IMG/VR virus record: IMGVR_UViG_3300032516_000111
Coordinates: 1-31,613 of that record
Length of the DNA: 31,613 nucleotides
From: a virus
Reading direction: 5' to 3' (one strand)
A program made the position numbers and the translations under genes. Shown in pieces: positions 1 through 31,613 of this stretch. The notes below the pieces were generated by a model, which saw only the letters and a program-made list of their open reading frames with translations, did no database searches and was not told where the DNA came from. Numbering within the stretch: the first letter of the stretch is position 1; every line of letters starts with the position of its first letter.

Positions 1-1
1 T

Positions 2-469
2 TATGAGTGGGAACAGACCCTTCCAACCAGACATATTTTCGCTACCGCAGGCAACCACGATTGGGTTGTGCGGATGCCGCGCCACGTCAACACACGGCTG
101 TTCATTGATGAGGCGTGGGAGCACGATGGAAAACGGTTCTATTTCACCCCCTGGGTCGCTCATTGTGGAGACTGGAATTTCCAACTAGACCGTGCCGGCC
201 GCAAGGTGCGGTTTGCTGACATTCCTGCGGGCCTCGATGTGCTCGTCGCACATAGCCCCGCGCATGGTGTGATGGATAAAGCCTACAATGGGGATGTGTG
301 TGGATGTCCTGAACTGCGCCAAATGGTGCAGATTCAAAAGCCGAAGGTGATGGTCCACGGACACATCCACGAAGGCCAGCGTTGGGGCAAGCACATGGCA
401 CTTGGTAAAACAAGTGTCTACAACGTATCCATGTGGGGTGACTGGTCACCTACCACATTCGTAATTTAA
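2..469 (+). CDS. Metallophosphoesterase, 5'-truncated by window edge
   Basis: The reading frame is open from the left edge, so the start lies outside the window; 155 residues are visible. They contain the C-terminal signatures of the calcineurin-like phosphoesterase superfamily: GNHDW near visible residue 17 (the GNHD metal-binding block), VAHSPAH in the middle and VHGHIHEG near the end (the GHxH metal-binding block). These residues hold a two-metal centre that hydrolyses phosphomono- or diesters; the substrate cannot be inferred. The N-terminal DxH block must lie upstream. A second member of the superfamily occurs at 31002-31565, but the two differ outside the motifs. A promoter and an unrelated gene follow. 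Confidence 0.85.
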   Translation, partial: YEWEQTLPTRHIFATAGNHDWVVRMPRHVNTRLFIDEAWEHDGKRFYFTPWVAHCGDWNFQLDRAGRKVRFADIPAGLDVLVAHSPAHGVMDKAYNGDVCGCPELRQMVQIQKPKVMVHGHIHEGQRWGKHMALGKTSVYNVSMWGDWSPTTFVI

Positions 470-483
470 CCAGTAAATAACTC

Positions 484-512
484 TTGACATTGTGTCTACA
501 GTTTGCTAGACT
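484..512 (+). promoter_or_regulatory. Sigma70-like promoter for the HTH gene
   Basis: TTGACA at 484-489, a 17-bp spacer and TAGACT at 507-512 preceded by TGC (extended -10). Transcription would start near 519, giving a leader of about 78 nt before the ATG at 597. The layout matches the other promoters in this window. Confidence 0.75.
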
Positions 513-596
513 TGTATACATGATTAGCGTGCATGATGAATCGGACGCCACCGTCTACGCTACAACAAACTCTGCGTCTTTGAAGGTTTCTACACT

Positions 597-950
597 ATGA
601 GCAACTCCACCTACTTCCCGCCCGTGAATGCAAAGATTCTCGCGGCACTCAAGACCGGCTACGATTTCACGGCTGACCAGCTCAAGGCCCGCTTCGGTAT
701 CGTCCGCGTCTCCGAGCGTATTTCGGAACTCCGCAAGGCGGGCTTCCCGATTTACCTCAACACCAAGGTGACGCGCAACGGCGACACCATCAAGGTGTAC
801 CGTCTCGGCACCGCCAAGCGGAGCGCCGTGGTCACGGCTGCGGTCCTCGATGAGGCCATCAAGAATGGCTCTCAGTGGGTGAACGTGTACGACATCCAGA
901 ACGCTGTCAATCAGCGTCTCTCGATGTTCGGTAGCGGCACAACCCGCTAA
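597..950 (+). CDS. Small helix-turn-helix DNA-binding protein
   Basis: This 117-residue protein has its own upstream promoter and is closed by hairpins downstream. Residues 10-50 (ILAALKTGYDFTADQLKARF, then GIVRVSERISELRKAGFPI) match the winged-helix pattern of the phage HTH_39 type: an initial helix, a TADQLKARFG turn, and a recognition helix containing RxSERISELR. The C-terminal half resembles nothing I recognise. It probably binds DNA as a regulator or accessory factor; its target is unknown. An AAGG about 10 nt before the ATG can serve as ribosome binding site. Being monocistronic, it may be regulated separately from the surrounding genes. Confidence 0.75.
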   Translation: MSNSTYFPPVNAKILAALKTGYDFTADQLKARFGIVRVSERISELRKAGFPIYLNTKVTRNGDTIKVYRLGTAKRSAVVTAAVLDEAIKNGSQWVNVYDIQNAVNQRLSMFGSGTTR

Positions 951-962
951 TCCTTTACGGGA

Positions 963-1027
963 CGGGGCACCACGCCCCGCTAAATAATGTGGAGCACAGG
1001 CTAGGGACCGCGTGGTCCCTAGTTCGT
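963..1027 (+). terminator. Two consecutive hairpins ending the HTH gene
   Basis: CGGGGC (963-968) pairs with GCCCCG (974-979). CTAGGGACC (1001-1009) pairs perfectly with GGTCCCTAG (1014-1022) around a GCGT loop and is followed by TTCGTTTAT. The second has the form of an intrinsic terminator with a weak U-tract. A CTAAATA box lies between them at 980-986. Confidence 0.6.
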
Positions 1028-1212
1028 TTATGATGAGATGTTCCCTCTAACTCCCAATGAGGCTTGCCATGTGTAGATAACCTCCCTCAATAATTTAATT
1101 GTATTCTTAATAGGTTTGCTTTTCAATGAGGCGCGGCGCGCCGTTGATACTGAAAAGCGCAAAACACGCAAGTGGACGGCCACCTGCCAGTCGGATTGGG
1201 AAAGTCACAAGA
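1028..1212 (+). other. Gene-free stretch with hairpin potential, possible small RNA
   Basis: No convincing protein is encoded between the hairpins after the HTH gene and the cREC promoter. Self-complementary pieces are visible: GTTTGC and TTTTCA (1114-1125) can pair with TGAAAA and GCAAAAC around a GGCGCGCC palindrome, and GTGG ACGG CCAC forms a small hairpin near 1170. A strong terminator follows. A small RNA ending there is possible, but I see no clear promoter for it. Confidence 0.25.
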
Positions 1213-1247
1213 GCGGAAGGTTGGTACGCACCAACTTTCCGCTTTTT
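1213..1247 (+). terminator. Strong rho-independent terminator
   Basis: A 13-bp stem (1213-1225 with 1230-1242, one G-U pair) closes a four-base ACGC loop and is followed directly by TTTTTGTGTTTTT. It lies 10 bp before the -35 box of the next promoter, insulating the cREC gene from upstream transcription. Confidence 0.9.
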
Positions 1248-1257
1248 GTGTTTTTGC

Positions 1258-1286
1258 TTGACACTCCTGATGTTCCCTGCTATACT
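1258..1286 (+). promoter_or_regulatory. Consensus promoter of the cREC gene
   Basis: TTGACA at 1258-1263, a 17-bp spacer and TATACT at 1281-1286 with TGC before the -10. The predicted start point (about 1293) coincides with the ATG at 1293, so the transcript would be leaderless or nearly so. Confidence 0.85.
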
Positions 1287-1292
1287 TGCAAT

Positions 1293-1697
1293 ATGAACAA
1301 TCTCTACATGGACGACGTGCGCATCTGTCCGTATGTCGGCTATACGACGGTCCGCACGGTTGAAGAAGCGATGGTGCTCCTGGCAACGGGAGAGGTGAAC
1401 CACTGCTCATTGGACCATGATATGGGATCGTGCGCAGACTGCCATGCCAAGGGCTTGGATGTCGGCGACATGAAGACGGCATCCACGACATTCATGCACT
1501 GGTGTCCGCATAACTTGGACGGAACGAAACTTGCGCGGTGGATCGTGGAAACGGGCAATTGGCCGCGACACAAACCAGAAGTGCATAGTGCAAACCCCGT
1601 GGGACGAGAACGAATGCGCGGGATTTTTGACCGGTATTGGCCAGAACGAACCCTCTTTTGGCCCCATCTACCAGAACGAAAGGTTGTGCTTCTGTGA
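1293..1697 (+). CDS. Cyclic-phosphate processing receiver (cREC) domain protein
   Basis: This 134-residue protein reads MNNLYMDDVR at its N-terminus, then TVRTVEEAMVLLATG, SLDHDMG (residues 39-45) and VHSANPVGRERM (97-108). These blocks match the receiver-like cREC family, predicted in the literature to act on cyclic-phosphate nucleotides or RNA ends. Acidic residues D7, D8, D41 and D43 would form the active pocket. An open frame extends upstream, but the family start and promoter place initiation at 1293. The last 15 residues look like a poorly conserved tail. The stop overlaps the next gene's GTG, implying translational coupling. Family assignment is good; biochemical role is inference. Confidence 0.75.
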   Translation: MNNLYMDDVRICPYVGYTTVRTVEEAMVLLATGEVNHCSLDHDMGSCADCHAKGLDVGDMKTASTTFMHWCPHNLDGTKLARWIVETGNWPRHKPEVHSANPVGRERMRGIFDRYWPERTLFWPHLPERKVVLL

Positions 1698-1999
1698 GTA
1701 TCACACTCAAGATTGCAAAGGCCACCCAGGGGATGCACTCAGAAAGTCTGTGTACCCATTGCCGATGGGCACAAATTGTTCGGGGTGTGCGTATGAATGA
1801 CGAGCTACAATTGTGTCATTATGCCGGTACTCGTATCGCTATGACTTCGCCCGTCACATTCTGTTCAGACTACGATGATAAGCGCACTCCACCATTACAT
1901 GAGATGGAAAAGATCGCGTGGCGTATCGTTTCTGACCGCAAAACCGCCGCCGGTTTTCTATCGCCGAAGGAATGGAAGGCCGCAGGAAACGATGACTAA
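1694..1999 (+). CDS. Small Cys-containing conserved phage protein
   Basis: Starting at GTG 1694 (GTGA overlap with the cREC stop, AAAGG about 10 nt upstream) it encodes 101 residues. Early CTHC followed by a further Cys-His (LCHY) and a later Cys before DYDDKRTP resemble a small metal-binding module; HEMEKIAWRI then forms a helix. Proteins with this CxxC...C...DYxDKR...EMExIAW layout occur in phages and bacteria without known function. Its coupling to the cREC gene suggests co-expression. A longer version from ATG 1637 would overlap cREC by 61 bp and has no better signal. Confidence 0.6.
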   Translation: MSITLKIAKATQGMHSESLCTHCRWAQIVRGVRMNDELQLCHYAGTRIAMTSPVTFCSDYDDKRTPPLHEMEKIAWRIVSDRKTAAGFLSPKEWKAAGNDD

Positions 2000-2103
2000 T
2001 CGTTTCAATTGCGGAGCTAAATAAAGTCTGAGCGCGTCCGACGACCGTGGTACTTGTCTCTCTGCACACCTCGGACATTGCCGCGATTGTTTGCGTCCCC
2101 GCA

Positions 2104-2132
2104 GGGTGCCCCATCATGGGGCACCCAATTTT
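2104..2132 (+). terminator. Rho-independent terminator
   Basis: GGGTGCCCCA (2104-2113) pairs perfectly with TGGGGCACCC (2117-2126) around a TCA loop and is followed by AATTTT. It ends the cREC unit. A CTAAATA box at 2017-2023 and otherwise featureless sequence fill the rest of the gap. Confidence 0.85.
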
Positions 2133-2146
2133 CGGACGCTATGTAT

Positions 2147-2155
2147 TGGTAGACT
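2147..2155 (+). promoter_or_regulatory. Possible extended -10 promoter for the glycosyltransferase unit
   Basis: TGG followed by TAGACT (2150-2155) matches the extended -10 of this phage's promoters and follows directly after a terminator, where a new start is needed. No good -35 box lies 17 bp upstream. Confidence 0.4.
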
Positions 2156-2178
2156 AACGTTTCATGGAGTGAGATATT

Positions 2179-3075
2179 ATGCCGAAGATCGAAATCGCGG
2201 TTTCTGAGTTGCAGAAAAGAAAGCTATTTATTGGAACCCCGATGTATGGGGGCGCGTGCTATGGGACGTATTCCAAGGCGTGCCTCGACCTCGTGTCATT
2301 GTGCATGAAGTATGGCGTCCAATGCCAGTTCTTTTATTTGTTCAATGAATCCCTCATTACCCGCGCTCGCAACTATCTGGTTGATGAGTTCCTTCGGTCG
2401 GACGCCACTCACCTCCTGTTCATTGACTCGGACATCGACTTCAATCCGATGGACGTGCTCGCCCTTCTCGCCTTCGACAAGCCAATCATCGGTGGTCCCT
2501 ATCCCAAGAAAACCATTGCCTGGGAGAAGGTCTTTGACGCCTGCAAGCTCGGCTTCGCCGAAACCAATCCAATGGAGTTGGAGAAATTCTGCGGCGACTA
2601 CGTGTTCAACGCGGTGCCTGGCACGACAGAAATCCGTATGGATGTGCCTGTCCCTGTGTTGGAAATCGGCACGGGCTTCATGATGATCCAACGGGAGGTG
2701 TTCGCGAAGTTCAAGGAAGCCTACCCAGAACTCTCGTACAAGCCCGATCACAATCGCACGGTGCACTTCGATGGATCGCGCGAAATCCACGCCTACTTTG
2801 ATACGGTCATTGACCCCAAGACCAAACGCTACCTCTCGGAAGATTACATGTTCTGTCAGTGGTGCCGCAACATTGGCATCGAACTGTTTCTCTGCCCGTG
2901 GATGAAGCTCAAGCACACGGGTACGTATATCTTCGGAGGGACGATGGAAGATTTGGCCCGACTGTCTCACGCGCAAGCGGCGTCAAACCATACGACACCG
3001 GTCGCCCGCTCGCATGAAGAAATCGTGACGAGAGACGGCCCACCGCAACCAGAGTTGGTGGGGCCAAAATCATAA
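2179..3075 (+). CDS. GT-A type glycosyltransferase
   Basis: This 298-residue protein starts after a GGAGTGAG ribosome site. FIGTPMYGG near residue 17 is a nucleotide-sugar-binding strand and loop; LLFIDSDIDF carries the DxD motif (D83, D85) that binds the metal and sugar nucleotide; GGPYPKK follows. LSEDYMFCQWCR (E221, D222) resembles the catalytic-base region and LKHTGTYIF carries the C-terminal His (H246). This matches phage family-2-like glycosyltransferases. No signal peptide or membrane segment is present, so it acts in the cytoplasm, on phage DNA, a virion protein or a host molecule; the acceptor cannot be deduced. The C-terminal 40 residues look disordered. Confidence 0.8.
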   Translation: MPKIEIAVSELQKRKLFIGTPMYGGACYGTYSKACLDLVSLCMKYGVQCQFFYLFNESLITRARNYLVDEFLRSDATHLLFIDSDIDFNPMDVLALLAFDKPIIGGPYPKKTIAWEKVFDACKLGFAETNPMELEKFCGDYVFNAVPGTTEIRMDVPVPVLEIGTGFMMIQREVFAKFKEAYPELSYKPDHNRTVHFDGSREIHAYFDTVIDPKTKRYLSEDYMFCQWCRNIGIELFLCPWMKLKHTGTYIFGGTMEDLARLSHAQAASNHTTPVARSHEEIVTRDGPPQPELVGPKS

Positions 3076-3089
3076 GAGGATAATGAGCT

Positions 3090-3716
3090 ATGAGCTATGA
3101 AGAAGATGCGACAGTGAAGAACCAACATGCAGGAAAGCCACTCAACCGCACTGCACCAGGCGTGTATGAGCAGGCGAGGGATGGTTTCTGGCAGCCGCTT
3201 CCTCTGCCCGTTGGACGAGTGGAATTTGGGCCCAGCAGTGCACCAGGAACGGTGCTCCCGCTGGATAAGGTGAAGCTGGAAACCTTGCGCGTGAACGATG
3301 ACCTCACCAAAGGTGGGGTCAAATTCGATCATGGGAAAGCCCGACTGTCCTTGATGGACCCCAAGTGGCTGCTCGAATTGATGCAAGCGCAGACGAATGA
3401 GCCAGGATTGCGCACGGATCTGATCCCTGTTTCTATGGTTGTGGCCGTCGGGCGCATTCTTACCATTGGCGCCAAGAAATATGCAGAGCGCAATTGGGAA
3501 GCAGGTATGACATGGAGCCGTGCGTATGATGCGTGCGGACGACATTTACTACAGTGGGCCGACGACACGAATGATAAAGATACGCGACTGAACCACATCT
3601 GGCACGCCGCGTGCAACCTAGCATTCTTGATTGAATGGGAACAAAGTCATCCCGAATTTGATGACCGTCCTTACGGCCCCGACAAAGGACCAGAGAATGC
3701 ACAAACCAAGCTCTAG
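3090..3716 (+). CDS. MazG-like dATP/dGTP pyrophosphohydrolase (DUF5664 type)
   Basis: The first 70 of 208 residues are poorly conserved. From GGVKFDHGKARLSLMDP the protein matches the phage family formerly called DUF5664, now linked to dGTP/dATP diphosphohydrolases: LTIGAKKYAERNWEAGMTW, then YDACGRHLLQWADD and LNHIWHAACNLAFLIEW. Acidic and His residues in these helices resemble the MazG-type metal site that splits dNTPs to dNMP and pyrophosphate. It would shape the deoxynucleotide pool. In some phages relatives belong to the 2-aminoadenine pathway, but no PurZ or DatZ is seen here. The ATG is preceded by AAGAGGA. Confidence 0.75.
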   Translation: MSYEEDATVKNQHAGKPLNRTAPGVYEQARDGFWQPLPLPVGRVEFGPSSAPGTVLPLDKVKLETLRVNDDLTKGGVKFDHGKARLSLMDPKWLLELMQAQTNEPGLRTDLIPVSMVVAVGRILTIGAKKYAERNWEAGMTWSRAYDACGRHLLQWADDTNDKDTRLNHIWHAACNLAFLIEWEQSHPEFDDRPYGPDKGPENAQTKL

Positions 3717-3915
3717 TATTATCAATGCCTCTGCCTCACCATGGCATGTGGCAGAACGCACAGGGTTGACCGTATGCCACCATTGTGGACATCCGTATGA
3801 ACTCGGGTGGAATGTAAGCACGCAACACTACCAGGGATGTCCTTGGTTAGAAGCGTATCTCAAGGAAAGTCAAGCGGTCGCCGTCGGAGACGGACCAACC
3901 ATTCTGAATGAATAG
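3697..3915 (+). CDS. Small zinc-finger-like protein
   Basis: The 72-residue product starts at ATG 3697, inside the end of the previous gene (20-nt overlap), with AAGGA seven bases upstream. VCHHCGHPY gives a CxxC knuckle, and HYQGCPW supplies His and Cys as possible further ligands. Nothing else is recognisable. The frame is open further upstream to 3631, but that start would overlap much more and has no clear ribosome site. It ends just before the promoter of the sliding-clamp gene. Confidence 0.6.
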   Translation: MHKPSSSIINASASPWHVAERTGLTVCHHCGHPYELGWNVSTQHYQGCPWLEAYLKESQAVAVGDGPTILNE

Positions 3916-3944
3916 TTGACAACCGCAGTGAAATTTGTTATTCT
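3916..3944 (+). promoter_or_regulatory. Promoter of the gp45-gp44-gp62-regA unit
   Basis: TTGACA at 3916-3921, a 17-bp spacer and TATTCT at 3939-3944 preceded by TGT. The start point would be near 3951, so the leader is about 11 nt and begins with the AAGGAG ribosome site at 3951-3956. Confidence 0.85.
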
Positions 3945-3961
3945 CGTTTGAAGGAGTTATT

Positions 3962-4687
3962 ATGTCTACAGCAGTTGCCTCATTTACGGTCGCAGATTCG
4001 GCCATTCAGATCCTCAAGAACTTTGCCGGTATCCAGAACTCAGTTCTGTTACAGCCAGGCAAGGAACAGGCGACCGTGGCGGAAGGAAAGTCGTTGTTCG
4101 CGCTCGCTACGTTGTCTGCCCCTTGGCCGCAGGAGACGGGGATTTACGACCTGAATACCTTCTTGGGTACGCTGTCGTTGTTCAACAAGCCCGCGATTAC
4201 CTTTGAGAAGAACGTCATGTCCATCAGCAGCGGTGGGTCCAAGGTGAAGTATCGCATGTCGGACCCGACCACCATCCTGACGCCCCCGCCCAATGAGCCA
4301 GGAAACAAGCTCCGCAACGACAACCTCGGTGTGGAGTTTACCCTGTCTGCATCCGCCTTGGGGCAGTTGAACAGGTCCGTGTCCGTGCTGGGCTTGCTGT
4401 CGCCAACGGGTGAAGTCGCAGTGACGGTCGCGGATGGTGTCGTCACGCTTCGTGGTCTGGACGAGAAAAATCCGTCCTCACATATGTATGAATATGTGGT
4501 GCCAGACAAGGACACGGTTGTGGTGCAACCGAATTTCGCCAAGACCATTTCGTTCAAGACGAAATTCATTGCGATGCTGCTCGCGGGCGACTACAAGATT
4601 TCTCTGTCGGACCGTAAGTATGGATTCTTCCAGAACACCACGGAACCCGTGGGCTACTATATCGTAGGATCGGGACCCACCAAGTAA
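3962..4687 (+). CDS. gp45: Sliding clamp (T4 gp45-like)
   Basis: The 241 residues are close to T4 gp45 (228) in length. The N-terminal pattern (ILKNFAGIQNSVLLQPG), a middle ITFEKNVMSISSGGSKVKYRMSDP segment and the C-terminal YKISLSDRKYGFFQN followed by YYIVG are typical of T4-type clamps. It forms a ring on DNA that tethers the polymerase; in T4 it also activates late transcription. Position confirms the call: gp44, gp62 and RegA genes follow in the T4 order. AAGGAG sits six bases from the ATG. The frame is open to 3935, but that start lies inside the promoter. Confidence 0.92.
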   Translation: MSTAVASFTVADSAIQILKNFAGIQNSVLLQPGKEQATVAEGKSLFALATLSAPWPQETGIYDLNTFLGTLSLFNKPAITFEKNVMSISSGGSKVKYRMSDPTTILTPPPNEPGNKLRNDNLGVEFTLSASALGQLNRSVSVLGLLSPTGEVAVTVADGVVTLRGLDEKNPSSHMYEYVVPDKDTVVVQPNFAKTISFKTKFIAMLLAGDYKISLSDRKYGFFQNTTEPVGYYIVGSGPTK

Positions 4688-4690
4688 CAC

Positions 4691-4783
4691 GCACCTGTAG
4701 TGTACGGCTGCACGGGCGGCCTTATAAACCGCATCGCACTAGATTAGTGTTCAGACTCGGTTCAATTCCGAGCAGGTGTACCA
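4691..4783 (+). tRNA. tRNA with long variable arm, apparent anticodon UAU
   Basis: A 93-nt gene including encoded CCA. Acceptor stem 4691-4697 pairs with 4773-4779 (first pair G-U). The D arm is 4700-4713, anticodon stem 4716-4720 with 4728-4732 (innermost pair C-A mismatched), and the loop CTTATAA gives U33 and anticodon UAU (codon AUA, Ile). The T arm is perfect: CTCGG, TTCAATT, CCGAG. The variable region is 23 nt long with its own CACT/AGTG stem, as in Leu, Ser or Tyr tRNAs and not Ile. Two bases separate the D and anticodon stems instead of one. Identity is therefore uncertain. It lies between gp45 and gp44. Confidence 0.8.
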
Positions 4784-4795
4784 AATGGAGAAACT

Positions 4796-5740
4796 ATGAT
4801 TGCGCGTGAACAGTTCGTATGGGTGGAGAAATACCGCCCGCAAACCTTGAAAGAGTGTATTCTTCCGCAGTCCGTGGAAGCAAGCCTTCAGGGGATTTTG
4901 TCGCAGCAGGATACCCCGAATCTGCTCTTGGCTGGCAAAGCAGGAACGGGAAAGACCACCGTCGCTCGGGCCATTGTGCGCGAGCTTGACGCGGAAGCCA
5001 TGGTCATCAATGCCAGCGACGAGAATGGCATCGATGTTATCCGCACGAAGATTAAGGACTTTGCGTCGTCGCTGAGCCTATCGGATCAGCGGAAGTATGT
5101 CATCCTTGACGAAGCGGATTACCTGCATCCTACGTCCACCCAGCCCGCCCTACGAGCATTCATCGAGGAGTTCTCGCATACGTGTGGATTCATCCTCACG
5201 GCCAACTTCCCGACTCGCATCATTCCGCCTCTGCATTCGCGGTGCAGCCTCGTAGATTTCAAAATACCAAAGCTGGAACGGTCGGCGGTTGCCTCTCGTT
5301 ATGCCAAACGCGCGATGGAGATTTTGACGACGGAGCATGTCACGCATGAACCGAAGATTGTGGCGAACGTGATCGCCATGTATTTTCCCGATTTCCGTCG
5401 CGTGCTCAACGAACTCCAACGATACTCAAGCACGGGTACGCTCTCTGAGGGTGTCCTTTCTCAAATTACCGACAAGGACGTGGACGAGTTATTTGCCGCA
5501 CTCAAGGCCCAAGAATTTTCTGGTGTGCGCAAGTGGGTGGCGTTGCATGATGATATGGACGATACCACATTCTATCGGATGTTGGCAGACCAGACTCCCA
5601 AGCGGGTGAAGGATAGTTCGCTTCCTGCGTTGATTGTTCAAATGGCGGACTACGGATACAGAGCCGGTCTCTGTGCAGATAAACAATTGAATGCGTTGGC
5701 ATGTCTCATCGAGATCATGCACGAGGCGGAGTGGCGGTAA
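4796..5740 (+). CDS. gp44: Clamp loader ATPase subunit (T4 gp44-like)
   Basis: This 314-residue AAA+ ATPase matches T4 gp44 (319). It opens with WVEKYRPQTL, the RFC signature, then Walker A GKAGTGKTT (47-55), Walker B VILDEAD (D105, E106) and the HSRC arginine-finger motif (S148-C150), followed by the helical C-terminal domain. With gp62 it opens the clamp and loads it at primer-template junctions using ATP. GGAG lies five bases upstream of the ATG. The stop overlaps the next start as TAATG. Confidence 0.95.
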   Translation: MIAREQFVWVEKYRPQTLKECILPQSVEASLQGILSQQDTPNLLLAGKAGTGKTTVARAIVRELDAEAMVINASDENGIDVIRTKIKDFASSLSLSDQRKYVILDEADYLHPTSTQPALRAFIEEFSHTCGFILTANFPTRIIPPLHSRCSLVDFKIPKLERSAVASRYAKRAMEILTTEHVTHEPKIVANVIAMYFPDFRRVLNELQRYSSTGTLSEGVLSQITDKDVDELFAALKAQEFSGVRKWVALHDDMDDTTFYRMLADQTPKRVKDSSLPALIVQMADYGYRAGLCADKQLNALACLIEIMHEAEWR

Positions 5741-5973
5741 TGGCATATTCAGGTGATGTGCAAAACCCCAAGGTGAGTGTGGCGCCGATTGAGCCCGCGG
5801 CCGTATGCTTTGAACTTGATGGGTCATCCTTTGTGTTGAGTGTGGCAGAAGCCGAAGATTTCATAGGCAACCTACAAGATGCGCTGGCGGACGCGGCGCG
5901 AGAGAACGATGCGCATAACATCGCGGACCGCGAACTGGAAGTCGCTCGCAAGTGGTGGCGTCTTGGCAAGTAG
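5740..5973 (+). CDS. Small protein between gp44 and gp62
   Basis: The gene starts at the TAATG overlap with gp44 (GGAG eight bases upstream) and encodes 77 residues. The N-terminal half forms short beta-like strands (VCFELDGSSFVLSVAEAEDF) and the rest is a charged helix ending in RKWWRLGK. I recognise no family. Translational coupling and placement inside the clamp-loader operon suggest co-expression with the replisome. A start at 5701 would lie inside gp44 and is less likely. Confidence 0.55.
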   Translation: MAYSGDVQNPKVSVAPIEPAAVCFELDGSSFVLSVAEAEDFIGNLQDALADAARENDAHNIADRELEVARKWWRLGK

Positions 5974-6346
5974 ACTGTTCGCGGTCATTGGGGCTATTTC
6001 TACCAGAGATGCGTCCGTGCTGGACGACGTGGATTTTGAGAAGGAATATATTCCTTTTCTCGTCAACAGAAATTTTTCGTATCATGAAGATAGTGTTCTC
6101 GCTGCCAATTGCATGAACGAACGTCCGTTTCTGGACAAGCGACTCCAAGCGGCATTTTTACTAAATACGCTTAGAAGTCGCAAACGGTTTGCGAAATGGC
6201 AGAAAAGCGAGTGCGATGAAGATGTGGTACGGATTGGAGAATATTATGGGTGCGCCTATAAGCAAGCCAAGTCCCTCCTGCCGCTTCATACACCAGAACA
6301 ATTGACAGTGATTCGGGCACGCCTCGAAAAAGGTGGTCGCCGGTAG
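5963..6346 (+). CDS. gp62: Clamp loader small subunit (T4 gp62-like)
   Basis: The conserved core reads KEYIPFLVNRNFSYHEDSVL, AANCMNERPFLDKRLQAAFL, then LRSRKRFAKWQKSE and IGEYYGCAYKQAKSLLPL, the hallmark of phage clamp-loader subunit A. It is the non-ATPase partner that completes the gp44 ring. At 127 residues from TTG 5963 it is shorter than T4 gp62 (187), as in cyanophages. The start is uncertain: TTG 5963 (GGTGG upstream, 11-nt overlap with the previous gene) fits the family N-terminus, while ATG 5909 or 5879 would add 18 or 28 unconserved residues and overlap more. Confidence 0.88.
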   Translation: MASRLFAVIGAISTRDASVLDDVDFEKEYIPFLVNRNFSYHEDSVLAANCMNERPFLDKRLQAAFLLNTLRSRKRFAKWQKSECDEDVVRIGEYYGCAYKQAKSLLPLHTPEQLTVIRARLEKGGRR

Positions 6347-6362
6347 CTGTCTGAAGGACAGC
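6346..6362 (+). promoter_or_regulatory. Hairpin over the regA ribosome binding site
   Basis: GCTGTC (6346-6351) pairs perfectly with GACAGC (6357-6362) around TGAAG. The Shine-Dalgarno AAGGA (6354-6358) lies in the loop and the first stem bases, two nucleotides from the start region of regA (ATG 6365). In T4, RegA represses its own translation at the start region; this hairpin is a plausible control site here. Confidence 0.5.
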
Positions 6363-6364
6363 CC

Positions 6365-6808
6365 ATGGTACCCGAAAATATTTCGACGCCGCCTCCGCAT
6401 GTGACGGCTGTCATTCGTGAGTGTATAGAAGTCACACTTCCTTCACCTGATGATTTTTTGAAGGTGAAAGAAACGCTCACACGTATCGGGGTCGCTTCGC
6501 GGAAAGAAAAGAAGCTGTTCCAATCATGTCACATTCTGCACAAGCAGGGACGGTACTACATTGTTCATTTCAAAGAACTTTTTCTGCTCGACGGGAAAAT
6601 GGGGCAGACGCAGTTTGATGACGCGGACAAGGGACGACGGAATACTATCGCCAATATGATTGCAGATTGGGGTTTGGTGATCCTCGTAGATGCTACTCGA
6701 TCAGCGTGCCCGACAACGCCTCCTGGTCAGATTACAGTGCTCCCCTTTCGTGAAAAGGGCGACTGGGTCTTGGTGGCGAAATACGAAATCGGTAAAAAAC
6801 GTATCTAG
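6365..6808 (+). CDS. regA: RegA translational repressor
   Basis: Of 147 residues, those after about 20 align well with T4 RegA: EVTLPSPDDFLKVKETLTRI, GVASRKEKKLFQSCHILHKQ, then GRYYIVHFKELFLLDGK, a RRNTIANMIADWGLV helix and a C-terminal WVLVAKYEIGKK strand. T4 RegA (122 residues) binds the start region of early mRNAs and blocks ribosomes. The roughly 20-residue N-terminal extension is unusual. The gene sits right after gp62, as in T4, and its ribosome site is in a hairpin. Confidence 0.93.
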   Translation: MVPENISTPPPHVTAVIRECIEVTLPSPDDFLKVKETLTRIGVASRKEKKLFQSCHILHKQGRYYIVHFKELFLLDGKMGQTQFDDADKGRRNTIANMIADWGLVILVDATRSACPTTPPGQITVLPFREKGDWVLVAKYEIGKKRI

Positions 6809-6814
6809 GTGCTT

Positions 6815-7087
6815 ATGGATAATAATGTGAAAGTGATCAGCGCAGTACGACAAGACGTGGTGGAAGCTCTCGTGCAATCCGCCTTCAAGGGCATGGAAGT
6901 GTTTGGCAACCTTGACGAAACGACGGGTGGTGAAGTGCTTAGTGCCATCATGACCATGGCGCTTCGCATGGTCGTCTATACGAAATCTCAGGGCGAGCCG
7001 CAGGCTCGCGCACACAATATCTATCAGGTGCGCCAAGCTCTGGCGCGTATCCTGACGGAATGCGCGGATGAAACGAAGTTGATGTAA
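6815..7087 (+). CDS. Small helical protein of unknown function
   Basis: The 90-residue product starts at ATG 6815 with AGG five bases upstream; an in-frame GTG at 6809 directly after the regA stop is the alternative. It is predicted mostly helical (VEALVQSAFKGMEVFG, GEVLSAIMTMALRMVV, YQVRQALARILTECAD) with no motif I recognise. It is coupled to dut through a TAATG overlap. A role in replication or nucleotide metabolism is suggested only by the neighbours. Confidence 0.6.
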   Translation: MDNNVKVISAVRQDVVEALVQSAFKGMEVFGNLDETTGGEVLSAIMTMALRMVVYTKSQGEPQARAHNIYQVRQALARILTECADETKLM

Positions 7088-7650
7088 TGTCCGATCCACA
7101 AAATACCATCCAAATTTACAGAAAGACCAAAGAGGGTTCTCCGTGGGAACCTGAACTGCCTTCTCAAGCCACGACCCAAGCGCGAGGCTTCGATGTGCGG
7201 GCATATCTTCCTGATGGCCCGCTTCGCATCTTTCCGTTGCAGACAGTGATGATTCCGACAGGGCTGTATATCGCCCTTCCACTAGGGACCGCGATGATGG
7301 TCTGTTCGCGCAGTGGTTTAGCCAAGAAGGGGATCATTGTCACGAACGCACCAGGGATCATCGATAGTGACTATCGTGGAGAATGTAATACCTTACTCAC
7401 CTATCTCGCACCAACATCTCCCTCCCGCTTGGGTGGACCCGATGAACGAGACTATTTTGAAGTCAAACATGGCGACCGCATTTGTCAGTGGGTTTTTCTT
7501 CCTGCTGTGGAGTCGCTATGGGGTCCGCTGAACCAGGGATTTGCTCGCGTCGTTGCGCAGCCGGTGTTTGGTGAAGTGGCACTATTCGAGCAGCTTCCCG
7601 TTCCAGAATCGACGCGGACGGGTGGCTTTGGCTCAACGGGGGTTGCATGA
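7087..7650 (+). CDS. dut: dUTPase (dUTP pyrophosphatase)
   Basis: All five motifs of trimeric dUTPases are present: ARGFDVRAYLP, CSRSGLAKKG, NAPGIIDSDYRGE, GDRICQWVF and the C-terminal TRTGGFGSTG arm. The enzyme hydrolyses dUTP to dUMP and pyrophosphate, keeping uracil out of DNA and feeding ThyX. At 187 residues it is longer than the usual 150, with an insertion between motifs 3 and 4 (APTSPSRLGGPDERDYFEV). It starts in a TAATG overlap and overlaps the endolysin gene by ATGA. Confidence 0.95.
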   Translation: MSDPQNTIQIYRKTKEGSPWEPELPSQATTQARGFDVRAYLPDGPLRIFPLQTVMIPTGLYIALPLGTAMMVCSRSGLAKKGIIVTNAPGIIDSDYRGECNTLLTYLAPTSPSRLGGPDERDYFEVKHGDRICQWVFLPAVESLWGPLNQGFARVVAQPVFGEVALFEQLPVPESTRTGGFGSTGVA

Positions 7651-8120
7651 TTACACTAGGATCAAAAGGATTGTTTTTGCTGAAGTCCTTCGAGGGTTGT
7701 AAATTGACCCCGTATTTGGACATCGCAGGGATTCCTACGGTTGGCTATGGGAGCACGCATTATGCCGATGGACAGCCCGTGATGATCATGGATGCGCCAA
7801 TTTCGCTGCGGTGCGCTGAGAAACTGCTTTCGCATGAATGTGCGAAGACGGCGTATGCCATCGCACGCCTCGTGCATGGTGGGGTGGCACTGACCCCGAA
7901 TCAAGCGGATGCGTTGATCTGTTTCACGTACAATGTGGGGGTGACCGCATTCGCGAGTTCGTCCCTTCTCAAGAACATCAATGGCGGCGTGCCTGTTGCT
8001 GAGACATACTTCACACGATGGGACAAGGTGCATGACCCAAAGACGGGAGAATTGCACGAATCGGCGGGATTGTTGAGACGGCGGAAAGCAGAATACGCTT
8101 TGTATTCTTCAACGGAGTAA
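7647..8120 (+). CDS. T4-type lysozyme endolysin (GH24)
   Basis: The 157-residue muramidase carries the glycosyl hydrolase 24 triad: E16 (SFEG), D25 (PYLD) and T31 (IPTVGYG), in the E-x8-D-x5-T spacing. Later blocks LTPNQADALICFTYNVG and AGLLRRRKAEYALY also match. It cleaves the MurNAc-GlcNAc bond of peptidoglycan and would cause lysis. No signal peptide or anchor is visible, so it needs a holin for release; a holin-like gene lies at 22839. Its placement beside dut rather than the holin is unusual. Confidence 0.93.
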   Translation: MITLGSKGLFLLKSFEGCKLTPYLDIAGIPTVGYGSTHYADGQPVMIMDAPISLRCAEKLLSHECAKTAYAIARLVHGGVALTPNQADALICFTYNVGVTAFASSSLLKNINGGVPVAETYFTRWDKVHDPKTGELHESAGLLRRRKAEYALYSSTE

Positions 8121-8123
8121 ATT

Positions 8124-8273
8124 ATGGGACGTGAATCGAGAGCGAACGGAAGTGCTGCGAAGGCGAAGCGGCTACATTACAAGAAACCGGTGGTTGCAGA
8201 CGGCAAAACCAAAACGACTATCGTTTGGAGTCATGCGCAACTGCGGGAAAAACTCTTTGCGAAGGTGCAATAA
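8124..8273 (+). CDS. 49-residue basic protein
   Basis: A short frame starts at ATG 8124 after GGAG and ends in a TAATG overlap with the next gene. The product is rich in Lys and Arg (MGRESRANGSAAKAKRLHYK at the start) and ends in WSHAQLREKLFAKVQ. The overlap, ribosome site and filled gap make it a likely real gene. Function is unknown; the charge suggests nucleic-acid binding. Confidence 0.55.
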   Translation: MGRESRANGSAAKAKRLHYKKPVVADGKTKTTIVWSHAQLREKLFAKVQ

Positions 8274-8638
8274 TGGGATACCTGATTGACGCGGATATTG
8301 TCGGACGCCCTTCTACGGATTTGGGCATCCAGAACGTGCATTTGATCACGGGTGAGGATTACCTGGGGCATATCTTTTTTGACCCCGAAGATAAGCAGTA
8401 CATTGTCGAGCGTCCCATTGTACCAAATGTGGGATTTGACCAAGCCACAGAACGTTGGCAGATTGCTCCACTCCCGCTGCGTCCCTATCTCAAGAAGGTC
8501 GAGCGCGTGGTCTTGGACGACAAGCATGTGATGTGGATTTTGCCGGTGTCGGAGTCGATGGAAAAAATGTGGCATCAGGCGACCAGTGAAATTCTGATCC
8601 CCTCAGGCGGCCCATTGAACTTGACGCCTCGTTCGTAA
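8273..8638 (+). CDS. Conserved phage protein, possibly Sm-like beta fold
   Basis: This 121-residue protein starts in a TAATG overlap. NVHLITGEDYLGHIFFDPED, then a short strand (YIVERPIVPNVGF), an APLPLRPYL turn, HVMWILPVSESMEKMWHQAT and a polar tail follow the pattern of small proteins found in T4-like cyanophages (GEdylg... NP/RPiv... PL..yl... VseSmekm) that look like five-stranded Sm-type barrels. The fold suggestion is weak and no function is known. It directly precedes the polymerase gene, whose promoter overlaps its end. Confidence 0.55.
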   Translation: MGYLIDADIVGRPSTDLGIQNVHLITGEDYLGHIFFDPEDKQYIVERPIVPNVGFDQATERWQIAPLPLRPYLKKVERVVLDDKHVMWILPVSESMEKMWHQATSEILIPSGGPLNLTPRS

Positions 8639-8649
8639 TCTGTTACTGT
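8621..8649 (+). promoter_or_regulatory. Candidate promoter of the polymerase gene
   Basis: TTGACG at 8621-8626, a 17-bp spacer and TACTGT at 8644-8649 preceded by TGT (extended -10). The -10 hexamer is poor but the spacing fits the set. Initiation would fall near 8656. Confidence 0.45.
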
Positions 8650-8678
8650 GGATGATGACGCCCACCGCCATCCTCCAC
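8648..8678 (+). promoter_or_regulatory. Hairpin abutting the gp43 ribosome binding site
   Basis: GTGGATGATG (8648-8657) pairs with CATCCTCCAC (8669-8678), 9 of 10 pairs, around an 11-nt loop. AGGA (8679-8682) and ATG 8689 follow at once. In T4, gp43 represses its own translation by binding a hairpin over its start region; this could be an analogue. Transcripts from the candidate promoter above would begin inside the stem, so only read-through RNA could fold it. Confidence 0.4.
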
Positions 8679-8688
8679 AGGACACGCT

Positions 8689-11259
8689 ATGAAGCACACC
8701 TCTAAAGCTGTTAGCTTTCGCAAGACGCTGAAGGCATCAGACCAATACACGTATGTCACGACCATTGGCAATCGCGTCTATGGTCGGCAACGAAAGTCTG
8801 ATGGCTCACCCGTGTTCGTGGAAAGTGAATACGCACCATTCTACTACGTCCCGCTGGGTGAACAACACAAAGACCAGGCGACCCATTGGGGCTTCGATGG
8901 CACCCCGCTCATGCCCCACATGTGCGATACGGTCTATGATGGAAAAGAGTTCCTTGAAAAACGGAAGGGACAAGTCTACGGTGATATCCAACCCGAATAC
9001 ATGATGCTGTCGGATACCTACGGGAACAAAGACGTGCCCTGGTCGATGGAGAAGCTCTACGTATGGGACATCGATATCGAAGTGGCGTCTGAGGGAGGGT
9101 TCGCCACTCCACAAAAGCCATGGCAGGAAATCATCTCGATCACGATCCTCTGGCGTCACATGGAGCAGACCGGCATCGTCGTGTATGGACTAAAGGACTT
9201 CGTGGCACCCGCGAACGTGACCTATGTCAAGTGTAACAATGAGGCAGAATTGCTCGTGCGGTTTCTTGATGACTGGAAAGCGGATGGGGATTATCCCGAC
9301 ATTGTGACGGGCTGGAACGTGCAGTTCTTCGATATGCCGTATTTGATTGCTCGTATGAAAAGCATCTTCACGGCGGAACTGGTGTCGTTGATTAGTCCCT
9401 TTGAACGATTTGCGGAACGTCAGGTCACCTTGATGGGTCGTCCACAGACCGTCATTGACATTCGGGGCGTCACGATTTTGGACTACCTGGAGATGTATAA
9501 GAAGCTCACCTACACGCAACAGGCGAGCTACCGGTTGGACAACATTGCGCACATTGAACTGGGTAAGCGCAAGGTGTCCTACAAGGAACACCGCTCACTC
9601 GCGAAATTGTATGAGCATGATTACCAGAAGTTCATCGAGTATAACATCAACGACGTGGTGCTCGTAGACGAACTGGACCAGAAGAAGAAGTTGCTGGCGC
9701 TCGTCTGCGCGATTGCCTATACAGCCAAATCGAATTTCGTAGACTGCTTCAAGCAGGTGCGTCTGTGGGATATCATGATCTACCACAAGCTCCGAGCGGA
9801 TGGTCGTCAAATTCCTCCGCGCAAGGAAGGTGAGACCAAGAAAGACCAATACGAAGGTGCGTATGTGAAGGAGCCGCTGGTCGGACTGCACAAATGGATC
9901 TGTTCATTTGACGTGGCGTCGATGTATCCACACATCATCCGACAGTGGAACCTCAGCCCAGAGACCTTGTATGCGGACCGGCCTGAAGTGTATTCTGTGG
10001 AACGTTTGCTTCAGCAGGAAGCGGATACCGAATGGCTCAAGGAACAAGACGTGTGCATGACCGCCAATGGGGTGCTCACGCACAGAGATGTCGAGGGCTT
10101 CTTACCGAACATGCTCAAGACGCTGTATGACGAGCGTATCCGATATAAGCATCTCATGACCGCGGCAAAGAAGAAACTCATTGCGCTCAAGACGACGCCT
10201 GACGTGGACGATTACGCAGCACAGGTCAAGGCCCTAGAGGCCGAAATTGCGTCGTGTGACAACAACCAGCAAGTGCGGAAGGTCAATCTGAACTCCGCGT
10301 ATGGCGCGATGGGGTCGGAATACTTCCGCTTCTTCGACGTGCGGATGGCGGAAGCCGTCACCGTGACGGGGCAGTTGATCATTCAGTGGGTCGCGAAGGA
10401 CATCAACACGTATCTCAATCGCGTGCTCAAGCCCGCAAAGCATACGGACTATATCGTGTATTCCGATACCGATAGCGTCTATGTGAATATGGCGCCTATC
10501 GCGGAGCTATCGGGACGACAGACGACCGCGGAGATCGTTGAGGCCCTGCACCAATTCTGTGAAGCGAAGGTCCTGCCCGTTATCAATAAGACGTTCGTGG
10601 ACATCGCGGATTACTTTCATGTGACGACGCCCTGTCTGTCTATGGTGCGCGACGTGATTGCTGACAAGGGCGTCTGGACAGCCAAGAAGCGGTATATCCT
10701 CAACGTCTATGATACGGAAGGGGCGCGCACCATCAAGCCGAAGCTCAAGATGATGGGGATTGAAGCCATCAAGTCCAGCACACCCGCGCTTTGTCAAAAC
10801 ATGCTCAAGACGGCGCTGGGGTATCTACTGAATGGTACACAATCCGACCTCTGGGCGTATGTCACGAAATGCGAAACGGAATTTGTGGGAGCGCCCTTTG
10901 AGGATATCGCCTTTCCACGTTCCGTGAACGGACTGAAGAAGTATGCGCAGCAGTTTAGAAGTGTACCGATAGCCGTTGCCGGTGCCAAGGCATTCAATGC
11001 TAACTTGGATCGCACAGAGTTGACCAAGCAGTATGAACGGATCATGGACGGTGAAAAGATCAAGTATGCCTATCTGCGACAAGAGAATCCATTTTTTACG
11101 CATGTGATGTCCGCGCCCGACGGGTGCCCACCAGAATGGAACATCGAGCAATACATTGACTACAATACACAATTCGCAAAGTCCTTCACCGAGCCATTGA
11201 ATGCCATTCTCAAGGCTGCCGGCTGGACGCTGCAACACGAAGAATCACTTTTTGATTGA
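8689..11259 (+). CDS. gp43: Family B DNA polymerase (T4 gp43-like)
   Basis: The 856-residue enzyme has a complete proofreading exonuclease: ExoI DIDIE (D129, E131), ExoII TGWNVQFFDMPYL (D215) and ExoIII YNINDVVLVD (Y318, D322). The polymerase motifs are A SFDVASMYPHII (D408), B KVNLNSAYGAMG (K531 to G539) and C YSDTDSV (D593, D595). Motif C has Ser where many family B enzymes have Gly, which is within family range. T4 gp43 has 898 residues, so the gene is full length. The C-terminus probably binds the clamp. Its TGA overlaps the -35 box of the next promoter. Confidence 0.98.
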   Translation: MKHTSKAVSFRKTLKASDQYTYVTTIGNRVYGRQRKSDGSPVFVESEYAPFYYVPLGEQHKDQATHWGFDGTPLMPHMCDTVYDGKEFLEKRKGQVYGDIQPEYMMLSDTYGNKDVPWSMEKLYVWDIDIEVASEGGFATPQKPWQEIISITILWRHMEQTGIVVYGLKDFVAPANVTYVKCNNEAELLVRFLDDWKADGDYPDIVTGWNVQFFDMPYLIARMKSIFTAELVSLISPFERFAERQVTLMGRPQTVIDIRGVTILDYLEMYKKLTYTQQASYRLDNIAHIELGKRKVSYKEHRSLAKLYEHDYQKFIEYNINDVVLVDELDQKKKLLALVCAIAYTAKSNFVDCFKQVRLWDIMIYHKLRADGRQIPPRKEGETKKDQYEGAYVKEPLVGLHKWICSFDVASMYPHIIRQWNLSPETLYADRPEVYSVERLLQQEADTEWLKEQDVCMTANGVLTHRDVEGFLPNMLKTLYDERIRYKHLMTAAKKKLIALKTTPDVDDYAAQVKALEAEIASCDNNQQVRKVNLNSAYGAMGSEYFRFFDVRMAEAVTVTGQLIIQWVAKDINTYLNRVLKPAKHTDYIVYSDTDSVYVNMAPIAELSGRQTTAEIVEALHQFCEAKVLPVINKTFVDIADYFHVTTPCLSMVRDVIADKGVWTAKKRYILNVYDTEGARTIKPKLKMMGIEAIKSSTPALCQNMLKTALGYLLNGTQSDLWAYVTKCETEFVGAPFEDIAFPRSVNGLKKYAQQFRSVPIAVAGAKAFNANLDRTELTKQYERIMDGEKIKYAYLRQENPFFTHVMSAPDGCPPEWNIEQYIDYNTQFAKSFTEPLNAILKAAGWTLQHEESLFD

Positions 11260-11284
11260 CAATATGTTGGTCGTCAGATAGACT
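11256..11284 (+). promoter_or_regulatory. Promoter of uvsX
   Basis: TTGACA at 11256-11261 (overlapping the gp43 stop), 17-bp spacer, TAGACT at 11279-11284. It lacks the TGn element. AGGAGA follows the -10 directly and ATG 11302 lies 18 nt beyond it, so a start near 11291 would leave a leader of about 11 nt with GAGG inside. Confidence 0.75.
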
Positions 11285-11301
11285 AGGAGACGAGGTATAG
11301 C

Positions 11302-12363
11302 ATGACAGATTTTTTCAAGTCGTTTATTAAAGAACTGGATAACGACGACACGATGGTTGCCAGTGAGGGACTGTCCGCAGCGGAGTTCACGGGATACATT
11401 GACACAGGGAGCTACATCGTTAATGCGGCGATGTCGGGCACCTTGTTTGGCGGCATTCCCAACAACAAGGCCGTCGTGCTCGCGGGCGACCCAGGAACGG
11501 GGAAAACATTCTTTGCGCTGGGCATCATCAAGAATTTCCTTGCCGCCGACAAGAAGGCGCGGATCTTCTACTTCGATACGGAGTCTGCTGTCACGAACCA
11601 GATGATGGAATCGCGAGGGATCGATACGAAGCGGGTCATCAAGTCTGAGCCAGAGAGCATTGAACGCTTCCGCACGGTCTCGATGAAGCTACTGGATGCG
11701 TATATCGCGCTCCCACAGAATGAGCGTTTCCCGCTTCTTATGGTGCTGGACAGCTTGTCTATGCTCCCAAGCAAGAAGGAAATTCAGGATATCACCGACG
11801 AGAAAGACACGCGCGATATGACCAAGGCGCAGCTTATCAAGGGTGCGTTCCGTGTTCTCCGTCTCAAATTGGCGAAAGCGAACGTTGGCTTAATCGTAAC
11901 CAATCACGTTTATGCAGTAATCGGGTCTTATGTTCCAATGAAGGACATGGGCGGTGGCAGCGGTGCGAAGTATGCCGCAGATACGATTGTGTTTTTGTCG
12001 AAGAAGAATGAAAAGATCGATGACAAGGTTGCCGGTCAAATCATTCACGTCAAGATGGTCAAGTCCCGTCTCTCGCGGGAGCAGACGAAGATCGATACGC
12101 GCATCCTCTATGATGGGGGATTGGATAGATACTACGGACTATTGGACCTCGCCGAAGAAGCTGGATTGGTAAAGAAGGTCGCCAACAAATACGAATTCCC
12201 CAACGGAAAAAAGGCCTTTGAGAAAGCAATCCATGAGCACCCAGAACAATACTTCCTTAACGACTTCATCCAGCAACTTGACGAATTTGCAAAGCGCAAG
12301 TTTACCTATAATGCACCGATCGGGGGAGGTACGGACGATGCGACAACAAGTGAATCTGAATGA
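11302..12363 (+). CDS. uvsX: UvsX recombinase (RecA-like)
   Basis: This 353-residue RecA/UvsX-type ATPase has Walker A GDPGTGKT (62-69), a following FYFDTESA strand with the catalytic Glu region, Walker B LLMVLDSL (D150) and the DNA-binding loop region around YVPMKDMGGGSGAKYAADTI. It coats single-stranded DNA and drives strand exchange and recombination-dependent replication. T4 UvsX is about 390 residues. It follows gp43 and precedes gp41, an order seen in T4-like cyanophages. The acidic C-terminal tail (GGGTDDATTSESE) is typical of the family. Confidence 0.93.
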   Translation: MTDFFKSFIKELDNDDTMVASEGLSAAEFTGYIDTGSYIVNAAMSGTLFGGIPNNKAVVLAGDPGTGKTFFALGIIKNFLAADKKARIFYFDTESAVTNQMMESRGIDTKRVIKSEPESIERFRTVSMKLLDAYIALPQNERFPLLMVLDSLSMLPSKKEIQDITDEKDTRDMTKAQLIKGAFRVLRLKLAKANVGLIVTNHVYAVIGSYVPMKDMGGGSGAKYAADTIVFLSKKNEKIDDKVAGQIIHVKMVKSRLSREQTKIDTRILYDGGLDRYYGLLDLAEEAGLVKKVANKYEFPNGKKAFEKAIHEHPEQYFLNDFIQQLDEFAKRKFTYNAPIGGGTDDATTSESE

Positions 12364-12703
12364 TGAACCCGATATGTCGATCCTCAACTGCGTGTTGGGA
12401 CGACTGATCAATGTTGAAACGTTCGCCCATCCTGTTCTGGCGTTGGAGATCAAACAAGGACCGTATGTGGGCGTGACGTTTTGGTATTCTGCATTCCATA
12501 TCGACGGGCCGGGTGCCCCTGGTATCGACGGCACCGTACCAGTCAGGTTCGAAACGAAAATCTATGAGGCGCCCGAAGGCTTTGCGCCCGATGAAGCCTT
12601 CGATGAATTTTGTGGAGAACTGTTCTTTGCCTGGCTCACCTATATCCAGCAGAATGACATTGCTCCGCTCCTGAAAATGAAACCGGTGAATGGCATCCAC
12701 TAA
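12338..12703 (+). CDS. Small protein between uvsX and gp41
   Basis: From ATG 12338, 26 nt inside uvsX and preceded by GGGGGAGG, it encodes 121 residues. The middle (GPYVGVTFWYSAFHIDGPGA, VPVRFETKIYEAPEGF) looks beta-rich and the C-terminus (DEFCGELFFAWLTYIQQNDI) helical. I recognise no family. The strong ribosome site and tight spacing (2 nt) to the helicase gene support it as real. An ORF start at 12218 would lie deep inside uvsX. Confidence 0.6.
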   Translation: MRQQVNLNDEPDMSILNCVLGRLINVETFAHPVLALEIKQGPYVGVTFWYSAFHIDGPGAPGIDGTVPVRFETKIYEAPEGFAPDEAFDEFCGELFFAWLTYIQQNDIAPLLKMKPVNGIH

Positions 12704-12705
12704 AC

Positions 12706-14133
12706 ATGATCCCACTAGAACGCACAATCCTCCGACAGCTTTTAGATGCACCCGACTACGCCTCCAAAGTGGTGCCGTATCTCAAGGTTGAATACTTTCA
12801 TGGAGCGGAATCGTCAAACATCTACAAGCTCTATGCGGCATTCTATGAGAAGTTCAAGGTCGCGCCATCTGTGGCGGCGCTCCGTATTGGTCTGGATTCC
12901 ATCAAAAGCCTCTCCGAGCAGGAAGCGAAGAATGCTCTAGATGCGCTCAAGGAAGTCGAGGGCGAACCCACATTAGCCAGCGACCAAGCTGAGTGGATGT
13001 CGCAGACGACCGAGGAATACGTGCAGGAGCGCGCCGTCTATTGCGCGTTGCAAGAAGCCATCAAACTGATGGATGACCCGAAGAAGGACAAGCACGCCAT
13101 TCCTGACCTGATGAAGGACGCCCTGGCGGTGTCTTTCGATACTCACATCGGCCACGATTGGGATGTGGACGCCGAGAACCGGTGGGATTTTTACCACAAG
13201 CCCGAATTTCGTATTCCGTTTGACTTGGACGAACTGAACACCATCACGAAGGGTGGGGTGCCCAAGAAAACGCTCAACATTGTGCTCGCGGGCACCAACG
13301 TCGGCAAGTCACTATTTCTGGTGCACTTCGCCGCGTCGTGTGCGCGTATGGGAAAAAACGTCCTGTATATCACACTGGAAATGGCGGAAGGGTGGATCGC
13401 GCAACGTATCGATGCGAACATGATGGACCTCCCAATGGATGACGTTGCAGACATGCCACGAGATACCTATCTGCGCAAAATGAACATGCTTCGCCAAACG
13501 TCGTTGGGGAAGATCATGATCAAAGAATACCCCACCGCGTCAGGTCATGCGGGGCATTTTCGTGCGCTGATTCAAGAACTGCATCTCAAGAAAAACTTCA
13601 AGCCCGATGTGGTGATTGTGGATTATTTGACGATCTGTGCATCCTCTCGCGTGAAGCTCGGCAACAGCGTGAACTCCTACTTCTACAACAAGTTCATTGC
13701 CGAAGAATTGCGTGGTTTAGCGACAGAGTTTGATGTGCCCGTCTGGTCTGCGGCCCAGTTCAATCGTGAGGGCTTCGATGCATCGAACGGGAGTCTGGCA
13801 AACATTGGGGAGAGCTTTGCTATACCAATGACTGCGGACTTCATGTTTGCGTTGATCCAGACGGAAGAACTCGAAAAGGCTAACCAAATTGCGCTTCAAC
13901 CTCTGAAGAATAGATATGCCAAGCGGAATAGCTTCCAACAGACGCTCATGGGGATTGATACCAGTCGAATGAAACTCTATGATTTGACCCCTGCGCAACG
14001 TGCTACAGGCGTGGCTATTGCGCTTCCGAATGCGACGGACCCGCACAATTCTAGTGGTTTACCATTTGGGAAACGCCAGCGGCGACCACTAAAACAGCTT
14101 CGTAAGGAGCATGAGGATGCGGAAAGCGAATAA
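12706..14133 (+). CDS. gp41: Replicative DNA helicase (T4 gp41, DnaB-like)
   Basis: At 475 residues it equals T4 gp41 in length. An N-terminal helical domain (1-150) is followed by a RecA-type core with Walker A AGTNVGKS (195-202), LEMAEG (Glu225, the DnaB-type LEM motif), Walker B VVIVDYL (D306) and an arginine-finger region near SAAQFNREG. It unwinds the fork 5' to 3' and recruits the primase gp61 (encoded at 23844). The basic C-terminal tail is typical. It ends just before an AATAAATA box. Confidence 0.94.
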   Translation: MIPLERTILRQLLDAPDYASKVVPYLKVEYFHGAESSNIYKLYAAFYEKFKVAPSVAALRIGLDSIKSLSEQEAKNALDALKEVEGEPTLASDQAEWMSQTTEEYVQERAVYCALQEAIKLMDDPKKDKHAIPDLMKDALAVSFDTHIGHDWDVDAENRWDFYHKPEFRIPFDLDELNTITKGGVPKKTLNIVLAGTNVGKSLFLVHFAASCARMGKNVLYITLEMAEGWIAQRIDANMMDLPMDDVADMPRDTYLRKMNMLRQTSLGKIMIKEYPTASGHAGHFRALIQELHLKKNFKPDVVIVDYLTICASSRVKLGNSVNSYFYNKFIAEELRGLATEFDVPVWSAAQFNREGFDASNGSLANIGESFAIPMTADFMFALIQTEELEKANQIALQPLKNRYAKRNSFQQTLMGIDTSRMKLYDLTPAQRATGVAIALPNATDPHNSSGLPFGKRQRRPLKQLRKEHEDAESE

Positions 14134-14136
14134 ATA
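14129..14136 (+). promoter_or_regulatory. Possible T4-type late promoter box
   Basis: AATAAATA matches the NATAAATA late -10 element of T4-like phages and lies across the gp41 stop. A start about 6 nt downstream would begin at the GGGGG ribosome site of the next gene, which opens the block that looks late. No gp55 late sigma gene is in this window. Confidence 0.4.
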
Positions 14137-14153
14137 GAAACGGGGGTTAACCT

Positions 14154-14918
14154 ATGCGTGTAGACGCACTTCACCGGCGACTGATGACGGATGTGAAGCA
14201 ATTACATGATGCCATCGCGCGCATATTCCCCGTAGAACTTCCTGCGGCCTATGAGAATCGCGCAGTGAACCTCCAAGCGTTTTTGAACCGGCTGAATACG
14301 CGGACTGCGGCGTTCGGGATTTTCAACCGAATCAAGCACGATGCCGAGCAGGAAAAGGGAACCGTTGTGAACTCTGCCTGGTGGTATGACAAGTCGGTCC
14401 TTCCTGTGTTTGGGAGTTCTGCCGATGTGCATATTCTGTGGCATGTGCATCCTGACGCACATCGCGTAACGTGGGGTAAGGCGGGCTGGAAGCGCCGGCG
14501 CTTCTATTACTGGCAGTTTATCATGCACGAATTGATTCATCGGTACCAAGACGTGCTTCGGAAGAAGTATCATGGACCCAAAGCAAATGCGTTGCAGTAT
14601 GCCGCCACGTCACGAGCACACCAGGAACGCGAAGTCCAAGTCTATTTGGGAGACTATGACGAAGTGGAAACCTATGCGTTCATGACGGCGTTGGAAATCT
14701 TCTCATGGTGGCCCTTCATGACGGTCAATGAGGCGTGTGTCTGCGCACACCAATATACGGGACGGTACGTCACCCCAACGTTCAACTACTATACGGTCTG
14801 CTTCGATAAGCACGCACCCGCAGTGAAAACGTTCAAACGGAAGATCCGCGCGTGGCTGTCTCTCATGAAGGAGCACCACGCGACCTATGAAATGCTCCGA
14901 CTTCCTCAATTGATATAA
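14154..14918 (+). CDS. HExxH putative zinc metallopeptidase-like protein
   Basis: This 254-residue protein contains QFIMHELIHRYQ, a zincin HExxH motif (H125, E126, H129), with DYDEVETYAFM (residues 167-177) downstream offering an acidic third ligand (E170 or E172). The pattern of a metal motif followed by DExExYA is shared by uncharacterised phage proteins. There is no signal peptide. It may process virion or host proteins; no substrate is known and the fold outside the motif is unfamiliar. It opens the late-looking block and is followed after 7 nt by the KxDG protein. Confidence 0.65.
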   Translation: MRVDALHRRLMTDVKQLHDAIARIFPVELPAAYENRAVNLQAFLNRLNTRTAAFGIFNRIKHDAEQEKGTVVNSAWWYDKSVLPVFGSSADVHILWHVHPDAHRVTWGKAGWKRRRFYYWQFIMHELIHRYQDVLRKKYHGPKANALQYAATSRAHQEREVQVYLGDYDEVETYAFMTALEIFSWWPFMTVNEACVCAHQYTGRYVTPTFNYYTVCFDKHAPAVKTFKRKIRAWLSLMKEHHATYEMLRLPQLI

Positions 14919-14925
14919 GGAACCG

Positions 14926-16149
14926 ATGCCCACAGGATACAGAGAGTTTATTGACGAGTCGGCGGGGAAAAACAAGCATATCACACATCTAGAAGATGTG
15001 GTGGTTGATGATGGTGCGTCAGGCGCCCATTTTGCTTTGGGAACGCTGAAGGCGTTCGGGCGCATGTTAGACGGTGGCACCGTGTCGCGACAGCTCAACG
15101 TGAGTGTCAAATGGGATGGTGCACCGGCGATTGTATTTGGTCCTGACCCCGAAGATGGGCGGTTCTTTGTCGCGACGAAGCACGGGGCCTTCGGCAAGTC
15201 CCCACGTCTTGCCAAAACTCATGCGGAGGTTAATGCGTTCTATAGCAGCGGCCCCACCCAACCCCTGCATGTGGCGCTCGATGAACTGGCGCTACTTCAC
15301 TCTCCCGTCGTCCTACAGGGCGATTTGCTCTTTGCTCCAGGTCGCACCAAGCTACAGGATATCGGAGGCGACTCCTACGTAACGTTCCAACCCAATACGA
15401 TTCTCTATGCGGTAAATGTGGAGAGTAAGCTCGGACAACAGGTGCAGTCTGCGACCCTGGGTATCGTGATTCATACGTTCTACCAAGGCACGACCAAGAA
15501 CCTTGCCGACTATCGTGCCGCCGGCATGTCCCCCTCAATTTTCTCACAACTCAAACTAACGAAACGAGTTCTCGCGCTCGATGCGGCTTACGATGACGTA
15601 TCGGGGACCGCCACGTTCACGGATGAGGAAAGTGCGGACTTCACGCTTTCGCTTGCTCGTGTGGAGGCGTCCGCCGCGGCCGTCCCTCGGTCCGTGTATG
15701 ATATGGTTCGCGAAGAACCACTACATACATTTGTGACAGAGTTTATGAATGCTCAGGTGCGCGTCGGGAAAACACAAATGACGGTGGACGACCTGCTTCT
15801 ATTCATTGCCGCGGATAAAACCAAAGAGCTTGCCGCACGCAAAACACCTAAAGGTCAGGATAGCGCCCATCGTGTCTACGAAGCGGTGCTGACAGCGGTC
15901 CGCGAAGCAAAAGCTAAGTTGACCAATCTGTTCGATCTTCATGCCGCGATTATCTCTGCGAAGAATGTCGTTATTGCCAAGCTCGCGCAAGCGTCTCGGA
16001 TTGGGACGTTCGTTCCAGCGGGAGACAGTCTCCGTGTGACGGGTCCCGAAGGCTTCGTCGCAGTCGCGCATTCTGGCAAAGCAGTCAAGTTAGTTGACCG
16101 ATTAGAGTTTTCTCGGATTAACCTTACGACGGTCAAATCATGGCGGTAA
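14926..16149 (+). CDS. KxDG nucleotidyltransferase/ligase-like protein (DUF6267-type)
   Basis: This 407-residue protein resembles a conserved hypothetical family of cyanophages (DUF6267-like: YREFIDES, HLEDVV, SVKWDGAPA). The order of motifs resembles polynucleotide ligases and capping enzymes: I VKWDGAPA (K62, D64, G65), Ia ATKHGAF (84-89), III LQGDLLF (G132, D133), IIIa TFQPNTILYAV (153-163), IV PEGFVAV (E375, G376) and V AVKLVDR (K388). Between IIIa and IV lies an unusual insertion of about 200 residues, including a helical coiled region. If genuine, K62 would form a covalent nucleotide adduct. The nucleotidyltransferase gene follows after 21 nt. Family recognition is moderate; the enzymatic proposal is inference. 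Confidence 0.65.
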   Translation: MPTGYREFIDESAGKNKHITHLEDVVVDDGASGAHFALGTLKAFGRMLDGGTVSRQLNVSVKWDGAPAIVFGPDPEDGRFFVATKHGAFGKSPRLAKTHAEVNAFYSSGPTQPLHVALDELALLHSPVVLQGDLLFAPGRTKLQDIGGDSYVTFQPNTILYAVNVESKLGQQVQSATLGIVIHTFYQGTTKNLADYRAAGMSPSIFSQLKLTKRVLALDAAYDDVSGTATFTDEESADFTLSLARVEASAAAVPRSVYDMVREEPLHTFVTEFMNAQVRVGKTQMTVDDLLLFIAADKTKELAARKTPKGQDSAHRVYEAVLTAVREAKAKLTNLFDLHAAIISAKNVVIAKLAQASRIGTFVPAGDSLRVTGPEGFVAVAHSGKAVKLVDRLEFSRINLTTVKSWR

Positions 16150-16170
16150 GACTAAATACCGAGGAATACT

Positions 16171-16758
16171 ATGGCAACGCCTAGAACTGCGGTAATTGTG
16201 TTTGGTAGAATGAACCCTCCAACCACAGGGCATGCCAAGCTCATTGAGTTGCTGAAAGCGACTGCGAAGCCGCTCAACGGGGATGTGATCGTGTTTGCGT
16301 CACCATCACGCGATCCCCAAAAGAATCCCTTGCCGTTTGGCGTCAAGGTATCGTTTTTGAAACGACTGTTTCGGGATGTGACGATCAACGCGAACGCGAG
16401 CGTGACGGGTCCGCTGGATGCCCTGGCCGCATGTTCGAAGTTGGGCTATCGTAGAGTGGTGATGGTGGTCGGAAGTGATCGACTCGCTAAGTTTGAATCG
16501 TTGCGCCCGTATGTGCGTCCCAAGTCATCCAAAGGGTTTGACAAGAGCAAGGACATTGATTTAGACCAGTATAGTGTGGTGCCGATTACACGCGATCCTG
16601 ATAGCGAAGATCCTGTAGAGGGGATGTCCGCGAGCAAGATGCGCACCGTCGCCCAGCTAGGAAACTTTACGCTGTTCCGACAAGGGGTACCGACGAACGA
16701 CAAGGATTTGGCACGACAATTGTATGATGCAACGCGACGACACATGGGAATCAAATAG
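16171..16758 (+). CDS. HIGH-type nucleotidyltransferase (adenylyltransferase-like)
   Basis: The 195-residue protein is a Rossmann-type cytidylyltransferase/adenylyltransferase-like enzyme: FGRMNPPTTGHAKLIE holds the (H/T)xGH motif (T18, G20, H21), VVMVVGSDR (97-104) is the central loop, and MSASKMR (152-158) equals the ISxTxxR motif. Members include NMN adenylyltransferases (NadM/NadR) and choline or glycerol phosphate transferases. The substrate is unresolved; NMN or pantetheine phosphate are options. GAGGA precedes the ATG. It is placed between the KxDG protein and a zinc-ribbon protein, starting immediately after the former. Confidence 0.8.
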   Translation: MATPRTAVIVFGRMNPPTTGHAKLIELLKATAKPLNGDVIVFASPSRDPQKNPLPFGVKVSFLKRLFRDVTINANASVTGPLDALAACSKLGYRRVVMVVGSDRLAKFESLRPYVRPKSSKGFDKSKDIDLDQYSVVPITRDPDSEDPVEGMSASKMRTVAQLGNFTLFRQGVPTNDKDLARQLYDATRRHMGIK

Positions 16759-17571
16759 ATGGCAAACAAATACGGAATTCTTCGCGAGCATTTAACGACC
16801 CGAGCCGTCCGCCAATTGGATTTGTCGGAGAGTCGTGGACTGGAACCAGGAACGTGGGTTGAAGTCAAGCCGACGCCATCAGGACTGCGGGCGAGCTATC
16901 CCGCGGCGAATTGGATCACTCAAAACCGCGCCGTGCGACTCGCCGATTACGCGCCGAATACCAAAAGTCTGGACGTGATTGATGTTGAGTTCCGTGGTGG
17001 GGATGAGAGCATTTACGATTTCAATATTGCCCGTGTGCTGAAGTCGGTGGATCTGCTCAAGCCAGAGGGCAGTCTGTTAGAATCTGGACCTGAGACGGGG
17101 AAAGCGCATTGTGTGGACTGTGGAAATCGTTGGAGCACGTACCAGAACAAGCCTGGTGATACCATCAAGTGTCCCGAATGCAAGAGCACCGATGTAGAAT
17201 TCCCACGTGGTTTGGCCGCGAGCCGTGTGCAAGAAGAAGCGGGTCAGGCAACGAAGGCATCAAAGCAGCCGTCGGAGCAAGACCGTCTGCGCACATCACA
17301 AGCGCAAGAACTTTTGCAGACGAAGCAACGTCAGCAGAGTGCTATGAACGCGGCGGCGCAGCGTGACCTTCAGAAGAAATCGCGGGACCAAGCGGCGAAG
17401 TTGAATAGACCGCAAGCGGAAGAAGTAGAAACACCCGACGCTAAGGATGATGTGGATGAAGATTCGTACCCTGCGGGACATCCCGTAAACAAGAGTATGG
17501 CGCGCGTTCGGGACCTCGCGCGCCTAGCCATTGCGGGTGCGAAGGCGCCAGCGAAGGTCACTAAGAAGTAA
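16759..17571 (+). CDS. Zinc-ribbon protein with disordered C-terminus
   Basis: The 270-residue product begins directly after the previous stop. Residues 30-100 look like a small beta domain (GTWVEVKPTP, LDVIDVEFRGGDESIYDF). A zinc ribbon follows: C118xxC121 and C138xxC141 (HCVDCGNRW and IKCPECKST). The C-terminal half is Gln-, Ala- and Lys-rich with coiled-coil or disordered character. The same ribbon style appears in the protein at 18539. I do not recognise a family; a virion-associated or RNA-binding role is possible. Confidence 0.65.
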   Translation: MANKYGILREHLTTRAVRQLDLSESRGLEPGTWVEVKPTPSGLRASYPAANWITQNRAVRLADYAPNTKSLDVIDVEFRGGDESIYDFNIARVLKSVDLLKPEGSLLESGPETGKAHCVDCGNRWSTYQNKPGDTIKCPECKSTDVEFPRGLAASRVQEEAGQATKASKQPSEQDRLRTSQAQELLQTKQRQQSAMNAAAQRDLQKKSRDQAAKLNRPQAEEVETPDAKDDVDEDSYPAGHPVNKSMARVRDLARLAIAGAKAPAKVTKK

Positions 17572-17588
17572 TCTAACAGGAGAGCACA

Positions 17589-18536
17589 ATGCCTATCGCA
17601 AATTCCAGCGTCGGACCAATCTACGGATGGCCATATCTCACAACCGATCCAAGTGTTGGCGCAGCCAACAGCGTTTTTGCCAACGAGTCTGGATGGATTC
17701 AACGGCACCCAGGTCCATCGGGACGCAAAAAGGATGAAATCCTTGTAGCGATTTCGCAGCTTGTGACGACGCTCAATGCGGCGCCGTTGCATTACTACAC
17801 GGAAGTCGTCAATGCGACCATTTCCAACATCGATCCAGGCAACGTCGCATTCCGTCTCGTATTCAACCAGCCAGTCGTCGTGACGGGCACACCTGGATTG
17901 CTCGCGCTCGGCGCCGGCGGCCTCGCAAACAGCAACTTGATTTACAGCGCGGCCTTGAGCGACCCCACAGCAGGAAAGCTCGTGTTTGCCAACGGCGTGG
18001 CCAACGTGAACGTCTCTGTCTCGGGTACGAGCAAGTATACCGTGAACGCCACGTCCGTCTTTGGGGGCACCAGCGTGAACGCTGCGCTCGCGAATACGTC
18101 ACAAACGGTGAGCACGGTCATCGCGACACAAGCTAACCTAACGGTCATCACCTACAAGCCGACGCTCACGGGCATCCTCGGGGGCTCTGCGGGCTCCAAC
18201 GCGGCAAACTCGAACGTGGTATTCACGGTGCAATATAACGAAGCTGTTACGGTGACCTCAAACTCTACGGCACCAAGCATCGTTGCGATTTCCAACCACG
18301 GCGCCGGCGTTGCGAACCAGACCATTGTCTACAACTCCGCCGCCAGCAACACGACGAACGGAACCTTGGTCTTTAACAAGGCGTCCGTGGATATCAGCAG
18401 CGTCAACGCGGGCTACATCGTTTTCACCATCAATTCGACTTCCACGCTTGTGGGCTTCCCATTGATTGTGGGGACGGATGATGCGAACGTCGCACAGAAC
18501 ACGCTTAACGGTATCGCGAACACACAGGCCTTCTAA
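17589..18536 (+). CDS. Beta-rich virion-like protein with two Ig-like repeats
   Basis: This 315-residue protein starts after AGGAG and is Ala, Ser, Thr, Asn and Val rich, as phage structural proteins are. The N-terminal region (GWPYLTTDP, then GWIQRHPGPSGRKKDEILVA) resembles cyanophage structural proteins. Two tandem domains follow: residues about 80-165 (NVAFRLVFNQPVVVTG and later SVSGTSKYTVNATS) and about 195-295 (NVVFTVQYNEAVTVTS and later VFTINSTSTLVG). Their matching strand pattern suggests bacterial Ig-like folds. A head-decoration or tail-fibre-associated role is likely; no localisation signal is present. Confidence 0.7.
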   Translation: MPIANSSVGPIYGWPYLTTDPSVGAANSVFANESGWIQRHPGPSGRKKDEILVAISQLVTTLNAAPLHYYTEVVNATISNIDPGNVAFRLVFNQPVVVTGTPGLLALGAGGLANSNLIYSAALSDPTAGKLVFANGVANVNVSVSGTSKYTVNATSVFGGTSVNAALANTSQTVSTVIATQANLTVITYKPTLTGILGGSAGSNAANSNVVFTVQYNEAVTVTSNSTAPSIVAISNHGAGVANQTIVYNSAASNTTNGTLVFNKASVDISSVNAGYIVFTINSTSTLVGFPLIVGTDDANVAQNTLNGIANTQAF

Positions 18537-18538
18537 TC

Positions 18539-20038
18539 ATGAGTAAGCTCACTGTTGAACAGGCCGCGCTCGCGGCATACTTGCACCTCCCGACTGGGTT
18601 GGTGGAAACCATCACTGAAGGTTTCCCTCCACCCAAGTCTGGTGCCAAGAAGCCCCCGTTCGGTGGTCAGAAAAAGCAAATCAAAGAATTTCCATTCGGC
18701 GGCGACCAAGCAGAGAAGCCTGGACAGGGCGGGTCGATGTCTGGTCTCGCCGGTGCTACGTCTGGTCAACAGCCGATCATGGGCGATCAAGCGGCCCAAC
18801 ACATGCAGCAACAGCAGGTGGATAAGGAACGCGCCGAAATGGTGCAGGCGCAACAGCGAAACGCGGAAGATGAGAAGGAACGTAAGCATTTGAAGCAGCT
18901 ACGAATCAAGGCCGAGAAGGCAGTCTCCGACGACTTGAACGACAAGTATGCGGACAAGGACGACCAGGTCGAGTTCTATCCGAGAATGGAGAGCTTCACC
19001 GCGTTTGCCAGCGGGTCCCGTCTGTCAGAATCCGATGAGCGCATTGCTTACGTGTGCTTAGAGTGTGGAAAGAAGTGGAGATCGGCGCACCCGTCGCCAG
19101 GCGCATGTCCTAAGTGCCACGGCTCAGACATTGAACTGTCTGAAGAAACGGTAGACGGTCACTACATTTCTCACTCAACGGCCTGCGACTCGCAGGATGG
19201 TGGTAAATGCACTTGTGGTGCTCGCGCACGTTTTGACAAAGAACAGAAAGCGAAGCGACCACTGAAAGAAGTTGTGGTCCATCCTGAAGATGATGACCGT
19301 ATCACCTGCCCGCACTGCCATCGGAAATTCAAAGGATTTCGTGGAACAACGATGCAGTGGTGCCCTCATTGCAAGCAGGATGTCGTAGAATCCGTGAAAA
19401 GTTTTTCGGGTTATGTGACAGAGGCTTACGCATCGAAGTGGACAGAAGAACAACTCTACAAGATTTGGAAGTTCTGCGACAAGTACAAGAACGAGGACAA
19501 GAAAGAATACGCGCTCCGTTGCTACGAAATTATCAAGAGCAATGGCCCCGAAGGATTTCAACGAGCGGGCGACCTCGGGTATGCCAAAGAACCCAAGGGT
19601 CTTGGCTACATGGCGAAGCAAGCCGTCCGTTCGGATATGCGCGAGATCGTCTCGAAGGTGCTCAAGGAAGAAATTGATGACAAGGGTGATTACTACGGTG
19701 ACGCCAAGAAGCAGTCGCAGACATACAAGTGTTCGGCGTGTGGCGTAGAAATTAACCGCATTCAAGCCTTGACCCATGCGGAACGCCTTTGTAAGGCGTG
19801 TGCGCGAAAACACGCGATGCCGCGTCTTAAAGAAGATGCGACAGGAGAGCCATCCACGGAAGCATCCACGATGGGGTTTCCACCTGGTCGCTGGCCCGCC
19901 GAATGCCAATACAAAGGTTGCCGCTTCGTGTTCTTTCGATTCAAACGCGATGATGACGGCGATATTCAATGGGGAGAATACCACAATGCAGGAGCCTTCA
20001 AGGATTGTGGTCGTGTTCTGACAATCTATAATGACTAA
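18539..20038 (+). CDS. Large multi-zinc-ribbon protein
   Basis: The 499-residue product has a disordered N-terminus (Gly/Gln rich, then an E/K-rich helix to residue 130), then an array of Cys modules: C173-C176-C190-C193 (ribbon), C216-C224-C226, C257-C260-C275-C278, C398-C401-C418-C421 and C456-C461-C490. Four or five zinc sites in one phage protein are exceptional. Between the third and fourth is a helical domain (WTEEQLYKIWKFCDKYKNED to about 375). No family is recognised. It might bind nucleic acid or protein partners. It overlaps the next gene by eight bases (ATGACTAAG). Confidence 0.7.
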   Translation: MSKLTVEQAALAAYLHLPTGLVETITEGFPPPKSGAKKPPFGGQKKQIKEFPFGGDQAEKPGQGGSMSGLAGATSGQQPIMGDQAAQHMQQQQVDKERAEMVQAQQRNAEDEKERKHLKQLRIKAEKAVSDDLNDKYADKDDQVEFYPRMESFTAFASGSRLSESDERIAYVCLECGKKWRSAHPSPGACPKCHGSDIELSEETVDGHYISHSTACDSQDGGKCTCGARARFDKEQKAKRPLKEVVVHPEDDDRITCPHCHRKFKGFRGTTMQWCPHCKQDVVESVKSFSGYVTEAYASKWTEEQLYKIWKFCDKYKNEDKKEYALRCYEIIKSNGPEGFQRAGDLGYAKEPKGLGYMAKQAVRSDMREIVSKVLKEEIDDKGDYYGDAKKQSQTYKCSACGVEINRIQALTHAERLCKACARKHAMPRLKEDATGEPSTEASTMGFPPGRWPAECQYKGCRFVFFRFKRDDDGDIQWGEYHNAGAFKDCGRVLTIYND

Positions 20039-20534
20039 GGTGTATTGCGATATGGACGGGGTGCTTGCTGATTTTGCGACTGCTGCCGGCGACTTCTTCG
20101 GAATAGACTTCAACAAGGGGTTTGTCAAGGTCGAGAATGTGGAGTGGGCGCGACTGAAAGAGGAATGGCCGACGTTTTGGCTGGACCTGGATGTGCTCCC
20201 TTATGCGATGGATTTGTGGCGTGGCATTCACCCGTGGAACCCGTCGCTCCTGACCGCGACTCCTGATGGTTGGCGTTCGGCTGGCACAGGGAAGGAGCTT
20301 TGGGCGAAACGGCATCTTCCAAAGTTTGGATATCACCCACAGCAGAAAGTTCATGCGGTGCGGCGTTCGGAAAAGAAGAACTTTGCCAAATCCGATGGTC
20401 AACCGAATGTGTTGATCGATGATTTGGAGAAAAATATTTCTGAATGGGAACGAGCGGGTGGCATTGGCGTGCTCTATACGCCTTCGCGTTCTGCGATACA
20501 GACGGTCGTAGATACGCTTCAGAGTGTCGTCTAA
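20031..20534 (+). CDS. HAD-type 5'-nucleotidase-like phosphatase
   Basis: The 167-residue protein starts YCDMDGVLADF (motif I DxDxV, D7 nucleophile and D9), has a motif-II-type Thr in LLTATP, and LIDDLEKNI near residue 128 as motif III/IV. These define haloacid dehalogenase phosphatases; the compact size and WPTFWLDL/ WRGIHPWNP cap resemble the deoxyribonucleotide 5'(3')-nucleotidase type found in phages. It may dephosphorylate dNMPs or another small phosphate. It overlaps the zinc-ribbon gene end. Confidence 0.8.
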   Translation: MTKVYCDMDGVLADFATAAGDFFGIDFNKGFVKVENVEWARLKEEWPTFWLDLDVLPYAMDLWRGIHPWNPSLLTATPDGWRSAGTGKELWAKRHLPKFGYHPQQKVHAVRRSEKKNFAKSDGQPNVLIDDLEKNISEWERAGGIGVLYTPSRSAIQTVVDTLQSVV

Positions 20535-20577
20535 CTAGAAGTGAACTTGATATTTTTTCTAACCGTGGAGGTTAACG

Positions 20578-20880
20578 ATGAGCGACATTAAGACCAAACA
20601 ACAAGCACTAGCGGATGCAGGATTTGTGACTGCTGAAGAAACGTCGGACCTGCATGTGACGATAGATATCGCCACTATCGACAAGCAAATTGCCGAGCAC
20701 GAATCGCAATTCAATGCGCTCGCCCAACAGTTGACCACGTTGGAAGGCGAATTCGGTCAGAAACGTGACTGGGCGCACAAAACGTTGAGCGAATTGCGTG
20801 GAGCGATTTACGCTCTGCGTGGATTGAAAGAAACGGTCGCGCCGGCGCCCGTTCCTGCTGAGGCTTCCGTAGCTGAGTAA
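20578..20880 (+). CDS. Small coiled-coil protein
   Basis: The 100-residue protein starts after a strong GGAGG. Residues 32-85 form one long amphipathic helix with heptads (IDKQIAEHESQFNALAQQLT then LEGEFGQKRDWAHKTLSELR). The tail is Ala/Pro rich. No family is recognised. It may be a small structural or chaperone-like phage component, suggested only by neighbours in the virion block. Confidence 0.65.
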   Translation: MSDIKTKQQALADAGFVTAEETSDLHVTIDIATIDKQIAEHESQFNALAQQLTTLEGEFGQKRDWAHKTLSELRGAIYALRGLKETVAPAPVPAEASVAE

Positions 20881-20885
20881 CCAAT

Positions 20886-21566
20886 ATGGCCGATAAGAAA
20901 ACGACGCAGTTTACCGAACAGGTCACCGCCTTCACGGGCGCTGACCTGGTCCCAACTATCGCGAATACCGCGGGCACACCAGAAAATCGTAAGGTCCAGA
21001 TCAAGAACTTCTTGCAATGGACTGTGGATTTTCCACAGACGACGTTCTCGTTGGTGAAGCTCACGTCCAACGTGGCAGCCAATGGGACTTCGGCGACCTT
21101 GGCTGGTGCAGAGTTCATTCTCCAAGCGAACAGCGCGTCGTCGTTCACCACACGCGACCGTCTTGGACTGATTGTGCGCAATCGTATCCAGAACGGGAAT
21201 AGCAATATCACGGGTCAATTCGCGGGACTGATGGTCCAGATTGACACGGGCAATTCAAATTGCGTGGCGGCCAATACATACGGTGTCGTGATCGATCATA
21301 CACTCAACACGAGCGTAGCGTCTACACGCACCGTGTCTCCGTATGCGTTCATCGCCGTCAAGGATAAGCCAGGCACGGGCGGTGCCGCGACAACGTATCT
21401 ATTGGATATTGGCGCCCAGGGCAACACGGTGAGTGCGGATGCGGCAAACAACAATCTCACCGTCATGTATTCCAAAACGGGTACCCAACCAGCCACACAC
21501 ATGGTGCGTTGCCGTATCAATGGTGCGGACGTATGGCTGTTGGCAAGTAATACTGGCCCAGCCTAA
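20886..21566 (+). CDS. Beta-rich virion or tail-fibre-like protein
   Basis: This 226-residue protein opens MADKKTTQFTEQ with a Gly-Ala-Asp-Leu-Val-Pro turn and ENRKVQIKNFLQW, the pattern at the N-terminus of many phage fibre and tail proteins (GxDLVP... NRKVxxxNFL). The rest is a series of short Ser/Thr/Asn-rich strands (FTTRDRLGLIVRNRI, NTYGVVIDHTLNTS, TYLLDIGAQG). No enzymatic motif is visible. It probably is a receptor-binding or decoration element. Confidence 0.65.
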   Translation: MADKKTTQFTEQVTAFTGADLVPTIANTAGTPENRKVQIKNFLQWTVDFPQTTFSLVKLTSNVAANGTSATLAGAEFILQANSASSFTTRDRLGLIVRNRIQNGNSNITGQFAGLMVQIDTGNSNCVAANTYGVVIDHTLNTSVASTRTVSPYAFIAVKDKPGTGGAATTYLLDIGAQGNTVSADAANNNLTVMYSKTGTQPATHMVRCRINGADVWLLASNTGPA

Positions 21567-21577
21567 GAAGAAAGCTG

Positions 21578-21973
21578 ATGATGTTTGATGATGTGAATGC
21601 GAAAAATGCGTTGCTCTATGCGATGAAGGAATACGACAATCCTCAATGCTTGAGCACCGCGGAGTTCAACGAGGATTACAAGCGTTTCAAATATGTGAAG
21701 CGCCTGTGTCGTCGGTATACGACGACGGGACACATCAGCGAGCGTTTGATGCTGAACCATTTGATTCTTTTGATGAATGTGTTTGGAGTTCAAGCGACCG
21801 TGCGGTTGCTGTTTCTGAAATGTGAAGATGTGGCGTCACACCAGGTGCTCAAGACGTTTCTGGTCTATCTGAATGTGCTTCCTGAATTAGTATGTGGCGT
21901 GGGTGGGACGGATATTCAAATGACGCGGATACCGTTCGATCCGCACTTGTGGAATATGCTTCATGCACTTTAA
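21578..21973 (+). CDS. Conserved T4-like phage protein (DUF7207-type)
   Basis: The 131-residue helical protein has MMFDDVNAKNALLYAMKEYD followed by NPQCLSTAEFNEDYKRFKYV, KRLCRRY and ERLMLNHLILLMNVFGVQAT, the sequence style of a widespread conserved hypothetical in marine T4-like phages (LNxxNxLLFAxxxYDNPxC... EFxEDxxRFKYxKRL... ERLxLNHxIxLxNVFG). Function is unknown. The start is ATG 21578 or the adjacent 21581. It precedes the RyR gene in the late block. Confidence 0.7.
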   Translation: MMFDDVNAKNALLYAMKEYDNPQCLSTAEFNEDYKRFKYVKRLCRRYTTTGHISERLMLNHLILLMNVFGVQATVRLLFLKCEDVASHQVLKTFLVYLNVLPELVCGVGGTDIQMTRIPFDPHLWNMLHAL

Positions 21974-21981
21974 GGACGGCT

Positions 21982-22839
21982 ATGACGAAGGACAGACAAC
22001 TTGCTCGCACGCTCCGCATTCAAGTGCAGGAGTCGCAATTTGATGACCTTCTAGGCCACGTCACAGGCGTGAAGGTGGGTAGTTGCCCGAAGAAATCCCT
22101 CAAAGAAGTCACCTCTGACCAGGATGTCTATCCTGACTATTCGTATTTCACCAAAGACGAATTGAAGCAGCGCATCAAAGTCATCAAGGCGCGCGGAAGC
22201 AAACGCGACCAATACGAAATCCCCCGCATTCAACACGTCATCGCACATCTGGACGAAGACGCGACCATCGTTGGTACCGTCGCGAAGGATGATATCGAAA
22301 AGGCCGCAGAAAAAGTCCACGACAAGTGGATGGCGAACCAAAAGGCGTCGGGGCACACGTCGCATAAGAGTCCCGATGGAAAAGAAGAATACATGGTCCC
22401 GTATGACAAGCTCTCTGAGCCGTCAAAGAAGCTGGATCGTGATGCCGCAAAAGCCGTGCTGTCGGCCTTGAAGGAAGCCAAGAACCTCAAAGAAGACGGC
22501 GCTGCATCATCCGTGGGCGGCGGAGGCATTGCGGGTATTGGTGTGAACCAGAGCGGACAACCCAGCACTGACAAGTTTGCTCAACCTGGTGTGCAGCCGC
22601 GCAAGAAGCTGGAAGCTGAAGGTACGTTCGCTGGTGCCGATGTGTTCAAAGTGAACATGGACAAGATCATGAGTGCGCGGTTTGCACCAAAGAATCCCCG
22701 TCATCGCTATGCCAAGTATATTGGCACTGATGAGGATGCTGAAGACATTCGCGCTCACGCTCGCGGCACGCGCCGCGATGTCATCCTCCAAGACAAAGCG
22801 ACGGGGGTCATGCAATACCTCCGTCAACGGAAAAAGTAA
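21982..22839 (+). CDS. RyR-domain phage protein
   Basis: The 285-residue protein starts at ATG 21982 with AAGGA upstream. Residues 105-165 (IEKAAEKVHDKWMANQKASG, then EEYMVPYDKLSEPSKKLDRD, AAKAVLSAL) match the RyR domain first defined in ryanodine receptors and later seen in bacteria and phages. The C-terminal VNMDKIMSARFAPK to VMQYLRQRKK segment is conserved in T4-like phages. A Gly-rich linker separates them. Role unknown: possibly a structural or signalling module. It overlaps the holin gene by TAATG. Confidence 0.7.
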   Translation: MTKDRQLARTLRIQVQESQFDDLLGHVTGVKVGSCPKKSLKEVTSDQDVYPDYSYFTKDELKQRIKVIKARGSKRDQYEIPRIQHVIAHLDEDATIVGTVAKDDIEKAAEKVHDKWMANQKASGHTSHKSPDGKEEYMVPYDKLSEPSKKLDRDAAKAVLSALKEAKNLKEDGAASSVGGGGIAGIGVNQSGQPSTDKFAQPGVQPRKKLEAEGTFAGADVFKVNMDKIMSARFAPKNPRHRYAKYIGTDEDAEDIRAHARGTRRDVILQDKATGVMQYLRQRKK

Positions 22840-23288
22840 TGCACGGCTTTAGTGCAGTGTTTGGGGCCCTCATTGGGTTCCTGGCATCCATGGCACCCCA
22901 AGTGTGGGACTTGATCTTTGCACATTTTGGTCCGCCCCCGCCTGATGAGACCGCGAAGTATACACTACTCCAATCGCAGCAGGATACGATTGCGAAACAG
23001 CAGGATACGATTGCGAAACTGACCGCCAATGTGCGGTATCCCATTCTCAACACCGTGCTGAAATGTCTCCAAACATCCGTGCGTCCGATTGTGACGTATT
23101 CGATTTTCATTGTGTGGGCGGCAATCAAGCTCGCTGCACTCCATCATGGCATGGTCGTCGAACATGCGCCGGTTGTGTCGCTTCTCCCGATGATATGGGA
23201 CGAGGATTCTGAGGCGCTATTCGCCACAATCATTTGCTTCTGGTTTGGGTCCAGACAGATGAGCACCCATAACGCTAAAAAGAAGTAA
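22839..23288 (+). CDS. Holin-like three-TM protein
   Basis: The 149-residue protein has an N-terminal hydrophobic segment (GFSAVFGALIGFLASMAPQV), a coiled linker (QQDTIAKQQDTIAKLTANV), a second segment (VTYSIFIVWAAIKLAALHHG) and a third ending LFATIICFWFGSRQM. This matches the 3TM holin type (WFGSR ending and RPxxTYxxF) of gene-transfer agents and phages. It would form lesions in the inner membrane to release the endolysin. The linker contains a perfect 21-bp tandem repeat. Its TAATG start overlaps the preceding gene. Confidence 0.75.
   Translation: MHGFSAVFGALIGFLASMAPQVWDLIFAHFGPPPPDETAKYTLLQSQQDTIAKQQDTIAKLTANVRYPILNTVLKCLQTSVRPIVTYSIFIVWAAIKLAALHHGMVVEHAPVVSLLPMIWDEDSEALFATIICFWFGSRQMSTHNAKKK
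22977..23018 (+). repeat. Perfect 21-bp tandem duplication
   Basis: Two identical 21-bp units (22977-22997 and 22998-23018) encode QQDTIAK twice in the linker of the holin-like protein. Copy-number change would alter the coiled-coil linker by seven residues, one heptad. Confidence 0.9.
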
Positions 23289-23289
23289 C

Positions 23290-23754
23290 ATGGCCAAAAA
23301 GACCACTCAAGCGCAAGCGAACGAAATCTGCCACCAATTTGACACCTCCGTAGGACGGTTTGCGGATGCGATTGCAGAGATGACCTCGCATGTCGCCGTT
23401 CACTCAGAACGTCTTGATACGATTGATGAATCATTTGCAAAATTGGACCGCCGACACGACCAGCTACTTGCACGCATTGACGAGCATACGCGCGAAGAAC
23501 AAAAAGATATGCACGCAAGTGCAGAGAAGGTCGTCCAACAGAATAAAGAGTTGGCGGCGCATTTTGAAACGATCATTGCGGACTGGAAACAAGAGGGAAA
23601 AGTCGAATACGCAGGGATCGCCCGTCGTCTGACGAGCTTGGAGAAATGGCGGAATTTGATTCTAGGTGGGTGCGCAGTGCTCGCATTGGCCTTGGAACTC
23701 GCTCACCTTTGGGCGGAATGGCACACCGTCGGTGGAGCATTGCTGAAGCCGTAA
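23290..23754 (+). CDS. Coiled-coil protein with C-terminal membrane anchor
   Basis: This 154-residue protein has long heptad-type helices in residues 10-115 (SERLDTIDESFAKLDRRHDQ, and later VVQQNKELAAHFETIIADW) and one C-terminal hydrophobic segment (WRNLILGGCAVLALALELAHLW). It resembles XhlA-like and other lysis-accessory proteins and follows the holin gene after one base. Alternatively it is a small virion membrane-associated protein. No signal peptide. Confidence 0.6.
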   Translation: MAKKTTQAQANEICHQFDTSVGRFADAIAEMTSHVAVHSERLDTIDESFAKLDRRHDQLLARIDEHTREEQKDMHASAEKVVQQNKELAAHFETIIADWKQEGKVEYAGIARRLTSLEKWRNLILGGCAVLALALELAHLWAEWHTVGGALLKP

Positions 23755-23761
23755 CCGATGC

Positions 23762-23790
23762 TTGTGTTTTTATGTGTCCTGTGATACACT
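23762..23790 (+). promoter_or_regulatory. Promoter of the primase gene
   Basis: TTGTGT at 23762-23767, a 17-bp spacer and TACACT at 23785-23790 preceded by TGA (extended -10). The -35 is weak but the extended -10 agrees with the others. The leader would run from about 23797 to the ATG at 23844. Confidence 0.55.
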
Positions 23791-23843
23791 TTGGGAATGC
23801 GCATTCTCTCCTTCCGTTATCGTAGAAATCCCCAGGCCTAATC

Positions 23844-24866
23844 ATGTCTCTTTGGTTAGAGGAAAAGTACCTGCGGTTCCTGGCGCCGCAACTGAACCGA
23901 TTCGCTCAAAAGAACCGTCATACTTGGAATTTCCGTTGTCCGCTCTGCGGGGATAGCGAAGTGAAAAAGACGAAGGCGCGTGGATACATCTTTGCCAAAC
24001 AGCAGATGTTGATGTTCAAATGCCACAATTGTGACATTGCTTTGCCATTTGTCGCCCTTCTACGTCGGATGTCGCCTCGTTTGTATGATGAAATGCTCCT
24101 AGAGCAGATGCGCGAGGCGCCGAAAGCGATAGAAGCACCCCCAATCGTGCTAGAATCGCCTGTGAGCGACGATCTGCGGGGTGCCCATGTCTTTCCCCTG
24201 AATCCGCTCGCTTCGCTTCCAGCCCCGCTCAGCGTCGTTTGGAACTACGTGGTGCGGCGCCTGATCGGTGTTAGCGCAATGAAGCGTTTGTATGCCACGG
24301 TGCACGCGCGGACGTGGTTAGCTCCGCTCGTCGGAATGGAGAAGGCCGGTCGGGTGATTGACAATGAGCCATACTTGGTAATGCCAATGACGCTGCCGAA
24401 TGGAGAATGGTTCGGTGCACAATTGCGGATGATCGGACGAAAAGAATACATCACGTTCCGTTGGTCACATGCGCCGCTGAAGGCCTTTGGTTTAGATCAC
24501 CTGAAGCCCACCGAAAACATATGGATCGTGGAAGGTCCGCTGGACTCGCTTTTTGTTCCAAATGCCCTCGCAATTTTGGGGTCTGACCTGATGGGCGGCG
24601 TCAGGGTTTTGGAAGATGCGGGCGTTCTACATACAAACACACCTCGTACTTACGTGTGGGATTGTGAAAAGCGTAATCGCCAAATCCTTAACAATATGGA
24701 AGTGGTGATTATGTTGAACCAGTCGATAGTGATTTGGCCAAAAGGATTTCAGCACAAAGATGTTAATGATGCAGTGCTCGCCGGAATAGATGTGGTAACA
24801 TTGTTGCAACAACGCACGTTTACTGGATTAAGGGCACAATTGGAATTTGCTGAATGGAAGAAATGA
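23844..24866 (+). CDS. gp61: DNA primase (T4 gp61-like)
   Basis: At 340 residues it matches T4 gp61 (342). The N-terminal zinc ribbon is CPLCGDS (C32, C35) with CHNC (C60, C63), followed by the DnaG-type catalytic core: IWIVEGPLDSLF (E230, D234) is the TOPRIM acidic motif and TYVWDCEKRN (D273) the second acidic position. It synthesises RNA primers with gp41. It stands apart from gp41, behind its own promoter. Confidence 0.93.
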   Translation: MSLWLEEKYLRFLAPQLNRFAQKNRHTWNFRCPLCGDSEVKKTKARGYIFAKQQMLMFKCHNCDIALPFVALLRRMSPRLYDEMLLEQMREAPKAIEAPPIVLESPVSDDLRGAHVFPLNPLASLPAPLSVVWNYVVRRLIGVSAMKRLYATVHARTWLAPLVGMEKAGRVIDNEPYLVMPMTLPNGEWFGAQLRMIGRKEYITFRWSHAPLKAFGLDHLKPTENIWIVEGPLDSLFVPNALAILGSDLMGGVRVLEDAGVLHTNTPRTYVWDCEKRNRQILNNMEVVIMLNQSIVIWPKGFQHKDVNDAVLAGIDVVTLLQQRTFTGLRAQLEFAEWKK

Positions 24867-24952
24867 GCGAGCGTCGTTCGTCCATAGAAAGATGAAGGGC
24901 ATATATATTCTCCTATGTGTATCTGCAACCTATCCATAAATGGGACATTTGT

Positions 24953-25789
24953 ATGAATAATGAAGTGAAGTTACTCGACCATGGATATTTGAAAGTGATT
25001 GAAACCTGGGGCTCCGATGCACGCATTGTGGAAGCGGCGCGCATGAGCACCAACAAAGGTTTTGAAGGCTGGGGACCCATTACCAAACAGGTGCGTCAGT
25101 GTCGGAATTGCAGAATCCGCGACGACGAACCAGGTGGACAAGACACGGACATTTGTCCCGTCACACAGGCCTGGGACGCGGTGTTCGACAATGCACACCA
25201 CCACTGGTATACACGGCCGACTGACATCCAAGTGCCTGGTGATGAAAAGCTGCTGAAGTTTCTATGGGATCACAAGCACGCGACCCCCTTTGAAATGGCG
25301 GGGATGATCATTGAAGTGCAGGCACCCATTGTCGTCTTTCGTGAATGGCATCGCCATCGCACCCAGTCGTATAATGAAATGTCTGGACGCTACACCAAGC
25401 TCCCCGACCTGTATTATGTGCCCTCCATCGACCGTCTGATGAACGCAAAACAGGCGACCGCGAACAAGCAAAGCAGCGTGGCGGGATTTTCGGAACTCGA
25501 CGCCATCCAACTGCAAAATTCTTTTGAAACCATGTACCACGCCTCACGCGATGCCTACGAACAACTGCTCAGCCAAGGGGTGGCGCGGGAAGTCGCGCGC
25601 CTGGTGTTGCCCGTCGCACAATACTCGCGGATGCGGGCCAGCGCCAATCTTCGGAACTGGCTTGCATTTCTCACGCTCCGCATGGACCCTGCCGCGCAGT
25701 GGGAAATCCGTCAGTATGCGAATGCACTTGGTGATTGTATCCATGAGGCGTTTCCGCGCACATGGGATCTGTTTCAACCCTCACGATAA
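24953..25789 (+). CDS. thyX: Thymidylate synthase ThyX (flavin-dependent)
   Basis: The 278-residue enzyme has the signature RHRTQSYNEMSGRY (R134-Y147), the ThyX motif RHRxxSxNxxSxRY, and HATPFE before it. It converts dUMP to dTMP using FAD, NADPH and methylenetetrahydrofolate. Residues 45-75 hold an insertion with CRNC and another Cys (CP) that ordinary ThyX lacks. The start at ATG 24953 is chosen over 24917, which lies 36 nt upstream with no ribosome site. The C-terminal RXXANLRNWLAFLTLR matches too. It precedes the RNR gene by 12 bases. Confidence 0.95.
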   Translation: MNNEVKLLDHGYLKVIETWGSDARIVEAARMSTNKGFEGWGPITKQVRQCRNCRIRDDEPGGQDTDICPVTQAWDAVFDNAHHHWYTRPTDIQVPGDEKLLKFLWDHKHATPFEMAGMIIEVQAPIVVFREWHRHRTQSYNEMSGRYTKLPDLYYVPSIDRLMNAKQATANKQSSVAGFSELDAIQLQNSFETMYHASRDAYEQLLSQGVAREVARLVLPVAQYSRMRASANLRNWLAFLTLRMDPAAQWEIRQYANALGDCIHEAFPRTWDLFQPSR

Positions 25790-25801
25790 CTCGGAGATAG
25801 T

Positions 25802-27739
25802 ATGCCGCTTACCCCATCAACGGAGATGTCTTTGTATTCCACATTCATTCACCAAAGTCGCTATGCGCGTTGGTTGGGAGACGAACAACGTCGGGAAACC
25901 TGGAGCGAAACCGTGCGCCGCTATTTTGATTTCTTCCAGGTGCACCTCAAAGAGAAACATGGATACACGATTCCAAAGGATGCCCGTCTGAAACTTGAAA
26001 CTCTGGTGCTCGCTCGCGAGGTCATGCCATCGATGCGTGCCTTGATGACTGCGGGACCTGCATTGGAACGCGAGAATATGGCCGGGTTCAACTGTTCCTA
26101 TGTGGCGATTGACCGCCCGACTGCGTTTGACGAGGTGCTCTATATTCTCATGAATGGGACGGGTGTTGGGTATTCCGTTGAAAGCAAGTATGTGTCCAAG
26201 CTCCCTGTGATTGCGGAACAGTTTCAAAAAACAGAAACGACGATTGTGGTGCCCGACAGTAAGCTCGGTTGGGCGAAAGCCGCCCGTGAATTGATTGCTT
26301 TGCTGTATGCGGGACAAATTCCCTCATGGGATGTGAGCAAGCTCCGGCCTGCGGGTGCGGTGCTCAAGACCTTTGGGGGACGTGCATCGGGACCCGATCC
26401 TTTGGTGGGATTGTTTCAATTCGCCAGCGCGTTGTTCCAGCGGAATGCCGGCAAGCGATTGTCCACGTTGGATTGCCATGATTTGGTCTGCAAAGTCGCG
26501 GATACTATCGTCGTCGGTGGTGTGCGCCGGTCGGCTCTGATTGCCCTATCGGATCTCAATGATGATTTGATGCGCAGTGCCAAAAGTGGACGATGGTGGG
26601 ATGAAAATCCTCAACGTGCGCTGGCGAACATTTCCTATGTCGCCGATGCGCGTCCGAAGGCAGGATTGTTCATGAAGGAATGGTTGTCCTTGTATGAATC
26701 GCGTTCGGGCGAACGCGGCATTTTCTCGCGTCTTGCCGCCCGCACGCAATGTGCTGCGACGGGACGACGTGATCCCGACCATGAATGGGGTACCAATCCG
26801 TGCTCGGAAATCATTCTCCGCAGTCGCCAGGTGTGCAATCTCACTGAGGTCGTCGTGCGCGCCCATGACACCGAAGAAACGCTCCGAGATAAAGTCGAAG
26901 CGGCGACGGTGTTGGGTACCTGGCAAGCGACCTTGACCGACTTTCGTTTCCTTCCTGCTGCATGGGCAAAGAATACCGAAGAAGAACGACTCTTGGGTGT
27001 TTCGCTGACCGGCATTTGGGATTGTCCATTGACGTGGTATGCGTCCTTCGCTCCACACAATCAAGGTCTCGGCGCATTGCTGGAAACACTCAAGACTCAT
27101 GCAGTGGACACCAACAAGGCCCTCGCCAAGAAACTGGGCATCAACCAGTCCGCCGCAATTACGTGTGTGAAGCCAAGCGGCACGGTGAGCCAGCTTGTCG
27201 AATGTGCCTCGGGTATCCACCCACGTCATAGTGAGTATTACATTCGCACCGTGCGTCTTGATAAGAAAGATCCGATGTGCCAATTCATGATCGATCAGGG
27301 CTTCGCGCACGAGGATGAAGTGCTGCATCCCAATCAGACCATGGTCTTTTCGTTTCCGCAGAAATCTCCTGATGGTGCGGTCACAAAGGATGCGCTCTCG
27401 CCCGTGGACCATTTGGAAATGTGGCGCACGTATCAGAATCACTGGTGCGAGCACAAGCCGAGTGTCACGATCAGCGTGAAAGAACACGAATGGCTCGGTG
27501 TGGGCGATTGGGTCTATCGCAACTATGAGCAGATTTCGGGGATCTCCTTTCTGCCAGCATCCGACCATGTTTACCAACAGGCGCCATACCAAGAATGTGA
27601 TGCAGCTACATATGAGAAGCGGCTTGCGGAGATGCCTACGTCGGTGAATTGGCATAAGCTCTGTGATTACGAGAAAACGGATCAGACATTAGGAACGCAG
27701 GAGCTTTCGTGTTCTGCGGGTGTCTGCGAACTCCCATAA
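25802..27739 (+). CDS. nrdJ: B12-dependent (class II) ribonucleotide reductase
   Basis: This 645-residue protein matches the monomeric adenosylcobalamin-dependent ribonucleoside-triphosphate reductase (739 in Lactobacillus). GFNCSYVAID has the first redox Cys, GTGVGYSVE and RPAGAVLKTFGGRASGP follow, and WGTNPCSEIILRSRQVCNLTEVV carries the thiyl-radical Cys region. The C-terminal tail ends CSAGVC (C-x4-C), which re-reduces the active site. It makes dNTPs from NTPs with B12, without oxygen requirement. CGGAGAT precedes the ATG. It is shorter than the family model, presumably lacking an outer region. Confidence 0.93.
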   Translation: MPLTPSTEMSLYSTFIHQSRYARWLGDEQRRETWSETVRRYFDFFQVHLKEKHGYTIPKDARLKLETLVLAREVMPSMRALMTAGPALERENMAGFNCSYVAIDRPTAFDEVLYILMNGTGVGYSVESKYVSKLPVIAEQFQKTETTIVVPDSKLGWAKAARELIALLYAGQIPSWDVSKLRPAGAVLKTFGGRASGPDPLVGLFQFASALFQRNAGKRLSTLDCHDLVCKVADTIVVGGVRRSALIALSDLNDDLMRSAKSGRWWDENPQRALANISYVADARPKAGLFMKEWLSLYESRSGERGIFSRLAARTQCAATGRRDPDHEWGTNPCSEIILRSRQVCNLTEVVVRAHDTEETLRDKVEAATVLGTWQATLTDFRFLPAAWAKNTEEERLLGVSLTGIWDCPLTWYASFAPHNQGLGALLETLKTHAVDTNKALAKKLGINQSAAITCVKPSGTVSQLVECASGIHPRHSEYYIRTVRLDKKDPMCQFMIDQGFAHEDEVLHPNQTMVFSFPQKSPDGAVTKDALSPVDHLEMWRTYQNHWCEHKPSVTISVKEHEWLGVGDWVYRNYEQISGISFLPASDHVYQQAPYQECDAATYEKRLAEMPTSVNWHKLCDYEKTDQTLGTQELSCSAGVCELP

Positions 27740-27747
27740 AGGATACT

Positions 27748-27963
27748 ATGGCAGAAACACAGCATCGGCTGACGACGGAATGCACAGAATGTGGCACGAC
27801 ATTTACGGTACGCTCTGTGACGACAGAATCGGTGCAATTTTGCCCATTCTGCGGCGACAATCTCCCGCTCGCGTTCAATGATTTTAATGGCGCACCATCG
27901 CTAGAAGAAGATGATCTCGATGAGGAGGATCTTGAAGGGTTCAATACGGACGACGACGAGTAG
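27748..27963 (+). CDS. Small zinc-ribbon protein with acidic tail
   Basis: The 71-residue protein has CTECGTTF and CPFCGDNLP (a four-Cys ribbon) followed by an Asp/Glu-rich tail (EEDDLDEEDLEGFNTDDDE). Similar small proteins occur in T4-like cyanophages. ATG 27748 follows AAAGGAT, seven bases after the RNR stop; an upstream start at 27709 would overlap the RNR gene. It may bind a partner protein of the RNR or replication system; no function is known. Confidence 0.65.
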   Translation: MAETQHRLTTECTECGTTFTVRSVTTESVQFCPFCGDNLPLAFNDFNGAPSLEEDDLDEEDLEGFNTDDDE

Positions 27964-28021
27964 GCGGTGCCTAGCAATTGGCGCCTCGCCATTGAGGCCG
28001 CAGGAAAGATGAGGGAGTGGG

Positions 28022-28561
28022 ATGAAGTTATCCATCGGTTGCGATTATTCCATGAGTTGCCCAGCGGTGTGCGTCTACGAGCCGACGAACCCCCAATTTT
28101 GGTACGCTCATGCCGAGAAGGATGCGAGCTTTGTCAACGTGACGCACTCGGAGATCCCCGCTGAAGCCGTCGTCGCTCGCGCAGGAACCATGGCATGGAA
28201 TCTCATTGAATGGTTATTGGACTTCAATCCGACCGAACTCTACATCGAAGATTATGCGTTCGCTGCCACGGGACGAGTGTTCCACATTGGCGAACATGCG
28301 GGCATTCTAAAATACGTCTTGCAACAAAATAGTATTGCCGTGCGCGTGGTGCCCCCGACGGTAATCAAAAAGTTCGCCACCGGTAAAGGTAACGCGGACA
28401 AGGAGAAGATGACAAATGCGTTTTTGGTAGATTATCCCCCTGCACGAACCTGGGTGCTGCACTTCTTTCCCCGCTACAAAGATGGCGCACTCTTGGCCAA
28501 ATCCCCATTGGCCGACTTGGCAGATGCTTACTGGTTAGCAAAGTACGCCTACTCACTTTAG
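28022..28561 (+). CDS. RuvC-like Holliday-junction resolvase
   Basis: The 179-residue RNase H-like nuclease shows LSIGCDYS (D8), LYIEDYAF (E76), VPPTVIKKFATGKGNADKEK (a RuvC-type loop) and SPLADLADAYWLAKYA (D165, D168), together the four acidic metal ligands of RuvC. It would cut four-way or branched DNA before packaging, replacing T4 gp49. GAGGGAG precedes the ATG. An overlapping 65-residue frame at 27967 in another frame is discarded. Confidence 0.85.
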   Translation: MKLSIGCDYSMSCPAVCVYEPTNPQFWYAHAEKDASFVNVTHSEIPAEAVVARAGTMAWNLIEWLLDFNPTELYIEDYAFAATGRVFHIGEHAGILKYVLQQNSIAVRVVPPTVIKKFATGKGNADKEKMTNAFLVDYPPARTWVLHFFPRYKDGALLAKSPLADLADAYWLAKYAYSL

Positions 28562-28563
28562 GC

Positions 28564-28592
28564 TTTACTTAACCAGCTCAGTCTGCTACACT
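28564..28592 (+). promoter_or_regulatory. Promoter of the D,D-peptidase/lysozyme gene
   Basis: TTTACT at 28564-28569, a 17-bp spacer and TACACT at 28587-28592 preceded by TGC. A start near 28599 and AAAGGAG at 28607-28613 suit the ATG at 28619. Confidence 0.7.
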
Positions 28593-28618
28593 TAAACCTT
28601 AACTGAAAGGAGAATACA

Positions 28619-30061
28619 ATGCGTTTATTTGCGCGTTGCGTCCTTGCTATTGCTTTGGTCGTTTCATCATATACGTCCGTGGATGCGAAAACCACTCGAC
28701 CTGTGAAGAAACCCGCAGTAGCGGCGCCTATTCTACCACGAACGAAGATTGATGTGTTGGGTCATTTGATTCCCGATATTCATGCGTCGGCGGCCGTCGT
28801 TGTGAACCCTGAAACAGATGAAGTGCTATGGGAGCAGGATGCCGATGTGTCTCGCTCTATTGCGAGCATCACGAAGATCATGACGGCCGAAGTGGTGCAA
28901 GAGAATGATATAGACCCCGACACCCTGGTGACCATTACCCCTGCGGACGTGCGAAATGCGTCTCATACGTTCCTACGCGCACAAGACCGCATCACCGTGC
29001 GAGACTTACTGCACCTCATGCTCGTGGCGTCAGATAACGTGGCGGCGCGTGCGCTCGCTCGCACATCACCACAAGGCGCGGTGGGATTTGTGGAACGTAT
29101 GAACGACAAGGCCTTTGAGATGGGATTGTTTCAAACGACCTATGTGGACCCATCGGGTCTGTTGGTGGGGAATGTGTCCACCGCTCGCGACATGGCGCGT
29201 CTACTCATGTACGTTCTTGAGGATGACGAACTTACGGAGATCATGCAGGAGCCCGTTCATACCGTGCGAATTGGCAAACGACTTGTGTCGGCGCCCTCGA
29301 CGGATCGTCTTTTGGGCAAGCTGAATATTGTCGCCGCCAAGACGGGCTTCATCAACCAATCGGGATTTTGTATTGCCACGGTTGTGCGCTTGGAGTCGGG
29401 CCGCAATATCGTCATCGTCGTCTTGGGCGCGCGAACAAATGCCGACCGGTTCCTTGAAGTGCAGAACATCTACAAGTGGGTGGAATTGCAGCGGGTGACG
29501 GAAGTCCCAACGGCCTGTGGTCCCTATCCTGATGAGGTGAGCCCGCAGGGGAAGGCCTTTATCAAATGGCATGAGGGCTTCTGGAGCCGTGCGTATCGTG
29601 ACTCGGGTGGCTATGCAATTGGCTACGGAATGCACTCATGGAAGGGCAAGCGGGTCACCGCCACCTACCCCAAGCTCGTAACCGTTGCCGAAGCCGACGA
29701 AGAATTTGATCGGCAACTGCGTGTCTATCAGGATATCGTTGAAGCGAACGTTTGTGGAACGCTGAATCAATCGGCGTATGACGCGCTGGTGAGTGTGGCG
29801 TGGAACCTGGGTCGCGTCAATACGGTGATTATTGCTAAATACGCGCAGCAAGGCATTCTATCCGTGCAGGATTTTACGAGCACGGCGACGGTACACAATC
29901 GTCCAAATTGGTCGCTTCAAGCTCGACGTATCCGAGAATTTCTGTTCTTCAGTGGCGACTATAATGCCGCGATGGACACACATGTGCGCAACGCTCATGA
30001 TGTGCAACGGCTCTTGTATGGTGTGCGCTTTCTGAGGATTGACATTTCCCTTATGAACTAG
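28619..30061 (+). CDS. Secreted D,D-carboxypeptidase fused to a lysozyme domain
   Basis: This 480-residue protein has a signal peptide (RLFARCVLAIALVVSSYTSV, cut probably after DA at 23), so it acts in the periplasm. Residues 50-290 are a D-alanyl-D-alanine carboxypeptidase (S11): SxxK SITK (S83, K86), SDN (138-140) and KTG (241-243). A GH24 lysozyme-like domain follows from about 310: WHEGFW (E319), RDSGG (D328) and IGYG, plus LNQSAYDALVSVAWNLG. Where GH24 enzymes have Thr after D, here AI stands, so catalysis may be lost or altered. The combination is rare. It might weaken cell walls, block superinfection or act in lysis. Confidence 0.88.
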   Translation: MRLFARCVLAIALVVSSYTSVDAKTTRPVKKPAVAAPILPRTKIDVLGHLIPDIHASAAVVVNPETDEVLWEQDADVSRSIASITKIMTAEVVQENDIDPDTLVTITPADVRNASHTFLRAQDRITVRDLLHLMLVASDNVAARALARTSPQGAVGFVERMNDKAFEMGLFQTTYVDPSGLLVGNVSTARDMARLLMYVLEDDELTEIMQEPVHTVRIGKRLVSAPSTDRLLGKLNIVAAKTGFINQSGFCIATVVRLESGRNIVIVVLGARTNADRFLEVQNIYKWVELQRVTEVPTACGPYPDEVSPQGKAFIKWHEGFWSRAYRDSGGYAIGYGMHSWKGKRVTATYPKLVTVAEADEEFDRQLRVYQDIVEANVCGTLNQSAYDALVSVAWNLGRVNTVIIAKYAQQGILSVQDFTSTATVHNRPNWSLQARRIREFLFFSGDYNAAMDTHVRNAHDVQRLLYGVRFLRIDISLMN

Positions 30062-30072
30062 CGAGGTTCCGC

Positions 30073-30273
30073 ATGGTCCAACCAACGAAACTTGAAGCCA
30101 TGTTGCTCCATCTACTCCACAAGCCTGGTCCGTCAGGGCGCCCCTGGGTGTCTGTCACTGTGCCAGGATATCCAAAGTTTACGAGAGACGACGTAGAACA
30201 CGAACTATACCAAGCCAAACGTCATTGGTATAGTTGGATACTTGGTGACCAGCGTCCCAAAAATAAACCTTGA
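30073..30273 (+). CDS. Small protein of unknown function
   Basis: The 66-residue basic product starts after GAGG, eleven bases after the preceding stop, and has a helical N-terminus (KLEAMLLHLLHKPG) and a middle FTRDDVEHELYQAKRHWYSW. Its layout (short helical region, then VxxELxxAxRHWYSW) is not a family I know. It ends inside the next promoter. Confidence 0.55.
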   Translation: MVQPTKLEAMLLHLLHKPGPSGRPWVSVTVPGYPKFTRDDVEHELYQAKRHWYSWILGDQRPKNKP

Positions 30274-30298
30274 CTTCCGACTGGTATTTTGTTATACT
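30270..30298 (+). promoter_or_regulatory. Promoter of the Fe-S carrier/RNA unit
   Basis: TTGACT at 30270-30275, a 17-bp spacer and TATACT at 30293-30298 preceded by TGT (extended -10). Starting near 30305 it gives only about 13 nt before ATG 30318, without a clear ribosome site. Confidence 0.8.
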
Positions 30299-30317
30299 TG
30301 TAGTGTTGCATAAGTAG

Positions 30318-30656
30318 ATGACAATCCCCTTACAGCAGACCGGCCAATTTGCGTTGACCGACGCGGCTGTCGCCCAGATTTTGAAGCGTAACGCCCTGAA
30401 TACAAACGGCTTACGTATCTCAATCAAGGGCGGCGGCTGTTCAGGCTTGACATATGTGTTCGGATGGAGTATAATTGCTCCTGACGATGAGACGTTTGAG
30501 CGTAATGGTGCTTGCGTGTTCATTGACCGAAAGAGTTTTGTGTTCTTGCGCGGGACAGTGTTGGATTACGATGACAACCTGCTTGTGCGGAACTTCGTGC
30601 TTCGCAACCCAAACGTGGTATCTACGTGCGGTTGCGGAGCATCGTTTGGAGTGTAG
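30318..30656 (+). CDS. A-type Fe-S cluster carrier (HesB/IscA-like)
   Basis: The 112-residue protein carries GGGCSGLTYVFG (C41) and STCGCGASFGV (C104, C106), the three Cys ligands of A-type carriers such as IscA, SufA and ErpA; the length is typical (about 107). It would accept and hand on [2Fe-2S] or [4Fe-4S] clusters. Cyanophages encode similar proteins. Its target in the phage-infected cell is unknown. The short leader suggests near-leaderless translation. Its stop TAG shares the first G of the structured RNA. Confidence 0.88.
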   Translation: MTIPLQQTGQFALTDAAVAQILKRNALNTNGLRISIKGGGCSGLTYVFGWSIIAPDDETFERNGACVFIDRKSFVFLRGTVLDYDDNLLVRNFVLRNPNVVSTCGCGASFGV

Positions 30657-30745
30657 TGCTGGTGGCAAAATCTACTCATTAGGGTAGAGCCCAGCCGTCG
30701 GGTTAATACCAGTGGGAGTTGATACCCACAACGGACGGTCAGCAC
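30656..30745 (+). ncRNA. Structured tRNA-like RNA element of unknown type
   Basis: GTGCTGG (30656-30662) pairs with TCAGCAC (30739-30745), seven pairs (last a G-U), followed by ATTTT. Inside lie CTAC/GTAG hairpin (30672-30687), stem CCGTC/GACGG (30695-30699 with 30734-30738) enclosing GGT/ACC (30701-30710) and GTGGG/CCCAC (30712-30729) hairpins. It looks like a compact three-way junction adjoining tRNA-Ala. No canonical tRNA loop (no U33, no TTCRA) fits, so it is not an ordinary tRNA. It could be a degraded tRNA or a new RNA. Confidence 0.4.
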
Positions 30746-30750
30746 ATTTT

Positions 30751-30824
30751 GGGCGCGTGATGTAACGGGAGCTTGGCTGGTTTGCACCCAGTATGTGAGA
30801 GTTCGATTCTCTCCGTGTCCACCA
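30751..30824 (+). tRNA. tRNA-Ala (UGC), with encoded CCA
   Basis: Acceptor GGGCGCG (30751-30757) pairs with CGTGTCC (30814-30820), including G3-U70, the alanine identity pair. The anticodon stem GCTGG/CCAGT (last pair G-U) closes TTTGCAC, with U33 and anticodon UGC. T arm GAGAG, TTCGATT, CTCTC is perfect and ACCA is encoded. The D stem has one mismatch (T-T). It matches tRNA-Ala(UGC) in all key positions and lies 94 bases after the Fe-S carrier stop. Confidence 0.93.
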
Positions 30825-30828
30825 AGTA

Positions 30829-30917
30829 GTCTGAGGCATGGGTTCGAATCCCATACGGGCCACAACAACAACTGGGCGGCGCCCAGGGCCCGTTGGTGTC
30901 AGGGGTAGCATCCAGGC
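30829..30917 (+). tRNA. Circularly permuted tRNA candidate (3' half before 5' half)
   Basis: The 3' half comes first: anticodon-stem side GTCTG (30829-30833), variable AGGC, T arm ATGGG, TTCGAAT, CCCAT (30838-30854), acceptor ACGGGCC (30855-30861), discriminator A (30862). A 24-nt linker (CAACAACAA plus the hairpin CTGGGC, GGC, GCCCAG, 30863-30886) follows. Then the 5' half: acceptor GGCCCGT (30887-30893), T8, G9, D arm GTGT...GCAT with GGGG, and CAGGC (30913-30917). Acceptor halves pair in all seven positions, the anticodon stem in five (one G-U). Invariant U8, G18G19, A21 and TTCGA are present. The anticodon-loop junction and anticodon cannot be determined; CCA is not encoded. Alternative: remnants of a tandem duplication. 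Confidence 0.6.
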
Positions 30918-30934
30918 GTCGATATTTCGGCATG

Positions 30935-30962
30935 GGAGCGATCCCTACCTTGCTCCGTTTTT
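30935..30962 (+). terminator. Intrinsic terminator of the tRNA cluster
   Basis: GGAGCGA (30935-30941) pairs with TTGCTCC (30950-30956), seven pairs including one G-U, with an 8-nt loop and GTTTTTT after it. It probably ends the Fe-S carrier/RNA transcript. A small hairpin GTCGA/TCGGC lies just upstream (30918-30931). Confidence 0.65.
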
Positions 30963-30997
30963 GGGTTTGGGCGCGAGGGACAGTGAAAACCCTTTTT
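30963..30997 (+). terminator. Second terminator-like hairpin
   Basis: GGGTTT (30963-30968) pairs with AAACCC (30987-30992) and is followed by TTTTT (30993-30997). The 18-nt loop makes it weaker than the first; both lie before the next gene. No ribosome site is visible upstream of that gene. Confidence 0.4.
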
Positions 30998-31001
30998 GAT
31001 T

Positions 31002-31565
31002 ATGGCGAACATCTTTTTCATCAGTGATACCCACTTCGGACAAGAGAGTATCATCCATTTTCTGCGACCCGATGGGACCCCGATGCGCCCTTTCGCGAAT
31101 GCGGACGAGATGGACGAGGCGTTAATTGCGAACTGGAACGCGGTGGTCCGTCCGCAAGACCATGTGTACCATTTGGGTGATGTCGCGATGAAGCGGAAGC
31201 TGATTCCGCTGATTGGCCGATGTAATGGGCACAAGCGGCTGTTGACAGGGAATCATGACATTTTCGACACCAAGAAAGACTATCTTCCGTGGTTTGAGAA
31301 GATTTACGGTACGCGATACATAGGGAACTTGCTCCTGTCGCACTACCCAATCGATAAGGGTAGCTTGAAGCCGGAGTGGACGAATGTCCACGGACATACG
31401 CACGCGAATGAGCCAATGTTCGGCATTGACGGGCGTTTGGGACCACGATACTTGAACATCTCTTGTGAGTGGACGAACTACACACCCATCGCGTTTGAGG
31501 AAGTTTTGGGGCTGGTCGAGTTGCAGAAACGACGTGCTAATATTCTAGCGACTGCGGATAAATAA
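31002..31565 (+). CDS. Metallophosphoesterase
   Basis: The 187-residue protein carries all calcineurin-like blocks: FFISDTHFG (D9, H11), HLGDVA, TGNHDIF, LSHYP and VHGHTHAN, ending in a short beta domain. It is a two-metal phosphohydrolase with unknown substrate, similar in size to phage and bacterial YfcE-like or Ap4A-like phosphatases. Start ATG 31002 is preferred to TTG 30996 since the family begins MANIFFISDTHF; no ribosome binding site is obvious. Its end forms half of a perfect inverted repeat. Confidence 0.88.
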   Translation: MANIFFISDTHFGQESIIHFLRPDGTPMRPFANADEMDEALIANWNAVVRPQDHVYHLGDVAMKRKLIPLIGRCNGHKRLLTGNHDIFDTKKDYLPWFEKIYGTRYIGNLLLSHYPIDKGSLKPEWTNVHGHTHANEPMFGIDGRLGPRYLNISCEWTNYTPIAFEEVLGLVELQKRRANILATADK

Positions 31566-31582
31566 CGCTAGAATATTAGCAC
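31534..31582. repeat. Perfect 17-bp inverted repeat with 15-nt loop
   Basis: GTGCTAATATTCTAGCG (31534-31550) is exactly complementary to 31566-31582. The 15-nt loop holds the stop codon of the metallophosphoesterase gene and an ATAAATA box (31558-31564). The second arm ends directly before ATG 31583. No U-run follows, so it is not a classical terminator; it may be a binding or processing site. Confidence 0.85.
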
Positions 31583-31613
31583 ATGCCCTACAAGAATCAT
31601 GAGGACCAGCTTG
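31583..31613 (+). CDS. Start of a gene cut by the right edge
   Basis: ATG 31583 opens MPYKNHEDQL and runs off the window. That start resembles the MPYKxxExx N-termini of small HNH or endonuclease VII-like phage proteins, but ten residues cannot establish this. It sits directly after the inverted repeat, without a clear ribosome site. Confidence 0.35.
   Translation, partial: MPYKNHEDQL

What the first reader, a model, noticed from the sequence alone, without database searches (positions are those of the whole stretch)
30825..30931. Circularly permuted tRNA candidate in a phage tRNA cluster
After tRNA-Ala, a tRNA 3' half (T arm TTCGAAT, acceptor ACGGGCC) precedes its matching 5' half (acceptor GGCCCGT, D arm with GGGG), joined by a 24-nt linker CAACAACAA plus a 6-bp hairpin. 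All seven acceptor positions and five anticodon-stem positions pair, and U8, G18G19, A21 and TTCGA are kept, which makes coincidence unlikely. Permuted tRNA genes are known from algae and some archaea, where splicing endonuclease and ligase join the halves; I know of no standard bacterial route. The anticodon-loop junction is unresolved, so the molecule may be a two-piece tRNA-like RNA or a tRNA remade by phage RNA-end enzymes.
Basis: partly seen in the sequence, partly recalled or inferred. Interest (0 to 1): 0.9.

Follow-up and report, generated by a model that had tools for sequence, protein, structure and literature searches.

The report
Compact permuted tRNA mimic in phage
Right behind a normal tRNA gene this phage carries an RNA whose two halves form a tRNA shape in swapped order; it looks like a short, stripped-down relative of the tRNA-mimicking bacterial Y RNAs, and the same arrangement turns out to be common in phage sequences.

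Summary
At 30829-30917 a tRNA 3' half precedes its 5' half; all 21 cloverleaf pairs form (18 Watson-Crick, 3 G-U), and the minimum-energy fold of 30825-30931 is exactly the permuted cloverleaf. Nothing in 190 Mb of shuffled window scored as high. It is not unique: a pattern scan of IMG/VR gave 28 loci, of which 25 are permuted tRNA-like structures outside any complete tRNA. Their stems covary, seven overlap Rfam YrlA (Y RNA-like) matches, five of 26 records encode a Ro60/TROVE protein, and the class carries an outer stem. So the class is the circularly permuted tRNA-like domain of bacterial Y RNAs, already known, also from phages. A model built without the window finds the candidate at 43.8 bits, E 6e-11. 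It differs from YrlA: no Rfam YrlA match, and tRNA-Ala ends four bases before its 5-bp basal stem, leaving no room for the Ro-binding stem. Seven other phage loci share this compact, tRNA-abutting form. Best reading: a stem-less variant of the YrlA-type tRNA mimic, not shown to decode. Function is inferred; expression is untested.

The parts
30751..30824 (+). tRNA-Ala(TGC) with encoded CCA, directly upstream; its 3' processing would create the 5' end of the candidate
   Evidence: ARAGORN; Rfam RF00005 50.9 bits
30829..30833 (+). 5' strand of the basal (anticodon-type) stem, GTCTG; only AGTA separates it from the CCA of tRNA-Ala
   Evidence: pairs with 30913-30917
30838..30854 (+). T arm ATGGG-TTCGAAT-CCCAT
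   Evidence: sequence
30855..30861 (+). acceptor 3' strand ACGGGCC (A 30862 at the discriminator position, no CCA)
   Evidence: 7/7 Watson-Crick with 30887-30893
30863..30886 (+). linker closing the acceptor end: CAACAACAA and 6-bp hairpin CTGGGC-GGC-GCCCAG
   Evidence: sequence; fold
30887..30893 (+). acceptor 5' strand GGCCCGT
30894..30912 (+). U8, G9, D arm GTGT-CAGGGGTA-GCAT (30896-30911), position 26
   Evidence: model R1 match 30838-30911, 43.8 bits
30913..30917 (+). 3' strand of the basal stem, CAGGC
30918..30931 (+). hairpin GTCGA-TATT-TCGGC stacked directly on the basal stem, in place of an anticodon loop
   Evidence: fold
30935..30961 (+). terminator-like hairpin GGAGCGATCCCTACCTTGCTCC followed by GTTTTT; the stretch 30928-30948 also resembles a decayed copy of the 3' half
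   Evidence: 3 sites found, 1.3 expected in shuffles; local similarity p 0.0018

Best explanation
The region encodes a short structured RNA that folds like a tRNA cut open in the anticodon loop and joined at the acceptor end: a circularly permuted tRNA-like domain of the kind found in bacterial Y RNAs (YrlA), here in a compact form without the long Ro/Rsr-binding end stem. Shown: sequence, pairing, relationship to a widespread covarying phage class, and the stem-less tRNA-abutting arrangement in seven other loci. Inferred: it is co-transcribed with tRNA-Ala; 3' maturation of tRNA-Ala frees its 5' end; transcription stops at or after the hairpin near 30956; the RNA stays a closed-acceptor tRNA mimic that is not charged and does not decode. 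Most likely role (inferred, about 0.35): a decoy or docking RNA for a tRNA-binding enzyme such as PNPase or a host anticodon nuclease, sparing phage tRNAs or shifting RNA decay.
For: Permuted fold is the minimum-energy fold; absent from 190 Mb of shuffles. 25 of 28 scan hits are permuted. Covariation 0.600 against 0.146 shuffled and at most 0.165 when slid; 98.9% of acceptor cells paired. YrlA Rfam matches sit on L135, L125, L140, L117, L134, L128, L119. TROVE gene in 5 of 26 class records, starting about 350 and 550 bases downstream of the domain in two. Outer leader-trailer stem in the class: matched pairs beat swapped pairs in all 20,000 permutations. Window scores 43.8 bits with a model that excludes it. 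Compact, tRNA-abutting relatives L155, L160, L176, L179, L187, L201, L206; their basal stems match better than swapped ones, p 0.0006. L201 fills a 74-base gap between tRNA-Asn and tRNA-Gln. Literature: PMC8394870, PMC11472068, PMC12282133.
Against: No RF02553 match in the window even at E 10. No outer stem (16% of foreign trailers do as well, and the leader is tRNA-Ala itself). No TROVE gene in the 42 kb seen, though the genome is incomplete. Only one other contig carries it, identical over this region, so covariation cannot be tested on the element itself. A competing fold wins by 2.9 kcal in longer context. The R1 model also scores some tandem normal tRNAs at 30-52 bits, so the score alone does not prove permutation. 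TROVE enrichment is confounded by record size (0 of 49 control records, but those are small).
Confidence: 0.66

Rival explanations
1. A true circularly permuted tRNA gene: the ends in the anticodon loop are cut and ligated, RNase P and RNase Z remove the acceptor linker, CCA is added, and a decoding tRNA results, as in algae and Thermofilum.
For: Complete cloverleaf with 5-bp anticodon-type stem. In 9 of 25 class members the linker starts with N-CCA exactly where a tRNA 3' end would lie, p 9e-11, so those 3' ends could be, or descend from, chargeable ends.
Against: No leader-trailer helix at the break; a 5-bp hairpin follows the stem directly. Loop remnants GTCGATA and AGTA give no conventional loop (position 37 would be U). 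Junction lengths vary widely among compact relatives. No CCA here. No ligase found in the partial genome (weak).
Confidence: 0.12
2. A remnant of two tandem copies of one tRNA: copy one lost its 5' half, copy two's 3' half decayed; the inner halves still pair by descent.
For: GGCATGGGAGCG-ATCCC-TAC downstream resembles the intact 3' half (p 0.0018 against shuffles; 4 of 3134 background windows as good). Tandem duplication followed by loss is also a natural origin for a permuted gene.
Against: Both inner halves are intact (21 of 21 pairs) while both outer halves are gone. The same downstream stretch reads as a terminator hairpin. Across 25 loci the acceptor pairs are kept by compensatory changes. 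L107 lies in a 60 kb record without any normal tRNA.
Confidence: 0.13
3. A full Y RNA whose Ro-binding stem is formed in a way not recognised here, acting with a phage or host Rsr.
For: Class relatives have such a stem and some lie beside a TROVE gene.
Against: Only four bases lie between tRNA-Ala and the basal stem; leader-trailer pairing is not above chance; no RF02553 match; no TROVE in the seven unambiguous compact-form records.
Confidence: 0.07
4. A permuted intron-exon arrangement: group I intron halves flank the tRNA halves and make a circular tRNA precursor.
For: The order 3' exon - 5' exon would fit.
Against: tRNA-Ala occupies the place of the intron 3' half; no RF00028 match at E 10.
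Confidence: 0.01
5. Chance resemblance.
For: None beyond the general caution for single elements.
Against: 190 Mb of shuffles without an equal; 43.8 bits with an independent model against 11.3 for the next hit in the window.
Confidence: 0.01

Closest known systems
YrlA, bacterial Y RNA (Rfam RF02553; crystal structure 6CU1)
   Same: tRNA-like domain in circularly permuted order (T arm, acceptor closed by a loop, D arm, ends at the anticodon position)
   Different: YrlA has a long end stem that binds Rsr; here a 5-bp stem only, with a tRNA gene four bases upstream, and no RF02553 match
Permuted tRNA genes of Cyanidioschyzon, green algae and Thermofilum
   Same: gene order 3' half - linker - 5' half; break in the anticodon loop possible
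   Different: those have a bulge-helix-bulge at the break, splicing endonuclease and ligase (PMC3978253); none seen here
Permuted (two-piece) tmRNA (Rfam RF04321)
   Same: permuted tRNA-like end with a removable linker at the acceptor end, known from bacteria
   Different: no tag reading frame, a full D arm, acceptor third pair C-G and not G-U; the weak RF04321 match (E 0.37) uses the T arm of tRNA-Ala, not this element
Putative Y RNAs of Listeria phage CKA15 and of mycobacteriophages (PMC12282133)
   Same: phage-borne candidate Y RNAs
   Different: discussed there with an Rsr-like gene nearby; none found here. In the related phages P100 and A511 the permuted model's best hits lie on neighbouring complete tRNA genes

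Membership tests
YrlA / bacterial Y RNA | circularly permuted tRNA-like domain (T arm, closed acceptor, D arm) | tested here: met
YrlA / bacterial Y RNA | long stem of paired 5' and 3' ends (Ro/Rsr site) | tested here: not met
   leader is tRNA-Ala, only 5 bp
YrlA / bacterial Y RNA | matches Rfam RF02553 | tested here: not met
   no match up to E 10
YrlA / bacterial Y RNA | Ro60/Rsr (TROVE) partner in the genome | tested here: inconclusive
   none in G000 or G001, genome partial; partner could be the host's
YrlA / bacterial Y RNA | binds Rsr and PNPase | not testable with these tools
   needs biochemistry
Permuted tRNA gene (algal/archaeal type) | 3' half precedes 5' half with full acceptor and anticodon-stem pairing | tested here: met
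Permuted tRNA gene (algal/archaeal type) | leader-trailer helix / bulge-helix-bulge at the break | tested here: not met
Permuted tRNA gene (algal/archaeal type) | joined, charged tRNA product | not testable with these tools
   needs RNA work
Permuted tmRNA | tmRNA tag frame and tmRNA-type tRNA-like end | tested here: not met
   ARAGORN none; RF04321 match weak and on tRNA-Ala
Permuted group I intron-exon | group I intron halves on both sides | tested here: not met
   no room upstream

The most novel reading that the evidence does not exclude
Phage tRNA arrays carry a distinct class of compact, stem-less permuted tRNA-like RNAs, each slotted behind or between tRNA genes and cut out by the processing of its neighbours. 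They are not Y RNAs in function but stand-alone tRNA decoys (for example against host anticodon nucleases), or even precursors of re-ligated tRNAs.
Probability: 0.3. Interest if true: 0.85.

Novelty: new variant of a known kind. Interest (0 to 1): 0.6.

Why it matters
Standard tools miss these RNAs: ARAGORN called no complete tRNA at 27 of 28 scan hits, and Rfam YrlA matched only weakly or not at all. If the compact form is expressed, phages use permuted tRNA shapes more widely than the few reported Y RNAs, and phage tRNA arrays, which may protect against host tRNA cleavage, contain a second, non-decoding component. It also gives a concrete case for how permuted tRNA-like genes may arise in tandem tRNA arrays.

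Tried and rejected
Close relatives: the window's HesB-like gene found only the one near-identical contig; the phosphoesterase and polymerase genes found other phages as well, but none gave a diverged copy of this element. RNR relatives gave 80 contigs; a permuted-model search of most of them hit only the near-identical contig L023. Integrase, to test an attP explanation for L107 and the window: none. RNA ligase PF09511: none, but no control rang. Group I intron: none. BLAST of the halves joined as a linear tRNA, to find its isotype: only weak matches to Met- and Gly-type tRNAs. DNA searches for four of the compact relatives in sequenced phages: no match. Orphan T arms in several isolates were ordinary tRNAs or too unclear to use. 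P100/A511: best hits are neighbouring complete tRNAs. Chen 2014, Sim and Wolin 2018 and Wang 2018 are not in the library, so they are cited only through papers that quote them.

Full report
What is there. The window is a virus record of a T4-like phage: B-family polymerase, clamp loader, RNR, translational regulator. A second contig, IMGVR_UViG_3300036761_001317, is 99.7-99.8% identical over the overlap and 100% identical over 30250-31200. It continues past the window end and holds 18 ARAGORN tRNA calls in 12.96 kb, so the element sits at the left edge of a tRNA array. Directly after tRNA-Ala(TGC), 30751-30824, the order is: basal stem strand GTCTG, T arm, acceptor ACGGGCC, a 24-nt linker with a hairpin, acceptor GGCCCGT, D arm, CAGGC. 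All 21 cloverleaf pairs form, 18 Watson-Crick and 3 G-U.

Chance. The permuted cloverleaf is the minimum-energy fold of 30825-30931. A scanner that scores T, acceptor, D and basal stems plus T-loop, U8 and GG gives 20.5. In 3000 dinucleotide shuffles (190 Mb) the maximum is 20.0, and 19.0 when TTCRA is required. The total fold energy is not exceptional (z -1.7), so the argument rests on the specific architecture, not on stability.

A class, not an oddity. A scan of IMG/VR with the T loop and this acceptor sequence found, besides this element, L107: a lone permuted structure in a 60 kb record with no normal tRNA and no integrase. A second scan with a different fixed acceptor core (GCCC...GGGC) gave 28 loci. 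One (L114) is a pair of complete tRNAs, two are chance (L127, L131), and 25 are permuted structures where ARAGORN sees no complete tRNA; L139 is a near-copy of L133. In an alignment of 25 loci (L107 in, L139 and the window out), 94% of cells pair and the covariation score is 0.600, against 0.146 for shuffles and at most 0.165 for slid partners. Three acceptor pairs left free by the pattern covary strongly. The pattern fixed the other four acceptor pairs and part of the T arm, so those count for nothing.

Identity of the class. Rfam RF02553 (YrlA, Y RNA-like) matches L135, L125, L140, L117 and L134 over the full model and L128 and L119 over the tRNA-like part, E 3e-6 to 0.3, all below the gathering score. 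Leaders and trailers pair with each other far better than when swapped between loci: matched residual -6.4 kcal, permutation sd 0.83, none of 20,000 permutations as low. Five of 26 class records encode a TROVE (Ro60/Rsr) protein. In two it starts about 350 (G024) and 550 (G015) bases downstream of the domain, in a third (G016) about 2.8 kb. None of 49 control records has one, but those are shorter, so the adjacency is the stronger evidence. The literature agrees: YrlA is 90-150 nt with a long end stem binding Rsr and a tRNA-like domain reported to bind PNPase (PMC8394870); that domain is a circular permutation of tRNA (PMC11472068); phages are reported to carry Y RNAs and Ro-like proteins (PMC7765460; PMC12282133; PMC7824862). 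By these tests the class is the Y RNA tRNA-like domain.

Where the window element stands. A covariance model built from the 25 other loci finds it at 30838-30911 with 43.8 bits, E 5.7e-11; the next hit in the window has 11.3 bits. The model also scores tandem normal tRNAs at up to about 52 bits (L114), so the score counts only together with the absence of a complete tRNA. Against full membership: no RF02553 match up to E 10, and no outer stem, since tRNA-Ala ends four bases before the basal stem.

The compact form. A third scan asked for a second T arm close behind a tRNA CCA. It stopped at 120 stretches, 80 of which were listed and analysed. Of these, seven carry a permuted structure like the window's, with 0-13 bases between CCA and basal stem: L155, L160, L176, L179, L187, L201, L206. 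In L155 and L179 the upstream 3' end is not part of an ARAGORN tRNA. L201 fills a 74-base gap between tRNA-Asn and tRNA-Gln; L160 and L176 fill gaps of about 87 and 93 bases. Their basal stems, which were not used to accept them, pair better than swapped ones, p 0.0006 with the window included. L160 and L179 are the weakest (basal stem 2 and 3 of 5). None of the seven records has a TROVE gene, but several are fragments. I left out L181, L168 and L184 as ambiguous.

How it most likely works. Shown: architecture and class. Inferred: co-transcription with tRNA-Ala, 5' end made by tRNA-Ala maturation, 3' end at or after the hairpin 30935-30956 (a terminator-like site, only weakly above the chance rate), and a closed acceptor end that prevents charging. 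A permuted tRNA mimic that keeps the T and D arms should be recognised by enzymes that read the tRNA elbow. The best guess is a decoy or docking RNA for PNPase or a host tRNA nuclease; the same competitive role was proposed for YrlA against an anticodon nuclease (PMC7790460). I give that function about 0.35.

Alternatives. A re-ligated tRNA is disfavoured by the missing leader-trailer helix, the hairpin at the break, the irregular junction lengths and the missing CCA. Yet 9 of 25 class linkers begin with N-CCA exactly at positions 73-76 (p 9e-11), which suggests that the class descends from, or still makes, tRNA 3' ends. A tandem-duplication remnant is disfavoured by two intact inner halves, but a 22-base similarity downstream to the 3' half (p 0.0018) is what such an origin would leave, so descent from a tandem pair is plausible even if the present element is functional.

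Limits. Only one lineage carries this exact element, the genome is partial, the folds compete (2.9 kcal), and there is no RNA evidence.

Noticed in passing
window 30656-30745: Strongly folding element directly before tRNA-Ala (z -4.6, none of 200 shuffles as good), with 7-bp end helix GTGCTGG/TCAGCAC; no Rfam match.
   Followed up: partly
L002 3608-3692, 3712-3790, 4507-4597, 3166-3325, 5170-5330, 5885-6010: Further structured or tRNA-like intergenic stretches in the same array, some with 7-10 bp end helices; 3712-3790 looks like a tRNA with anticodon GAT, C33 and T loop GGCAGTA. Read by eye only.
   Followed up: no
L002 8753-8822: tRNA-Met-like gene (anticodon CAT) with a shrunken D arm, missed by ARAGORN; Rfam gives only a weak tRNA-Sec match.
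   Followed up: no
L142/L191, L159/L172, L171 (two), L190: Acceptor-plus-T-arm-only 'mini-tRNAs', several with encoded CCA, directly behind complete tRNAs.
   Followed up: partly
L115, L123, L130, L136, L138: Stem-bearing permuted RNAs that also carry an anticodon-arm-like and, in some, a variable-arm-like hairpin after the D arm, i.e. permuted between variable arm and T arm.
   Followed up: partly
L113-L140 linkers: N-CCA at the start of the linker in 9 of 25 permuted loci, as if the tRNA 3' end were kept.
   Followed up: yes
L120, L115, L128, L132, L135, L138: Two or three permuted domains per locus, within about 1.3 kb of each other.
   Followed up: partly
L275 1491-1610 (Mycobacterium phage Nanosmite, about 57.1 kb): Unannotated possible permuted tRNA-like structure behind a CCA, acceptor only 6/7 with a 56-nt linker; a weak lead in an isolate grown on M. 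smegmatis.
   Followed up: partly
window 4691-4783: 93-nt tRNA call (Ile-TAT) with a long variable arm, just upstream of the clamp-loader gene; the related contig of L016 also has one tRNA.
   Followed up: no
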